Assembly (NCBI GenBank): GCA_020721585.1
Contig: DYMK01000012.1
Location: forward strand, 1 to 57,722
DNA from: Sulfuricurvum sp.
GTDB lineage: Bacteria > Campylobacterota > Campylobacteria > Campylobacterales > Sulfurimonadaceae
DNA: 57,722 nucleotides
Direction: 5' to 3'
The notes under the pieces are model-generated. The model was not told where the DNA came from and ran no database searches. It saw only the letters and a program-made list of their open reading frames with translations. This document shows positions 1 to 57,722 of the stretch, one piece after another. The translations under genes were made by a program, and so were the position numbers. The stretch's first letter is position 1; every line of letters starts with the position of its first letter.

Positions 1-51
1 CACGACCACGGAAGCTAAGAGTAATGCGGTTATAACGCTAAATTTTGTCAT
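1..51 (-). CDS. Start of an exported or membrane protein (partial)
   Basis: A reading frame starts with ATG at 51 and runs off the left edge. The 17 visible residues begin MTKFSVITALLLASVVV, a Lys-containing N-terminus followed by a hydrophobic stretch, as in a signal peptide or first membrane helix. A GGAAG ribosome binding site lies just upstream, and the start is only 9 nt after the modA stop codon. It is therefore probably co-transcribed with modA and may belong to molybdate uptake, but too little is visible to name it. Confidence 0.5.
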   Translation of the reverse strand, partial: MTKFSVITALLLASVVV

Positions 52-60
52 CGTGCTTCC

Positions 61-810
61 TTATTTGAGGATGAAACCGTATTTTTTCATGATAGCATCG
101 CCATCGGGTGATTCTACCGTTGAGAGAAATGCACGTGCTGCTTTGTTGTTTTCACCCCGTTTAAGTAAGGCATATCCTTGGATAATGTCAGGATGTATTT
201 TTCCATCAATGAGTCCAAAATTGACTTGATTGGCGATACTAGGTGCTTTGGCAATAGAGATGGCGATGAGACCTACATCAACGGCTCCTGTTTGGACGTA
301 TTGCGTTGCTTGTTGAATATTTTCACCATAAACGAATTTACTTTTTACTTTGTCGTACAGTCTCAATGTTTTGAGTGCAGCAACAGTAGCTTGACCGTAG
401 GGGGCATGATCGGGATTAGCAATGGCTATTTTTTTGATTCGATCCGTTGCCAAAATTGAGAGATCATTTACGGGAATGTTGCTTGATTTTAATGTCATAA
501 GACCGATACGACCCAGTGCATAAGGCTTAACGTCACCTACGGCTAATCCTTGTTCTTTGAGCTTTTTGGGATAATTCATATCGGCAGCAAAAAAAGCATC
601 GTATGGCGCACCACTTTGGATTTGGGTTAAGGCTTTACCGCTGGAACCAAACTGGAAGTTAATAGTCTCTGCGGGGTATTTTTTATTACACAACGTTTGC
701 ATCTCTTTGAACGCATACTGAAGATCTGAAGCAGCGGCAATATTGGCAGTATCAGCCAAGAGTGCAGAAGCAAACGACGAGGACAAAAGGAGAAGTTTTA
801 ACAGTTTCAT
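61..810 (-). CDS. modA: Molybdate ABC transporter substrate-binding protein ModA
   Basis: This is the 249-residue periplasmic protein that binds molybdate (or tungstate) and hands it to the ModBC permease. A signal peptide covers about residues 1-19 (ending SALLA), followed by the family start AAASDLQYAF and the ligand-loop region FGSSGKALTQIQSG, both typical of ModA. The later motifs PYGQATVAALK and GAVDVGLIA also fit the family. The protein has normal length. It is read leftwards and is followed after 9 nt by another exported protein gene. A palindrome resembling the ModE operator lies upstream at 896-919, so repression by molybdate-bound ModE is likely. Identity is secure; choice of substrate between molybdate and tungstate is not shown by the sequence. 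Confidence 0.93.
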   Translation of the reverse strand: MKLLKLLLLSSSFASALLADTANIAAASDLQYAFKEMQTLCNKKYPAETINFQFGSSGKALTQIQSGAPYDAFFAADMNYPKKLKEQGLAVGDVKPYALGRIGLMTLKSSNIPVNDLSILATDRIKKIAIANPDHAPYGQATVAALKTLRLYDKVKSKFVYGENIQQATQYVQTGAVDVGLIAISIAKAPSIANQVNFGLIDGKIHPDIIQGYALLKRGENNKAARAFLSTVESPDGDAIMKKYGFILK

Positions 811-895
811 GGAAACCCTTTAGTATCTATTTTGATATAACGGTAATAACAAACGTGACATTGCAAAAAGTGTTCTTTTGAAAAAGCGACATTTT

Positions 896-919
896 CGTTA
901 TGTTTTATAAGATATAACG
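896..919. promoter_or_regulatory. ModE-type operator upstream of modA
   Basis: The sequence is CGTTATGT, eight bases, then ATATAACG: an 8-8-8 inverted repeat with one mismatch that matches the known ModE-box layout in front of E. coli modA. A second perfect half-site (CGTTATAT on the minus strand) lies at 835-842, close to the modA start, with a poor partner half at 819-826. The position upstream of modA and the match to a known operator make this a good candidate. The modE gene itself is not in the window. Confidence 0.7.
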
Positions 920-993
920 AATTATAAGAAAAAAGTCTTAAATTTCGCCAACGCCCCTTTTGCGGAGAGAACAGCAAAAAATCACGGAGACCA

Positions 994-1002
994 TGCTATA
1001 AT
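994..1002 (+). promoter_or_regulatory. Extended -10 promoter element reading toward higA
   Basis: TGCTATAAT is a perfect extended -10 element. Transcription would start near 1009, about 140 nt before the HigA start, and pass through the palindromic repeat at 1058-1111. The long leader is unusual for a toxin-antitoxin operon, where a higB gene would normally occupy this place. Confidence 0.5.
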
Positions 1003-1057
1003 TTTTCGTATCTTACTTTCAATTCGTTGTTCTATATTTTTTTAAAATAACGTTTTT

Positions 1058-1111
1058 GTCATTCCCGCGAAGGCGGGAATCCAGCTAGACTCCCGCCTTC
1101 GCGGGAGTGAC
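1058..1111. repeat. Two-hairpin GTCAT palindromic repeat, copy 1
   Basis: A 54-bp element bounded by GTCATTCCC and GGGAGTGAC. Hairpin 1 pairs ATTCCCGC (1061-1068) with GCGGGAAT (1073-1080); hairpin 2 pairs CTCCCGC (1090-1096) with GCGGGAG (1101-1107). The two halves are also nearly complementary to each other, so the whole element is close to a palindrome. Repeats with ATTCCC-N8-GGGAAT cores are widespread in bacteria (for example neisserial dRS3). It lies between a promoter and higA. Two related copies occur at 31390-31457 and 56067-56112. Confidence 0.85.
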
Positions 1112-1148
1112 GGTAGGCTATTGTTTTTAACATGATTTTAGGATTTTA

Positions 1149-1451
1149 ATGCTAACTATCCCAACGCATAGAACGCCCACCCATCCAGGGGAAATGCTTC
1201 TTATAGAGTTTTTAGAACCAATGGGAATTACCCAAAAAACATTAGCCGATGCGATCCATGTCCCTTATCAGCGTATTAATGAAATCATCAATCAAAAGCG
1301 GGGAATCACCCCCTCAACTGCTTTGCGGTTAGCAAAATATTTTGGGATGTCAGCTGATTTTTGGCTCAATCTCCAGCTTCGATGGGATTTGTATCGCTCA
1401 TTGCAATCGGAAGCCAAAGCCATTGCCATGATTCACCCTTTGGCATCATAA
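1149..1451 (+). CDS. higA: HigA-type antitoxin, toxin gene absent
   Basis: A 100-residue HigA-family addiction-module antitoxin with an Xre-type helix-turn-helix. The family start HPGEMLLIEFLEPMGITQ, the recognition-helix region VPYQRINEIINQKRGIT and the tail ALRLAKYFGMSADFWLNLQ are all typical. HigA normally binds the HigB RNase and represses the higBA promoter. Here no higB is found upstream, where it belongs, nor downstream. The ATG at 1149 has AGGA five bases before it. The stop is only 14 nt before proA, so the two genes are probably co-transcribed. It may be a leftover of a lost system or a repressor serving other genes. The family call is secure; the function is not. Confidence 0.88.
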   Translation: MLTIPTHRTPTHPGEMLLIEFLEPMGITQKTLADAIHVPYQRINEIINQKRGITPSTALRLAKYFGMSADFWLNLQLRWDLYRSLQSEAKAIAMIHPLAS

Positions 1452-1465
1452 AGAAGGAAAAACCA

Positions 1466-2698
1466 ATGGAACAATTTTTAGCACACGCAAAATCCGCCAG
1501 TCGTGTCTTAGCGACGATGGGGGGGAATGAACGTAACCGTATTTTACGGGAGATGGCACACGCTTTACGCGCCAATACCATGAACATTATGGAAGCCAAT
1601 GCCATCGATATGCGCAATGCTCAGGAGAATAATTTAGCTCCTTCGATGAAAGAGCGGTTGGTGTTGGATGAAAAACGGATCGATGCTATGGCAGTGGCGA
1701 TTGAGGAGATTGCCGCCCTCAAAGACCCTGTGGGGCGTGTGATCGAGGGGTGGGTGACCGAGTCGGGGCTTAAAATCGAAAAAGTGAACATCCCCATTGG
1801 GGTAGTGGGTATCATCTACGAATCGCGCCCCAATGTCACGTCCGATACCGCCGCATTGTGCTTTAAAAGTGCCAATGGGTGTGTTCTCAAAGGGGGAAAA
1901 GAATCAGAATCGTCCAATCTTATCATCGCAGAGGTGTTGCAACACGTCCTCATTCGTAATGACCTCCCCAAAGAGCTAATCGCCCTTTTACCCGATTCGT
2001 CTCGTGAGGGGGTGGCAAAACTGATTAAAATGGATCAGTACGTCGATCTGATCGTCCCCCGTGGCGGTGAGGCGTTGATCCGTTTTGTGAGTCATAATGC
2101 CACTGTCCCCGTGGTCAAACACGACAAAGGGTTGTGTCATACCTATATTGATAAAGACGCGCTCATCGATAATGCCATCGCCATTGCCCTAAATGCCAAA
2201 GTGCAACGCCCCGGTGTGTGCAATGCTATGGAGACCCTACTGGTCGATGAAGCGATCGCATCGGAGATTTTACCCCTGCTTAAAGAGGCGTTTGATCGGG
2301 AACACACCCAGCTCAAAGGGTGTGACGCGACCCGTGCAATCATCGCGGTGAGTGAAGCGACCCAAGAGGATTTTGATACCGAATATCTGGCAAATATCCT
2401 CAATATCCGTGTGGTCAAAGGGGTCGAAGAGGCGATTGTGCATATCGTCCGTTTTGGTTCGGGTCACTCTGAAGCGATCATCACCGAAAACATCACCACC
2501 GCAGAACGGTTTATGGATGCCATTGATGCGGCGTGCGTCTATGTCAACGCTTCCACCCGCTTTACCGATGGGGGGGCATTTGGCTTTGGGGCAGAGGTGG
2601 GGATTAGTACCAATAAACTTCACGCCCGTGGCCCAATGGGAGTCGAGGGACTCACCACCTATAAATACAAAGTGTATGGGAAGGGGCAAATTCGTTGA
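1466..2698 (+). CDS. proA: Glutamate-5-semialdehyde dehydrogenase ProA
   Basis: ProA reduces gamma-glutamyl phosphate to glutamate-5-semialdehyde with NADPH, the second step of proline synthesis in the cytoplasm. The protein is 410 residues, the normal length, starting from ATG 1466, which has AAGGAAA five bases upstream; longer frames would run into higA and are not supported. The motifs PIGVVGIIYESRPNVTSD, the catalytic-cysteine segment VQRPGVCNAMETLL and the C-terminal GPMGVEGLTTYKY are diagnostic. No proB is nearby. The gene lies directly behind an orphan antitoxin, and its stop overlaps the start of the next ATPase gene by four bases (TTGA). Confidence 0.96.
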   Translation: MEQFLAHAKSASRVLATMGGNERNRILREMAHALRANTMNIMEANAIDMRNAQENNLAPSMKERLVLDEKRIDAMAVAIEEIAALKDPVGRVIEGWVTESGLKIEKVNIPIGVVGIIYESRPNVTSDTAALCFKSANGCVLKGGKESESSNLIIAEVLQHVLIRNDLPKELIALLPDSSREGVAKLIKMDQYVDLIVPRGGEALIRFVSHNATVPVVKHDKGLCHTYIDKDALIDNAIAIALNAKVQRPGVCNAMETLLVDEAIASEILPLLKEAFDREHTQLKGCDATRAIIAVSEATQEDFDTEYLANILNIRVVKGVEEAIVHIVRFGSGHSEAIITENITTAERFMDAIDAACVYVNASTRFTDGGAFGFGAEVGISTNKLHARGPMGVEGLTTYKYKVYGKGQIR

Positions 2699-3264
2699 GG
2701 GTTTTAGCCATCGATAACCTCTGTTTTGGGTATTCTCGTGAAAAGAAGCTTTTTAACAATTTTTCATTGACCCTGAATCAAGGGGAGATCAAAGCGATCG
2801 TAGGGTCAAGCGGTGTGGGGAAATCGACCCTTTTTGAACTCATCTTGGGACATCTCAAACCCCAAAGCGGGAGCATTCACACCCAATCGCTCTCCCAAGT
2901 GTTCCAAGACCCTTACAGCTCGTTTCACCCTACGTACACCATCCGAGAGCAGATTAATGAGATTCTCCCCCTCCACCATTATGAGGCACTTTTGTCGTCG
3001 ATGCGTCTTGATGAGTCCCATCTGGATGAGTTACCCCATAAGCTCTCAGGGGGACAATTACAACGGTGTTCGATTTTGCGCGCCCTGATGATGAAACCCA
3101 AAGTGTTGCTTTTGGATGAACCCACCTCGGCATTGGATAATCTCAATCAACTGGACATTATGAAACTTATCGTGAACCATTTGGAGGGGATGGGAGTTTT
3201 GCTTATCACCCACGATGGGGATTTGGCGCGATGGTGTGCCGATGAGGTGGTGGAGTTGGTGTAA
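2695..3264 (+). CDS. Short ABC transporter ATPase, peptide/nickel type
   Basis: A 189-residue ABC ATP-binding protein. Walker A is GSSGVGKST (37-45), the Q-loop glutamine is in FQDPYSSFHP near 71, the signature is LSGGQ (117-121), Walker B is VLLLDEP (137-143) and the switch histidine is H173. The Q-loop sequence resembles the NikE/DppF branch of nickel and peptide importers, but the protein is about 60 residues shorter than usual and lacks the C-terminal oligopeptide extension. It starts at TTG 2695, overlapping the proA stop. No permease or binding protein is adjacent, so the substrate cannot be inferred. Confidence 0.85.
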   Translation: MRVLAIDNLCFGYSREKKLFNNFSLTLNQGEIKAIVGSSGVGKSTLFELILGHLKPQSGSIHTQSLSQVFQDPYSSFHPTYTIREQINEILPLHHYEALLSSMRLDESHLDELPHKLSGGQLQRCSILRALMMKPKVLLLDEPTSALDNLNQLDIMKLIVNHLEGMGVLLITHDGDLARWCADEVVELV

Positions 3265-3288
3265 AGGGTTGATAAAAGTGGATTGAGA

Positions 3289-3294
3289 TATAAT
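3289..3294 (+). promoter_or_regulatory. -10 element for the pair at 3322-4126
   Basis: TATAAT lies 27 bp before the ATG at 3322, after the end of the ABC ATPase gene. A TTGATA at 3269-3274 is a possible but closely spaced (14 bp) -35 element. It suggests that the pair is transcribed on its own. Confidence 0.5.
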
Positions 3295-3321
3295 AAAAAA
3301 ATTTGTTAAGGAGGTTTGTTC

Positions 3322-3792
3322 ATGCTGGCAGTAAACGCTGTTTATTTTCAAAATCAACCTTCCCTTGCTGAAGAACTTTATGAGGCAATTTCAAATCATT
3401 TTTCACACTATTTGAAAAAAAGAAATTTTGAAATAGAACTTAAAAAATTTGAATCAAAAGCTTTTGATGTTATAAGTAAGGCGCATGAATATAACGCAAA
3501 AATGGAGCAGGTACGTGATTTTGTCGATTTATACTATATTAATGACATTCATGAAGATGAAAAAATATTAACTCCATTTGTTGATGTAATTGATGAAGTG
3601 TTGCCTGATATAGAGTTTATACTGGATTCAGAAGAGATAGCATCATTTCCCAATCCTATTCGTGATATATACCTAAATGCTTTCGATGAACTGTATTCGA
3701 CGATAGTCAATGCTAAATTTGCCATTTCACACAAGATAGCGCAAGCATATGCTGACAGTAAAAGCGACATCAAACTTCTTCAAGATGCGTGA
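3322..3792 (+). CDS. Helical acidic protein of unknown family, possible antitoxin
   Basis: A 156-residue protein that I do not recognise. It starts at ATG 3322 with a strong AAGGAGG site seven bases upstream. The sequence is rich in acidic residues and appears mostly helical (for example EELYEAISNHFSHYLKKR near the N-terminus); there is no signal peptide, membrane helix, cysteine cluster or clear DNA-binding motif. Its 3' end overlaps the next gene by 44 nt, and that gene looks like a RelE/ParE-fold toxin, so an antitoxin role is a reasonable inference from position and charge. It could also be an unrelated protein. Codon use is AT-richer than in proA, consistent with acquired DNA. Confidence 0.55.
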   Translation: MLAVNAVYFQNQPSLAEELYEAISNHFSHYLKKRNFEIELKKFESKAFDVISKAHEYNAKMEQVRDFVDLYYINDIHEDEKILTPFVDVIDEVLPDIEFILDSEEIASFPNPIRDIYLNAFDELYSTIVNAKFAISHKIAQAYADSKSDIKLLQDA

Positions 3793-4126
3793 TAAATTGA
3801 TTGATGCTGGTGTATTCAGCATTGATCAATATATGAAAGCACGTGATCTTTTTAAACAAGATCCAAAAAATTCCAAATTAAGACCGCATAAAATTTCTTG
3901 TAAAGAGAATCAAACCCTCATTTCACTTACAATTCCCAATACCCAATTGCGTATTATGGCGACCATGAAAGAGTGTTCTCCAACGATGGCAATTTTTTCA
4001 TGGATTGGAAAACATCGTGAATACGAGCGAATTATTAAGGATAAAAAGAATTGTCGATCCTTATTTGTTGATTGCAAAGAGATTATTGATATGGATCCAG
4101 AAGAAGTACAATTCTCTTCTTTTTAG
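3749..4126 (+). CDS. RelE/ParE-fold toxin-like protein
   Basis: A 125-residue basic protein. Its layout matches the RelE/ParE toxin fold: an N-terminal strand and helices (KATSNFFKMRDKLI), then a basic segment LRPHKISCKENQTLISLTI, a strand TQLRIMATMKE, and a late AIFSWIGKHREYERII, the place where toxins of this fold have a conserved H-x-x-Y. RelE relatives cut mRNA at the ribosome; ParE relatives block gyrase. Which activity applies is not visible. The start at ATG 3749 lies inside the upstream gene (44-nt overlap), giving the tight coupling common in toxin-antitoxin pairs. The C-terminus is acidic (DMDPEEVQFSSF), which is unusual. Motif resemblance only, so moderate confidence. Confidence 0.5.
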   Translation: MLTVKATSNFFKMRDKLIDAGVFSIDQYMKARDLFKQDPKNSKLRPHKISCKENQTLISLTIPNTQLRIMATMKECSPTMAIFSWIGKHREYERIIKDKKNCRSLFVDCKEIIDMDPEEVQFSSF

Positions 4127-4132
4127 CACACT

Positions 4133-4903
4133 TTAGGGATAAAAGAACGAACTCACCAGCGTTAATTCCCCCGTTTTACGCATCGGGACGGTAAAAACTT
4201 GCTGTTTTTCGTTGAGTGTTCCCTCTTGGGTGATGATGGCAATTTGGGCGATGGTGAGGTCGTGTTGGTTCTCTCCATCCCCATAATAGTTGACATAGAC
4301 ATGGTACATTCCACTGGGTGGGGTGGGATTGGCATAAATTTCAGGGCCATAGCCTGTGGTCACATCGACATCCAATGCCCCTCCGTTTTCGACGACACGA
4401 TTCCCATAAAAGGTGTGTTGTCCCTCAGGCGAAACCACGTGCAAATCCAAATCGGTGCCATCACTGTCCCATGAGAGGACGATGCGCAGTCGGGAGGGGG
4501 CTTTATGAACGTTGTTTTCATAAAATTGGACGCTTTTACGCAATTTTCCACTGGTGTCGCGAATTTCGACGTTGTTGGAACCCGGCCCAAAAGCGTAGGG
4601 GCGTTGAAAATCACCGGTATCCTCATCGACGCTTAGGGGGAGGGCGATCCCATTGACGATGAGTTTGGCGGGTTTGCCTTTGAGGTGTTTGGCGATGTGT
4701 CCTTGGATCAACGCACTGTCGCTTTGTCCCAAGGTGTTGACCGATGAAGCGGGATAATTGACCGATTGCAAAAAGCCATTTCCCTCCCCTTGGGTGTTAC
4801 GCCATCCCCCAAAAGGGTGGTGAATGGTGATGGGTTCTCCTCCATAGAGGGTAGCAACAAGGACAAAAAGGGCAGTGAAACGGACAAAGGATGGTGTGGT
4901 CAT
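4133..4903 (-). CDS. YfaP-like exported protein (DUF2135)
   Basis: A 256-residue exported protein with a signal peptide over about residues 1-21 (ends TLYGGEP). The central part VLSWDSDGTDLDLHVVSP followed by GGALDVDVTTGYGPE and YHVYVNYYGDG is the DUF2135 pattern, a beta-rich domain thought to bind or contact other extracytoplasmic proteins. It is the last gene of the five-gene macroglobulin locus and overlaps the YfaQ-like gene by four bases (ATGA). The homologous gene also sits beside the A2M gene in E. coli (yfaP) and in the Pseudomonas mag operon. Function is unknown; periplasmic location is well supported. Confidence 0.85.
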   Translation of the reverse strand: MTTPSFVRFTALFVLVATLYGGEPITIHHPFGGWRNTQGEGNGFLQSVNYPASSVNTLGQSDSALIQGHIAKHLKGKPAKLIVNGIALPLSVDEDTGDFQRPYAFGPGSNNVEIRDTSGKLRKSVQFYENNVHKAPSRLRIVLSWDSDGTDLDLHVVSPEGQHTFYGNRVVENGGALDVDVTTGYGPEIYANPTPPSGMYHVYVNYYGDGENQHDLTIAQIAIITQEGTLNEKQQVFTVPMRKTGELTLVSSFFYP

Positions 4904-6573
4904 GGCGTAACTCCTATAAGGTGGCGTGCTAAGTGTTCGGTGTAGGCTTCATTGGCACCATTGGGGTGAAAACGGAAAGCCAAATGGAGGTACTCGTGGG
5001 TCAAGGTAAGGCGATCATTGAGTCCGACCCCTTGGCGGGCATAGATCCGTAGGCGTGATTGATCGGAGTAGGGGTTTCCATTGGGGAGGGAACAGACGAT
5101 GGGATTTTGATCCAACGGTTCGTACCCCTTTTCGCGTGAGAGGGTACGGCTCCATCTTGGGATGGTATTTTTAAGCCACGCTTCGGCTTCAAACAATCGG
5201 ACACACGCGGTACGTTGGGTGAGGGTCTCTAGGGAGGATTTGGGATAGGCATGGATCAAAATTTGTTCAAAAGACCACCCTTTTTGGGCTTGGATGGTCG
5301 CGTTTTCCCACGAGAGGGTATTGTCACTTTCGTGCGTCCCATGGTAATAGATGGGGGGACCTTTAAGGATCATATCGTCGGTAAACAGCGCGGCTTCCAC
5401 CGCCGCGCGTGAGGGGGTATTGGGGCTGACCCGTTGGGTTTTGGTGGAGTCGATAATGTTCCAGCACCCTTTTTGGTAGTGACCATTTTGGAACAAATAG
5501 GTGCGTGCGGCGATGGCAAAGGCTTGGGTCGCTTGGGGATAGGTGGTGTTGGCTTCCCGATCAATGACCCGTGCGATGTAGTTATTCAGACCCAATGTAC
5601 CCCTAAGGAGATACCCATGCGTACCATTTTGGTGGAGATACATCCCCCCATGGGTATGGAGCGTGAGACCATTACCGTTAAAAAACTGAAGGTGATAGGT
5701 CCCTTTGAGTTCCCCTGTGGTGATGTTCTTTCCCCCTTGCGAGACGTTTTGGAGGGGATATTCACCGAAAAAATAGACCTTCACGCACGTTGATTCAGGG
5801 GGGAGGTGGGTGATAGTCAGAGGGGGGAGGGTAGTGGCAAGGGTGGCTCCCCACCGTTTGAGTGCGTTAAAACTGCTCCCTTTTGCCCCGAACCAAAAAG
5901 GTCTACCATCACCCAGCCACCCCGCAGCTCCCCCCAAAGCTTCCCCGTTTTCGTCGTGCCATGAGTAGGTTTTATACCGAATGCCTGAACCTAAATAGGG
6001 TAAACTCTCCCGTCCATACCCCGAAATGGCGGTCTCCAGCATCGCTTTTTTGGCATGAATCCGTTTGTGGGGAGGGATGGTATTAAGGGCGTAGAGGAGG
6101 TCGTGTATCGCAATGCGGGTGTCGGGTTGGAGATTGCTTAGGGTATGCAGCCATGGAGTATTGGGGGCGTGGGTCTGCCAGTAGTCTCTCCACACCAAGG
6201 GATCAATCCCAAGGCGTTGTGGCTGAAAATACAACGAACACGAATGGGACAACGCACTATCACGCTCAATACTCTCCCCTTGGGTACAACAATATTGCTC
6301 CTCTTTTTGGAGATTGGGTGCGCCACTGCAGCGATAGGGGGATTCATGGGCGTGGGTATCATCGAGATACACATAGACAAAGAGCTTCCATAAACTTCCC
6401 AGTGGAATGCGGGAGTCTTGGGTATAGAACGTTCTTTTAAGGGGGGCATCCAGCGCACGTAGGGTGATACGATTTGTGTCAAGCCATGCTAGGGTGGGAT
6501 GATTTCTCCCCATCACCGAAGTGGAGAGGAGAAAAAGGAGCATAACCGTTTTAGCGGATAGCAAGGGTGGCAC
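4900..6573 (-). CDS. YfaQ-like exported protein (DUF2300), multidomain wall-enzyme-like
   Basis: A 557-residue protein from GTG 6573, chosen because GAGGAG lies seven bases upstream and a signal peptide follows at once (to about residue 22, ending SVMG). Three motif groups are visible. First, a penicillin-binding-protein-like set: S60-L-W-K63 (SxxK), an HSCSLYF segment near 111-115 where such proteins have SxN, and KTY at 201-203 in place of KTG. Second, a SpoIID-like stretch with Glu340 in VIDREANTTYPQATQAFAIA and then ARTYLFQNG. Third, a zinc-protease-like HEYLH at 526-530 with glutamates 12-16 residues later. DUF2300 is officially of unknown function; the domain reading is mine. It overlaps the A2M gene by 23 nt. 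Confidence 0.82.
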   Translation of the reverse strand: MPPLLSAKTVMLLFLLSTSVMGRNHPTLAWLDTNRITLRALDAPLKRTFYTQDSRIPLGSLWKLFVYVYLDDTHAHESPYRCSGAPNLQKEEQYCCTQGESIERDSALSHSCSLYFQPQRLGIDPLVWRDYWQTHAPNTPWLHTLSNLQPDTRIAIHDLLYALNTIPPHKRIHAKKAMLETAISGYGRESLPYLGSGIRYKTYSWHDENGEALGGAAGWLGDGRPFWFGAKGSSFNALKRWGATLATTLPPLTITHLPPESTCVKVYFFGEYPLQNVSQGGKNITTGELKGTYHLQFFNGNGLTLHTHGGMYLHQNGTHGYLLRGTLGLNNYIARVIDREANTTYPQATQAFAIAARTYLFQNGHYQKGCWNIIDSTKTQRVSPNTPSRAAVEAALFTDDMILKGPPIYYHGTHESDNTLSWENATIQAQKGWSFEQILIHAYPKSSLETLTQRTACVRLFEAEAWLKNTIPRWSRTLSREKGYEPLDQNPIVCSLPNGNPYSDQSRLRIYARQGVGLNDRLTLTHEYLHLAFRFHPNGANEAYTEHLARHLIGVTP

Positions 6574-9500
6574 GAGGATTCTCCTCAAAAGCGTTGAGTG
6601 CGGGTTGGTACATCGCTCCATAACGGATGGGAGGAACACTAAACGTCCCCGTTTGTGCAGGACGTACGAGATTACGTAGGGTGAGTTTCCCCTTAAGATT
6701 GTCGATGGGGATGACGTACCCTTGGGGAGCAAGCTCATAGGTTGCTTTTTCTAAGGGGGTAGAATTTTTTCCCTTAGGAGCGCGAACCGAGATGCCCCAT
6801 GTGCCACTCTCAGGAATACACCCCGGAGGCAATGCGACATGAAGAAGACCGTAATTCAATGGAGATGAGGTATGGGGAGTGAGGACAATCTCATCCAAAT
6901 ACAGCTCATCGGTATGAAGTGGTTCGTTTTCCCCCACCAGTACCAAGGTGTAGAGTGCTTCATCGGCGGTGAGGGGGGTGTTTCTCCCTTTGTTGGAGAA
7001 CGTCGGGGTTTTTTTGACCAGACGGTACCAATGACGACGAATTTGGAGGGGAAGGGTCGAGGTTTGGGTCTGGGAACTCTCATAATTGACCACCGCAACC
7101 AATCCTGCTGCGGGGGTGGTCGTAAACGATTTGGGTAAGGTTAAGCCTTTGTACTGATAGAGGGTTTGCCCACTGAATTTCGATTGCGCTTGCCACGCAT
7201 TCGGGGCTAAGCGGGTGGTTTGCGGGGTGCGCATCAAGAGATCGGGAGTGGCAGAGAGGGCGTGATGGACCCATACCAACGTTAGGGCGCGATCCATGGT
7301 AGGGGATTGGGTGCGTACGTGTTCCAAGATCGACGTTGCTTTTTCGTGGGGAAGATGTCCCGTGTAGAGCAAGAGGGCATCGCCTAAAGGGAGTGCTGCG
7401 CGTTCCACGCGTTGGGCGCGAAGCGTCTCTTCTGAAACCATGGCAGGCAAGAGGGTTCCCCCCGCTTTTTGGAAGGTATGGGTGACCAAAAGGTACGCCA
7501 TTGCCTCGTGCAACTCCCCATTTTCAGAGGTCATGACCATACTGTTGGTCAAAAATTGGGGGTCATTGGTGGGGGTCGTGACCGGATGGGTCGTAAGATC
7601 AGTGATCAATGCTTGACTTAACGAACGGATAGGAAGCCCCATGTGTTCCATCCAATCCAACATTAATGCCCGCTTCCAGTGGGTTTGGTGTATCCCTTGG
7701 TGACGATAGACTTCCAATAACGTATCGAAATGATTTTTCGGTAACTTCAGGTGCAAGGCGCGTGAAGCGTACCAATCGGCATAATAGGCGTAGGTTGTTA
7801 AAAAAGGATCACCCTCTTTTTGGGGGGTACGCCACCACCCAAACACCGCATTGGGTCCCGCCATCTGTGCCAAACGGAAACGGAACGTATGGAGCCGTTG
7901 GGAGAGGAGATCCCATAATCCTTGCTCTTGGGGGCGCAGTGACTGTAGCGCAAGGGCGTAGGGGATGAGGCGACTGGAGGTTTGCTCGACACACCCGTAG
8001 GGGTAATCGATAAGATCATCCATCATCCGATGCAGCTGCTCTTGAGCATTTTGGGTAAATTGGATTGTGAGATTGGTCGCATCACTGGGGAGGGTCAAGG
8101 GGGTCTCTTGTGCTGTGATGGGGATGGTCACCGAATGGGGAGTAAGCCACTGTGAGGGGGCAATTTTGAGGGGGACACTTAGGCTATCGACCACCCCTTT
8201 TTCTCCCCCTAAGGTGAGAGTGAGGGTTTTATCCGTGGGGGAAACGCTCAAAGGGAGGGTGATGAAATTGGTGCCTGTTTTGAGATGAACGTTTTGGGTC
8301 GTGTTGACCCCTGCTCCATGGGCGTTAAGCTGGAGGGTTGTTTCGGTGGCGGTTTGATTAAATAACGCCACACTGGCATTGGGTTTATCCCCCAAGCGTA
8401 ACCAATTGGGACTTGTCCATTTGAGATAAAACGGTTTTTCAGAGCGAATGTAGCCGGTCGTTTGCCCTACAATCCCCTCTTCGTCCATCCCTTTGACCGT
8501 GATACGCCAACGGGTGAGGGAATCGGGCATTTTAAAGGTGACACGGACACGACCTGAACCATCGGTCACGAGATTGGGATTCCAATACGCCGTATCAATC
8601 TCATCCCGTCGGGGGCGTTCTTGGATTTTGATGGCGCGTTGGTGTTGGGCATTGGCTTTGGGAAATGCCACGCTGGAGGGGGGCTTTGCCAAATCGTACC
8701 CGATAAAACTCAAACTGGCGGTCGTACGGACATTATTGCGTCGTGGATGGTAGAAAAAATCGACGATGTTGGGGGCAATTTCGCTTTGCAGGACGTAGAT
8801 CATCTCATCGACTACCCCCACAGAAAGTGGGGTATTGGGGGAGAGGGAACCATTTTTATAGGCGGTAATGTCCAAGGTGACCGTCTCTTTGGGAGCATAG
8901 AGTGTTTTGGTGGGGTGGACATCAAACGTGAGGGTGGGTTGTTTAATCTTGAGTCCGCAATTTTGGAACACATAGCTATTACCCTTGACGTACACAGCCG
9001 ATAAGACGATATTGGTGCCATATGCTTCTTCCATGGGGAGGGTCACTTTCCATTGGGTGGGGGAAATTTTTTGAGCCTCCATCCATGCACTTTTTTCTCC
9101 TAAAAGCGCTGTTTTTTCGACCCGATCCCGCTCTAGGGTAAAGAGGGCATGCTTCACTGCTTCGGGGAAGGTGACCAGTACGCTTGCTTGGTCATTTAGG
9201 GCGTAGGAGGATTGGTCACTGACCATCGTAATGGAGCCTATGGGGGCATGCACCCCCTCACCACTGACCCAATGGGTTGTGGCAGCGATGATGGTGTGCG
9301 CTTCATCATAGAGGGAGAGGGTATAGGTTCCTGCACGGTCAAAAAGCACCTCAAAATGGTCTTGTGTGAGTATCGTCCCTTGGGAGCGGTGTTGATCTTC
9401 GAGTCGTACCCATTCCCAACTTATGGGGGTCGAAGTGGGGTGTTGGGTGAGGGTATGGGGGGTAAAGGTCACTTTTTCGTTGGGTTGGGAAAACGCTTTG

Positions 9501-11137
9501 GGGGTTGTGAGGGTGTATGTCCCTGATCCCCGCTGAATAAGCAGCTCTTTGGTAGCGCGTACCCGATAGGTCGCCCCATCGGTTGCCAACGCACTGAGGA
9601 TATAGCGACTGGGTTGCGCTGCTTGGGGGAGCGAAAAGGGGGCGATGCCGTTTTTGTCGGTCATAAGAATCGTAGTGGAAAGTTTCAACGGAAACATCCC
9701 CGAATAGCCCAAATCCCCTTCAATCATGCTCAATTGTTGCGCACGAACCGAGAGATCAATGGTCGCATTGGCAACGGGTTTGCCATCGGGGTAGGTGAGT
9801 TGCAGTTTTCCGGTTACTTTTTCATGGGTGTTAAAGTTGGGTTTATCCCCCAAAATGGCCACTTCAAAATGGGGTTTTTGGTATTCACTGACCCTAAAAG
9901 CTGCTGTATAGGTGTTGTTTTGGTAGGTAAATCGCAGCTCATACCCTCCCGATGTGGCATTGGTCGGGAGGCGAAAATGATTAGCTCCCCCCATTTTTCC
10001 CCCGATGGTGAAGTTTTGAATCCCCACCGGAAATCCACTGGGATCATACACTTCAAGCTTAAGGGTGCCTGTCTCTAACGCTTTTGAGAGGCGATCGGAG
10101 GTGAAATTGCGCCCGAAAATTTTCAGATAGACCGTATCTCCGGGGCGATAGAGGGGGCGATCGGTGGTGGCATAGAGCTTGGTATGGTAAATTTCGCTGT
10201 CATAATAGTAATTTTCAGAGACAAAAACGCCCCCTGTGGGATCTTCTCCGAAACAGTAGCTTTTTTCGGGCGTTTTGCGTTCAAAGGTGACCAGCCCTTG
10301 CGCATTGGTTGTAGCTTCATCCAAGACCCCAACCCCATCACTCCAGACCGTTTTGACCCCTTTTACCCCCGCAGAGGTGGCACGGTCAGCGACCCATGTC
10401 ACCATTTGTTGGGAAGCAACTTTGGTAATGGCAACCGAATCGGAGACAAACATCAGCGTTACGGCACGGTGATCCCCGACCATCGCTTCGATGAGGTATA
10501 ATCCGGGGGATTTTTTCCCCAAGGGGATGAGGACATTCCCCTCATGAATGTCGGTAAATTCACTGCTGCTTCCCGCTAAAACGACCCCTTTGGGGGGTTG
10601 GATGGGTTTGGCACGATGAAGCGGATATCGAAATTGCTCCACCAAGGTATGCCCTTTAAGGGGTTGGTATTTTGGATTGAGCGTTAAGGGGGTTTCGTGT
10701 TTTTCCAGAGGGTGGGTGCGTACTTGGGGGACATTGTCTGTGACAAGGGCGCGCATGGCTTTGGTAAAAAGTTTGCGCCACAAGGTACGGGATTCCAGCC
10801 ACATTTTATCCCACGCCATGGAAAGCGCATTGGCCAATCCTAATCCCGTATAGTTGGGTTCAACGGTGATGCGGTGGAGATTTTTTTGGGCTTTTAAAAA
10901 CGCCAAAGGGTCTTTGACCTTATACACATAGACATCCACTCCGCCGTAGTTTTCAATGTCGTACAGCTCATTGGCTTCGAGTCGAACGGTGGCGTTTTCG
11001 TGGGAACTAAAAGTGGTATCGGTGAGGAGGAAAAAGGGGGTTCCATCATGATAAACTTCACTCTCCTCTCCCCAAGCACTCAACGTGAAGAGGGAAAAGA
11101 GGAGAAAAAATCGGATAAAAAAAGTCAAAAATCGCAT
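6551..11137 (-). CDS. Bacterial alpha-2-macroglobulin, YfaS/MagD type
   Basis: A 1528-residue exported alpha-2-macroglobulin. These proteins trap proteases in the periplasm: cleavage of a bait region collapses the cage and a thioester can bind the attacker. The start is ATG 11137 with AAAGGAGA upstream, followed by a signal peptide (about 1-20, ending SAWG). The MG2 motif TDRPLYRPGDTVYLKIFGR is near residue 325, the A2M-domain motif PDSLTRWRITVKGM near 875, and a thioester motif C1049-V-E-Q1052 lies in YPYGCVEQTSSR. As I recall, MagD of Pseudomonas lacks the thioester, so its presence here is notable. There is no lipobox, unlike the lipoprotein YfhM. It is the central gene of the five-gene locus. 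Confidence 0.93.
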   Translation of the reverse strand: MRFLTFFIRFFLLFSLFTLSAWGEESEVYHDGTPFFLLTDTTFSSHENATVRLEANELYDIENYGGVDVYVYKVKDPLAFLKAQKNLHRITVEPNYTGLGLANALSMAWDKMWLESRTLWRKLFTKAMRALVTDNVPQVRTHPLEKHETPLTLNPKYQPLKGHTLVEQFRYPLHRAKPIQPPKGVVLAGSSSEFTDIHEGNVLIPLGKKSPGLYLIEAMVGDHRAVTLMFVSDSVAITKVASQQMVTWVADRATSAGVKGVKTVWSDGVGVLDEATTNAQGLVTFERKTPEKSYCFGEDPTGGVFVSENYYYDSEIYHTKLYATTDRPLYRPGDTVYLKIFGRNFTSDRLSKALETGTLKLEVYDPSGFPVGIQNFTIGGKMGGANHFRLPTNATSGGYELRFTYQNNTYTAAFRVSEYQKPHFEVAILGDKPNFNTHEKVTGKLQLTYPDGKPVANATIDLSVRAQQLSMIEGDLGYSGMFPLKLSTTILMTDKNGIAPFSLPQAAQPSRYILSALATDGATYRVRATKELLIQRGSGTYTLTTPKAFSQPNEKVTFTPHTLTQHPTSTPISWEWVRLEDQHRSQGTILTQDHFEVLFDRAGTYTLSLYDEAHTIIAATTHWVSGEGVHAPIGSITMVSDQSSYALNDQASVLVTFPEAVKHALFTLERDRVEKTALLGEKSAWMEAQKISPTQWKVTLPMEEAYGTNIVLSAVYVKGNSYVFQNCGLKIKQPTLTFDVHPTKTLYAPKETVTLDITAYKNGSLSPNTPLSVGVVDEMIYVLQSEIAPNIVDFFYHPRRNNVRTTASLSFIGYDLAKPPSSVAFPKANAQHQRAIKIQERPRRDEIDTAYWNPNLVTDGSGRVRVTFKMPDSLTRWRITVKGMDEEGIVGQTTGYIRSEKPFYLKWTSPNWLRLGDKPNASVALFNQTATETTLQLNAHGAGVNTTQNVHLKTGTNFITLPLSVSPTDKTLTLTLGGEKGVVDSLSVPLKIAPSQWLTPHSVTIPITAQETPLTLPSDATNLTIQFTQNAQEQLHRMMDDLIDYPYGCVEQTSSRLIPYALALQSLRPQEQGLWDLLSQRLHTFRFRLAQMAGPNAVFGWWRTPQKEGDPFLTTYAYYADWYASRALHLKLPKNHFDTLLEVYRHQGIHQTHWKRALMLDWMEHMGLPIRSLSQALITDLTTHPVTTPTNDPQFLTNSMVMTSENGELHEAMAYLLVTHTFQKAGGTLLPAMVSEETLRAQRVERAALPLGDALLLYTGHLPHEKATSILEHVRTQSPTMDRALTLVWVHHALSATPDLLMRTPQTTRLAPNAWQAQSKFSGQTLYQYKGLTLPKSFTTTPAAGLVAVVNYESSQTQTSTLPLQIRRHWYRLVKKTPTFSNKGRNTPLTADEALYTLVLVGENEPLHTDELYLDEIVLTPHTSSPLNYGLLHVALPPGCIPESGTWGISVRAPKGKNSTPLEKATYELAPQGYVIPIDNLKGKLTLRNLVRPAQTGTFSVPPIRYGAMYQPALNAFEENPRATLAIR

Positions 11138-11147
11138 ACGGTCTCCT

Positions 11148-11780
11148 TTAAGCGGATAAAAAATTGAGGCGGTAAAAACCTGCAAAATTGGGATTTTGCA
11201 CCGTGGGTTGCCATCGCGTATCGCGCCATTGCAGTAAACTTTGGAGCGAAACGGCACGCAGACCATTATCGGTTGGGGTGGAGGTGCCTGTATGGTAGGC
11301 GATAAAATTTCCCATCCATACCATGAGGTGTTGCGCCTCCCCTTGATCGTAAAAGAGCAAATCTCCCGCTTGGGCAAAAGTGGACTCTTTCCCCAAAAAA
11401 CGGGTGTTCTCTTGGATGAGTTCCAACGCGCTGATGTACGCGCCGTAGGTGCCATCGACGTGTTTCCATCGCTGTCCCCATGCGCGTTGCGTAGAGGTGA
11501 GGATAAGCTCTGGGGGGAGGGGTGACCATGCAAGGCTGGAGGCTTTTTTCCATGGGGCATCATGCACGTGAAACGATTGGGCAACCGCAAAGCGCACCAA
11601 TCCGACGCAATCGCGTTGTTCCCATTTGGGGGTAGGACCTGAGGTGAATTGGGCGGCGATAATGCGCACCATCCATTGCCGAAACCGTTGTGATTGTGCG
11701 GGCGTTAGCTGTGAGGGGGGATTGCCTAAAAGGGTAGTGATCCCAACAACGCCACAGAGGAGAAAGATGCGACGGTTCAT
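11148..11780 (-). CDS. YfaT-like exported protein (DUF1175), NlpC/P60-like
   Basis: A 210-residue protein beginning with ATG 11780, which overlaps the upstream stop as ATGA. The N-terminus MNRRIFLLCGVVGITTLLG is a signal peptide or anchor. The segment WEQRDCVGLVRFAVAQ has the cysteine (C58) in the setting seen in NlpC/P60 peptidases, and two later histidines, H151 in AGDLLFYDQGEAQHLMVW and H163 in FIAYHTGT, fit the Cys-His-His arrangement of that superfamily. A cysteine hydrolase acting on peptidoglycan or on the macroglobulin partner is therefore possible but not shown. It ends 10 nt before the A2M start. Confidence 0.85.
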   Translation of the reverse strand: MNRRIFLLCGVVGITTLLGNPPSQLTPAQSQRFRQWMVRIIAAQFTSGPTPKWEQRDCVGLVRFAVAQSFHVHDAPWKKASSLAWSPLPPELILTSTQRAWGQRWKHVDGTYGAYISALELIQENTRFLGKESTFAQAGDLLFYDQGEAQHLMVWMGNFIAYHTGTSTPTDNGLRAVSLQSLLQWRDTRWQPTVQNPNFAGFYRLNFLSA

Positions 11781-13315
11781 TGGGAGGGTTCTCCCGCATT
11801 CCACTCTAAGGGGATCCAGTTTTTTTCACGACTTGAGCGTTTGGCGCGTTCTAACCGATAGCTGGGATAACGCCCCAACGCTTCCATCTTGGGGGGTAAA
11901 AGCTGCTGGGTTGCGGTGAGTAAATTGCTATCGCCTGAACCATCCACCGCACTCATAATGGCGCGTTGTACCATTTGGGAGAGGGGTTTTGGATTGATGA
12001 CCATTAAGGTCGATTCGGAGGCTTTGACCTGATCGGTGACGTTGGGAAAACGGTGTTCGATGGTATCGAAGGTTTTGGTCACCAATTCACGATCAGGGGA
12101 GAAGATAAGATACCCCTCCCGTACGCCTACGGTGCTGGGATTGGTCGTACCTCCTAACATCAATCCTTTGGAGGGGAGGGTGAGGAGCTTTTTATCGGCA
12201 ATGGCAAAGCGTGCCAAGGCGGTGATTGAACTGGGTGAGGTGGATGCGCTGCGGGTGATAAACAGCGGGGTATAGAGACTTGATTGGGGATACCAACAGG
12301 CTAGTGCAGGGCTATCTAACCCTGATGCGTCGATGGCTTTGGTCTTTTGTTTCCCTTGGGCAAGGAGAAAACGAACGTGATTCCAATCCACAGGGAGCAT
12401 CATACACACCGTAGGATTGGCAGGCGCGGCGTTCCACAATTGGGGGTCACTGAGGGAGACTTCTTGGAATGGGGTTGGATTCATCCACAAAGCGCTCGAC
12501 CATTGGCTCCCTTGGTAATCCAATCGAACCCCTTTTAAGCGGGGGATAAAAGGGCTGTACCCCAATGCCAATGCACTGGAGCGGACAATGAGGGTATGTT
12601 TGGCAGCACTGATAGGGGGGGCATCAAACAAAGTGGCGAGGGTATCGTTTTTTAACCACCCATTAATTGCCTCTTTGACGCTTGGGTCAAGGGTGTTTTT
12701 CCGCCCAAACACCAAATCGGGACTGGAAAAAACGATCAATTTATCCCCGTGACTGAGAAACAAAAAAGTGCGTCGTGGAGTAATCTCCAACGCATATAAT
12801 GGAAGTTTCCCCTCTAAGGTCTCAATATCCCCTGCATGGGTGAGTTGGGTGTCATTAAGGGCGATGGAGGCGAGTTGCTCCATGAATTTGGTGACAAATG
12901 TCCGATTGACGATCAGGGCATAATGGCGTAACGCCCCCTTCCCATCCCGCCAAAACGCCATTTGTGCCGGTTCATCGAGGAGACTTTGGACTAACGTATC
13001 ACTCCATTGAAGATCTTTTTCGTAAGTGATCCGTTTAAGAGTCCCCTTAACCCCCATCCGATCTTCATGGTTGGTGTAATAAAATGCCCAATCTTGGGTC
13101 AAAACATCCCGTGCAATGGGGATCGTGAGGAGATCTTTGGGTAAATCTGAGAGACTTTGGGTCTGGATATACCCATCGGGATGGCGTAAATCAACCATCA
13201 AATTGGAGGGGGGATAGCGGTAGGATAGGCGGGAACTTTTTTTGATAACCCCCAACGCAATAATGGTGGAGACCAACACAACAACAAGCGCAACGATGAG
13301 ATGGATACGTTTCAT
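11777..13315 (-). CDS. YfaA-like membrane-anchored protein (DUF2138)
   Basis: A 512-residue protein, first gene of the macroglobulin operon. An N-terminal anchor MKRIHLIVALVVVLVSTII is followed by a large domain that should lie in the periplasm. The segments SNLMVDLRHPDGYIQTQSL, DWAFYYTNHEDRMG and the C-terminal LERAKRSSREKNWIPLEW agree with the DUF2138 family encoded beside yfaS in E. coli. Start ATG 13315 is chosen for the anchor and the AAGGGG upstream; the longer frame to 13339 lacks these. No catalytic motif is seen. Its role in A2M function is unknown. Confidence 0.82.
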   Translation of the reverse strand: MKRIHLIVALVVVLVSTIIALGVIKKSSRLSYRYPPSNLMVDLRHPDGYIQTQSLSDLPKDLLTIPIARDVLTQDWAFYYTNHEDRMGVKGTLKRITYEKDLQWSDTLVQSLLDEPAQMAFWRDGKGALRHYALIVNRTFVTKFMEQLASIALNDTQLTHAGDIETLEGKLPLYALEITPRRTFLFLSHGDKLIVFSSPDLVFGRKNTLDPSVKEAINGWLKNDTLATLFDAPPISAAKHTLIVRSSALALGYSPFIPRLKGVRLDYQGSQWSSALWMNPTPFQEVSLSDPQLWNAAPANPTVCMMLPVDWNHVRFLLAQGKQKTKAIDASGLDSPALACWYPQSSLYTPLFITRSASTSPSSITALARFAIADKKLLTLPSKGLMLGGTTNPSTVGVREGYLIFSPDRELVTKTFDTIEHRFPNVTDQVKASESTLMVINPKPLSQMVQRAIMSAVDGSGDSNLLTATQQLLPPKMEALGRYPSYRLERAKRSSREKNWIPLEWNAGEPSQ

Positions 13316-13340
13316 GGAAAACCCCTTTTCATTGGTCACT

Positions 13341-13346
13341 ATTGTA
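13341..13346 (-). promoter_or_regulatory. -10 element for the macroglobulin operon
   Basis: TACAAT on the minus strand lies 25 bp before the first gene at 13315, within the only gap (63 nt) between the sugar operon and the macroglobulin operon. No good -35 is seen. Read-through from the sugar operon is also possible, since no terminator hairpin is visible. Confidence 0.45.
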
Positions 13347-13378
13347 GCGTAGAAAAGAGAGTTTTAGCGGGTGATTTT

Positions 13379-14284
13379 TCAGGAGGAGGGAGAAGAAAAA
13401 TAAGCGTTGCATTTTTCAACAAAATGAATCACCGATTGGCGGGAATCATACTCTTTTTTTTGTAATGATTCTAGCAAAAGGGGGCGGGTTTGAATGGCAT
13501 AATCGGTGTCTCCAAATCCATACGCTATCCCATATCGACTTGCCTCTTCGGGTTGCCATTGCTCTTTGGTGACTCCCTCTTCAGGGATTACAATGGGGAT
13601 ACATCCGCACATCGCAGCATAGGTAGTATACATGGTGTAATTATCATAGGAGATGCAAAACTCGACACGATTAAAAATATCGGCAGTAGCTTGGTGGGAT
13701 AATCCATCGATTACTACTGAATTTTTAAGATCATGAACGATTTTTCGTCCCCTCCCTTTGCGAAGGATGGTACACGTCCCTTCCCTTTTTTGGGTGTTGA
13801 GGTATTGGTATGTAGTGGTTCGGGAAGAGACGATGTGGAGATGATTATCAGGATAAGGGTTGAGCATAGGGTTGTCAAATGCTTTATCGTAATAAAAAAA
13901 GAGGTCATTTTCCCCGAAATTGAGACTCTCTTTAGTCTCTCCCCCCAGTGTATAAAGAAGCCATCGAACCACATTTTGTGCTTGAAGGGGATTACCTCGG
14001 ATGACTTCAGGATAAATAACAATTGCCTCTTTTAGATCAGCATACGAGGCAATGGGGGTAATGAGAGAAGGATTTTTTCGCAATTTTCGTCGAAGGTGCC
14101 GAAGGTGGTACCGTAACGCTAAATAGGCGGTTTTAAAAGGGTTTTTGGGATCCAAAAAAGGTTTACTGGTGGGCCAAATAAACGCTTTTTCTCCCAACTC
14201 ATTGAGTCTATGACACAATTGGTGCAGGACAACCGTTCCCCCTGAATTATCATCATACCCTGAGACAAAAATAATGAAATTCAT
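13379..14284 (-). CDS. Glycosyltransferase-like protein, WavQ-like
   Basis: A 301-residue cytoplasmic protein starting MNFIIFVSGYDDNSGGTVVLHQLCHRL at ATG 14284, one base after the GtrB stop. The SGGTVVLHQL segment near the N-terminus and the late stretch EFCISYDNYTMYTTYAAMCGCIPIVIPEEG resemble GT-B glycosyltransferases of the WavQ type, where the second segment forms part of the nucleotide-sugar site. It is the last gene of the operon. Its sugar and acceptor are not deducible. A longer frame to 14317 is rejected because it would overlap GtrB without a ribosome site. Confidence 0.65.
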   Translation of the reverse strand: MNFIIFVSGYDDNSGGTVVLHQLCHRLNELGEKAFIWPTSKPFLDPKNPFKTAYLALRYHLRHLRRKLRKNPSLITPIASYADLKEAIVIYPEVIRGNPLQAQNVVRWLLYTLGGETKESLNFGENDLFFYYDKAFDNPMLNPYPDNHLHIVSSRTTTYQYLNTQKREGTCTILRKGRGRKIVHDLKNSVVIDGLSHQATADIFNRVEFCISYDNYTMYTTYAAMCGCIPIVIPEEGVTKEQWQPEEASRYGIAYGFGDTDYAIQTRPLLLESLQKKEYDSRQSVIHFVEKCNAYFSSPSS

Positions 14285-14285
14285 C

Positions 14286-15218
14286 TTAAAAATTGATCCT
14301 TTCAGATTCAAAAACACGGGGACGTTTTAATATTTGAGTATAGATTGCCCCAATGTACTCCCCGATGATCCCCAGAAAAAAGAGAACCATTCCAAACATA
14401 AATGCGCTACCGATGATCAAAGGGGCAATGCCCAGTGGCATACTGTACCAATTAAACAATTTAACAACCGTATAAATAATAGCGGTCATAAAACTCATAA
14501 AGGAGAGTAAAAATCCTAAAAAGGTGGCTATCCGCAACGGCACTTTGGAATTATTGATAATCCCTAAAATTCCCATATCGTAAAGGGTATAAAAGTTATT
14601 TTTCGATATTCCACGGGGGCGAGCAGGTTGCGTGTAGGGTATTTTGGCAGTTTTGAACCCAATTTCAGCGATAAGACCTCGAAAAAATGGATACGGATCA
14701 TCAAATTCACGCATAAAATCGATGATTTTTTTATCATACAGACCAAATCCCGTAAATCCTTTAAAAATTTCCACTTCTGAGAGTTGATGCAAAAGGTGGT
14801 AATACGCTTCCCGAAGTTTAAACATCCATTGCGCTTCATAACTTTGTTCTTTAACCGCAATGACGATTTTATACCCCTCTTCCCATTTTTGGATAAAATC
14901 GACAATCATGGCAGGGGGATCTTGTAAATCAGCGACAATAGAGATAATTGCATCCCCGCTACACTGCATCATTCCATGAAACGGTGAGCGGATATGCCCG
15001 AAATTACGGGCATTGACGATCACTTTGACATTGGTGTCCTCGTGTGCAATCTCACGTAAAATCTCCACGGTGCGATCTTCAGATGCGTTGTCAATAAAGA
15101 CGTGTTCATAACAATATTGCGGTAACTTTTGGGTAAAAACGGCTTTTACTTGTGCGTATACCTCGGCGATATTTTCTTCTTCGTTGTAACATGGAGTTAT
15201 AACACTAATGATTTTCAT
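14286..15218 (-). CDS. GtrB-type polyprenyl-phosphate glycosyltransferase
   Basis: A 310-residue family-2 glycosyltransferase of the DPMS/GtrB type. The N-terminal catalytic domain shows ISVITPCYNEEENI, the DxD-like DLQDPP and the DPYPFFRGLIAEIGF segment; two C-terminal membrane helices follow (about 230-255 and 265-290). GtrB proteins load a sugar from a nucleotide sugar onto undecaprenyl phosphate at the inner face of the inner membrane. GtrA and a large membrane protein are encoded just upstream with 4-nt overlaps, which makes a Gtr-like export module. The donor is probably the CDP-sugar made by the same operon, although GtrB enzymes are known mainly with UDP-glucose. Confidence 0.85.
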   Translation of the reverse strand: MKIISVITPCYNEEENIAEVYAQVKAVFTQKLPQYCYEHVFIDNASEDRTVEILREIAHEDTNVKVIVNARNFGHIRSPFHGMMQCSGDAIISIVADLQDPPAMIVDFIQKWEEGYKIVIAVKEQSYEAQWMFKLREAYYHLLHQLSEVEIFKGFTGFGLYDKKIIDFMREFDDPYPFFRGLIAEIGFKTAKIPYTQPARPRGISKNNFYTLYDMGILGIINNSKVPLRIATFLGFLLSFMSFMTAIIYTVVKLFNWYSMPLGIAPLIIGSAFMFGMVLFFLGIIGEYIGAIYTQILKRPRVFESERINF

Positions 15219-17515
15219 TGCAAATCCTTTCTTTGGTAAACTGAAATCAAATACCCTTTTTCAACCAACGTATAGTCATTGGCAACACCTTGGAAAACAT
15301 CATTAAGAAGTCTGAGACGTTGGGCACGCCAAATGGACTCTTGGTGAAGATAACCGATTTCAGGGAGATCTGAGTCAATAATTTCAGGGGTAAGATCACG
15401 ATCTATCCCCGTATCAACAAAGAGATATTTGGGTTTTTTTGTCTGTAAAATTGTGATGCTTTTATGTAACTCTTTGGGAGTGAGCAAATACCATTTAAGA
15501 TCAAAAAAGGGCATCAAGCTGTATTTGTGGGCTAAAAAAGGTAAGAAATTATCGTATTCTGAAACGATATAGATCCCATTGTCCCCTTGAGTGTACTTTT
15601 GGATGAGATCGACACCGTTTTGAAAATAAACGGGATTCATGGTCGAAAGGATGTGCGCACGATCCATAGTCCATTGGTAGGTGACATGATGATCGAATAT
15701 TTTTTCGTAATCATGTTTGCTTTTGTGGACATGGACAATACTTCTTATATATACCGTGGCTATGACAAGGGAGAGTGCCAAGATAATATAATGTTTCCAG
15801 CGACTAAGGGTCAATAGTTTCCGAAAAGGAAAAAGGAGTAAAGCAACGGTGAGGACATAGATAAAAGCGCGTGATTTAAAACCATTACTATCGTAATGCC
15901 AGATAATGTACAAAATTAGTTCTTGGGTGTAAATGATCAAAAAAAGTAAATAGCCATAGTTAGGTAATAACCGATCTCTCAAAATTTTTAAGAAAAGGAT
16001 ATAGCCTACACTAAAGAAAACGAAAATTTTGAACAGTTGTAACGAGGAGATAGGAAATCCAATTACCCCATCCAAATAGTACTGAGCCAAATCATTAGCA
16101 CTGGATAAAAAGAAAAAAGAACCCATCGTAATAATGAGGGCAAGGAAACTCGCTATGAGAACAAGGGTCAATGGACGTTTTTCGTAGTAGGTGTAAAAAA
16201 TTCCGGATACTATGGTCGCGACACAAATCATCAGACCAACTTGGGGGCTTAAAGCAACGGAAAGAATTCCCAGTCCAAGGGCAAAAAGGTAATAGATGGT
16301 TTTCTTTTTTTCTCCATAAAGGTATAAAAAATAGATAATGGAAATATCAAAAAAATGTCGCCAAGGGGATTCTCCGGGTGGAAGGAGTAAAAAATCGTAT
16401 CCTCGATTGTTGATAAGGGTGAGTGAAATCAAAAAAATAGCGGTTGTCCATGCCAAGCTTCGTGTGATAGCAAAAACAATGGCGACAAAAAGTCCAAAAT
16501 AAAAGTAGTAAAAAGCATAAGAGACTTTTAGCCAGTTATCAAAAGAGACATCGCCTATAAGGGAGAACAGTTTAGTAAAAAACCATGTCCCCCCTAGTCC
16601 GTATTGGGCGTTAATCGTATGGATATTTTTATCCAGCATAAAGTCGCTAATGGGGATGAACATAAAGCTATTATGATGAATCATAAATCGGCTGAGTACT
16701 TGCCAACGTATTTCAAATTGATTGCTCTCTAACCACTCATCTGTTTGAGAATTATGTAATTTCTGAGCTGAAAAAGGATCTGTCACAATCTCTTTATTAT
16801 CATGTCCATTTGAACTTATCACTTTAAGATAGTCATTATTCTCGACTTTCTGGCCATTCTTCATAATAGTTTGTTCTGGTATAGTTAGATATTCATTAAT
16901 AATTTTTGGTTGATTAACGATAGGATCATAAAATAAATATCCTAACTGTAAAAAAGCAATCACTAAAATCATTATGTAAAAATAGTTTTTTTTCAAAATA
17001 ATATTTGAATAATTTTGTAATTTTATTCCCATCTTTTTAATACATTCAATCTCCTCAGCTTTATAACGTAAAAAGTAATTCCAAAAGGGGAAAACAAGAG
17101 TAGCACCCAAGCCAATAGTCTGAATTATCAGCTTTCCATCAAAAGAACCATTTGATTTAAAAACTAAAGTTGGCAATATAATACAGAGAAATAGCGCTAT
17201 GAGCAATAATTTCTTATTTTTCCAATCTATTAACGCTAAAAGAGTGGACAAGGCATATCGTCTTGCTTTTAAATTTAATTTACTCTCTCCAATCACGATC
17301 CCCATAAAAAAGAGACCCAATACGATAACCCCGAACATATAGCTAAGAAGTTCCACCCGTTTGTGATCATTAAAAACGATAGCGACACTTTCAAAATAAA
17401 AATAGTGGGGGAGGGCAATGGGAAGAGAATTGATACAATATTGGCTAATTAACACCACTTGAATGGCGATAAAAAAAAGATAAAGCAATTCGATATTTTT
17501 ACGTAGAAAAATCAT
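15215..17515 (-). CDS. Large polytopic membrane protein, probable GT-C-type glycosyltransferase
   Basis: A 766-residue integral membrane protein with about 15 predicted hydrophobic helices and a C-terminal soluble part of roughly 180 residues. I do not recognise a named family. Position between GtrA and GtrB, with 4-nt overlaps on both sides, is that of GtrC, the serotype-specific transferase that moves the lipid-linked sugar onto the polysaccharide at the periplasmic face. A large loop of about 120 residues lies between helices 5 and 6, as is common in GT-C enzymes. Base composition is more AT-rich than the flanking genes, as often seen in surface-polysaccharide loci. Confidence 0.6.
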   Translation of the reverse strand: MIFLRKNIELLYLFFIAIQVVLISQYCINSLPIALPHYFYFESVAIVFNDHKRVELLSYMFGVIVLGLFFMGIVIGESKLNLKARRYALSTLLALIDWKNKKLLLIALFLCIILPTLVFKSNGSFDGKLIIQTIGLGATLVFPFWNYFLRYKAEEIECIKKMGIKLQNYSNIILKKNYFYIMILVIAFLQLGYLFYDPIVNQPKIINEYLTIPEQTIMKNGQKVENNDYLKVISSNGHDNKEIVTDPFSAQKLHNSQTDEWLESNQFEIRWQVLSRFMIHHNSFMFIPISDFMLDKNIHTINAQYGLGGTWFFTKLFSLIGDVSFDNWLKVSYAFYYFYFGLFVAIVFAITRSLAWTTAIFLISLTLINNRGYDFLLLPPGESPWRHFFDISIIYFLYLYGEKKKTIYYLFALGLGILSVALSPQVGLMICVATIVSGIFYTYYEKRPLTLVLIASFLALIITMGSFFFLSSANDLAQYYLDGVIGFPISSLQLFKIFVFFSVGYILFLKILRDRLLPNYGYLLFLIIYTQELILYIIWHYDSNGFKSRAFIYVLTVALLLFPFRKLLTLSRWKHYIILALSLVIATVYIRSIVHVHKSKHDYEKIFDHHVTYQWTMDRAHILSTMNPVYFQNGVDLIQKYTQGDNGIYIVSEYDNFLPFLAHKYSLMPFFDLKWYLLTPKELHKSITILQTKKPKYLFVDTGIDRDLTPEIIDSDLPEIGYLHQESIWRAQRLRLLNDVFQGVANDYTLVEKGYLISVYQRKDLQ

Positions 17516-17913
17516 TTTTTCCCTTTAAAGGAGAAATTTTTGTGTAATACATAGCTACCAATGACCGTTAAGAGAGTGATGAGTGCTTGGGCGACATACA
17601 TATTGAGATGAAGTATCTCAAGGAGAAAAGGGAGTGAAGCCAAATTAACCAAAAATGAGACTCCATAGACAAGATAAAAGCGGAAATATTCTCGTAAAAT
17701 ATTTCCTTTGGTTCTAAAAACGAAAAGTTTATACCCAATATAGGTGTTCGTAATGCTGATAATATAACTTAGTGAAAGGATGACCAAATAGTGGATATTT
17801 CCTGAAAGCCAAAAATATAAGCCAGAAAATACCCCGTAGCCAAAGAGGGTATTCCATCCTCCGATAATGAGATACCGGATTTTTTGTTCGTGTTTGATTA
17901 AAAATTGCTTCAT
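17512..17913 (-). CDS. GtrA-family small flippase
   Basis: A 133-residue four-helix membrane protein of the GtrA family. The start KHEQKIRYLIIGGWNTLFGY and the segment ITNTYIGYKLFVFR are typical of it, as is the C-terminal end VLHKNFSFKG. GtrA proteins are thought to flip polyprenyl-phosphate sugars across the inner membrane. It overlaps both neighbours by four bases and completes the Gtr-like module with the two genes downstream. Confidence 0.88.
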   Translation of the reverse strand: MKQFLIKHEQKIRYLIIGGWNTLFGYGVFSGLYFWLSGNIHYLVILSLSYIISITNTYIGYKLFVFRTKGNILREYFRFYLVYGVSFLVNLASLPFLLEILHLNMYVAQALITLLTVIGSYVLHKNFSFKGKK

Positions 17914-18824
17914 GACTCTTTTACAATGGTAATTTTCTCCGCCAATGCATCACCTCTAATCTCATTAGCATCAATCTCCGGTAATATGGATCGATAATAC
18001 TCCATGAGCCGTGTAATCGTTTCCCGATGGGTTGATAGATGAAAAGAGTATTCCTTCATAATTCGTTGATTGAATGAAGTATATTCGAGATTTAACCCTG
18101 CATTTTTGACAGTAATCTCTGATTTAAAAGCACTCACCTCATTGATTGTTCGCGCCAAAGTTACTAAATCTACTTTCTCCCCTTTGGAGATATTATAGGT
18201 GCGGTATTGTCCATCATGCTCTATAAAATAAGCTATCATCGGAACCATATCATCAATATCAATGTAATCAAAATAGACATTTTGCATAATCTCTATCGGA
18301 AGTCCTAAGAGATTTTTAACGATAGCATTGGAGATAAATTTAAATTGATAGTTCTCATATTTCCCGTATGTGGCAAAAATACGAAGATTATAAATATTGT
18401 CACACTTATCGATATAACGGGCACAGATAGATTTATAAAATCCATAATCATCGTGTGGCAATACCAATAGAGCATCTTCTTCGAGAGCATCTACTATCGG
18501 TTTATGTTTACCATACTCCGCTCCGCTTCCTAAATGAATAATTTTTTTTACTTTTGTGGATTGTTTAGCGATATTAAAAAACATCCGAAGATTCGTATGG
18601 ACAACATCATTCATCTCAGCGGTATCACGCCCACCGCCTCGATTGGCTCCGTGAATGATAATATCTATATTATGCTTACTAACGTATTCATCAACAGCAT
18701 TTTCATCCAATAGATTAAGTTCACTGCTTTTAGGGGTAAAAAGTAGATGAGATGCTGTTTTCGTCAAATACTCCGTTAGATTACGACCGACAAACCCATG
18801 CGCTCCAGTGATGAAGATGTTCAT
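17910..18824 (-). CDS. NAD-dependent epimerase/dehydratase (extended SDR)
   Basis: A 304-residue extended short-chain dehydrogenase. The cofactor loop is GAHGFVG near residues 7-13, HLGSGAEYG holds the active-site serine region, and the YGFYK near residue 129 is the catalytic YxxxK. The pattern ISKGEKVDLVTLARTI matches sugar-nucleotide epimerases and reductases. In this operon it probably acts on the CDP-sugar or its branched product, for example as a reductase or epimerase, but the exact substrate is unknown. It overlaps its neighbours by four bases on both sides. Confidence 0.82.
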   Translation of the reverse strand: MNIFITGAHGFVGRNLTEYLTKTASHLLFTPKSSELNLLDENAVDEYVSKHNIDIIIHGANRGGGRDTAEMNDVVHTNLRMFFNIAKQSTKVKKIIHLGSGAEYGKHKPIVDALEEDALLVLPHDDYGFYKSICARYIDKCDNIYNLRIFATYGKYENYQFKFISNAIVKNLLGLPIEIMQNVYFDYIDIDDMVPMIAYFIEHDGQYRTYNISKGEKVDLVTLARTINEVSAFKSEITVKNAGLNLEYTSFNQRIMKEYSFHLSTHRETITRLMEYYRSILPEIDANEIRGDALAEKITIVKES

Positions 18825-19609
18825 CGTTGCCCTAAACGTTTTTCGAGCATCTCGATACGATGTTCATCTTCCGCTTTGATACCAGCATAATAACGTCGTT
18901 TGCTTTTGAGCCAAAGTAGTTCAAATTCAATCGCTTTTAAAATTCCTGCTTCAGGATTTTTATGAATAGCGTCTACTTCGAAAACAACTTTTCGCGTTTC
19001 ATATTTGTCGATTAAATTATCAGCCACCAATGACTTAATAAGGGGAATCGAACCAGTAGAGATTGCTCCGCCCAACCCCGTCTTGAGATTTTTTTCGCGT
19101 GCTTTTTGAAAGATAGTTCGGCACATAGACGAAATCTCTTCTCCATCCACTCGGCTCCGATCATATCCCATAGAACCTACCATATCTACTCGACCGATAG
19201 TGATACCATATAATAAATCTAATTTATCGAGAGCTAAAATAGTATCGAGGTTTTCGTAAGCTGTTTTTGTTTCGATATTAATAGCAAAATCAACATCCTC
19301 TCGATTATCCTCCGCTACAAATGTTTCAATCGAATTCAAAAATTTAGATACCGCAAAAGCAGTTTCTGCCATAGGGGCAATAATACCCTTTACTCCAATA
19401 GAAAGACCGTTATAAATATCAGTAATAGCTTCTACTCCACCGATTTTTAAGATGATTGGCAAATCTACTTTCGAAGTGACATCTTTGAGACGCATCATCT
19501 CCTCGATACGGCTACCTTCCGCTTCAAACTCCGCTTTGATCTCAAATACACCGTATTCGTCCCGAAGTATTTTTAGGACTTCTACCATCTCTCGTTCGAT
19601 ACTATTCAT
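18821..19609 (-). CDS. HpcH/HpaI aldolase family protein
   Basis: A 262-residue TIM-barrel protein of the HpcH/HpaI aldolase/citrate lyase family. The segment FAINIETKTAYENLD carries the metal-binding glutamate and ITIGRVDMVGSMGYDRS the aspartate, both expected for class II pyruvate aldolases. Such enzymes join pyruvate to an aldehyde, or split the product, with a divalent metal. An aldolase inside a CDP-sugar operon, next to a dehydroquinate-synthase-like gene, is unusual and suggests carbon-chain extension of a sugar or of a small side group. Family is reliable; reaction is inference. Confidence 0.78.
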   Translation of the reverse strand: MNSIEREMVEVLKILRDEYGVFEIKAEFEAEGSRIEEMMRLKDVTSKVDLPIILKIGGVEAITDIYNGLSIGVKGIIAPMAETAFAVSKFLNSIETFVAEDNREDVDFAINIETKTAYENLDTILALDKLDLLYGITIGRVDMVGSMGYDRSRVDGEEISSMCRTIFQKAREKNLKTGLGGAISTGSIPLIKSLVADNLIDKYETRKVVFEVDAIHKNPEAGILKAIEFELLWLKSKRRYYAGIKAEDEHRIEMLEKRLGQR

Positions 19610-20691
19610 TTTGTTCTCCCTACTAAAAAATCTCTTGTCACATTCAACGCATAATCAAACTCTTCTTCACTTACATCATCCATCTTTTGCATGATAAAAG
19701 TATTGTCAGGAATAATAGCGGTTAATGCCTTACCAATACGCTTTTTATCGTTTTTCATCGCCTGCAACAAACGTTCTCTATCAAAATGGCTATCTTCAAG
19801 ACTAAGCGGTATGTTTGGGGCAAAGAGCTTTTCATTGAGATGATCAAATAACTCTATACTCATCCATCCTCGTTTTAGAGAAACAGCATTGGCAAAAATC
19901 ATCCCTACGGTTACTGCGATACCATGCGGAACATAATAATCAGTTACCGTCTCAAGCGCATGACCTAAACAGTGCCCGTAATTCAGCAAATTTCGTCGCC
20001 CCTGATCAAATTCATCACCCTCCATATAGGAGAGTTTCACCCGCATATTCTCTTCGATCAATGGCAATAGTTTAGTACGATCCTGTTTCGCTTTCTCGAT
20101 CGTTTCTATAATCTGATCAAAGTTTTTATTTTCGTCTTCTTTCATCAGTTGAAACTTGATCGTTTCTCCGATACCGCTGTAAAAATCAAGAGGGGTTAAA
20201 GTTTGTAAAAAAGCGGGGTTGATGTAGATTCTTGAAGGGGGATAAAATGTCCCCAAAAGATTTTTAAAGGATTTAAAATTGATCGATGTTTTACTCCCGA
20301 TACAACTGTCTGTTTGGGCTAAAAAAGTTGTGGGAACAAAAACCCAGTTAACCCCTCGATAAAGTGTCGAAGCGATAAAACCGGTCAAGTCCTGCGTAAT
20401 TCCTCCACCGATCGAAATCACGGTCAGATTTTTTTTGGCTGCTTGCGCAATAATCTGCTCAATCAAAGTACCAGCATAATCGAGAGTTTTATTCTCTTCG
20501 ATGGCATCAAACAAAATAACTTCATCGTGTTTAAATACAGAATCAAAATGATCCTGATACAAAGTTGCAACATTGCGATCAATCATGACACATTTGTGTT
20601 CAATCTCTCTAAATGAGTCTAAAAAATTAAAATCATCTTCAAATGAGACTGTATAATCTCTGAGATTCGAGTGTATTTGAAGTTCCGTCAT
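19606..20691 (-). CDS. Dehydroquinate-synthase-like sugar cyclase
   Basis: A 361-residue member of the dehydroquinate synthase superfamily. NAD-binding SIGGGITQDLTGFIAS (93-108) and VPTTFLAQTDSCIGSKTSIN (119-138) are present, and the metal ligands are kept: E176 in GIGETIKF, H240 in LLNYGHCLGH and H256 in VPHGIAV. The usual GGKTGVN of true AroB reads GSKTSIN, which points to another sugar phosphate cyclase activity rather than the shikimate enzyme. Known relatives close sugar phosphates into carbocycles. Its place between an SDR and an aldolase within a CDP-sugar operon supports a role in surface sugar synthesis. The actual ring product is unknown. Confidence 0.82.
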   Translation of the reverse strand: MTELQIHSNLRDYTVSFEDDFNFLDSFREIEHKCVMIDRNVATLYQDHFDSVFKHDEVILFDAIEENKTLDYAGTLIEQIIAQAAKKNLTVISIGGGITQDLTGFIASTLYRGVNWVFVPTTFLAQTDSCIGSKTSINFKSFKNLLGTFYPPSRIYINPAFLQTLTPLDFYSGIGETIKFQLMKEDENKNFDQIIETIEKAKQDRTKLLPLIEENMRVKLSYMEGDEFDQGRRNLLNYGHCLGHALETVTDYYVPHGIAVTVGMIFANAVSLKRGWMSIELFDHLNEKLFAPNIPLSLEDSHFDRERLLQAMKNDKKRIGKALTAIIPDNTFIMQKMDDVSEEEFDYALNVTRDFLVGRTK

Positions 20692-21353
20692 GCTAAAAAT
20701 CCTCCATCAATGATGATCGTCTGTCCTGTTATGTAGGTATTATCCGAAGAGATCAAAAAAGCGACTGTTTTTGCAATTTCAGTTGGTTCAGCAAAACGTC
20801 CCAAGGGGATAGTCGCTTTGATTTTCTCTTGTTCTTCGGGGGAAACATTCTTTTGGGTTAACTCGGTATTGACATACCCAGGACAAAGCGAATTCACCAA
20901 AATAGTATGTTCACCCAATTCTCGCGATAGTGCTTTTGTTACTCCATTAAGAGCAAATTTTGTTGCAGAGTACAAAGTCCGATTCTCTTTTGATCGTATT
21001 CCCCAGATCGAGCTGATATTGACTATTTTTCCTGATCCATTAGTTTTCATCGAAGAAACTACGGCTCGAATTAAAGCGATTGGTCCGATTAAATTCGTCC
21101 CTAGCATCGTATCCATATCATCATCACTGATGCTATCTACCGCACCGAGAATATTGATTCCTGCATTATTAATCAAAATATCAATGGCAGAATGTTGTGC
21201 GCAGTAATTTTTGATAGACTCCCTAGATGAGAGGTCAAGATCATGGTGGGAGGGAGTTAATAGATCATAAATATTTTGTTCTCTTAATAGATCGGCAATT
21301 GCTTTACCGATCCCTTTGGATGCCCCGGTAATAAGAACAGTTTGCTTATTCAT
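20688..21353 (-). CDS. Short-chain dehydrogenase/reductase
   Basis: A 221-residue classical SDR. TGASKGIGKA (cofactor loop), NNAGIN, NISSIWG (active-site serine) and YSATKFALNG (YxxxK) are all present, followed by PGYVNTELT. It overlaps the thiamine diphosphate enzyme gene by eight bases. In the Yersinia yersiniose A pathway a reductase (YerF) acts after the two-carbon transfer by YerE; this enzyme could play that part. YerF itself may belong to another reductase family, so the comparison is of pathway logic only. Confidence 0.82.
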   Translation of the reverse strand: MNKQTVLITGASKGIGKAIADLLREQNIYDLLTPSHHDLDLSSRESIKNYCAQHSAIDILINNAGINILGAVDSISDDDMDTMLGTNLIGPIALIRAVVSSMKTNGSGKIVNISSIWGIRSKENRTLYSATKFALNGVTKALSRELGEHTILVNSLCPGYVNTELTQKNVSPEEQEKIKATIPLGRFAEPTEIAKTVAFLISSDNTYITGQTIIIDGGFLA

Positions 21354-23148
21354 CGATGGTCTTTACAATCATGTTGGCATTAAATATTTCTCGATCTAAG
21401 AAAGGAAACATATCTTCCAACGGTTTAGAAACCATTCGCCCATCCGGTTTCGCTTCAGAAGAGAGTTTCGGTTCCATCTTTTCCGTTGGACTGAGCATCA
21501 CTTCACACACTACCGGTCCCTTCATAGCAAGGACTTTGGATATATCATTGGCAAGGTCGTTTTGATTGTCAATTTTATAGGTTGTAAAACCGTATGCCTG
21601 AGCGATTTTAATCGTATCGGGGCAGCTAATACCGCTTTCATGGGTTGAACCGACATAGTGCCCTTTGAAAAAGCCCCCTTGGGTATTACGGATAGAGATA
21701 TAGCCGTCATTGTTGAGGACAAACAGTTTAATCGGGAGCTGGTTGTGGATAATGGTTTGAAACTCTTGGATATTCATTTGCAAACTTCCATCACCCGTCA
21801 CACAGATAACATCATGCTGATCATTCGCATAGCACGCTCCGATAGCAGCAGGCACATCGTATCCCATCGATGCACAACCGGAATTTACCACCACTTTTTG
21901 GTTTTTCCGTAAACGTAAACTCTGGTAAGATGCTACGCAGGCTGTACCGTTTCCAAACACAAAAATATCGTCATCTCTTGAAATGTTTGAAAATACATCA
22001 TAAAAATTATACGAATCTACTACGTCGTTAACCACTTGACGTTCCGTTGTAATCGTAGGAAAATCACGGCGATAGTGCTGACATCGTTCAATCCACTCAC
22101 GATATGATGGTAATTTGGCAGAATCAGTCGCTTCTAATAACTCGCTACAAAAAACTTTGGCATCCGCTTCAACCGGTATATCAATTTCTACCGTATGTTT
22201 TTTCAACTCGTTCGGGTCAATGTCAACTACAATTTTCTTGGCTTCACGGGCAAAAAACTCCCAGTTATAACTAACCACCCGAATATTGAGCCTTGCACCG
22301 ATGGTGATAATCAAATCACTGTTTTGAACTACAAAATTTCCGGCACGATGTCCTAATGATCCTGAACGTCCAAAATAAAACGGGTCATCGTCTTTGACAA
22401 TATCATAACGAGCAAATGTAGCAATCACAGGGATATGAAGTGTCGATGCCAATTTTCGGAATTGTTCCACCCCCCCTGCGAGTGTAATACCATTTCCTGC
22501 AATGATAACCGGACGTTTTGCATTTTTGAGCGCATCGATTACTGCGTCAATTTGACAATTATAGACAGGTTCGTTAGGAGGGGTAAAACCTATCGATTCA
22601 TCCTCTTCGACCATTGCACCCTGTATATCAAGCGGTACATCGATCCATACGGGACCCGGACGACCGTTTTTCGCCCAATAAACTGCCTCTTCTAAATGGG
22701 CACGAATTTTATTTTTATCGGTAACCATGACAGCGTATTTAGTAATCGGTTTGACAATATCGACGATATTGATCTCCTGATCACCGATCTGACGAAGATT
22801 GAGTTCCGGTTGAGAGGCAATCGTTGTTTCAAATTTCACCTGACCTGAGATAATAAGCATCGGAATCGAATCAACCCATCCGCCCATCACGCCCGTAATT
22901 GCATTCGTCCCTCCAGGACCTGTCGTGACAATGGCAATGCCGATTTTATTGCTTACACGAGCAAATCCTTCAGCAGCAATCGCACACGCTTGTTCATGGT
23001 GATTACACACATATTTCAACCCACTGTTTTTGCCGATTCCGTCGATAATATGCATATTTCCGCCACCGGAAACGAGGAAGACGGTTTTAGCTGTATCATT
23101 ATGATCTGCTAAAAATTGGGCGATGTAATCGGCTACGCGGATACTCAT
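21346..23148 (-). CDS. Thiamine diphosphate enzyme, acetolactate-synthase-like (YerE-like)
   Basis: A 600-residue ThDP-dependent enzyme of the acetolactate synthase/pyruvate decarboxylase group. The activating glutamate E52 lies in NHHEQACAIAAEGFARV, and the cofactor motif is GDGSLQMNIQEFQ with NND about 25 residues on. Three domains are expected (Pyr, central, PP). Because it follows rfbH directly, the best functional model is YerE of Yersinia, which moves a two-carbon unit from pyruvate onto C-4 of CDP-4-keto-3,6-dideoxyglucose to make a branched sugar. A housekeeping acetolactate synthase would not be expected here and normally has an ilvN partner. Confidence 0.82.
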   Translation of the reverse strand: MSIRVADYIAQFLADHNDTAKTVFLVSGGGNMHIIDGIGKNSGLKYVCNHHEQACAIAAEGFARVSNKIGIAIVTTGPGGTNAITGVMGGWVDSIPMLIISGQVKFETTIASQPELNLRQIGDQEINIVDIVKPITKYAVMVTDKNKIRAHLEEAVYWAKNGRPGPVWIDVPLDIQGAMVEEDESIGFTPPNEPVYNCQIDAVIDALKNAKRPVIIAGNGITLAGGVEQFRKLASTLHIPVIATFARYDIVKDDDPFYFGRSGSLGHRAGNFVVQNSDLIITIGARLNIRVVSYNWEFFAREAKKIVVDIDPNELKKHTVEIDIPVEADAKVFCSELLEATDSAKLPSYREWIERCQHYRRDFPTITTERQVVNDVVDSYNFYDVFSNISRDDDIFVFGNGTACVASYQSLRLRKNQKVVVNSGCASMGYDVPAAIGACYANDQHDVICVTGDGSLQMNIQEFQTIIHNQLPIKLFVLNNDGYISIRNTQGGFFKGHYVGSTHESGISCPDTIKIAQAYGFTTYKIDNQNDLANDISKVLAMKGPVVCEVMLSPTEKMEPKLSSEAKPDGRMVSKPLEDMFPFLDREIFNANMIVKTIDE

Positions 23149-24473
23149 TTTACAAACTCCCGAACCTTAGAAACCATATATCCGATAGCATCATCACCCA
23201 TCCCAGGATAAAGACCAATCCAAAAGCTGTCGTTCATGATTTTGTCAGTATTAGGCAAATCGCCGATTACTCGATAATCACTCCCCTCTACCATGCTATC
23301 AAACATTGGATGGCGTAGCATATTTCCGGCAAAAAGATTACGGGTTTGGATGTTGGCATTTTCAAGATGCTCTACCAGTTCGTTACGACTAAAAGTGACA
23401 CCATCTGCAAGCGTAATCATAAATCCAAACCAGCTTGGGTCACTGTTAGGTGTTGCGGAATTTAGAATCAATGCGTCAATTCCACTCAATCCTTCGTAAA
23501 GTTTAGAGAAGTTTTCTTTCCGTTTTTCGACAAACGTCGGAAATTTTTCGAGTTGTGCAACACCGATAGATGCTTGCATATCAGAAACTTTTAGGTTAAA
23601 CCCAAAGTGGCTGTAGACGTATTTATGGTCATACCCTTTTGGCAACGTTCCAAAGCTTTGTGAAAAACGGCATCCACAGGTATTATCTACACCGCTTTCG
23701 CACCAGCAATCTCGTCCCCAATCACGCATGGAGAGCATAATCTTTTTGAGCAGTGGATTATCGGTATAAGTCGCACCCCCCTCACCCATTGTCATGTGAT
23801 GTGGAGGGTAGAAGCTCGATGTTCCGATGTCACCCCATGTCCCCGTAGGTTTTCCCTCATAGGTAGAGCCAAGGGCATCACAGTTATCTTCAATCAGCCA
23901 AAGATTATGTTTATCACAAAACTCTTTTAGCGCACGGAGGTTAAACGGATTCCCAAGAGTATGTGCGATCATCACTGCTTTGGTTTTTGGGCTAAGTGCC
24001 TGTTCGAGTTGGGTAACATCGATATTAAAATGGGTTAACTCCATGTCGACGAAGACGGGGACGGCACCGTATTGGACGATAGGTGCAACCGTTGTCGGAA
24101 AACCTGCAGCTACGGTGATTACTTCATCACCTCGTTTGACCTGACGATCACCAAGTAACGGTGAGGTAAGAGCGTAAAAAGCGAGTAAATTTGCAGAGCT
24201 TCCACTGTTAACCAAGAATGTCCATCGAACTCCGAGATAATCAGCGAGTTTTTTCTCAAATTGTTTCGAGTAATCACCGTAGGTAAGCCAAAAATCAAGG
24301 GAACTATCGACCAAATTGCTCATCTCTTTCTCATCAAAAACACGACCTGCGTAGTTGACACGGCTCTTACCTGCTACAAATGCTTTTTCTTGCATCGGCT
24401 TGTGTACGAGTTCATAATACTCTTTAGTTTTGGCTAAAATCTCTTGCTTGAGTTGTTCTGCTTGGGTCATCAT
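23145..24473 (-). CDS. rfbH: CDP-4-keto-6-deoxyglucose 3-dehydratase RfbH
   Basis: A 442-residue PMP-dependent dehydratase (E1/DdhC) that removes the C-3 hydroxyl of CDP-4-keto-6-deoxyglucose. Within the aminotransferase fold the usual PLP lysine is replaced by histidine (H225 in SSFYPPHHMTMGEGG), which is the hallmark of this enzyme. Cysteines C198, C256, C258 and C266 match the [2Fe-2S] ligands of Yersinia E1 in spacing. ATG 24473 overlaps the rfbG stop as TAATG; the next codon is also ATG. The partner iron-sulfur reductase E3 (ascD/ddhD) is not in the operon and must be supplied from elsewhere. Confidence 0.95.
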   Translation of the reverse strand: MMTQAEQLKQEILAKTKEYYELVHKPMQEKAFVAGKSRVNYAGRVFDEKEMSNLVDSSLDFWLTYGDYSKQFEKKLADYLGVRWTFLVNSGSSANLLAFYALTSPLLGDRQVKRGDEVITVAAGFPTTVAPIVQYGAVPVFVDMELTHFNIDVTQLEQALSPKTKAVMIAHTLGNPFNLRALKEFCDKHNLWLIEDNCDALGSTYEGKPTGTWGDIGTSSFYPPHHMTMGEGGATYTDNPLLKKIMLSMRDWGRDCWCESGVDNTCGCRFSQSFGTLPKGYDHKYVYSHFGFNLKVSDMQASIGVAQLEKFPTFVEKRKENFSKLYEGLSGIDALILNSATPNSDPSWFGFMITLADGVTFSRNELVEHLENANIQTRNLFAGNMLRHPMFDSMVEGSDYRVIGDLPNTDKIMNDSFWIGLYPGMGDDAIGYMVSKVREFVK

Positions 24474-25570
24474 TATCCTCTTGTCCATAGTAATTTTTTA
24501 TTTTTTGCCTCAGTTATATAGTCCAATAAATCTTTTTCAGTGGTTACATTGCCACTCTCGTAAAAATCTTTATACCATTTCACCGTCTTTTCAAATGTTG
24601 TTTCGCTATTCCACACATCTTTCCATTGTAAACGGATATGGGCTTTTGAACAATCGAGTTTCAAAAGATTGGCTTCATGAAGTTGATGAGGATCTCGATG
24701 GATCTCATAATCGATTTTATCCCAATGTTTTCTCACATGATTTACGACCTCTTCGACCGTAATGCTTCCCTCATCACTTGGACCAAAGTTCCATGCTTCA
24801 CCAAATTCCACTTTTTCTTCTAACAACTTTTGCCCAATAGCCAAATAGCCGCTCAGCGGTTCAAGAACGTGTTGCCAAGGACGGGTCGCATTAGGATTTC
24901 GGATACACACTTTTTTACCTTGAGACACAGAAACCATAATATCAGTCATAAGACGATCTTTTGCCCAATCCCCGCCGCCGATAACATTACCAGCGCGGCA
25001 CGATGCTAGCAAAGTATTGTGTGATTTTTTATATTCGGAAGGATTGAAATAGGAGCTGCGATACGAGTTGGCAAGCAAATCGGCACACCCTTTGGAAGAG
25101 CTATAGGGATCATACCCTCCCATCGGATCATTCTCACGGTATCCCCACACCCATTCACGGTTTTCATACGCTTTATCGCTGGTGATATTGACAATGGCTC
25201 GCACATTATTGGTTCGACATGCTTCGAATACTTTGAGCGTTCCTATCACATTGGTTTCATACGTTTCAATGGGATTTTCATAGGAGAGTCGCACCAAAGG
25301 TTGAGCGGCGAGATGAAAGACAATATCGGGTTTATACGTTTCAATCGTTGTGTTAAGATGCTCTAAATCACGAATATCTCCTATAACCGAAACGATATTG
25401 AGATTAAGCAAAGAAAGATGATTAGGTTCAGTTGGTGCAGCTAATGAGTAGCCGATAACTTTTGCACCCATTTGTTGAAGCCAAAATGATAACCAAGAGC
25501 CTTTAAATCCGGTATGACCGGTTACTAAAACCGTTTTGTTTTTATAAATACCGCTAAAGAGGGTCTCCAT
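24473..25570 (-). CDS. rfbG: CDP-glucose 4,6-dehydratase RfbG
   Basis: A 365-residue extended SDR that converts CDP-glucose to CDP-4-keto-6-deoxyglucose with bound NAD. It shows VLVTGHTGFKGSWLSFWL at the N-terminus, the VFHLAAQPLVRLSYENP segment, and YSSSKGCADLL with the catalytic YxxxK, all diagnostic for the CDP-glucose enzyme. The start ATG 25570 overlaps the rfbF stop as TAATG; a longer frame to 25606 would lie inside rfbF and is rejected. Confidence 0.95.
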   Translation of the reverse strand: METLFSGIYKNKTVLVTGHTGFKGSWLSFWLQQMGAKVIGYSLAAPTEPNHLSLLNLNIVSVIGDIRDLEHLNTTIETYKPDIVFHLAAQPLVRLSYENPIETYETNVIGTLKVFEACRTNNVRAIVNITSDKAYENREWVWGYRENDPMGGYDPYSSSKGCADLLANSYRSSYFNPSEYKKSHNTLLASCRAGNVIGGGDWAKDRLMTDIMVSVSQGKKVCIRNPNATRPWQHVLEPLSGYLAIGQKLLEEKVEFGEAWNFGPSDEGSITVEEVVNHVRKHWDKIDYEIHRDPHQLHEANLLKLDCSKAHIRLQWKDVWNSETTFEKTVKWYKDFYESGNVTTEKDLLDYITEAKNKKLLWTRG

Positions 25571-26343
25571 TACCAAACTTTCCACGGAGCTTTTTTGGTA
25601 TCCCATAGCTTATTTAAATCGGTTTTATCTTTTAAACTATCCATCGGTTTCCAAAAACCGCGATGTTTATAGGTCATAATTCCACCCTCTTGTGCCAATG
25701 TTTGAAGAGGAGCTTGTTCGAAAACAGTACTATCACCATCTAAGATATAGTCAAAAACTTTTGGTTCACAAACAAAAAACCCGATGTTAACCCATCCGCC
25801 ATCACCTTTTGGTTTTTCTAAAAAATTAGTCACTTGACCATTTTCTTCAATATTTAATGCACCAAAACGCCCCTCTGGCTGAGTGGAACACATGGTCATC
25901 GCTTTGCCGTGGGACTTATGGAACTTAACAAGATCATCAATATTAATATCACTTACTCCATCGCCATAGGTAAGCATAAATGGGTCATTTCCTATAAAAT
26001 CCTGCGCCCGTTTTACACGCCCACCTGTCATAGTCTCCAACCCAGTATCGAGTAAGGTTACTTTCCATGGTTCACTAGAGTTATTAAGAACTTCCATTCT
26101 CCCGTTTTGCATATCAATTGTTACATCACTTTGATGCAAAAAATAGTTAGCGAAATACTCTTTGATATAATAGCCTTTGTATCCCAAGAGAATAACAAAA
26201 TCATTAAATCCATAAGCAGAATAGATCTTCATAATATGCCACAAAATAGGCTTTCCACCAATCTCTACCATGGGCTTTGGACGCACATCGGTCTCTTCTG
26301 AGAGTCGTGTCCCATAGCCACCTGCTAATAGCAAAACTTTCAT
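25570..26343 (-). CDS. rfbF: Glucose-1-phosphate cytidylyltransferase RfbF
   Basis: A 257-residue nucleotidyltransferase that makes CDP-glucose from glucose-1-phosphate and CTP, the committed first step of the operon. The start MKVLLLAGGYGTRLSEET, then RPKPMVEIGGKPILWHIMK and MLTYGDGVSDI are the family signatures; FWKPMDSLKDK lies near the end. It is the first gene of a twelve-gene minus-strand operon and has an extended -10 element 35 bp upstream. Confidence 0.97.
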   Translation of the reverse strand: MKVLLLAGGYGTRLSEETDVRPKPMVEIGGKPILWHIMKIYSAYGFNDFVILLGYKGYYIKEYFANYFLHQSDVTIDMQNGRMEVLNNSSEPWKVTLLDTGLETMTGGRVKRAQDFIGNDPFMLTYGDGVSDINIDDLVKFHKSHGKAMTMCSTQPEGRFGALNIEENGQVTNFLEKPKGDGGWVNIGFFVCEPKVFDYILDGDSTVFEQAPLQTLAQEGGIMTYKHRGFWKPMDSLKDKTDLNKLWDTKKAPWKVW

Positions 26344-26377
26344 TTTAAGCCTTCATTAATTTTCACTAGTCTTGGAA

Positions 26378-26386
26378 ATTATAGCA
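26378..26386 (-). promoter_or_regulatory. Extended -10 promoter of the CDP-sugar operon
   Basis: TGCTATAAT on the minus strand is a perfect extended -10 element, 35 bp before rfbF. No clear -35 is present, which is common for Campylobacterota. No other good promoter was seen within the following 12 kb of closely packed genes, so this one probably drives them all. Confidence 0.7.
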
Positions 26387-26471
26387 TAGTTTTAAGAAAC
26401 TTTTTTATTTACTTAAGTACGCTAAAAACGTGCTAATAGCAAGAGAATCTCCCCCATTTCCCCCATTCTTT

Positions 26472-26480
26472 TGCTACAAT
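26472..26480 (+). promoter_or_regulatory. Extended -10 element for the 26512 gene
   Basis: TGCTACAAT lies 31 bp before ATG 26512 and is followed by an AAGGAAC ribosome site at 26501. It is divergent from the rfbF promoter about 90 bp away. Confidence 0.5.
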
Positions 26481-26511
26481 TGTACTATTACACCAAAACG
26501 AAGGAACTATC

Positions 26512-26862
26512 ATGGTCTACACGACACAATTAAAACATTTGATTCAAAACGAGTTGATCCCCGACGTGGAAGATCATATTGATGCCCTTTTTGAGGGGAT
26601 TGCTTCTGCTAAGGATGCAACGACTCAAGAGCGTCAAGAGCTTGAGGAGATGCAAGCGTTGCGCGATGAGTATAAAGACCTCTTAAAAGAGATCGAAAGT
26701 GGCGACGTGGATGAGGAAGAGGCAGAACAATTGTATACCGAATTGACCGCTATGCGTGAAAACGATGAGGATGAGGATGATTTGGATTACGATGAGGACG
26801 AAGATGAAGACGACGATGATTACGATGAGTTTGATCTTGACAAAGACGATGACCAATATTAA
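26512..26862 (+). CDS. Small protein with highly acidic tail
   Basis: A 116-residue protein of unknown function. The first 80 residues look helical and coiled-coil-like (ERQELEEMQALRDEYKDL); the last 35 are almost entirely Asp and Glu with a few Tyr, an extended polyacidic tail of a type that can mimic DNA or bind basic proteins. Its stop overlaps the start of the exonuclease gene (TAATG), so the two products are probably made together and may act together on nucleic acid. That link is inferred from position only. Confidence 0.7.
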   Translation: MVYTTQLKHLIQNELIPDVEDHIDALFEGIASAKDATTQERQELEEMQALRDEYKDLLKEIESGDVDEEEAEQLYTELTAMRENDEDEDDLDYDEDEDEDDDDYDEFDLDKDDDQY

Positions 26863-27617
26863 TGGCTAAATACCTCTTATTGGATACCGAAACCACAGGA
26901 ACAGGGGAAGAGGATCGTATTATCCAGTTGGGGTTTATGGTCTTAGAGGGGAAAAATACCCACGTCTATAATGATTTTTGTTCTTCCGATGTCCCCATTG
27001 GGTATGGGGCGATGGAGGTGCATGGAATTACCCCTGAGATGATTAAGGGGAAGCCCTCATGTACGCAAACGGAAGCCTTTAAGGTTTTGGAGGGACTCAA
27101 TACCGCTGATAATGTGATGATTATCCATAATGCTCCGTTTGATCTTGGGATGCTTGCCAAAGAAAATTTCAGCTCAAAAATGCGTCTTATTGATACGTTA
27201 CGGTGTGCTAAACACCTTTTTGACGAAGAGGATTCCCATCGGCTTCAATTTTTTCGGTATCGTTTAGGATTGTACCAACGGGAGGAAGAAGAAGCGAATC
27301 GTTTGGGGATTGTGGTCAAAGCGCATGATGCCATAGGGGATGTGTTGGTCTTAAAGCTTTTTTTGACCGAACTACGGAAAAAATTGACCGAACGTTTTGG
27401 GAATGTTAACCCAATTGAGAAGATGATAGAGTTGACCCAAACCCCTGTCGTCTTCACCAAACCCCTGAAATTTGGAAAATACAAGGGGAAAACCCTCACT
27501 GAAATTGCTCTGCTCGATAAAGGGTATTTGTCGTGGATGGTGAATTCGATGGAAAATTTGGATGAGGATATGAAATACAGTATCGCTTGCGTGTTACAAG
27601 GGGGCAGGGCGGTTTAG
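26862..27617 (+). CDS. DnaQ-like 3'-5' exonuclease
   Basis: A 251-residue DEDDh exonuclease. The acidic residues appear in LLLDTETTG (D8, E10), in NAPFDLGML and in KAHDAIGDVLVL, which also holds the DEDDh histidine. The fold resembles the Pol III epsilon and exonuclease X group. A C-terminal piece, KFGKYKGKTLTEIALLDKGY, looks like the DUF3820 domain found in such exonucleases. It is not likely to be the replicative epsilon subunit, since it lacks the polymerase-binding tail and is paired with an acidic protein. A repair or DNA end-trimming role is plausible. Confidence 0.82.
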   Translation: MAKYLLLDTETTGTGEEDRIIQLGFMVLEGKNTHVYNDFCSSDVPIGYGAMEVHGITPEMIKGKPSCTQTEAFKVLEGLNTADNVMIIHNAPFDLGMLAKENFSSKMRLIDTLRCAKHLFDEEDSHRLQFFRYRLGLYQREEEEANRLGIVVKAHDAIGDVLVLKLFLTELRKKLTERFGNVNPIEKMIELTQTPVVFTKPLKFGKYKGKTLTEIALLDKGYLSWMVNSMENLDEDMKYSIACVLQGGRAV

Positions 27618-28057
27618 CCGTAGCGGATGATTTGCGAACGTTCGATAACTTCATTGGTCATGGTATGCTCAATGGCGTATTTGACCAAATCAAAAAGGTT
27701 GTAGATCATTTGAAATTCGCTGGTTTCTTCCTCCGCGGTTACTACCGCCATATACAAGGGGGTGGTAAAAAAATGATTTTCAACGCTGGAAAGAATGTTT
27801 TCAGAGGCTTTAATTCCTTGTGCATCGTTGGTAGCATCAAAAATAATGGCACAAAGATTGGGTTGAAACGGGATAAATTTATCGTTTCGTCGCAAATGCG
27901 AGGCAAAAAATTCCAAGTTGATCGTCTCATCGGGGGTAAATGCCAAAGCGATGGAATAGACCGTCTGATGACGTGAAAAACGGTACTGATAATCCCCTAT
28001 TTCATTCATAAGTTGTTTGTGAAATGCTTGGCGGTGTTCGCTAAAACAGTGCATCAT
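27614..28057 (-). CDS. Small protein of unknown function
   Basis: A 147-residue soluble protein without recognised domains. Alternating strands and helices and the segment LCAIIFDATNDAQGIKASENI are faintly like a stripped-down GGDEF-type domain without the active-site motif, but I would not rely on this. It is convergent with the exonuclease gene and overlaps its end by four bases. The start ATG 28057 is followed by a second ATG; AAGGGGG lies upstream and a TATAAT at 28092-28097 gives it its own promoter. Confidence 0.6.
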   Translation of the reverse strand: MMHCFSEHRQAFHKQLMNEIGDYQYRFSRHQTVYSIALAFTPDETINLEFFASHLRRNDKFIPFQPNLCAIIFDATNDAQGIKASENILSSVENHFFTTPLYMAVVTAEEETSEFQMIYNLFDLVKYAIEHTMTNEVIERSQIIRYG

Positions 28058-28091
28058 TATCGGATCCCCCTTTCCCTTAACTTTTTTTCGT

Positions 28092-28097
28092 ATTATA
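28092..28097 (-). promoter_or_regulatory. -10 element for the 28057 gene
   Basis: TATAAT on the minus strand, 34 bp before the start at 28057, with AAGGGGG between them. The rest of this 120-bp gap shows no further structure. Confidence 0.5.
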
Positions 28098-28177
28098 CTA
28101 AATCACAAGAAACTCTATGACAAACATTGTACCAACCCTCTCCAAAATGTCCCTTAAAATACCTATCCCCTTTTGCC

Positions 28178-30025
28178 TTAACCCACTTCCACTCTATTAC
28201 GTCCACCCTCTTTAGCGTTATAGAGTTGTTGATCCAGACGTAAGAGGAGTGCTTCACCTTCTTCATTCTCTAATAGTTGGGTCACTCCAAAGGAGCAGGT
28301 GATGTGCTGTACGGTTGCGAATTCTTCGTTTTCAATGGTTTCTCGTAACTTTTGGGCTATTGTAACAGCAGCTTGAACAGGTGTATTACTAAGGAGAATA
28401 ATAAACTCCTCGCCGCCCCATCGTGCGACAATATCACTTTTGCGCAAACTGTTGCTGATTAGGTTCGCTAAATGACGCAAAACATCATCCCCAACTAGGT
28501 GACCGTAGGTATCATTCACTGATTTGAAATGGTCAATATCAAAGAAGATGAAGCTGAGAGGGGTTTTTTCTCGTTGGACTACATAAAGGTTATGTTTTAA
28601 GAGAAGATTAAAATGGGTTCGGTTAGCAATTCCAGTGAGTGTATCGATGGTGGATTGATTAATAAGTTGAGATATATCATTAAAAACGACGATAAAACGG
28701 ATTAAATCTTTATAGAACACCTTAGAGGCATTTACTTTAAATGATTTTGTTACCCCACGAATGGTGATTTTAACCTTGTGGTTTTTTTCTGGACGCTTTA
28801 GAATATACTCTATCCATGTTATATTATTCACATTGGAGTGAAGGTATTCATTGGTATCTCCCTCTTCAAATAGGTCACAAACGCAGCTATGGTGACGTTT
28901 AAAAGTTTCAAGGGTGTCACATTCGACAAAATCTAAAAATACGTTGTTTGCACTAATAAGGTTGTGTCCATCTGACACAATAATGGGTGTTGGAATGGTA
29001 TCCAAAATGGATTGGGCATATTTTTGCTGAAAGTGTGTTTTTCGATAGAGAAACCCAAGCAGACTCAAAAAGAGGAGCGTTACAGAGGTAGAAATAATAA
29101 TAATAATAATGTCGTATTTACGCCAAATATCTTCAATTGTGAAAAAGGGGATGGTGTTATAGGGTGGGATTCGTAGCATTCGTGCTAAAGTATCTATATC
29201 ACCATAATCTCCGGGAATAGTAAATCCAGCAATAATATCAGCCCCTTCTTCAGTATTTTTATAGCTATATAAGGCAACAGCAATATCGGAAACAGTCTCT
29301 ACTGCCACCTTTTTAGAAACAACAATTGACCACTCTGGATAGAGATTCGTGGAAGTTTTGAGGGGAAAATAAGAAAATTTTTGTTCATGGATAACGAAAA
29401 GGTCTTGAAGGTCTTGGGGCAACAGCTTTTTCTCGCTTTTCATCTCTTCAATGATTCCACTACGGATAAACCCTGCATCCACTTTTCCCAAGAGGACAGC
29501 ATCAACAACGGCTTCATGCCCCTTGACCACAACGGTTGTCACATCCTTATTCATATCAATCCCCGCTTTGAGCAGTTCATACGCTTGTGTCTGGTATCCC
29601 CCTAAAAATTTCTTCCCGGGGATAGCGATTGTTTTCCCCTTAAGTCCTGAGAGAGAACGGATATTTGCATTATCTGCACGGGTGATAATGACCCCTCCAA
29701 GATACGGCGTGATGAGGGTATTGTATCTTTTAACCAGTGTCGCAATTGCCCCCGTCGTTTTCCCCTGCTTTTGCAGTGAAAGATAGTGGGTAGGGTTGGT
29801 GGCAATGATGTCAATCTTCCCCTCACTCACCTCCTGTTCGAGTGCCTCTTGGCTAAGGGGTCTAACGATAATATTGACATGGAGTTTATGGGCGATATGT
29901 TCGGCGATAGGTTGATACTCTTTTATGATTTTGTCGCTAGTACGATAGGCGAAGACACCAAGTGTGAGAGTTTGAGCGCTTAAAAGGGTCGAGAGTAAGA
30001 ATAAAAAGAGGGGAAATTTCATCAT
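28178..30025 (-). CDS. Diguanylate cyclase with PhnD-like sensor and PAS domain
   Basis: A 615-residue signalling protein. A signal peptide (MMKFPLFLFLLSTLLSAQ) leads into a periplasmic phosphate/phosphonate-binding-type domain (about 18-290; IDIIATNPTHYL and GKTIAIPGKKFLGGYQ), one membrane helix near 315-335, a PAS-like domain (about 345-455) and a C-terminal GGDEF domain. The active site reads GGEEF, and an inhibitory RxxD (RKSD) lies five residues before it, so it should make cyclic di-GMP and be feedback-inhibited. The periplasmic domain probably senses an oxyanion or small ligand. The start is taken at ATG 30025 for the signal peptide; the longer TTG frame to 30076 is unlikely. Confidence 0.88.
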   Translation of the reverse strand: MMKFPLFLFLLSTLLSAQTLTLGVFAYRTSDKIIKEYQPIAEHIAHKLHVNIIVRPLSQEALEQEVSEGKIDIIATNPTHYLSLQKQGKTTGAIATLVKRYNTLITPYLGGVIITRADNANIRSLSGLKGKTIAIPGKKFLGGYQTQAYELLKAGIDMNKDVTTVVVKGHEAVVDAVLLGKVDAGFIRSGIIEEMKSEKKLLPQDLQDLFVIHEQKFSYFPLKTSTNLYPEWSIVVSKKVAVETVSDIAVALYSYKNTEEGADIIAGFTIPGDYGDIDTLARMLRIPPYNTIPFFTIEDIWRKYDIIIIIISTSVTLLFLSLLGFLYRKTHFQQKYAQSILDTIPTPIIVSDGHNLISANNVFLDFVECDTLETFKRHHSCVCDLFEEGDTNEYLHSNVNNITWIEYILKRPEKNHKVKITIRGVTKSFKVNASKVFYKDLIRFIVVFNDISQLINQSTIDTLTGIANRTHFNLLLKHNLYVVQREKTPLSFIFFDIDHFKSVNDTYGHLVGDDVLRHLANLISNSLRKSDIVARWGGEEFIILLSNTPVQAAVTIAQKLRETIENEEFATVQHITCSFGVTQLLENEEGEALLLRLDQQLYNAKEGGRNRVEVG

Positions 30026-30175
30026 GCTAAAGGCTCTGGTGTGCTTGTAGAATACCCTTGGGAATAACAACTTCAAATATTGAGCATAGGCTCACGTTCT
30101 GAAATCTGTACTGATTTTTGGAAAATCGAGGGCTGAGATGTGCAAGTGACTCCATTGTGAAAATTGCCCTAGAGA

Positions 30176-30436
30176 TTAAAACGTGGTCTTCGTAGAGGTG
30201 GCAATCTCACTGAGGCGATACGCCGCATCGACATGACCACTGCGCATCGCTTTTTTCCACCACTCCATCGCTTTATCGATGTCTTTGTCTACCCCTTCTC
30301 CGTAAAAATAGATCATCCCCAGATGAAATTGGGCTTCGGCATTGCGTTTGTAGGCCGCCAGTGGGTAAAGAATCTCGTAGGCTTTGGCATACTCTCCCGC
30401 ATCGTAGGCGTTGATACCCTCATCCAATTCATCCAT
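30176..30436 (-). CDS. Small Sel1-repeat protein
   Basis: An 86-residue protein made of TPR/Sel1-like helices. The stretch AEAQFHLGMIYFYGEG followed by DKAMEWWKKAMRSGH is a classic Sel1 repeat, preceded by a shorter one. No signal peptide is present, so it is cytoplasmic; such proteins act as small adaptors. AAAGGA precedes ATG 30436, and a TATAAT at 30466-30471 drives it divergently from the gene at 30514. Confidence 0.8.
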   Translation of the reverse strand: MDELDEGINAYDAGEYAKAYEILYPLAAYKRNAEAQFHLGMIYFYGEGVDKDIDKAMEWWKKAMRSGHVDAAYRLSEIATSTKTTF

Positions 30437-30465
30437 CGTTAAAATCCTTTTAAACTATTGATGAC

Positions 30466-30471
30466 ATTATA
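30466..30471 (-). promoter_or_regulatory. -10 element for the Sel1 protein gene
   Basis: TATAAT on the minus strand, 29 bp before the ATG at 30436, forming a divergent pair with the element at 30502-30507. Confidence 0.5.
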
Positions 30472-30501
30472 CCGCCCCTGTGTTTTTTTAGCCTGATGGA
30501 T

Positions 30502-30507
30502 TATAAT
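30502..30507 (+). promoter_or_regulatory. -10 element giving a probably leaderless mRNA
   Basis: TATAAT ends six bases before ATG 30514. Transcription would begin at or within a base of the start codon, so the message is predicted to have no leader and no ribosome binding site; none is visible. Confidence 0.5.
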
Positions 30508-30513
30508 GCCCGC

Positions 30514-31854
30514 ATGAATTATGATCATTTGAGTGGAAAATCGGTGTTATTGTTGGGAAAAACGCGTTCACTTCATCGCGAAGAGTTTGAGACTCTTTTG
30601 AAGCTTCATACTATTGATGTAAAAGCGACCTTTGAGGGAGAGGTTGCGCTCATCATTGAGGGGCGGATGATGAATCCTCTTGAACAAAATGAGGCTGCGC
30701 GATTGTATCAAGAGGAGTGTGTCCCTATCGTTGAGATTGGTGAGATAGAGCAATGGTTATGCCGTTCTATTGAGCCTAACCGTTTACTTATGAGCCTTAA
30801 GCTCTCCCGTGATCATGAGCGGTTGGTCAATTTTATCCAAAACCCTTATATCACGGATGAACTTTTTTTTAAACTCCTCAAACTCTATGATTGGCAGGGG
30901 GAGGGGTTGTTTGATACGAATACCAATCGGGATGTGACCGCTGCGGTCATTGGGCGATTTTATGCCGATTTAGGGCGTAATCACAATGTCCAATACGCCA
31001 TGAGTGGGTTAGCCCATTTGATTGAGCGCTACGGCACGGCTAGCTTAATCACCGCGATTGCCGAACTTTCCCCTATTCATCGAGAGATTAAACAACCCTA
31101 CGAACGCGCACTCAAAGGTGTTTTGGATGCGATTTCCTTACACCGTGATACCCCTAAGACCCTTTTAAAACAGCTAATTCCAACACGTGCCAAGCTTTTG
31201 GCGCATCGAGAACCGCTGGGAGTAGAAGAGGAACTTTTAGCGTTAAACGATAGTGAGATTAATCCCCTTTTGGCGTGCAATCCCTCGTTATCACCGCAGG
31301 GTGCGGATACTTTAGAGCCAACCTATCCTGAAGCGATTGCCTCTTATTATCCTTTAGATGAAGTACGATTTGAACGGTTGATGAATTTCGTCATTCCGTG
31401 CGACGACACGGAATCCACTATTAGGGGAGATGGATCCCGTATCAAGTACGGGATGACAGAAGATGAAAATGGGATGAGGGTGATAGTCTCTCTTGCTTCT
31501 AATAATACGCTCACGGCATCAATGCAAAAGAGATTGATGGAGATGAACAATGAGGCTGTTTTTTCACAATTAGCCCAAAATACGACACTTTTAGCAGAAC
31601 ACGTCGATACTCTTTTTGCTATGAATCGCTACGGAACACAGCTTGCCTCCAATACGTCTCTTGCAACCCAACAGCTTGAAGTGTTATATCAACGTGCGAA
31701 CTCTGAAATCTCTATGGCACTAGCTTCCAACCCTTCGACTCCTATCGACATTCTTTATCAACTTTCTCTTGATCGCCGTTACGAACGGCGTGTTCAGACC
31801 AACCCCACCTTTGGGGCGCATATCCAAACCCACAACATAGGATGGCACTCGTGA
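30514..31854 (+). CDS. LRV-type repeat protein with BRCT-like N-terminus and in-frame repeat insertion
   Basis: A 446-residue cytoplasmic protein. The first 80 residues (SGKSVLLLGKTRSLHREEF through VEIGEIEQWL) have the look of a BRCT-type domain. The C-terminal part holds degenerate helical repeats of about 25 residues, each with an LASN- or LAQN-type motif (SLASNNTL, LAQNTTLL, LASNTSL, LASNPST), as in leucine-rich variant repeats. A palindromic repeat at 31390-31457 is inserted in frame and encodes about residues 293-315, between the middle region and these repeats. ATG 30514 is preferred to 30496 because the promoter element ends just before it. It overlaps the MoxR gene, suggesting a shared task. 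Confidence 0.65.
   Translation: MNYDHLSGKSVLLLGKTRSLHREEFETLLKLHTIDVKATFEGEVALIIEGRMMNPLEQNEAARLYQEECVPIVEIGEIEQWLCRSIEPNRLLMSLKLSRDHERLVNFIQNPYITDELFFKLLKLYDWQGEGLFDTNTNRDVTAAVIGRFYADLGRNHNVQYAMSGLAHLIERYGTASLITAIAELSPIHREIKQPYERALKGVLDAISLHRDTPKTLLKQLIPTRAKLLAHREPLGVEEELLALNDSEINPLLACNPSLSPQGADTLEPTYPEAIASYYPLDEVRFERLMNFVIPCDDTESTIRGDGSRIKYGMTEDENGMRVIVSLASNNTLTASMQKRLMEMNNEAVFSQLAQNTTLLAEHVDTLFAMNRYGTQLASNTSLATQQLEVLYQRANSEISMALASNPSTPIDILYQLSLDRRYERRVQTNPTFGAHIQTHNIGWHS
31390..31457. repeat. Two-hairpin GTCAT palindromic repeat, copy 2, inside a CDS
   Basis: A 68-bp element from GTCATTCC to GGGATGAC. Hairpin 1 pairs ATTCCGTG (31393-31400) with CACGGAAT (31407-31414); hairpin 2 pairs ATCCCGT (31434-31440) with ACGGGAT (31448-31454). 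It has the same design as the copy at 1058-1111 but lies within the open frame of the repeat protein, which stays open through it. Confidence 0.85.
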
Positions 31855-32846
31855 GAACGTCACAGACCATTAGCACCATGACCGCCATGATTGAATCACA
31901 CATTCCCACGTTTTTATGGGGACCCCCTGGTATTGGAAAATCCTCGATTATCAAACACATTGCCCGTGAAAAGGGATTAGCGTGCATTGATCTGCGCCTT
32001 GCGTTGATGGATCCCACCGATCTTAAAGGGATCCCTTTTTACGATAAAGAGGGGCATCAGGCACTTTGGGCTCCCCCATCGTTTTTACCGCGTGAGGGGG
32101 AGGGTATTTTATTTCTCGATGAACTAAACGCCGCGGCACCCGCGGTTCAAGCCTCCGCGTATCAATTGATTTTGGATCGTCGTGTGGGGGAGTATGTGTT
32201 ACCCGATGGATGGGCAATTGTCGCAGCTGGAAACCGTGAGGGAGATAGAGGTGTCGTCTATCGTTTGCCCTCACCGTTGGCTAACCGTTTTGTCCATGTT
32301 GAGATGGAGGTGAGTGTGGAGGATTGGCGCGAATGGGCGATTAGAGGGGGGATTGATGCGCGTATTGTGGCGTACATCGGATTTAACCACGAAGCCCTTT
32401 TTACTTTTGACCCCACCAAAAATGAGCGCAGTTTTGCCACACCCCGAAGTTGGGAAGCGGTTCATGCGATTTTGCACAGTACTTTACCGCATAGTCTTTT
32501 GTTAGAAGCGATCAGTGGCGCGGTGGGAAAAGCCAATGCTGTCGATTTCTTGGGATTTTGTAAAGTAATGACCCTTTTACCTGAGGTAGAGGCGATTTTG
32601 AGCGGGGATTGCGTAGAATACCCACGTGACATTTCGGCACTTTATGCGCTTTCATCTGCATTGGTCGGACGGATTTTGAGTGATCCGGATGAGCAAAAAA
32701 TCAACCACCTTCTGACCTACACTCTCCATCTCCAAAGCGAATTTAGTGTGATGATCGTCCAAGATTTACAACGCCAAGGGGTTATGATGGATCATTTAGC
32801 GGCGTATGGGGAGTGGGTCACTGCGTACGCGTATCTGTTAGGTTAG
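31842..32846 (+). CDS. MoxR-type AAA ATPase
   Basis: A 334-residue AAA ATPase of the MoxR/AAA_5 type. Walker A is FLWGPPGIGKSS, Walker B is EGILFLDELNAA, sensor 1 is IVAAGNREGD, and the arginine-finger region is RLPSPLANRFVH. MoxR ATPases usually act with a von Willebrand A-domain protein to insert metals or to remodel complexes; no such gene follows here, as lgt is next. The start ATG 31842 overlaps the upstream repeat-protein gene by 13 bases; GTG 31851 (GTGA overlap) is an alternative. The repeat protein may be its adaptor. Confidence 0.82.
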   Translation: MALVRTSQTISTMTAMIESHIPTFLWGPPGIGKSSIIKHIAREKGLACIDLRLALMDPTDLKGIPFYDKEGHQALWAPPSFLPREGEGILFLDELNAAAPAVQASAYQLILDRRVGEYVLPDGWAIVAAGNREGDRGVVYRLPSPLANRFVHVEMEVSVEDWREWAIRGGIDARIVAYIGFNHEALFTFDPTKNERSFATPRSWEAVHAILHSTLPHSLLLEAISGAVGKANAVDFLGFCKVMTLLPEVEAILSGDCVEYPRDISALYALSSALVGRILSDPDEQKINHLLTYTLHLQSEFSVMIVQDLQRQGVMMDHLAAYGEWVTAYAYLLG

Positions 32847-32927
32847 TATGGATGAGGAACGAAAAGATTAATCTTAAGGGTGTACAATCCTACGTTACAT
32901 TACGCTTTAAAAAGGACATAACCTAGT

Positions 32928-33749
32928 ATGGAATACTGGAACCACATTTACGAACATTTTAACCCCATAGCGTTTAATCTCTTTGTCATCCCCGTCCATT
33001 GGTATGGCTTGATGTACGTGTTAGCGTTGCTGGTGGCATTGGTTATCGCCAAATGGATTGTCCAAAAAGACAACCTTCCCATCACCAAAGATCAATTGGA
33101 TGACTATTTTGTCTATGCCGAAATCGGGGTTATTCTGGGGGCGCGATTGGGGTATATCCTCTTTTACGATACCCATACAATGTACTACCTTACCCAACCG
33201 TGGCAGATTTTTAATCCATTTATGGATGGTCACTTTGTGGGAATTCGGGGGATGAGTTTTCATGGGGCGATTTTAGGGTTCTTGATAGGATCGTATCTCT
33301 ATCACTCTCGTCATGGGATCCCTTTTGGTCAGTTGATGGATTTGGTGGCGGTATCGGTACCTTTGGGGTATGTTTTTGGGCGTATTGGGAATTTCCTTAA
33401 CCAAGAGTTGGTGGGACGTGCCACCGATGTACCGTGGGGGATTTATGTCTATGATACCCTTCGTCACCCTTCGCAATTGTATGAAGCTTTTGTCGAGGGG
33501 ATTGTGGTTTTTGTGATTATCTATGCCTATCGCAACCACAAAGCGTTTGAGGGGGAGTTAATCCTTCTGTATGGGTTTTTGTACGGTGTGGGTCGGGGAA
33601 TGGTCGAATTTTACCGCGCCCCTGACCCCCAAATCGGGTATCTTATGGGGCAATGGATGACCCTTGGGATGGCGTTAAGCTTTCTCATGGCGGGTGTTTC
33701 AGCGGTGATTTGGATCTATTGCAAACGACGATCACTTTTCGTAAAATAA
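32928..33749 (+). CDS. lgt: Prolipoprotein diacylglyceryl transferase Lgt
   Basis: A 273-residue, seven-helix inner-membrane enzyme that moves diacylglycerol from phosphatidylglycerol to the lipobox cysteine of prolipoproteins, the first step of lipoprotein maturation. The Lgt signature GRIGNFLNQELVGR is present, as is the essential-histidine segment MSFHGAILG and the late GVGRGMVEFYR. An AAAAGGA ribosome site precedes ATG 32928, and a TACAAT at 32883-32888 is a likely -10 element. Confidence 0.96.
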   Translation: MEYWNHIYEHFNPIAFNLFVIPVHWYGLMYVLALLVALVIAKWIVQKDNLPITKDQLDDYFVYAEIGVILGARLGYILFYDTHTMYYLTQPWQIFNPFMDGHFVGIRGMSFHGAILGFLIGSYLYHSRHGIPFGQLMDLVAVSVPLGYVFGRIGNFLNQELVGRATDVPWGIYVYDTLRHPSQLYEAFVEGIVVFVIIYAYRNHKAFEGELILLYGFLYGVGRGMVEFYRAPDPQIGYLMGQWMTLGMALSFLMAGVSAVIWIYCKRRSLFVK

Positions 33750-33774
33750 ACTTTTAGCTGTTTTACTTAGAAAA

Positions 33775-33795
33775 CTTGACAATAAGTGACTCAAA
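33775..33795. promoter_or_regulatory. HspR-type (HAIR-like) operator of clpB
   Basis: CTTGACA, seven bases, then ACTCAAA. This matches the HAIR consensus (CTTGAGT-N7-ACTCAAG) at 11 of 14 positions and with exact spacing. It covers the -35 box of the clpB promoter, where a bound repressor would block transcription. HspR is the known repressor of clpB and other chaperone genes in Helicobacter and Campylobacter. Confidence 0.7.
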
Positions 33796-33805
33796 GTATT
33801 ATAAT
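33776..33805 (+). promoter_or_regulatory. Promoter of clpB
   Basis: TTGACA (33776-33781) and TATAAT (33800-33805) separated by 18 bp form a near-consensus vegetative promoter, the best in the window. The clpB ATG follows 27 bp later, after a TAGGAGAA ribosome site. Confidence 0.8.
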
Positions 33806-33832
33806 TCTTCCAACTCACTGTAGGAGAATTTT

Positions 33833-36412
33833 ATGTCAAACACTATTTTTGAAAAACTGACCCACCAAATGACCGAGATGATCGACGCGTCGATCTCATT
33901 AGCCTTACACACGAAAAACAGCGAAGTAGATCCCCTCCATTTTTTATGGGCATTGCTTGCCCATTCCAACTCACCGTTGAACCAAATGCTTACCAAAATG
34001 GGGGTGGATAAAACCGCCATTGAGTTGGAGGTTAAAAGTGCCACGACCAAACTCCCCACCGCGTCGAATGTGACCAAAGAGAGTATCCGCCTTTCGCGCA
34101 CGTTTGCCCATTCGCTTGAAGTGAGTGCGGGTGAAATGGCAAAAAATGGCGATAGTTTTTTAGCCATTGATACCTATATCACCGCAAATCTCCCAAACGA
34201 TCCATTTAGATCAATTTTGGGGAAATACGTCGATGTGCGTGAGCTTGCCAAAACCTTTGAAGCCTCTCGTGCGGGGCAAAAGATCGAATCACAAACGGCG
34301 GATGAGACGCTGGAATCCTTGAGTAAATACGGTATTGATCTCACGAAAATGGCGGTCGAGGGGAAACTCTCTCCCGTGATTGGGCGCGATGAAGAGATTG
34401 GTCGAATGATGCAAATTTTGATCCGTAAAACGAAAAATAATCCAATTTTATTGGGGGAACCGGGGGTAGGAAAAACCGCTCTCGTGGAGGGGTTGGCGCA
34501 ACGGATCATCGCCAAAGAGGTACCCTTGAGTCTCCAAAACAAAAAAGTCATTGCACTGGATATGAGTGCGCTCATCGCGGGGGCAAAATACCGAGGAGAG
34601 TTTGAAGATCGGCTCAAAGCAGTGATTAATGAAGTGAAACAATCCGCCAACATCATCCTTTTTATCGACGAGATTCACACCATCGTGGGCGCGGGGGCAT
34701 CGGAGGGATCCATGGATGCTGCCAATATCCTCAAACCCGCATTGGCACGGGGAGAGTTGCACACCATTGGGGCAACAACGCTCAAAGAGTACCGCAAATA
34801 TTTTGAAAAAGATGCGGCATTGCAACGCCGTTTTCAACCCGTTCATGTGAACGAACCCAGTGTGAACCAAACGTTGCAAATCTTGCGGGGACTTAAAGAG
34901 CGTTTGGAATCGCACCACAGTATTACTATCGCCGATTCGGCGCTTATTGCGGCGGCAAAACTCTCCGATCGCTACATTAGTGACCGTTTTTTACCCGATA
35001 AAGCGATTGATCTTATCGACGAAGCAGCAGCAGAGTTACGGATGCAAATCGAATCGGAACCCAATGCGTTGGCACGTGTGAAGCGTACGTTAACCAATTT
35101 GCACGTGGAAAAAGAGGCGTTGAAGATGGAAACCTCCTTGGCAAACACCAAACGCCTTGAAGAGATTGAGCATGAATTAGCCGATGCGACTGAGGCACGT
35201 CGAGGATTAGAGGGGCAATTTGCCCACGAAAAAGAGGTCTTTAATCGCATTGCGAAGATTAAAAATGAGATTGAGTCCAAACGTCGTGAGGGAGAAACTG
35301 CCAAGCAAAACATCGATTACAAACGTGCAGGTGAGATTGAGTACGGTGAAATTCCCAAACTGTTTGAGGAAGAACGCTTGCTTCACGAACAATGGAAAGC
35401 GATGGTTGAGGTGGGGACATTGCTCAAAAACAGTGTCGATGAAGCTTCCATTGCGGGGATCGTGAGTCGTTGGACAAAAATCCCCGTGAACAAAATGCTC
35501 CAAGGGGAGAAAGAGAAGATCCTCCATATTGAGGATGAACTAAACCGCGATGTGGTGGGGCAAGAAAAAGCGATTCACGCCGTATCCCGTGCGATCAAAC
35601 GGAACAAAGCGGGACTTTCGGACAAAAGCCGTCCCATTGGCTCATTCCTTTTTTTAGGCCCTACGGGGGTGGGGAAAACCCAAACGGCGAAAACCTTGGC
35701 GCAGTTTTTGTTTGACAGTGCTGAGTCGATGATTCGTATTGATATGTCGGAATACATGGAAAAACACGCAGTCTCCCGTCTGGTTGGTGCGCCTCCAGGG
35801 TATGTGGGGTTTGATGAGGGGGGGCAACTCACCGAAGCGGTACGTCGTAAGCCCTACAGTGTGATTTTATTCGATGAGGTGGAAAAAGCGCACCCTGATG
35901 TGTTTAATATCTTGCTTCAAGTCCTTGATGATGGACGACTGACCGATAACAAAGGGGTGGTGGTCGATTTTACCAATACGATCATCATCTTGACCTCCAA
36001 CATCGCCAGCGATAAGATTATGGCGCATCAGGGGGAGCATGGATTAGAAGCGATGGTACTTGGGGAACTCAAACAACACTTTAAGCCCGAATTTTTGAAC
36101 CGTTTGGATGATGTGGTGGTCTTTAATCCTTTGGGTGAAGCGCAAATTCTCAGTATCGTGGATCTTTTCTTTCGAGACATTGCTGCCAAAGTTCAAGAGC
36201 GTGACATCACATTGACGCTCACCGACAGTGCCAAACGCACTATCGCCCAAGCAGGGTTTGATCCCGTTTATGGGGCGCGACCCCTTAAACGGGCATTGTA
36301 TGAGATTGTGGAAGACACTTTGGCTGATTTGATTTTAAGTGGTGAAGCGGTTGAGGGGTCATCGGTTGCGTTTGACAGTGTTGATAACGAAATAACCGTG
36401 ACTGTGGCATAA
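33833..36412 (+). CDS. clpB: ATP-dependent disaggregase ClpB
   Basis: An 859-residue cytoplasmic Hsp100 protein that pulls polypeptides out of aggregates together with DnaK. An N-terminal Clp_N domain (about 1-145) is followed by the first AAA module with [11 protein letters not shown] and [10 protein letters not shown], a long coiled-coil middle domain (about 400-530) and the second AAA module with [11 protein letters not shown] and [10 protein letters not shown]. The middle domain separates ClpB from ClpA and ClpX. Length is normal. Control by an HspR-like repressor is suggested by the operator overlapping its promoter. Confidence 0.97.
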
Positions 36413-36419
36413 TGGCGCC

Positions 36420-36779
36420 ATGAAAAAAATAGTCTTATTTGCAATACTTTTTGTGGCTACGTGGGCGTTGGGATGTACGGGGGATTGCATGACGTGCCAT
36501 CCTGCGTTGCTTAAAAATATTCAGCATGACCAACGGCACAAACCGATGTTGACGTGCATTAAATGTCACAGCGCGGATCCTGCCAAAATGGGGGACTGTG
36601 GGAGTGATTGTTTCGCGTGTCATCCCATCGCCAAAATTGAGGGGGCGAGGGTTAAAGAACACAGTGTGATCCGAGGGTGTCGCGATTGTCATATCAAGCT
36701 TAAAGCCTCACTGTCGATGGATACGTTACCAAAAGGGGAATCGGTGCAGCCTACCCTAAGGGATTTGCTAAAACCGTAA
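36420..36779 (+). CDS. Small exported tetraheme c-type cytochrome
   Basis: A 119-residue exported protein with four CxxCH heme-attachment motifs: CMTCH (23-27), CIKCH (46-50), CFACH (64-68) and CRDCH (87-91). A signal sequence covers about residues 1-18; the cysteine right after it gives only a poor lipobox. Several extra histidines (H35, H40, H81) could be distal heme ligands. It should be a periplasmic electron carrier in an anaerobic or sulfur-dependent chain, but no partner enzyme is adjacent. It starts 7 bp after clpB. Confidence 0.88.
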   Translation: MKKIVLFAILFVATWALGCTGDCMTCHPALLKNIQHDQRHKPMLTCIKCHSADPAKMGDCGSDCFACHPIAKIEGARVKEHSVIRGCRDCHIKLKASLSMDTLPKGESVQPTLRDLLKP

Positions 36780-36797
36780 TCTTTGTGAGGCTATTCT

Positions 36798-36806
36798 TGC
36801 TATAAT
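36798..36806 (+). promoter_or_regulatory. Extended -10 element for the response-regulator cyclase
   Basis: TGCTATAAT, a perfect extended -10, with transcription expected near 36813, shortly before the alternative start codons GTG 36817, TTG 36835 and ATG 36850 of the next gene. Confidence 0.6.
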
Positions 36807-36834
36807 CCAAAAATGTGTGCAAAAAGGTGGTCGT

Positions 36835-37752
36835 TTGAAGTTGCAACCAATGGATGAGAAGGCAGTAGTTCTTATTGTGGATGATGCGAACATTAATGTT
36901 CGAGCGTTGGAACATATTCTGAAAGGGGATTATCAGGTTAAAATGGCAACAGGCGGGATGGAAGCTTTAGCATGTATTGCCAAAGATCCCAAATTAGACT
37001 TGATTTTATTGGATGTGAGTATGCCCGATATTGGGGGATATGATCTGTGCAGAAGACTCAAAAGTGACCCTAAAACCGCCGATATTCCGATTATTTTTTT
37101 AACAGGTAAAGACTCCAGTGCCGATGAAGAGCATGGTCTTTCGTTGGGGGCGGTCGATTACATTACCAAGCCCATTCGCCCTTTGATCGTGAAAGCACGG
37201 ATCAAAACCCATGTGACCCTCAAACGGCAATACGATCTTTTACGGGCGATGGCAACGCGCGATGCGTTAACGGGATTGCACAATCGCCACTATCTTTCGG
37301 ACGCACTGAAAGAAAAAATTAGCTACGCGATGCATCATCGTCTCCCTTTGTCTTTGATGATTATTGATATTGACCATTTTAAGCGAATTAATGACACCTA
37401 TGGGCATTTAGTAGGCGATCATGTGTTAACGGCCGTGGCACAAATATTGCTAGAGCACGTTCGCCAAGAGGATATTGCTGCCCGTTTTGGGGGGGAAGAA
37501 TTTGTTATCGTATTGGATAATTGCAGTGTGCATGATGCGTGTGTCAAGGCAGAAATAATCCGACAAATGATCGAAAATCTCTATCCTGAGGGGATCAGGG
37601 TAAGTGCCAGTTTTGGGGTAGTGCAATTAAGTGATCATTTGGATAAACCGGCTAAATTACTCAAACACGCTGATACGGCACTGTATAAGGCAAAAGAGAG
37701 TGGGCGTAATAAAGTCGTTGTTTGCCGAGAGAAATTAAAAAATACATTGTAG
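36835..37752 (+). CDS. Response regulator diguanylate cyclase (REC-GGDEF)
   Basis: A protein of about 305 residues with an N-terminal receiver and a C-terminal GGDEF domain. The receiver has the acidic pair in LIVDDAN, the phosphorylated aspartate in LILLDVSMPD, threonine in FLTGKD and lysine in YITKPI. The cyclase has FKRINDTYGHLVGDHVL and an active GGEEF, with inhibitory RQED five residues earlier. It should make cyclic di-GMP when phosphorylated, like PleD or WspR. No histidine kinase is nearby. The start is uncertain: TTG 36835 follows AAGGTGG by four bases, while ATG 36850 is the first ATG. Confidence 0.88.
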   Translation: MKLQPMDEKAVVLIVDDANINVRALEHILKGDYQVKMATGGMEALACIAKDPKLDLILLDVSMPDIGGYDLCRRLKSDPKTADIPIIFLTGKDSSADEEHGLSLGAVDYITKPIRPLIVKARIKTHVTLKRQYDLLRAMATRDALTGLHNRHYLSDALKEKISYAMHHRLPLSLMIIDIDHFKRINDTYGHLVGDHVLTAVAQILLEHVRQEDIAARFGGEEFVIVLDNCSVHDACVKAEIIRQMIENLYPEGIRVSASFGVVQLSDHLDKPAKLLKHADTALYKAKESGRNKVVVCREKLKNTL

Positions 37753-37761
37753 AGAGCGAAT

Positions 37762-39309
37762 ATGGTGCCAATAACAAAAGATGATCTTTCACAAGCTTTG
37801 GCTTATCATCAAAAAGGTGATCGAGAAAATGCCAAAAAGTATTATGATAAAGCATTAATAGCGTTTCCTAATGAGAGTGATCTTTACAACGGATTAGGGG
37901 TTTTTTACAGTGAAATGGGTAATGCAACCGAAGCCATAGGTTACTATGAAAAAGCAATTTCCCTTAATCCCAAACACAAAGCAGCGTATAATAATCTTGG
38001 TAATGTGTACCAAATGATTAATAATTTGAATGACGCTAATGTGTGTTACAAAAAAGCGATTGCCTGTGATTCCATGTATTGTGAAGCGTACTATAATCTT
38101 GGGGGTTTGTATAAACTCTTTAAGGAGATAGAAAAATCAAAAGATTATTATCAAAAAGCGATTCAATGCAATCCTCAATCAGCTAAAAGTTATAACAATC
38201 TTGGGATGCTTTATCAAGAAGAGGGTAATCTAGTTGATGCTAAGTTTTGTTATGAAAAGGCGATTGAGCTAGATGAGACGAACAGTGAGACGTATAATAA
38301 TCTTGGGACGCTGTTCCAAAAAAACAACGATCTGGGGAAAGCTAAATACTATTATGAAAAATCCATAGAAGTGAATGCTGGGCGAATATCCGCTTATTTT
38401 AACATTGCTTTGGTAGAACTTTTGAATCGATCGTATCAAAAAGGGTTTGAATGGTATCGTTACCGATATGATCCCAAACTTGCATTCGCAAAAATTGTTC
38501 ACGAGAAAACATTGTTGACCCCTCATAAACCAGTAGAGGGGAAAACGCTTCTGGTCACAAAAGAACAAGGGTTTGGAGACATCATTCAATATATACGCTT
38601 TTTGCCTTTTTTTCTTAGTCAAGGAGCAACTGTAATTTGCGATGTACCACCCGCCTTAAATACGCTTTTAGCCTATAATTATCCCACCATCTGTTTCATC
38701 AATACGATGAGCAATATAGCGTTTAATTTTAATTTTCCCCTCTTGGACGCAACCTATCTTTTGGGTACGGCGTATGATACCATCCCCTATCGAGGGGGGT
38801 ATTTGAGTGTTAAAGAAGAGGATGTTTTGGCGTGTCGTCAACACTATCACTTGACTACAAGCAAAAAAAAAGTAGCGATTAACTATCAAGGGTCTAAGGG
38901 GCATACTAACGACCGTAACCGTTCTTTGCCTTTAGATATTTTGCTTGAAGCACTAGAACCTTTGCGAGATAGGATAGAACTCTATTCTTTGCAGTATGAA
39001 AGGAATTCAGAGGAGGATATAACCCTAGAAAAGTATCGTGTCATGAATTTGGGTCAAGAAATCAATGATTTTTATGATACGGCAGTGTTTGTGAAAAATA
39101 TGGATGTCATCATTAGTATTGATACCTCTTTAGTCCATCTTTCCGGTGCTATGGGGAAAAAGACCTTAGTACTGCTGCCTTTTGCCCCCGATTGGCGATG
39201 GGGATTACATGATGATAAAACCCATTGGTATACAAGTGTTACGCTCCTTCGTCAAGATGTTATTGGTGATTGGGCAACGCCACTTTCTTTGCTTGGGAAG
39301 TATCTCTAA
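37762..39309 (+). CDS. TPR protein with GT9-like glycosyltransferase domain
   Basis: A 515-residue protein with about six tetratricopeptide repeats in residues 8-210 (for example AYYNLGGLYKLF and SYNNLGMLYQEEGN), followed by a glycosyltransferase-like domain with VTKEQGFGDIIQYIRFLPF and a late VIISIDTSLVHLSGAMG, the donor-site pattern of heptosyltransferase-type (GT9) enzymes. Such TPR-transferase fusions are found in surface glycan and glycoprotein synthesis. It begins 9 bp after the cyclase gene and may be co-transcribed with it. Confidence 0.8.
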   Translation: MVPITKDDLSQALAYHQKGDRENAKKYYDKALIAFPNESDLYNGLGVFYSEMGNATEAIGYYEKAISLNPKHKAAYNNLGNVYQMINNLNDANVCYKKAIACDSMYCEAYYNLGGLYKLFKEIEKSKDYYQKAIQCNPQSAKSYNNLGMLYQEEGNLVDAKFCYEKAIELDETNSETYNNLGTLFQKNNDLGKAKYYYEKSIEVNAGRISAYFNIALVELLNRSYQKGFEWYRYRYDPKLAFAKIVHEKTLLTPHKPVEGKTLLVTKEQGFGDIIQYIRFLPFFLSQGATVICDVPPALNTLLAYNYPTICFINTMSNIAFNFNFPLLDATYLLGTAYDTIPYRGGYLSVKEEDVLACRQHYHLTTSKKKVAINYQGSKGHTNDRNRSLPLDILLEALEPLRDRIELYSLQYERNSEEDITLEKYRVMNLGQEINDFYDTAVFVKNMDVIISIDTSLVHLSGAMGKKTLVLLPFAPDWRWGLHDDKTHWYTSVTLLRQDVIGDWATPLSLLGKYL

Positions 39310-39392
39310 GGGGAAAAAACTGCTGCTACTAATAGCGGTTTAAGTAAAATTTGGCTACGATTCCGAGCTAAAAACACACAAAGGGAATGTCT

Positions 39393-39527
39393 ATGAAAAG
39401 AACATACCAACCGCACAATACGCCACGTAAACGTACGCATGGTTTTCGTGCACGTATGGCAACGAAAAATGGTCGTCGCGTTTTGAATGCGCGTCGTGCC
39501 AAAGGTAGAAAACGATTGGCTGTCTAA
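39393..39527 (+). CDS. rpmH: 50S ribosomal protein L34
   Basis: A 44-residue, strongly basic protein starting [18 protein letters not shown] and ending in AKGRKRLAV, the invariant L34 pattern. ATG 39393 follows AAGGGAA by seven bases. It opens the conserved rpmH-rnpA-yidD-yidC-jag-mnmE block. No dnaA lies upstream, so this is not the classic oriC context. Confidence 0.97.
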
Positions 39528-39538
39528 ACAGTTATTCA

Positions 39539-39865
39539 ATGTTGAAGCTCAATTCAGAGTTTCAACGAGTTTATAAGCGCGGAAAAAGTGCTCATAGTAC
39601 TTCCATCGCGTTATTTTACCTCCCCACTGAGGGAGAAAAAAAAGTCGGGTATACCGCCAGTAAAAAAGTAGGTAATGCCGTGATCCGAAACCATTGCAAG
39701 CGACGGCTTCGAGCTTTAATGCAAGAGTTTTCCGATCAACTTTGTGAGGGGTGTTATGTGTGGGTGGCTAAAGCTCCCTTGCATACACACGATTTTGCGG
39801 ATGTTCGACGAGATTTTAGATACGTTTTAAAGCGAGTAAATGCCATTGTGATGAGTGATTTATGA
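39539..39865 (+). CDS. rnpA: Ribonuclease P protein component
   Basis: A 108-residue basic protein that assists the RNase P RNA in trimming tRNA 5' ends. The start LNSEFQRVYKRGKSAHS and the RNR-type motif VIRNHCKRRLRAL are diagnostic. It begins 11 bp after rpmH and overlaps yidD by four bases. Confidence 0.96.
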   Translation: MLKLNSEFQRVYKRGKSAHSTSIALFYLPTEGEKKVGYTASKKVGNAVIRNHCKRRLRALMQEFSDQLCEGCYVWVAKAPLHTHDFADVRRDFRYVLKRVNAIVMSDL

Positions 39866-40194
39866 TAAGAAAATTTTTTCTTAATCTTCTTTGGCTTTAT
39901 CGACACTCTTTTTCTTTGGTGACGCGCGGTTCGTGCCGTCACTATCCTTCTTGTTCTGAATATGCCCTTTGGCAATTTGAAAAAAATTCTCTCTCAAAAG
40001 CATTTTTATCTACTTTTTTACGTATCCTTCGGTGTAACCAACTGTTCCGTGGTGGAATTGATTATCCTATTATTGAAAAACCAATCATCAAACCCTCTAA
40101 TCTGTCACTAATTACGGTAAAATATTGGTATGTTCCTTATAAACAGAAGTATTTTCTGATTAAAAATTTTAACTATAAAGGGTTCAAGTGTTAG
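39862..40194 (+). CDS. yidD: Membrane protein insertion factor YidD
   Basis: A 110-residue protein with the YidD core GSCRHYPSCSEYALWQFEK (cysteine pair and Tyr) and IDYPI near the middle of the C-terminal half. YidD is a small inner-face membrane-associated helper of YidC. It is slightly longer than the typical 70-85 residues because of a C-terminal extension of about 25 residues. It overlaps both rnpA (4 nt) and yidC (7 nt). Confidence 0.93.
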   Translation: MIRKFFLNLLWLYRHSFSLVTRGSCRHYPSCSEYALWQFEKNSLSKAFLSTFLRILRCNQLFRGGIDYPIIEKPIIKPSNLSLITVKYWYVPYKQKYFLIKNFNYKGFKC

Positions 40195-41786
40195 AAAAAT
40201 TATCCCCCAATCAACGTTTGTTGTTTGCCGTCGCACTTTCGTTTGCGTTTTTTATCGGTTATACAACACTATTTCCCCCCCAAGTACCTGCTGATATTAA
40301 TGCTTCAGCTCATCATGAAGCCACCGCTTCTCCTGTGCTTAATCAAAACAGTGTCGATACCAATGCATCCGTAGTCTCTTCTCTTAAAACAACGCACAGT
40401 GATAGTCTAGTCACGATTCAGACCAAAGAGTTTTCTCTCAAAGTGGATACCTTAGGGCGTATTGGATCGGTGGTTTTAAACAACGCTAAACACGACAATA
40501 AAGATGGTAAATTAGCCGAATTAATCCCTACCGAAGGGGCTAAACCTTTACAGATGCGTTTTGCCGATGCGTCATTGGATGCTGTGGCACAAAAAACCCC
40601 TTTTGTGAGTAATGTGAGTGCCATTGCGTTGGGTGAAAAAGGGAAAGCCGAAGTGGTCTTAACCCAAGTTCTTCCTACGTGTACGGTTACGAAAAATATC
40701 CTCTTTTTTGCCGATGGTCACTACGAAGCGACGGTGCATCTTTCGAATGACCAAAAATATTTCCTCTATCTTGGGCAACACCCTAAAATTAATGATCAAA
40801 TGATGACCGTTATTGGGGACATGGTCTATGCAGGGGATAACTTAACGACCATTTTTGAAGATGGGGATGTTGAGGGGCGTGAACTTTTTACCGATGTCCA
40901 TTTGGTATCGGCATTTGATCAATACTATGCAACCATTTTTTATGGATTCGATAAATCAACGCAAGTTGCCGTTGAGAGGGATATTCACGACAACCCTGTG
41001 AGTTATTTGGAAGGGACAAAGAATTTTGCCTTTAAAGGATATATTGGACCCAAAGAGTACAAAACGCTTCACTCCATTGATCCGGTATTAACCAATGCGA
41101 TTGAATTTGGCTTTTTCACCTTTGTGGCAACGCCGATTTTTAAAGCATTGATGTGGTTACATGGCATTTTTGGTAACTGGGGATGGGCAATTATCGCCCT
41201 TACCGCCCTTATCCGTGTTTTCTTGTATCCTTTGACCCAAAAGGGTATGGTCTCTATGCAAAAAATAAAAGAGATTGCTCCCCGTATTAAAGAGGTGCAA
41301 GAGAAGTACAAAGGGGATCCTCAGCGCATGAACGCGGCAGTGATGGAGATGTATAAAAAACATGGTGCTAACCCGTTGGGGGGATGTTTGCCGTTATTGC
41401 TGCAAATCCCTATCTTTTTTGCCATCTATCGGGTATTGCTCAATGCCGTAGAGCTTCAAGGGGCGGAGTGGATCCTTTGGGTGCATGACCTTTCCCGCAT
41501 GGATCCGTATTATATTCTCCCCCTTTTGATGGGTGCGACGATGTTTTATCAACAAAAAATTACCCCCAGTAATTTTACCGATCCCTTACAAGAGAAGGTC
41601 TTTAAGTTCTTACCGTTGATTTTTACGTTCTTTTTTATTACGTTCCCGGCCGGATTGGTGTTGTATTGGTTTATTAACAATATTTTCTCCATCGCACAAC
41701 AGTATTTAGTCAATAAACAATTTGCTGCAGCCAAAGCACTGCGACACGAAGCGCATCTTGCGGAGAAACACCATGAAAAAAATTGA
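40188..41786 (+). CDS. yidC: Membrane protein insertase YidC
   Basis: A 532-residue inner-membrane insertase of the Gram-negative type: an N-terminal helix (about 10-27), a large periplasmic domain (to about 300), then the core helices with ALTALIRVFLYPLTQKGM, the cytoplasmic loop IKEVQEKYKGDPQRM, and GGCLPLLLQIPIFFAIYRV. The GTG start at 40188 lies within the end of yidD. It inserts membrane proteins alone or with SecYEG. Confidence 0.97.
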   Translation: MLEKLSPNQRLLFAVALSFAFFIGYTTLFPPQVPADINASAHHEATASPVLNQNSVDTNASVVSSLKTTHSDSLVTIQTKEFSLKVDTLGRIGSVVLNNAKHDNKDGKLAELIPTEGAKPLQMRFADASLDAVAQKTPFVSNVSAIALGEKGKAEVVLTQVLPTCTVTKNILFFADGHYEATVHLSNDQKYFLYLGQHPKINDQMMTVIGDMVYAGDNLTTIFEDGDVEGRELFTDVHLVSAFDQYYATIFYGFDKSTQVAVERDIHDNPVSYLEGTKNFAFKGYIGPKEYKTLHSIDPVLTNAIEFGFFTFVATPIFKALMWLHGIFGNWGWAIIALTALIRVFLYPLTQKGMVSMQKIKEIAPRIKEVQEKYKGDPQRMNAAVMEMYKKHGANPLGGCLPLLLQIPIFFAIYRVLLNAVELQGAEWILWVHDLSRMDPYYILPLLMGATMFYQQKITPSNFTDPLQEKVFKFLPLIFTFFFITFPAGLVLYWFINNIFSIAQQYLVNKQFAAAKALRHEAHLAEKHHEKN

Positions 41787-42678
41787 AGCTGATACCCTAG
41801 AACAAGCTTATTCTCAAGCAGCAACTGAGTTTGAGTGTTCCGTAACGCAACTGCAAGTTGAAATTATCCAATTTCCCTCCAAAGGGGTTTTGGGGATGTT
41901 CAAAAAACCAGCCATTATCGTGGCGAATCCTATCGCCCCTGCCACACCGGAACCAATCATCATCAAAGAGGTGGTGATTAAAGAGATCATCGAACCCAAA
42001 GAGGTTGTAGTGCAACCCCTTCCAACGCCTATTCCGGTAGAAGAGGTAGCACCTCCTAAACCCGTTGCTTTTGTAGAACAACCCAAAGCAGAAATCCTTT
42101 TAGACGATGCGGCGTTAGACACTCGGGATGAAGCATTGTTTGGTCTCCCTGAAGAGGATGAGGAGGATGATTTTTACGACAACAATAGCATGGAATTGGC
42201 GTATGATGAGATGCCCATTGATGAGTGTGCGGTGGATGTCAAAGCCAAAATCACCCAACTTTTTGCCGATACGTGTTTTAATCTTAATGAGATTAAGGTC
42301 TCTGCGTATGATGAACATACGTTATTGGTGGAGATTAGCGGTGCCGATTCTGCCTTGATGATCGGCAAAGAGGGGTATCGCTATAAAGCGTTGTCGTATA
42401 TGCTGTTTAACTGGATTAATGCGACCTACGGATTGCAATTGCGTTTGGAGATTGCCGAATTTTTGAGAAATCAAGAAGAATCCATTGAACGGTATCTCAT
42501 TGGGGTGTGTGAGAGTGTGGATCGTGATGGTCGCGCGCAAACTAAAGTACTTGATGGTGTTTTGGTGCAAATCGCCCTTACGCAACTGCGTAACCGTTAT
42601 CCCAATCGCTATGTGGCTATTCGCTCCAACCGAGAGGGTGGCAAATTTATTATTATTAACAGCTACCACGAATATTAA
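41773..42678 (+). CDS. jag: Jag/KhpB RNA-binding protein
   Basis: A 301-residue cytoplasmic protein. The Jag-N domain (KKIEADTLEQAYSQAATEF) is followed by a Pro/Val/Glu-rich linker of about 100 residues, a KH domain (about 195-225) and an R3H-containing C-terminus (about 225-295). It is associated with YidC in many bacteria and binds RNA in Gram-positives as KhpB. ATG 41773 overlaps the end of yidC by 14 bases; longer frames are not needed. Confidence 0.9.
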   Translation: MKKIEADTLEQAYSQAATEFECSVTQLQVEIIQFPSKGVLGMFKKPAIIVANPIAPATPEPIIIKEVVIKEIIEPKEVVVQPLPTPIPVEEVAPPKPVAFVEQPKAEILLDDAALDTRDEALFGLPEEDEEDDFYDNNSMELAYDEMPIDECAVDVKAKITQLFADTCFNLNEIKVSAYDEHTLLVEISGADSALMIGKEGYRYKALSYMLFNWINATYGLQLRLEIAEFLRNQEESIERYLIGVCESVDRDGRAQTKVLDGVLVQIALTQLRNRYPNRYVAIRSNREGGKFIIINSYHEY

Positions 42679-44021
42679 TGGATCACACGATTGTCGCCAT
42701 TGCCACCGCGCATGGCATCGGTTCCATTAGCATCGTACGCCTCAGTGGTCATGAGGCGTATGGCATTGCCTTAAAACTCTCCCAAAGAGAAAAACTCACC
42801 CCCCGTTACGCGACCTTAACCCCTTTGTACGATTTCTCAGCGACCTTAATGGATGAAGCGATTGTGATCTATTTCCAAAACCCTAAAAGTTTTACGGGGG
42901 AAGATGTGGTGGAGTTTCAGTGTCATGGTGGGGTGATGGTGGCGCAACAGGTGGTGCAAGCATCCCTTTCGTATGGGGCTGTTTTGGCACAACCGGGGGA
43001 ATTTAGCAAGCGGGCGTTTTTAAATGGTCGATTGGATCTTACCCAAGCCGAAGCGATTGCGTCGTTGATCGAGGCAAAAAGCGATGATGCTGCCCGTATT
43101 TTAGCCCGTCAAATGCGGGGTGAATTACGGGGATATGTCGAAAAAATTCGGGACGCATTGGTCGAAATTTTGGCGTATTCTGAAGTGGTGATCGATTATG
43201 CCGAAGAGGATTTACCCCGTGATGTGGTGGATCAAATTACCCATAAATTGCACGTCATTCAAAAGGAGTTGTCCAAAACACTTGCCTCCAGTCACCGTCG
43301 CAGTGGCTTGATGCAAGGGTACCGTGTGGCGATTATTGGTAAGCCTAATGTCGGGAAAAGCTCCTTACTGAATGCGTTGCTTGAGTATGAGCGTGCGATT
43401 GTCAGTGACATCGCAGGAACCACGCGTGATACCATCGAAGAGTCGGTTCGCATTGGTACCCATTTGATCCGTTTGGTCGATACCGCAGGGATTCGACACG
43501 CCCATGATGAGATTGAACGTATCGGAATTGAACGCTCCATTGTCGCGATTGAACAGGCTGATAGGGTGATTGCTTTGTTTGATTCCAGCCACGCCATGGA
43601 GAGCGAAGATGATGCGATTATTGCCTTAATTGAGGAATACTCCTCCTCCAAACCTTTTATGTGCGTTCTCAATAAAAGTGATTTACCTACGGTGTTTCCG
43701 GTAAACAAAGTGGCACAGTATGATCCTCTTCTTCTAAATTGCAAAGGGGATCTTAATGGTTTAATTGAAGCCCTGAGTCGTAGTATGGATGGTGATAACG
43801 ATTCACAGGAGATGATGCTTATCTCGCAACGGCAAATAGGGGCAGCTTCAGAGGCGTTAGACGCTATCGATGAGGCATACCAACCGCTTCAAAGCGGTGA
43901 ATTGGAACTCTTTTCGTTTCATATTAATCAGGCGATTCGTTCCATCAGTGCCATTACCCGACCCTATCACCTCGATGAGATGTTTGATAAGATGTTTGGG
44001 CAATTTTGTTTGGGGAAATGA
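42678..44021 (+). CDS. mnmE: tRNA modification GTPase MnmE
   Basis: A 447-residue GTPase that, with MnmG, builds the cmnm5 group on wobble uridine of certain tRNAs. An N-terminal formyl-THF-binding domain is followed by a helical part and an inserted G domain with GKPNVGKSSL, DIAGTTRDT, DTAGI and NKSD. The C-terminus ends in FCLGK, the required C-x-G-K motif. It overlaps jag by one base and ruvX by four. Confidence 0.97.
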   Translation: MDHTIVAIATAHGIGSISIVRLSGHEAYGIALKLSQREKLTPRYATLTPLYDFSATLMDEAIVIYFQNPKSFTGEDVVEFQCHGGVMVAQQVVQASLSYGAVLAQPGEFSKRAFLNGRLDLTQAEAIASLIEAKSDDAARILARQMRGELRGYVEKIRDALVEILAYSEVVIDYAEEDLPRDVVDQITHKLHVIQKELSKTLASSHRRSGLMQGYRVAIIGKPNVGKSSLLNALLEYERAIVSDIAGTTRDTIEESVRIGTHLIRLVDTAGIRHAHDEIERIGIERSIVAIEQADRVIALFDSSHAMESEDDAIIALIEEYSSSKPFMCVLNKSDLPTVFPVNKVAQYDPLLLNCKGDLNGLIEALSRSMDGDNDSQEMMLISQRQIGAASEALDAIDEAYQPLQSGELELFSFHINQAIRSISAITRPYHLDEMFDKMFGQFCLGK

Positions 44022-44419
44022 TGGGTGCAATGATTGCCATTGATTTGGGACTTAAACGGATTGGGTTGGCGTTAAGTTACGGTCAGGGAATTGTCACCCC
44101 CTTGCGTGCCATTGAGCGTAAAAATCGTCATCAAGCTGCTGCTGAGGTGAAAAAAGTACTCGATGAGTATCAAGCCCTCAAAGTGGTGGTTGGAATCCCT
44201 ATGGGAAGTACGACTGAAGCAGAGATGCGCCGTCGCGTGGAGCATTTTATGAATTTGGTCGATTTTCACGGGGAAATTGCGTATCAAGATGAATCCTACA
44301 GTTCCCAAGAGGCAGAATCGCTGATGAAAGGGGAAATTTCCTACAAACGAGATGGTCGAATTGATTCCCTTTCAGCCAAAATTATTTTAGAACGGTATCT
44401 AAAAATTATCCGATTTTAA
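44018..44419 (+). CDS. ruvX: RuvX/YqgF family pre-16S rRNA nuclease
   Basis: A 133-residue RNase H-fold protein of the YqgF/RuvX family. It begins AMIAIDLGLKRIGLAL, with the first catalytic aspartate, and continues with VVGIPMG, a glutamate-containing DESYSS and the RIDSLSAKIIL end with the last aspartate. In E. coli YqgF trims the 5' end of 16S rRNA. ATG 44018 overlaps the mnmE stop (ATGA). Confidence 0.9.
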   Translation: MMGAMIAIDLGLKRIGLALSYGQGIVTPLRAIERKNRHQAAAEVKKVLDEYQALKVVVGIPMGSTTEAEMRRRVEHFMNLVDFHGEIAYQDESYSSQEAESLMKGEISYKRDGRIDSLSAKIILERYLKIIRF

Positions 44420-44470
44420 TCGCGAATCGTTTACAATACGCCCCAAAATTAACCATAAAGATCACCGCGC

Positions 44471-44941
44471 ATGAGCCAACAAAAATTATATCGTCCCAAT
44501 GTTGCTGCTATCATTGTCTCTAGCAACTATCCCGATAAAAAAGAGATCTTTATCGCTGAGCGTAATGACATGAAAGGGGTTTGGCAATTTCCTCAAGGGG
44601 GAATTGATGCGGGGGAAACTCCAGAAGAAGCCCTCTTTCGAGAGTTAAAAGAGGAGATTGGAACCAAAAAAGTGGAGATCATCGCCCAGTATCCTCAGTG
44701 GATTGCGTATGATTTTCCTGTGAGTGTTTCGGATAAAATGGCACCCTTTGCCGGTCAAAAGCAACGTTATTATTTGGTACGACTCAAAAAAAGTGCGGTA
44801 GTGGATCTTAATACCAAACATCCAGAGTTTGTAGCGCACCGTTTTGTCGGTATTGATAGGTTGTTGGGGGAGATTGCCCATTTTAAAAAACCCGTGTATG
44901 AAACGGTCATTGAGTATTTTAAAACGGAGGGATATTTGTAA
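44471..44941 (+). CDS. rppH: RNA pyrophosphohydrolase RppH
   Basis: A 156-residue Nudix hydrolase. The Nudix box [20 protein letters not shown] followed by IG is complete, and PQWIAYDFP matches the RppH subgroup. It removes pyrophosphate from 5'-triphosphate mRNA ends and thus starts decay; the Helicobacter homologue is known as nudH/rppH. A TACAAT at 44432-44437 is a likely -10 element. It overlaps lysC by one base (TAATG). Confidence 0.95.
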
Positions 44942-46152
44942 TGCTAATTGTGCAAAAATTTGGGGGGACGAGCGTAGGGGATTTGGAGCGAATCCAAAAT
45001 GTCGCCAATCGTGTCTCGCAAACGCTCAAGCAGGGGCATCAGGTGGTCGTAGTAGTCTCGGCGATGAGTGGGGAGACCAATAAACTGTTAAGTTTTGCGG
45101 AACACTATACCCAAACCCCCGAACGTAGCGAAGTGGATATGCTCTTAAGTTCAGGGGAACGGGTAACCGCAGCGTTGCTCTCCATTGCCCTCAATGCCAT
45201 GGGGCATCCCGCTGCATCCATGAGTGGTCGACGTGCAGGGATTGTGACCGATAGCGTTCATACCAAAGCCCGTATTGAGAGTATCGATCCCCAACCTATG
45301 CGTGACGAGTTGGCACACGGAAAAGTTATTGTCATCGCAGGATTCCAAGGGGTGAGTGACAAGGGTCAGGTGACCACCTTGGGGCGTGGCGGTTCGGATC
45401 TCTCTGCGGTGGCGATTGCGGGGGCATTGGAAGCGGACTTATGTGAAATCTATACCGATGTGGATGGGATCTATACTACCGATCCCCGTATCGAGCCAAA
45501 AGCGCGTAAAATGGAGAAAATCAGCTACGATGAGATGCTGGAATTGGCCTCTCTTGGGGCAAAAGTGCTTCAAAATCGTTCAGTTGAACTTGCCAAAAAA
45601 CTTAACGTCAATCTGGTCACCCGCTCCAGTTTTACCAATGCTGAGGGGACACTTATTACAAAGGAAGAGAATATCATGGAACAACCATTGGTCAGCGGTA
45701 TCGCATTGGATAAAAATCAAGCACGAGTCTCTTTAGGTGGGGTGATCGATCGTCCGGGGATCGCTTCGGATATTTTTACCCGTTTGGCAGATAACAGCGT
45801 CAATATCGATATGATCGTCCAAACCTTGGGTCATGATGGAAAAACCAATATGGACTTTACCGTCCCTAAAACGGAATTGCTTGATGCCCAAAAAATCGTC
45901 GATCAATTTGTCGCTGAGGGGGAGATTAGTGAGTGCAGCTACGATGAAAACATCTGTAAAGTCTCCATTGTCGGTGTTGGGATGAAGTCGCATACGGGTG
46001 TGGCGGCTAAAGCATTTCAAACCATGGCATTAGAGAATATCAATATTATGATGATCTCCACTTCTGAAATTAAAATTTCGATGATTGTTGCCGAAAAATA
46101 CGCAGAACTTTCCGTCCGTTCCTTACACAGCGCCTATTCGTTGGATCGCTAA
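44941..46152 (+). CDS. lysC: Aspartate kinase
   Basis: A 403-residue aspartokinase that starts the synthesis of lysine, threonine and methionine. The N-terminal kinase domain opens with VQKFGGTSVGDLERI and contains GRGGSDLSAVAIA and TDVDGIYTTDPR; two ACT domains follow (about 265-400), which usually bind lysine or threonine for feedback control. It stands between rppH and hobA, the order known from Helicobacter. Confidence 0.96.
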   Translation: MLIVQKFGGTSVGDLERIQNVANRVSQTLKQGHQVVVVVSAMSGETNKLLSFAEHYTQTPERSEVDMLLSSGERVTAALLSIALNAMGHPAASMSGRRAGIVTDSVHTKARIESIDPQPMRDELAHGKVIVIAGFQGVSDKGQVTTLGRGGSDLSAVAIAGALEADLCEIYTDVDGIYTTDPRIEPKARKMEKISYDEMLELASLGAKVLQNRSVELAKKLNVNLVTRSSFTNAEGTLITKEENIMEQPLVSGIALDKNQARVSLGGVIDRPGIASDIFTRLADNSVNIDMIVQTLGHDGKTNMDFTVPKTELLDAQKIVDQFVAEGEISECSYDENICKVSIVGVGMKSHTGVAAKAFQTMALENINIMMISTSEIKISMIVAEKYAELSVRSLHSAYSLDR

Positions 46153-46703
46153 TGCACTTATTTGACCAGTGGACGCTCAGTGCCATTCGCGCTGAGGGGG
46201 CATCCATGAGCTGGTTTGAAGAGCAACGGTATGAATGGATCCCCCAAATGAGCAGTGTTATGGATCGTATCATGCAAGGGTATACCCTTGTGGTGGTGAG
46301 TGACCATGAACGACGATGGTTTGTACGCTACAGCATCGATTCCCTCAATAAACGGATCAAAGATCGCCCTATGATCCCCATTGTCTCCCTTGAAGCCCTC
46401 TATCCCCATCTTGATGCCCTACGTGATGATACGACCATGGATATGTTGATCGATATGCTAGAGCTTTCTTATGAGGGTAAGTATCTTTTTTGGTACATCG
46501 GTAAGGGGGGAGATGAACGGCGTGCGGATATTGTCAAACGCTCTGATGGAGCATTGCTGTGGATGATGGATGAGAGTTATCCCAATGCGTTGAGTTTGCG
46601 TTCGTATGATTCCCATATTGATATTAAGTTGTTGCAACTTTACCGTCTGTTTGATCGAACGTTGGCAGCGGTTTTGTTTGGGGAGATTGATGTTCACGCT
46701 TGA
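46152..46703 (+). CDS. hobA: HobA, DnaA-binding replication initiation factor
   Basis: A 183-residue protein matching HobA in length, position and sequence features (MHLFDQWTLSAIRAEGASMS start; FWYIGKGGDERR). In Helicobacter pylori HobA binds DnaA domain I as a tetramer and promotes DnaA-oriC complexes, a counterpart of E. coli DiaA. The gene order lysC-hobA-holB-folP is identical to H. pylori. The call rests on synteny and recognition, since the family is confined to Campylobacterota. It overlaps both neighbours. Confidence 0.88.
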   Translation: MHLFDQWTLSAIRAEGASMSWFEEQRYEWIPQMSSVMDRIMQGYTLVVVSDHERRWFVRYSIDSLNKRIKDRPMIPIVSLEALYPHLDALRDDTTMDMLIDMLELSYEGKYLFWYIGKGGDERRADIVKRSDGALLWMMDESYPNALSLRSYDSHIDIKLLQLYRLFDRTLAAVLFGEIDVHA

Positions 46704-47313
46704 GCGAGGGGGGATCATCATTACGCACCATTTTGAAGCCAAAGCGCACGAATTAGCCCACGCACTGCTCCCTTTGCGCAGTTGTCCATTTGTGTGTGAG
46801 GATTTCAAAATTGAAGATGCCAAAGCGGTGATTGCCGAAGCCTATAAAGCCGAATCAACCACCAAAACCCTTATTTTAGGGGCGAAAAGCTTTACGATTC
46901 CTGCCCAAAACGCCCTCCTAAAAATTCTCGAAGAACCTCCGCCCCATATTGTTTTTATTTTGCTTTCCCCCACAAAAAGCACCTTTTTGCCCACCATTTT
47001 ATCGCGCATGGCATTGCACATTGAACCCAACACACGCCTTTATGAACCGTTGGAACTTTCACTGCGTCACCTTGATCTAGCACACCTCTTTGGCTTTGTC
47101 AAAGCGCATGATAAGCTCAAAAAACACGAAGCCAAAGCATTGGTGGAACAGCTCTTTCACCACGCGGTGTATCACGAAAAATACCCCCTCTCGACCCGAC
47201 AACTGGAGGGGTTTGACAAAGCTTTTCGATTGATTGAACTCAATGCCCGTACCCAAACCCTTTTGGTGATGCTGTTGATGAATTTTCTTAAGGAGTCTCT
47301 ACGTGATCGTTGA
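46690..47313 (+). CDS. holB: DNA polymerase III delta prime-like subunit
   Basis: A 207-residue clamp-loader-related protein, shorter than E. coli HolB (about 330). The segment SFTIPAQNALLKILEEPPPH with ILLSPTKSTFLPTILSR is the conserved delta prime region. The N-terminal P-loop remnant region is reduced, as is usual for this phylum. ATG 46690 has GGGGAGATTG upstream and lies in the end of hobA (14-nt overlap). It is placed between hobA and folP as in Helicobacter. Confidence 0.88.
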   Translation: MFTLERGGIIITHHFEAKAHELAHALLPLRSCPFVCEDFKIEDAKAVIAEAYKAESTTKTLILGAKSFTIPAQNALLKILEEPPPHIVFILLSPTKSTFLPTILSRMALHIEPNTRLYEPLELSLRHLDLAHLFGFVKAHDKLKKHEAKALVEQLFHHAVYHEKYPLSTRQLEGFDKAFRLIELNARTQTLLVMLLMNFLKESLRDR

Positions 47314-48442
47314 GCATCTCTCCACGGCGATGGCACTTAAACCGTTTCTCCAATCACTGGGGGTCGATGGGGGCGGTGTCGCTATTTTGAAAGATAAGGG
47401 GGAGTATCATCGCATTTTAATTCGTGATTTACCCGTAGGGGGGGCAAATATTCTCAAGCAAGATGCGCTAAGTATCGGAGCTGATCTTGCCGTACCCAAA
47501 GGGACGGTGATTGCTGCAACCCCCAAAGTGGATGTGCTACTTCTCGCCACGACACGCCAACTCAAACAATTGATCGACAAAGAGCAAAAACAACCTTTTG
47601 GGTTGAGTCATTTATCCCACGAATTAGGACGTTTCACCCACCTCTCTCTCCCAAAATCGGTTGAGGTGATGGGGATTATCAATGCCAATGAAGACAGCTT
47701 TTACCCCCAAAGTCGTTTTTATGGTGATGCTGCCATGGCAAAAATTGAGACGATGATTCAAGAGGGTGCGACCATTATTGATATTGGTGGGGTCTCTAGT
47801 CGACCGGGGAGTGTGGGGGTGAGTGACGAAGAGGAACTTTCTCGGGTGAAACCCATTGTGGATCTTGTGTACCATACAAAAGCGTACGAGAAGGTGCGTT
47901 TGAGTTTGGACAGCTACTCCCCCACGGTGATTGCCTACGCGTTGGAGCGGGGTTTTTCCATCGTTAATGACATTCGAGGGCTTACCGATGATCGTGTGGC
48001 ATCTTTATGTGCTGCATACCACGCAACGGTGGTCATCATGCACGCCAAAGGGAATCCCAAGACGATGCAGCATAACCCCAAGTATGAATCGGTGGTACAC
48101 GAAGTAGAACAGTTTTTTCGTGAACGGTTGGAAAAAGCGGATCGTTTCGGGATTCGTGATATTATTTTGGATACGGGTATTGGTTTTGGCAAACGGCTTG
48201 AGGATAATGTGGCACTGATACGGCATCAAAAACACTTCAGTGCGTTGGGTAAACCCCTTTTGGTGGGTGCCAGTCGTAAATCAATGATCGATCACCTCTC
48301 CCCCTCCACCACGCATGATCGATTGGGGGGAACGTTGGCAATTCACCTTAAAGCCATTGAGGAGGGGGCATCCATTGTTCGGGTGCATGATGTCAAAGAA
48401 CACGTTCAAGCCATTGCCGTGTGGAAAGCACTAAGGGGTTAG
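47303..48442 (+). CDS. folP: Dihydropteroate synthase FolP
   Basis: A 379-residue enzyme that joins p-aminobenzoate to dihydropterin pyrophosphate in folate synthesis and is the target of sulfonamides. The core from about residue 110 shows VMGIINANEDSFYPQSRF, TIIDIGGVSSRPGS, LDTGIGFGKRLEDN and GASRKSMI. An N-terminal extension of roughly 105 residues is also found in other Campylobacterota. GTG 47303 has AAGGAG eight bases upstream and overlaps holB by 11 bases. Confidence 0.95.
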   Translation: MIVEHLSTAMALKPFLQSLGVDGGGVAILKDKGEYHRILIRDLPVGGANILKQDALSIGADLAVPKGTVIAATPKVDVLLLATTRQLKQLIDKEQKQPFGLSHLSHELGRFTHLSLPKSVEVMGIINANEDSFYPQSRFYGDAAMAKIETMIQEGATIIDIGGVSSRPGSVGVSDEEELSRVKPIVDLVYHTKAYEKVRLSLDSYSPTVIAYALERGFSIVNDIRGLTDDRVASLCAAYHATVVIMHAKGNPKTMQHNPKYESVVHEVEQFFRERLEKADRFGIRDIILDTGIGFGKRLEDNVALIRHQKHFSALGKPLLVGASRKSMIDHLSPSTTHDRLGGTLAIHLKAIEEGASIVRVHDVKEHVQAIAVWKALRG

Positions 48443-48443
48443 T

Positions 48444-49640
48444 ATGAGTAACAGTATCGTCATTATTACGTTGTCCTTATTGGTGATGTTTTCTCCCTTT
48501 TTATCCCGCGTGACCAAAATACCGGTGGTGGTGGTGGAGATATTATTGGGGAGTGTCGCAGCCTATTTTGGATTGTTGATCGAAAATGAACTCTTTAAGA
48601 TTATCGCTAAAGTGGGGTTTTTATACCTCATGTTTTTAGCAGGGATGGAGGTAAATCTCAAAGAATTTGGTTTTGCTAAATCCTCCCTTTTACGCCGAAC
48701 GGTGATCTATTTTGCGATGCTGTATGGCTCATCCCTTGCCCTTTTCTTCTATTTTCATCTAAGCCCTGTCTATTTGGTCACGTTCCCTATTTTTTCGTTG
48801 GGAATGTTGATGGCATTGGTCAAAGAATACGGTAAACAGCAACCGTGGTTGGCACTGGCACTGAATATTGGTATTATCGGGGAGTTGGTGAGTATTATGT
48901 CGTTGACCATCCTCAGCGGGGGATTGGAGTATGGATACAATCGCGAATTTGCCTTTATCCTTGGGGGATTGTTTGCTTTTATGATCGCTTTTATTTTGGT
49001 TTTTAAAGGGATTCGTATCCTCTTTTGGTGGTATCCCAGCCTAAAAACCTTGATTATGCCCCACGAAGATGGAAAAGATCAAGACGTTCGCTTCTCTATG
49101 GCGTTGATGTTTATGATGATTGCGGTAGTGTTGTATCTCAAAATTGATGTGGTCTTGGGGGCATTTTTAGCGGGAGTCTTTATTGCTACCTATTTTAAAC
49201 ATAAAACCGAATTGCCCCATAAACTCTCTTCGTTTGGTTTTGGCTTTTTGGTTCCTATTTTCTTTATTCATGTGGGATCAACCTTAGCGTTGGATGCGTT
49301 TGGGGATACCAAGATTTTAACCTTAGCATTTTTGATTGCCAGTGGCATTATAGGGATCCGTTTGGTCAGTTCTTTTGTCGCGTACAGTGGCTATTTAGGG
49401 GTAAAAAATACCATTCTTTTTTCGTTAAGTGACTCTATGCCTTTGACATTTATGGTTGCGATTGCAACATTAGGCTATGCCGCCAAAGCGATTTCACACG
49501 ATGAATACAACGCGTTTATTGTCGCAAGTATGGGGAGTGGGATTTTTTTAATGATTTTAATCAAAGTGATCTATGGACTTTTTTATCCGGATAAAGAGAA
49601 ACCGCTCATTAAGCGTTTCTCTTCAGAAAAAAAAGATTAA
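48444..49640 (+). CDS. CPA2-family cation/proton antiporter
   Basis: A 398-residue polytopic membrane protein of the monovalent cation:proton antiporter-2 (Kef/NhaP-like) family with about 12 helices. The segments PVVVVEILLGSVAAYFGLL and LYLMFLAGMEVNLKEF near the start, GAFLAGVFIATYF and FFIHVGSTLALDAF in the middle, and DSMPLTFMVAIATLGY near the end are characteristic. There is no C-terminal RCK/TrkA-N domain, so it resembles a short exchanger rather than KefC. Ion choice (Na or K) cannot be told. It starts one base after folP. Confidence 0.88.
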   Translation: MSNSIVIITLSLLVMFSPFLSRVTKIPVVVVEILLGSVAAYFGLLIENELFKIIAKVGFLYLMFLAGMEVNLKEFGFAKSSLLRRTVIYFAMLYGSSLALFFYFHLSPVYLVTFPIFSLGMLMALVKEYGKQQPWLALALNIGIIGELVSIMSLTILSGGLEYGYNREFAFILGGLFAFMIAFILVFKGIRILFWWYPSLKTLIMPHEDGKDQDVRFSMALMFMMIAVVLYLKIDVVLGAFLAGVFIATYFKHKTELPHKLSSFGFGFLVPIFFIHVGSTLALDAFGDTKILTLAFLIASGIIGIRLVSSFVAYSGYLGVKNTILFSLSDSMPLTFMVAIATLGYAAKAISHDEYNAFIVASMGSGIFLMILIKVIYGLFYPDKEKPLIKRFSSEKKD

Positions 49641-50167
49641 GGAAGAAGCGTCGCTTTAAGAATTTTTTGGGTTTGAAGTGGTTTATCGCCACTTTGTTGC
49701 CCATTGGTTTGAACGTTATTAAGCTTGCTTAACGTATCGCCCCCTTTGATCACTTTACCAAAAATGGTGTGGTACCCATTAAGCCATGGTGTGGGGGCAG
49801 TAGTGATAAAAAACTGACTTCCATTGGTGCGCGGTCCGGCATTTGCCATTGCCAAAATCCCCCCTCGATCAAAAACGACCCCTGATTTAAACTCATCTTT
49901 AAATGGTTTGCGCCAAATAGACTCTCCCCCCGCACCCGTACCGGTGGGGTCGCCCCCTTGAATCATAAAATTTTTGATGATACGATGAAACGTAAGACCA
50001 TTGTAGTACCCATTTTTTACGTGAGTGGTGAAATTCTCAACCGCTAAGGGGGCAACATTCTCATACAGTTCAAGGGTTAAATCCCCTTGAGTCGTTTGGA
50101 GCAATACAGTGGGGTGTGCCGCAAGGGCAAAGCTATACGAAAGCAATAAGGCAACGAAAAAACGCAT
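49637..50167 (-). CDS. Periplasmic peptidyl-prolyl isomerase (cyclophilin)
   Basis: A 176-residue cyclophilin with a signal peptide (about 1-17, ending FALAA). It has FHRIIKNFMIQGGDPTGTG, the catalytic arginine within the FHR triplet, and GSQFFITTAPTPWLNGYHT. It should catalyse proline isomerisation of exported proteins. It is convergent with the antiporter gene, overlapping its end by four bases. AAGGAAC lies before ATG 50167. Confidence 0.94.
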   Translation of the reverse strand: MRFFVALLLSYSFALAAHPTVLLQTTQGDLTLELYENVAPLAVENFTTHVKNGYYNGLTFHRIIKNFMIQGGDPTGTGAGGESIWRKPFKDEFKSGVVFDRGGILAMANAGPRTNGSQFFITTAPTPWLNGYHTIFGKVIKGGDTLSKLNNVQTNGQQSGDKPLQTQKILKATLLP

Positions 50168-50184
50168 GATAAGGTTCCTTGAGA

Positions 50185-51630
50185 TTAATTTTCTTCAGAA
50201 ATTATAGTGACGCTCTCTGATGCTCGGCTTAACGCGAGGGGATAGAGATCATTGTTGGGGTCAAGATTGATTAAATAGGCGTGTGAAACGCTCAGCGCAC
50301 TAATAAACTCAGGAGTTGAAAGGGTGATAGAATCCAAATTTTTGTATTGTAAACTAAACGCATCATCCACAATGCGACACTCCAAATGAAAATATTCATC
50401 CAACGCATTTTTATAGGTTTGAAGGGTGGTGCTATTGGGGACAATAATCAAAATAGGCGTTGAGGAAAGATGCGCCAAATGGTCTCTAAGTCGAAACATC
50501 AGGATATAAAGGGTTTTGGTGGTATCAGAGGGGGGTTCTGTTTGAATCTCCGGATCACGATAAGGGTGTTTTAAGATATAAGGCGTGGTATTTTCACTCA
50601 GAATCGAACCGCTTAAAATAGTAATAATCCCTTTAGACTGAACCATTTTATGGATAAAATCGGTGATGTCAAGCAGTTGTATATCATCACAAACGATATG
50701 GGTGAGATTAGTAGGAACCTCATTGGGATCAATGGCACCATACAAGGTATTGGGGTGAACAAAATGGATTCGGCTAAAATCGAATGTGACACTGGCAAAC
50801 TCCCCTAAGGCAACCAAATTTTGACGGAGAATTTCCCCATTGAGACGGGTAGGGGTGATAATCATCATGGTGGCGGTTTTGTTTTCCAACAATGTTTGGG
50901 CAATTTTACGCAGCAAGACCGTACTTTTTCCCCCTGCGTATACCCCTCCTAAAATCAAAGGAGACCCTTTTTGGGGTGTCGCGTGTAAAAAATCGCTCTG
51001 AGCCGCGCTTAAAAAGGCTCCGAAAGGTTCTGCGGTGGTCGGGAGTAACAGGGTGTGCGCTTGAATTGAACCGACCACTTTGAGTTTGGAGTAGGGGTGG
51101 TCGTGATAGGTTCCTAATGCGATGAGTTTATCTTGGATATTTTGGACGGTATCGTCGCTAAAAAGGAGCCTTCGCTTGGGTAAAAGCTTATGAAACGACG
51201 AATCAAGAAGATCAAATTCCTCTTCTGTGAGATTTCCCAACCAAAAAAAGCGTTCAATGGGGGTGGAATCGAACGATAAAACATCTTCAAGTTTTTGGTG
51301 AAGTAATTTTTGGGTCGATTCAAGTTGGGTGGTAGGCGATTTTTTACTGTTTTGAGTGGGTTGTTCAACCGTTGCCCCTTTGAGATCCGATTTTTTCCAC
51401 GTAAGGTGTTCCCCCAAATAAAGACCATAATGGGGTAAAAAAATAAGCAGATCAATGGGTCGCGCTGTCGCGTTGTGAAAAAGGGTAAATTTTTGAAGTA
51501 AAGTCCCTTGTATCTCAGTAATAGCGTGTTCTAACGTCTCTTGAGGAGGTAAATGGTTGGCTTTTTTCGATGAACTATTAGCAGCTTTAGATTTAAAAGG
51601 GGAGAAGTTGGATAACAGTGACGATAACAT
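50185..51630 (-). CDS. NERD/helicase-like ATPase of unknown function
   Basis: A 481-residue soluble protein. The region near 60-130 (PIDLLIFLPHYGLYLGEHL followed by TWKK) resembles a nuclease-related NERD-type domain. A P-loop GGVYAGGKST is near residue 230, with a motif Ia-like MMIITPTRLNGEILRQNL and a Walker B-like HIVCDDIQLLD, as in superfamily 1 (UvrD-like) helicases. The C-terminal half is short and lacks clear helicase motifs V and VI, so it may be a degenerate or NTP-dependent DNA-processing protein. AAGGAT precedes ATG 51630. I know of no characterised homologue. Confidence 0.6.
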   Translation of the reverse strand: MLSSLLSNFSPFKSKAANSSSKKANHLPPQETLEHAITEIQGTLLQKFTLFHNATARPIDLLIFLPHYGLYLGEHLTWKKSDLKGATVEQPTQNSKKSPTTQLESTQKLLHQKLEDVLSFDSTPIERFFWLGNLTEEEFDLLDSSFHKLLPKRRLLFSDDTVQNIQDKLIALGTYHDHPYSKLKVVGSIQAHTLLLPTTAEPFGAFLSAAQSDFLHATPQKGSPLILGGVYAGGKSTVLLRKIAQTLLENKTATMMIITPTRLNGEILRQNLVALGEFASVTFDFSRIHFVHPNTLYGAIDPNEVPTNLTHIVCDDIQLLDITDFIHKMVQSKGIITILSGSILSENTTPYILKHPYRDPEIQTEPPSDTTKTLYILMFRLRDHLAHLSSTPILIIVPNSTTLQTYKNALDEYFHLECRIVDDAFSLQYKNLDSITLSTPEFISALSVSHAYLINLDPNNDLYPLALSRASESVTIISEEN

Positions 51631-51713
51631 AATCGCGATCCTTCGTGACAGTGAATGGTAAAAAGAGAATTATAGCCCATCTTACGTGAAGAAACAAAGG
51701 AAGAGAGCGCAAT

Positions 51714-51738
51714 AGATTTTGGGGAACTCCCCAAATCT
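51714..51738. terminator. Stem-loop after the HU gene
   Basis: AGATTTTGGGG (51714-51724) pairs with CCCCAAATCT (51729-51738) around a four-base AACT loop with one bulge. It starts 8 bp beyond the HU stop. There is no U-run on the minus-strand side, so it is either a weak terminator or a stabilising 3' hairpin of the very abundant HU message. Confidence 0.45.
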
Positions 51739-51746
51739 AGGAATCT

Positions 51747-52031
51747 TTAGCGTACGGTGGAAACGCTGTCTTTAAGATTTTTGCCCGGTTTAAATTTAGG
51801 AACCATTTTATCTTCAGTAGTATACTCTTTATCGGTTCCGGGTACTTTCCCTTTTTTCCCTTTTTGGAGGGAGACGCCAAAGCTACCAAAACCCACCAAA
51901 GAGACCTCTTTGTTATCAACAAGGGCTGCTGTAATGGCTTCGGTGAACGCTTTAATTGCGGTTTCAGCCTCTACTTTGGTTTTATAACCACCGCTTTTTT
52001 GTACCAATTCGACAAATTGTGCTTTGTTCAT
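51747..52031 (-). CDS. hup: HU-type DNA-binding protein
   Basis: A 94-residue histone-like protein with the usual start MNKAQFVELVQKSGGYKTK and the DNA-binding arm region GFGSFGVSLQKGKKGKVPGT. It packs and bends DNA as a dimer. The arm PGTDKEYTTEDKMVPKFKPGK is slightly longer or altered compared with E. coli HU, as in other Campylobacterota. The 277-bp space upstream contains its promoter and that of the amidase. Confidence 0.96.
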   Translation of the reverse strand: MNKAQFVELVQKSGGYKTKVEAETAIKAFTEAITAALVDNKEVSLVGFGSFGVSLQKGKKGKVPGTDKEYTTEDKMVPKFKPGKNLKDSVSTVR

Positions 52032-52272
52032 TTTAGAATCCCTTTGTGGATAAAAATCGATAGAAACTCACTAAAACTTTCCGATGTTAGACAAAAAAGA
52101 GAGAGCAGGGCGTTTCTGACGGGAGTACTTTAATATCTCTTGCCTTAATTTTTTCTTCTACTCCCCATTTTTAGGGAATTTTAGGGGAAAAATTGGTTTT
52201 TTTAGCCCCGTTTTTCCATTTTTTGGGTAAGGAATGGGACGACCCACATCAAGGTGTGGAGGAAAAAAAAGG

Positions 52273-52278
52273 TATAAT
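52273..52278 (+). promoter_or_regulatory. -10 element for the amidase gene
   Basis: TATAAT, 30 bp before ATG 52309, with GGGGAGAAA as ribosome site. The preceding 52090-52270 stretch is rich in A/T runs with short G/C blocks, without a convincing terminator or RNA gene. Confidence 0.5.
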
Positions 52279-52308
52279 CCCACGAATGTGTCGACCAAGG
52301 GGGAGAAA

Positions 52309-52989
52309 ATGAGAATACGTTTTGGACTAATGGGGTTCATGATGGTGGGACACTTGGGGGCGTTTGATCTTGTTCTGGATGTGGGTCATACCCCCAAGCA
52401 ATCGGGGGCAATGAGTGCGACGTGTACCCAAGAGTACCAGTATAACCGCACCTTAGCGACCCATGTTGATCGCTATGTACGCCAACACAGTGGGATCAAT
52501 GTCGTTTTGAATTCCTCCCAAGCGCGACCGGAGATCAGTTTCCGTGATCGGTATGCTTCAAGTTATGGTAAAGATCTTTTTCTTTCCCTTCATCACGACT
52601 CCGTTCAAAAACAGTATCTCCATTTTGATGTGAATGGGTGTCCTAGCTCTACGCATGGTTTAGGTTTTTCACTGTTTGTCTCCCGTAAAAATCCCTATTT
52701 TAGCGCGTCGCTTGCCTACGCCCAAAAAATTGGTGTTCAGCTTATCGCCCAAGGGCTTCACCCCTCCACCCATCACAGTGAACCCATTGCAGGGGAAAAT
52801 CGGGAATTAGCGGATGCTGCTTTGGGGATTTATCTGTTTGATGACCTAAAAGTATTGAAATTTGCCAAATCCCCTGCGGTGCTTCTGGAATCGGGGGTGA
52901 TTGTCAATCCATGGGAAGAGCAAGTGGTGCGTACTGAAGCGTACCAAGATAAAATTGCCAAAGCCATTGCGAGTGTGGAGAACCCCTAA
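52309..52989 (+). CDS. N-acetylmuramoyl-L-alanine amidase (Amidase_3)
   Basis: A 226-residue exported zinc amidase that cleaves the link between peptidoglycan glycan and stem peptide. A signal peptide (about 1-19) is followed by LVLDVGHTPKQ (zinc histidine), QEYQYNRTLA (zinc glutamate), FLSLHHDSV (second histidine) and late AVLLESGVI (catalytic glutamate). No SPOR or AMIN domain is present, so it is a minimal form. The start at ATG 52309 is chosen for the ribosome site; a longer frame to 52234 overlaps the promoter. It is convergent with mutY, overlapping by four bases. Confidence 0.92.
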   Translation: MRIRFGLMGFMMVGHLGAFDLVLDVGHTPKQSGAMSATCTQEYQYNRTLATHVDRYVRQHSGINVVLNSSQARPEISFRDRYASSYGKDLFLSLHHDSVQKQYLHFDVNGCPSSTHGLGFSLFVSRKNPYFSASLAYAQKIGVQLIAQGLHPSTHHSEPIAGENRELADAALGIYLFDDLKVLKFAKSPAVLLESGVIVNPWEEQVVRTEAYQDKIAKAIASVENP

Positions 52990-53954
52990 TCTTTTTCCTT
53001 TGGGTGTATCCATTGCAGCACTTTGTGATCGGCACGGCTTAGGGAGAGGCGTCCAATCTCCTCAAGGCTAAACCACTCAAACTCCTCTTGGGGATCATTG
53101 TGGGTCTCGTGATAGCAATCGGCTTCGAGGGTGAAATGGGAATAGTGTTGGGTAATATGCCCCAAATAGTGACTGTGATACCCCCATGACCCTTTTTCAT
53201 ACTGCGCAAAGCCCCATAACCCTGATAAAAATCGCTCTTTTCGTTGCGCCAGTGCGAATTTCCCCTCTCGTTCAAAGAGGATAATGTCCCGTACCCGAAT
53301 GGGTTTTGGTTTTGTGACTTTTGCCATGGGATAGCGTAGGGGTTCTGCTCGTCCCTTACAGTGCTTACCAAAAGGGCATTCGTCGCATTTGGGTTGTTTG
53401 CCCACACACACCAGTGACCCTAAGTCCATCATCGCTTGATTGTACTCAAACGGGTGCTGTTTATCAAAAAGGTCGTACGCATAGCCCCATAATTGTTTTT
53501 CGTCGCGCTCGCCAAGGGCGTAGTAGCGGTGCAAAATCCGTTTTACGTTGGCATCGAGGATCGGAAGGGCTTCACGATAGGCAAACGCGGCAATCGCATG
53601 GGCGGTGGAGCGTCCAATTCCGGGTAAGGTCATTAGCTCCTGTGCAGTAGCGGGCAAAATCCCTTGGCACGCACGGGCGGCAGCGTGGAGATTGCGCGCG
53701 CGGGTGTAGTAGCCCAACCCCTCCCACATTTTCAAAACATCGTCCACCTCCGCACACGCGACCTCGTTAAACGTGGAAAATTTCTCCAAAAAAGGGAAAT
53801 AAAACCGCTCCAAAACGGTCTTGACTTGAGTTTGCTGGAGCATGATTTCACTGAGATAAATACGATAGGGGTCATTCGTCGTTCGCCATGGAAGATCGTG
53901 CCGTCCGTGGGTGTGATACCATGCTAATAAGAGCTGTTGCGGGGTTGTTTTCAT
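52986..53954 (-). CDS. mutY: A/G-specific adenine glycosylase MutY
   Basis: A 322-residue DNA glycosylase that removes adenine mispaired with 8-oxoguanine. It has PWRTTNDPYRIYLSEIMLQQ, the catalytic glutamate region SEIMLQQTQV, the helix-hairpin-helix LMTLPGIGRSTAHAI with the following catalytic aspartate in LPILDANVKR, and the iron-sulfur cysteines C-x6-C-x2-C-x5-C in CVGKQPKCDECPFGKHC. A C-terminal Nudix-like domain recognises 8-oxoG. ATG 53954 lies six bases after a TATAAT, so the mRNA is probably leaderless. Confidence 0.96.
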   Translation of the reverse strand: MKTTPQQLLLAWYHTHGRHDLPWRTTNDPYRIYLSEIMLQQTQVKTVLERFYFPFLEKFSTFNEVACAEVDDVLKMWEGLGYYTRARNLHAAARACQGILPATAQELMTLPGIGRSTAHAIAAFAYREALPILDANVKRILHRYYALGERDEKQLWGYAYDLFDKQHPFEYNQAMMDLGSLVCVGKQPKCDECPFGKHCKGRAEPLRYPMAKVTKPKPIRVRDIILFEREGKFALAQRKERFLSGLWGFAQYEKGSWGYHSHYLGHITQHYSHFTLEADCYHETHNDPQEEFEWFSLEEIGRLSLSRADHKVLQWIHPKEKD

Positions 53955-53960
53955 GGCGGT

Positions 53961-53966
53961 ATTATA
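53961..53966 (-). promoter_or_regulatory. -10 element of mutY, leaderless
   Basis: TATAAT on the minus strand ends six bases before the mutY ATG at 53954. Transcription would start at or next to the start codon; no ribosome site is present. It faces away from the hsdM promoter 13 bp away. Confidence 0.55.
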
Positions 53967-53978
53967 TCCTTTGGGGGT

Positions 53979-53984
53979 TATAAT
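53979..53984 (+). promoter_or_regulatory. -10 element of the hsdM operon
   Basis: TATAAT 32 bp before ATG 54017, within the 62-bp gap shared with mutY. The hsdM start has only a weak GAG before it. Confidence 0.55.
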
Positions 53985-54016
53985 GCGATTCAAATTGTCA
54001 AAAATGGATACGCGAG

Positions 54017-55573
54017 ATGGGCGAAGAGCAAAAAAAACTATTAGAACAACAATTATGGAACATCGCTAATACCTTACGGGGGAAAATGGATGCGGATGAG
54101 TTTCGTGATTACATCCTTGGATTTATCTTTTACAAATACCTTTCCGAAAAAATAGAAAATTATGCGGATGCGATTCTCAAAGAGGATGAAATTACCTATC
54201 TCCAATTGGATGAAAATACGCACGCAGAGCTTTTAAGGGCTATTCGTGAAGAAGCGATCGAAAAACTGGGCTATTTTCTCAAACCCTCTGAGCTTTTTAG
54301 TCAAGTAGCCAAACGGGGGAATGGGGATACAAACAACTTCATCCTCGAAGATCTCACAAAAATTCTCCGTAGTATTGAGTCATCGACCATGGGGCATGAG
54401 AGTGAGGACGATTTTGTCCATCTTTTTGAAGACCTCGATTTGACCTCGACCAAGCTTGGCAAAACCGAAGAAGCAAAAAACACTCTTATCGCCAAAGTCC
54501 TTTTCCATCTCGACCAAATCAATTTTGAGCTCAAAAATCACGACCGTGATGTGCTTGGGGATGCGTATGAGTATTTGATTTCTCAATTCGCCGCAGGGGC
54601 AGGGAAAAAAGCGGGAGAGTTTTATACGCCGCAACAAGTCTCTAAAATCCTCGCAAAAATCGTCACCAATGGTAAAACCAAACTCAAATCGGTCTATGAC
54701 CCCACGTGTGGCTCAGGCTCTTTGCTCCTTCGTGTTGCCAAAGAGGTTCAGGACGTGAGCAACTTCTACGGTCAGGAACTTAACCGCACCACCTACAATC
54801 TTGCCCGAATGAACATGATTATGCACGATGTCCATTATCGTAAGTTTGACATCAAGCAAGAAGACACCCTCGAACACCCGCAACACATTGACCACCGTTT
54901 TGAAGCGATTGTCGCTAATCCTCCCTTCTCCGCTAACTGGTCGGCTTCACCTTTGCATACGAGTGATGACCGTTTTAGTCAATACGGTGTTTTAGCTCCT
55001 AAAAGCAAAGCCGATTTCGCGTTTGTCCAACACATGATTTACCATCTTGATGAGAATGGGACGATGGCGATTGTCTTGCCTCATGGGGTATTGTTCCGTG
55101 GTTCCTCGGAGGGAATCATCCGTAAATACCTTATTGAGAACAAAAACTTTCTTGACTGCGTTATCGGTCTGCCTGCCAATATCTTTTATGGCACTTCGAT
55201 CCCGACGTGTATTTTGGTGTTCAAAAAATGCCGTGAAGACTCTGAATACGTCCTCTTTATCGATGCGTCCAATGAGTATGAAAAAGCTAAAAATCAAAAC
55301 ATCCTCACCGATGAGAATGTCGAGAAGATTATCGATACGTACGAAAAGAGAGACGTAATCGAAAAATACTCCCACCTCGCCCCATTGAGCGAAATAGCCG
55401 AAAATGATTACAACCTCAATATCCCCCGTTATGTCGATACCTTTGAGGAAGAGGAATCCATCGACTTGGATGCGGTATCCCATGCGCTTCGTGACATCGA
55501 TATTCAGATGCGCGACACCGATGCGACCATAGCGGCATTTTGCGCTGAACTTGGTATTGGCTCACCGTTTTAA
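54017..55573 (+). CDS. hsdM: Type I restriction-modification methyltransferase HsdM
   Basis: A 518-residue N6-adenine methyltransferase subunit. The helical N-terminus (LWNIANTLRGKMDADEFRDY) is followed by FYTPQQVSKILAKI, motif I DPTCGSGSLLLRV and motif IV NPPFSANW. HsdM needs an HsdS specificity subunit for target recognition and, with HsdR, restricts unmodified DNA. In this locus the expected hsdS is missing directly downstream; instead a MazF-like gene follows 11 bp later. HsdR could lie beyond the window edge. Confidence 0.96.
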   Translation: MGEEQKKLLEQQLWNIANTLRGKMDADEFRDYILGFIFYKYLSEKIENYADAILKEDEITYLQLDENTHAELLRAIREEAIEKLGYFLKPSELFSQVAKRGNGDTNNFILEDLTKILRSIESSTMGHESEDDFVHLFEDLDLTSTKLGKTEEAKNTLIAKVLFHLDQINFELKNHDRDVLGDAYEYLISQFAAGAGKKAGEFYTPQQVSKILAKIVTNGKTKLKSVYDPTCGSGSLLLRVAKEVQDVSNFYGQELNRTTYNLARMNMIMHDVHYRKFDIKQEDTLEHPQHIDHRFEAIVANPPFSANWSASPLHTSDDRFSQYGVLAPKSKADFAFVQHMIYHLDENGTMAIVLPHGVLFRGSSEGIIRKYLIENKNFLDCVIGLPANIFYGTSIPTCILVFKKCREDSEYVLFIDASNEYEKAKNQNILTDENVEKIIDTYEKRDVIEKYSHLAPLSEIAENDYNLNIPRYVDTFEEEESIDLDAVSHALRDIDIQMRDTDATIAAFCAELGIGSPF

Positions 55574-55584
55574 AGGGGGAAAGT

Positions 55585-55974
55585 ATGAAAAACTTTGATA
55601 AATGGAATGATGTCAAAAAGAGAATAAACGGCAAAATAAAAACACCTCAAATACGGCAAAGAGAGATTTATTGGGCGAATATCGGTGAGAATATTGAATT
55701 TGAGCAAAACGGCAAAGGGGAAGATTTTATGCGACCGCTACTGATATTTAAAAAGTTCTCTAATACGATGTTTTTTGGTATCCCCTTATCCACGCAACAA
55801 AAAGAGGGCGATTGGTTTTTTGAGTTTAGCTTTTTAGAGGATAAATCAAGCACCGCTTTGATTGTTCAGGGTAGATTATTTGACGCAAAAAGATTGGATA
55901 GAAAAATAGGAAAAATGTCGATAGAAGATTTTGAGAGTTTAAAAATGAGTTTCAAGGAGTTGTTCAATGTGTGA
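55585..55974 (+). CDS. PemK/MazF-like protein, copy 1
   Basis: A 129-residue protein of the PemK/MazF fold. The segment REIYWANIGENI followed by GKGEDFMRPLLIFKKF and FGIPLST is the typical beta-barrel core of MazF toxins, which cut single-stranded mRNA. An N-terminal extension of about 25 residues (MKNFDKWNDVKKR) precedes the core. GGGGGAAAG is the ribosome site. No recognisable antitoxin is adjacent. A second copy lies at 57277-57666 with an almost identical N-terminus. It lies between hsdM and an hsdS remnant, an unusual place. Confidence 0.8.
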   Translation: MKNFDKWNDVKKRINGKIKTPQIRQREIYWANIGENIEFEQNGKGEDFMRPLLIFKKFSNTMFFGIPLSTQQKEGDWFFEFSFLEDKSSTALIVQGRLFDAKRLDRKIGKMSIEDFESLKMSFKELFNV

Positions 55975-56066
55975 TGTTCTCCCCGACGAATCGGGAATAG
56001 TCCTGACAAGCAGGGAATTAGAAGAGAAGTATAACACACCAATGATAAATAATCAAAACCATTCTC

Positions 56067-56112
56067 GTCATCCCGAACTTGATTCTCGTCATTCCGTGCT
56101 TGACACGGAATC
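56067..56112. repeat. GTCAT palindromic repeat, copy 3 (partly doubled)
   Basis: A GTCATCCCGAACTTGATTC half-unit followed by a hairpin in which ATTCCGTG (56091-56098) pairs with CACGGAAT (56104-56111). The stem is identical to hairpin 1 of the copy at 31390-31457. It lies just before the hsdS-like sequence and within an open frame. Confidence 0.8.
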
Positions 56113-56120
56113 TAAAACCG

Positions 56121-56170
56121 CAAAACTGCGCTTTAAAGAGTTTAGTGAGGAGTGGGAAGAGAAAAAATTG
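56121..56170 (+). repeat. hsdS-start direct repeat, left copy
   Basis: A 50-bp stretch beginning CAAAACTGCGCTTTAAAGAG encodes the first residues of an HsdS protein. It matches 57211-57260 at 47 of 50 positions, and the two copies enclose the DUF1016 nuclease gene. Confidence 0.9.
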
Positions 56171-56181
56171 GAGAATATAGA

Positions 56182-57204
56182 ATGAAAAATCTTCTCAAGT
56201 CAGAATTACTTACTAATATTCGAAATCTTCTCATCGAATCTCGCGGAAAACTACAGCAAACCGTCAATACGGTGATGGTGCAAACCTATTGGCATATCGG
56301 TAGGATGATTGTCGAAGAGGAGCAACAAGGGGAGCAAAGAGCCCAATACGGTAAAGCGCAGCTAGAGCAGATAGCCAACGTGTTAACACAAGAGTTCGGC
56401 AAAGGATTTGACGTTACTAATTTACGAAAAATGAGACAGTTTTATCAACTCTTTCCAATTCGAGACTCAGTGCGTCTCGAATTGAGTTGGACGCATTACC
56501 GTATCCTCATCCGAGTTGAAAATCTAAAAGCACGAGAATGGTATATAGCAGAGAGTATCGCAAACAACTGGAGCGTAAGGGCGCTAGAGCGTCAAATTAG
56601 TACCCTTTATTACGAACGACTTCTTTCAAGCAGTGATAAAGCTCCTGTCATTCAAGAAGCATCCGAAAAAACAACTCCATTGCAAGTGGACATTAAAAAT
56701 TATTTACGTGATCCCTATATCCTCGATTTTTTAAATCTTCCGACTACCTCAGTAGTGGAAAGCACGATAGAACAGGGATTGATTGATAATCTACAGCAAT
56801 TTTTACTCGAACTTGGACGGGGGTTTGCGTTCGTTTCCCGCCAACAGCGTCTTAGCGTCGAGGATCAAGATTTTTATATTGATTTGGTGTTTTACAACTT
56901 CAAACTCAAATGTTTTTTACTGATTGATTTAAAACTGGGAAAACTCGCCCATCAAGATGTGGGACAAATGGACACCTACGTCCGTATCTATGACAAATTT
57001 CACAAAAGCGAGGATGATAATCCGACCATCGGGCTGATATTGTGCAGTGAAAAATCTGAAGCGGTGGCAAAATACTCTGTATTAAGTGATAGTAAACAGC
57101 TTTTTAGTTCTAAATATCTCCCCTATCTCCCAAGTGAAGAAGAACTCCGAATCGAGCTTTTACGTGAGCGTTATTTGATCAATGATGCGGGAGAAACCCA
57201 ATGA
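56182..57204 (+). CDS. DUF1016/YhcG-type PD-(D/E)XK nuclease
   Basis: A 340-residue protein of the YhcG/DUF1016 family. The N-terminal helical domain (YWHIGRMIVEEEQQGEQRA and FGKGFDVTNLRKMRQFYQ) is followed by the family segment SWTHYRILIRVEN and WYIAESIANNWSVRALERQI. The C-terminal nuclease domain has the PD-(D/E)XK core DFYIDLVFYNFKLKCFLLID followed by LKLGKL. Such proteins are frequent in defence islands and often lie inside type I RM operons; a role in stabilising or controlling them is suspected. ATG 56182 overlaps the upstream remnant (ATGA), and the stop overlaps the next remnant (ATGA). It is flanked by the direct repeats. Confidence 0.9.
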   Translation: MKNLLKSELLTNIRNLLIESRGKLQQTVNTVMVQTYWHIGRMIVEEEQQGEQRAQYGKAQLEQIANVLTQEFGKGFDVTNLRKMRQFYQLFPIRDSVRLELSWTHYRILIRVENLKAREWYIAESIANNWSVRALERQISTLYYERLLSSSDKAPVIQEASEKTTPLQVDIKNYLRDPYILDFLNLPTTSVVESTIEQGLIDNLQQFLLELGRGFAFVSRQQRLSVEDQDFYIDLVFYNFKLKCFLLIDLKLGKLAHQDVGQMDTYVRIYDKFHKSEDDNPTIGLILCSEKSEAVAKYSVLSDSKQLFSSKYLPYLPSEEELRIELLRERYLINDAGETQ

Positions 57205-57290
57205 GAAGCCCAAAACTGCGCTTTAAAGAGTTTAGTGGGGAGTGGGAAGAGAAGAAGTTGGGGGAAAGGTATCACGATGAAAAATTTTGA
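57201..57290 (+). pseudogene. Second hsdS 5' remnant
   Basis: A 29-codon frame starting ATG 57201, overlapping the nuclease stop. MRSPKLRFKEFSGEWEEKK is a perfect HsdS N-terminus; after LGE the frame runs into the second MazF-like gene and stops at 57290. The hsdS sequence is therefore cut after about 22 codons. The GGGGGAAAGG in its end acts as the ribosome site of that MazF-like gene. Confidence 0.75.
57211..57260 (+). repeat. hsdS-start direct repeat, right copy
   Basis: Right copy of the 50-bp repeat at 56121-56170 (47 of 50 identical). The distance between copies is 1090 bp and holds exactly one gene. Confidence 0.9.
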
Positions 57291-57666
57291 TAAATGGAAT
57301 GAAGTCAAAAAAAGAACCGAACAAAAAGAAGAGACGGCAATATTTAAAGAGCGTGAAATTTATTGGGCGAATATTGGTGAAAATATCGGATATGAGCAAA
57401 ACGGAAAGGGTGAAGACTTTATGAGACCTCTTTTAATTTTTCGTAAATATTCCAATAAACTTTTCTGCGGTATACCGCTATCCACGACTATTCGAGAGGG
57501 TAGTTTCTTTTTCAACTTTAAATTCTCAAGTGATAAAGAGAGTAGTGCACTACTCGTGCAGGCAAAAACATTTGATGGCAAAAGATTAGATAGAAAAATC
57601 GGTATGATAGATAAAGATGATTTTAAACGTCTTGAACAAAAGATGAGAGAGTTAATGAAATTATGA
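57277..57666 (+). CDS. PemK/MazF-like protein, copy 2
   Basis: A 129-residue paralogue of the gene at 55585, with the same length and start (MKNFDKWNEVKKR), the core REIYWANIGENIGYEQNGKG followed by EDFMRPLLIFRK, FCGIPLST, and the KRLDRKIG segment near the C-terminus. The two proteins differ mainly in the middle (residues about 70-95). The start lies inside the second hsdS remnant. The stop overlaps a possible next ATG at 57663. As with copy 1 no antitoxin is visible. MazF-type RNase activity is inferred from family only. Confidence 0.8.
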   Translation: MKNFDKWNEVKKRTEQKEETAIFKEREIYWANIGENIGYEQNGKGEDFMRPLLIFRKYSNKLFCGIPLSTTIREGSFFFNFKFSSDKESSALLVQAKTFDGKRLDRKIGMIDKDDFKRLEQKMRELMKL

Positions 57667-57722
57667 GAGGCGAATTCGCATCATTAACGAATACCCATTG
57701 CCAATATTCTACCATCCAAACC
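57663..57722 (+). other. Possible start of a further gene (partial)
   Basis: ATG 57663 overlaps the stop of the second MazF-like gene (ATGA), and the frame stays open for 20 codons to the window edge (MRGEFASLTNTHCQ). Another frame here is also open. Nothing recognisable can be read; an hsdS remainder or antitoxin would be expected from context but is not shown. Confidence 0.2.

Follow-up and report, generated by a model that had tools for sequence, protein, structure and literature searches.

Several described type I restriction-modification (RM) loci carry or adjoin additional genes. In Campylobacter jejuni, accessory open reading frames (ORFs) lie between hsdS and hsdM (mlo) or between hsdR and hsdS (rlo), according to PMC5183652, which relays Miller et al. 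2005. The toxin–antitoxin (TA) system DarTG2 is nested within a type I RM operon of EPEC, in one defence island (PMC12255303), and the anticodon nuclease PrrC is silenced by the type I RM enzyme to which it is linked (PMC2610378). RNA antitoxins are known from the type III TA systems ToxIN, CptIN and TenpIN, where tandem repeats upstream of the toxin gene specify the RNA, within a single operon that includes a terminator (PMC5086642), and from the C. jejuni 81-176 plasmid pVir, whose RNA antitoxin CjrA is described as type I (PMC7826846 and PMC10470494, citing Shen et al. 2016). The PemK/MazF genes of the clade studied here are annotated as type II toxins, though they have no recurring partner protein. 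Here we describe a type I RM locus of Sulfuricurvum that contains two such genes; the main result of value is the general association of these mazF genes with a small convergent RNA gene.

The window analysed, 57,722 nucleotides long, is the entire contig C21 of a 2.29-Mb genome in 112 contigs. All protein-coding genes of the locus that it contains are on the forward (+) strand. The type I methyltransferase subunit gene hsdM (54017..55573; TIGR00497 hsdM, 1.8e-141; Pfam N6_Mtase, 8.6e-115, and HsdM_N) is followed after a gap of 11 bp by mazF1 (55585..55974), which encodes an antitoxin-less PemK/MazF-like toxin of 129 aa (PF02452 PemK_toxin, 7.4e-07; family alignment A1). An ORF with an hsdS start (55967-56185) overlaps mazF1 by 8 bp and holds hsdS stub 1 (56042..56185; MINNQNHS...KLRFKEFSEEWEEKKLENIE), recognised by hsdS homology. 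The next gene, which this ORF overlaps by 4 bp, encodes a DUF1016/YhcG PDDEXK nuclease of 340 aa (56182..57204; YhcG_C, 1.8e-55; DUF1016_N, 6.5e-44; PADLOC PDC-S02) and overlaps hsdS stub 2 (57201..57290; MRSPKLRFKEFSGEWEEKKLGERYHDEKF) by another 4 bp; stub 2 then runs 14 bp into mazF2 (57277..57666; PF02452 PemK_toxin, 3.1e-09), a second PemK/MazF-like toxin gene. An initial annotation of this DNA had given the gene order after hsdM exactly, and its claim of close packing holds. It had put each stub at about 20 codons; they are longer, with 29 codons in stub 2 and, in stub 1, 47 when counted from the hsdS-homologous ATG at 56042 and as many as 72 when counted from 55967.

From 57669 the contig enters the left end of a multicopy insertion sequence (IS; GGCGAATTCGC..., 57669..57722, no strand assigned) that is common to at least five other contig ends, and the opposite IS end is present at seven contig ends. 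Among all IS flanks compared, a 3-bp duplication was common to only three left/right pairs: C88/C7 (TTT), C46/C47 (ACA) and C21/C81 (AGA). Closing the C88/C7 site in silico restored a continuous 399-aa ORF and closing C46/C47 restored a 78-aa frame, which supports the duplication as a rule for pairing ends. Read outward from the IS, C81 carries hsdS, a gene for a Phd/YefM-like antitoxin, a RelE toxin gene and hsdR, and gene content is complementary, C21 being without hsdS and hsdR and C81 without hsdM. The hsdS of C81 (L009, 7730-6483, − strand) is full length, at 415 aa with two Methylase_S domains; the proposal that the accessory genes stand in place of hsdS is thus not supported, since a complete copy is present beyond the IS. 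Its hsdR (HSDR_N, EcoR124_C) is read in two overlapping frames and is either frameshifted or mis-sequenced, so the locus may not restrict. HsdM, a two-domain HsdS and HsdR, the components of a type I RM system, are all present, divided over two contigs that we join by inference. The IS lies 2 bp past the mazF2 stop codon, splitting mazF2 from its own RNA gene. Taken as a whole, the locus very probably reads hsdM–mazF1–hsdS stub–DUF1016–hsdS stub–mazF2–(IS)–hsdS–TA–hsdR, C21 being joined to C81 through the IS on the AGA duplication and gene content and not on a spanning read. Misassembly might have made the array or the contig joint, given a draft in 112 contigs, a contig end within a multicopy IS and the frameshift in hsdR. 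We consider this very improbable, however, as the two mazF copies have diverged (62% aa identity) and are not a misassembly product, and an unrelated MAG has a mazF with 82% identity that is likewise arranged with a stub.

Comparison with relatives indicated that the hsdM–hsdS gap is a variable accessory-gene site. Within the genus it is empty (L211, L216) or holds DUF1016 (L222), AbiTii (L217) or an Abi_2-like gene slightly below the Pfam cut-off (L215), and a second gap in the window's own genome (L231) holds a Fic gene and a mazF remnant with its RNA, in keeping with the modular defence locus that the initial annotation had suspected. In L085, the hsdM–hsdS gap encodes a DUF1016 protein 74% identical to that of the window, and the order mazF–RNA–hsdS is found on C81 and at other loci. 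Tandem mazF modules also occur in L131, L133 and L147. About 61 of 80 mazF loci (the best 80 of 459 relatives) lie away from hsdM and hsdS, so the link to RM is frequent and not obligatory. Unusual as it is, the array can be understood as a variation on a locus type already known.

Both stub ORFs bear the conserved HsdS start KLRFKEFS(G/E)EWEEKKL, and the two stop at different hsdS codons. In the window, the DUF1016 gene ends in an overlap with the first codon of stub 2, its stop codon placed just as it would be against a genuine hsdS. When the DNA of mazF1–stub 1 was compared with that of mazF2–hsdS over the closed IS site, identity was 67% in mazF, 61% in the RNA/promoter region, 97% in the hsdS leader and 78% in the KLRF motif. 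A leader at 97% beside a mazF at 67% points to pieces with different histories, and the same pattern indicates that stub 1 is a recent copy of the locus's own hsdS start joined to an older or foreign mazF. Stubs were found in only two of more than 100 loci. The other is L081 (the same locus as L131), in a Sulfurovum MAG with three tandem mazF genes, where two intact hsdS stubs and a truncated third lie between or after the mazF genes. A stringent hsdS-motif DNA pattern run over 299 genomes matched in only three of them and was too strict for a stub survey.

The initial annotation had read the array as repeated insertion at one point near the hsdS 5' end, with translation kept coupled each time. 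In its strong form, this would make the hsdS 5' end a true acquisition site, with dedicated or site-specific insertion building an integron-like array, and the several stubs in the window and in L081, as well as the recurrence of tandem mazF modules, fit such a scheme. We nonetheless find it improbable: the stub ends are unlike, DUF1016 and mazF have relatives that naturally precede hsdS and thus have an hsdS start on their own 3' side, the L133 arrays contain no hsdS sequence at all, stubs are rare, and the sole conserved spacer element found was the RNA gene and its promoter. The genes are indeed coupled in translation, but such coupling is usual for these modules. The comparison of hsdM–hsdS junctions that had been suggested, run in relatives, turned up other accessory genes in the gap or none. 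It had also been anticipated that a full hsdS directly following, in an order fixed among relatives, would tell against the reading; this holds by half, as a full hsdS does follow, beyond the IS, but relatives vary in gene order. Recombination between hsd loci, inferred from these comparisons, is the simplest account of the stubs and of the gap contents, and the stubs are most likely scars left where hsd loci that differed in their accessory genes were joined. By such recombination, the hsdM–hsdS gap of this Sulfuricurvum operon would have gathered two mazF–RNA modules and one DUF1016 nuclease gene from hsd loci whose gaps held different genes. At each event a conserved hsdS 5' end would have stayed as a stub, its translation coupled to that of the gene after it; the IS would have inserted later between mazF2 and its RNA gene, with a working hsdS beyond.

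The AF2 model of the mazF2 product (pLDDT 84) has the MazF fold, with MazF-mt1 as its best structural match (Z 14.1, 102 residues aligned), and the toxin profile matches EndoA at 3.3e-06. The best 50 structural matches were all MazF chains and included no type III toxins, with which the family may still be akin. mazF2 matched no PADLOC model. Among the best 80 of 459 relatives, any one protein family recurred next to mazF at 13 of the 80 loci at most, with hsdM and hsdS themselves the most frequent. The adjacent cognate protein antitoxin that defines a type II TA system was thus absent, with no MazE/PemI-like or other conserved neighbour in the 80 loci.

What does recur beside mazF is an RNA gene. 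In aligned relatives, the region 3' of mazF holds a variable hairpin (hairpin A), then a small hairpin, often UCC-UUCG-GGA, and then a sigma70-like promoter on the opposite strand. An alignment of 32 RNAs supports the two helices, with 85% of cells paired; there were 47 double-change cells against 16 after shuffling, a count that none of 500 shuffles reached and that was clearly above slid controls. As MAFFT did not align hairpin A in perfect register, we set the structure manually and then built a covariance model of the two-hairpin RNA, R1. An Rfam search at gathering thresholds with 12 loci returned no match. At the Sulfuricurvum locus, an opposite-strand structured RNA gene is found in two places, the mazF1/stub 1 interval and the mazF2/full hsdS interval. 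RNA1, the convergent two-hairpin RNA gene of mazF1 (55970..56024, − strand), matches R1 at E 0.0015 and is one of the model's own training sequences; its predicted promoter (56028..56056, − strand) comprises a -10 box TATACT (56028-56033) and a -35 box TTGATT (56051-56056) at a spacing of 17. RNA2, found with R1 on C81 (L009, 7730-7785, + strand), is separated from mazF2 by the IS.

Over 299 genomes of the order, R1 gave 46 matches at E<=1e-6, and in 34 cases the match converged on a detected mazF at its 3' end. One of the 12 exceptions is RNA2 beyond the IS; those inspected mostly adjoin mazF remnants (L238, L239 and, at 855, L241) or truncated or chimeric copies (L244, L240), and one (L243) adjoins a protein of no assigned family. 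Seen from the toxin side, in an independent scan of named genomes that gave the best 80 of 459 relatives, an R1 match converged on the toxin 3' end at 74 of 80 mazF loci (64 of 70 outside the training contigs); five of the other six have a variant RNA, read by eye, and one is cut by a contig end, so that with these five an RNA stands at the mazF 3' end in all 79 scorable loci. Loci with the RNA include Patescibacteria, Gracilibacteria, Margulisbacteria and Halobeggiatoa. Elements from C. jejuni and H. suis gave no R1 match; their architecture is recognisable and their RNA is longer. In C. jejuni, pVir carries a member of the MazF family with a convergent three-hairpin RNA and a TATAAT box. Another candidate for the RNA of this mazF, pVir CJpv2, was rejected because its reported IA3902 coordinates fall in a region without mazF.

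The strand of the RNA was assessed from its promoter and its pairing. In 100 distinct RNA elements compared with dinucleotide shuffles, TTGACA-N17-TATAAT was matched perfectly in 19% (0% of shuffles) and within 2 mismatches in 60% (1.9% of shuffles, and 0% on the opposite strand), and of the 90 elements with a recognisable promoter, 68 had a -10 box that ended exactly 3 nt ahead of the point where the model begins. On the promoter strand, hairpin A had 47 G-U pairs against 23 A-C mismatches (p = 0.006), an excess that favours this strand, if modestly, the elements having been chosen by a model that itself prefers G-U. The hairpins might instead act on the sense strand, serving the mazF message as an attenuator, a terminator or a stabiliser of its 3' end, with the opposite promoter incidental or unrelated to toxin control; a stem on either strand implies a stem on the other, and the region lies exactly at the mazF 3' end. 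This appears unlikely: the promoter is conserved on one strand only, keeps a fixed position and occurs far more often than in shuffles, G-U outnumbers A-C about two to one on its strand, and in the loci read the hairpin is followed by no U-run in the sense direction.

The RNA alone is constant beside a toxin gene that has no recurring protein, which makes it the probable antitoxin of the MazF-like toxin. Decaying modules tell a similar story: the RNA and its promoter are kept and the toxin is lost in L231, L236, L238, L239, L241 and L244, with outright deletion of the toxin in L231, L238, L239 and L241, as one would expect if the RNA is an antitoxin. Likewise, pCJ419 and other small plasmids of C. 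jejuni have a 99-bp RNA gene, 93% identical to that of the pVir mazF, and no mazF.

Antisense control by convergent transcripts has precedent in Bacillus, where toxin and antitoxin genes overlap at their 3' ends and the pairing leads to RNase III decay. The RNA could likewise be a cis-antisense type I antitoxin, pairing with mazF mRNA at its 3' end and so exposing it to RNase III decay. By position it does qualify as antisense to the toxin message, lying on the opposite strand and overlapping or abutting the mazF 3' end, and this convergence is seen in every locus; CjrA of C. jejuni 81-176, which is found on pVir (PMC7826846), is moreover called a type I antisense antitoxin (PMC10470494). Even so, we regard pure antisense action as rather doubtful, since the hairpins covary, though antisense pairing needs no conserved fold, and the RNA is kept after toxin deletion and conserved on plasmids without mazF. 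These orphan RNAs, retained with no mazF adjacent, somewhat favour binding of the toxin in trans, a mode of action that we put forward tentatively. Orphan RNAs could also be recent relics.

Combining these elements, a recombined hsd gap holding RNA-controlled mazF modules is our best explanation overall and a reasonably likely one. Each mazF module would consist of a toxin and a small structured RNA transcribed toward the toxin 3' end from its own predicted strong promoter. The RNA would silence a MazF-fold RNase; its loss or shut-off, on infection or on loss of the locus, would free the toxin, resulting in addiction to the RM locus and possibly in abortive infection. In its broadest and more speculative form, this would be a widespread class of RNA-controlled TA systems, extending from the Campylobacterota as far as the Patescibacteria. 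A MazF-fold RNase at present classed as type II would be kept inactive in trans by an RNA of two hairpins, itself made from a convergent promoter of its own, and the modules would stack as guards in the hsdM–hsdS gap.

The pairing of mazF with the RNA in essentially every relative examined suggests that supposedly antitoxin-less toxins are held in check by RNA. A conserved RNA partner, if true, would explain how such toxins are tolerated and would shift many 'solitary MazF' genes to RNA-controlled TA systems; it also provides two short constructs open to test. The locus also offers a concrete route by which addiction modules may build up in type I RM loci, with scars that record the recombination.

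Compared with described systems, the locus resembles the C. jejuni mlo and rlo loci in having accessory ORFs within a type I locus of the Campylobacterota; the stacking of several accessory genes, the hsdS stubs between them and the mazF–RNA modules set it apart. DarTG2 is likewise a TA system nested in an hsd operon, but it has a protein antitoxin, is present as a single copy and occupies the hsdS–hsdR interval. PrrC is also a ribonuclease toxin linked to type I RM; its inhibitor is the RM protein, whereas here an RNA is proposed. AbiF-RCd22 of Clostridioides difficile (PMC12373285) has an Abi_2 toxin, unlike the MazF of these modules. CjrA may be a relative of the mazF RNAs, since the plasmid that encodes it, pVir, also carries a MazF-family member with a convergent RNA; this convergent RNA has three hairpins and gives no R1 match. 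The toxin of CjrA is reportedly named CjpT. MazEF and PemIK share the toxin fold and family (PF02452) with the modules described here, which differ in having no conserved protein neighbour. ToxIN, CptIN and TenpIN pair an RNA antitoxin with a MazF/Kid-like endoribonuclease, the RNA forming upstream tandem repeats that share one promoter with the toxin, with a terminator between; here, the proposed antitoxin RNA is downstream, convergent and usually a single unit, and has a promoter of its own.

The hsdS leader contains an in-frame dispersed genomic repeat (CGTCATTCCGTGCTTGACACGGAATC), in the stub (window positions 56060-56120) and in intact hsdS alike; the latter copy lies at about 7600-7710 of L009, a stretch of contig C81, which is inferred to continue the window locus across an IS. 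On C81, two overlapping frames make up the hsdR of this locus (L009 3002-5822), the result of a frameshift or a sequencing error. Because hsdR is split in this way, the window RM system may lack restriction while retaining methylation.

In relatives, mazF and the convergent RNA element occur in several other arrangements. At four loci (L181 1045-2841, L198 2132-3244, L207 4989-6314, and L209 2586-3998), a single open frame unites mazF with what appear by eye to be housekeeping genes (CysN, CMP-sugar synthetase, RmlD), which suggests that the module was inserted in frame at the ends of genes. One locus, L082 (genome G059, contig C72), carries two nearly identical copies of the mazF 3' end with its RNA (4284-4336 and 7415-7467), each 5' of a different hsdS; these twin copies are likely a substrate for recombination that switches specificity. 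A Sulfurimonas MAG has mazF-RNA-mazF-RNA-mazF in tandem (L133 4973-6023), with the -35 box of each RNA overlapping the start of the next mazF and with no hsd sequence in the array. In L243 (4332-4986), the mazF 3' end and RNA are attached to a gene other than mazF: a 204-aa protein with a C-terminal KELID reads directly into the RNA element. This protein has no Pfam match and, by eye, resembles Abi/HEPN.

The RNA is also found apart from intact mazF. Genome G143 has four nearly identical orphan copies (L241 855-907 and 4409-4461, L242 4431-4483, and C131 57-109) and only fragments of mazF, as if the RNA were multiplying by itself or had been retained for some other purpose. Five small Campylobacter plasmids (pCJ419, L256 2501-2595; L257 1703-1798; and three more) carry, 3' of the Rep gene and without mazF, a 99-bp RNA-like stretch about 92-93% conserved with the mazF-side RNA gene of the C. 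jejuni plasmid pVir.
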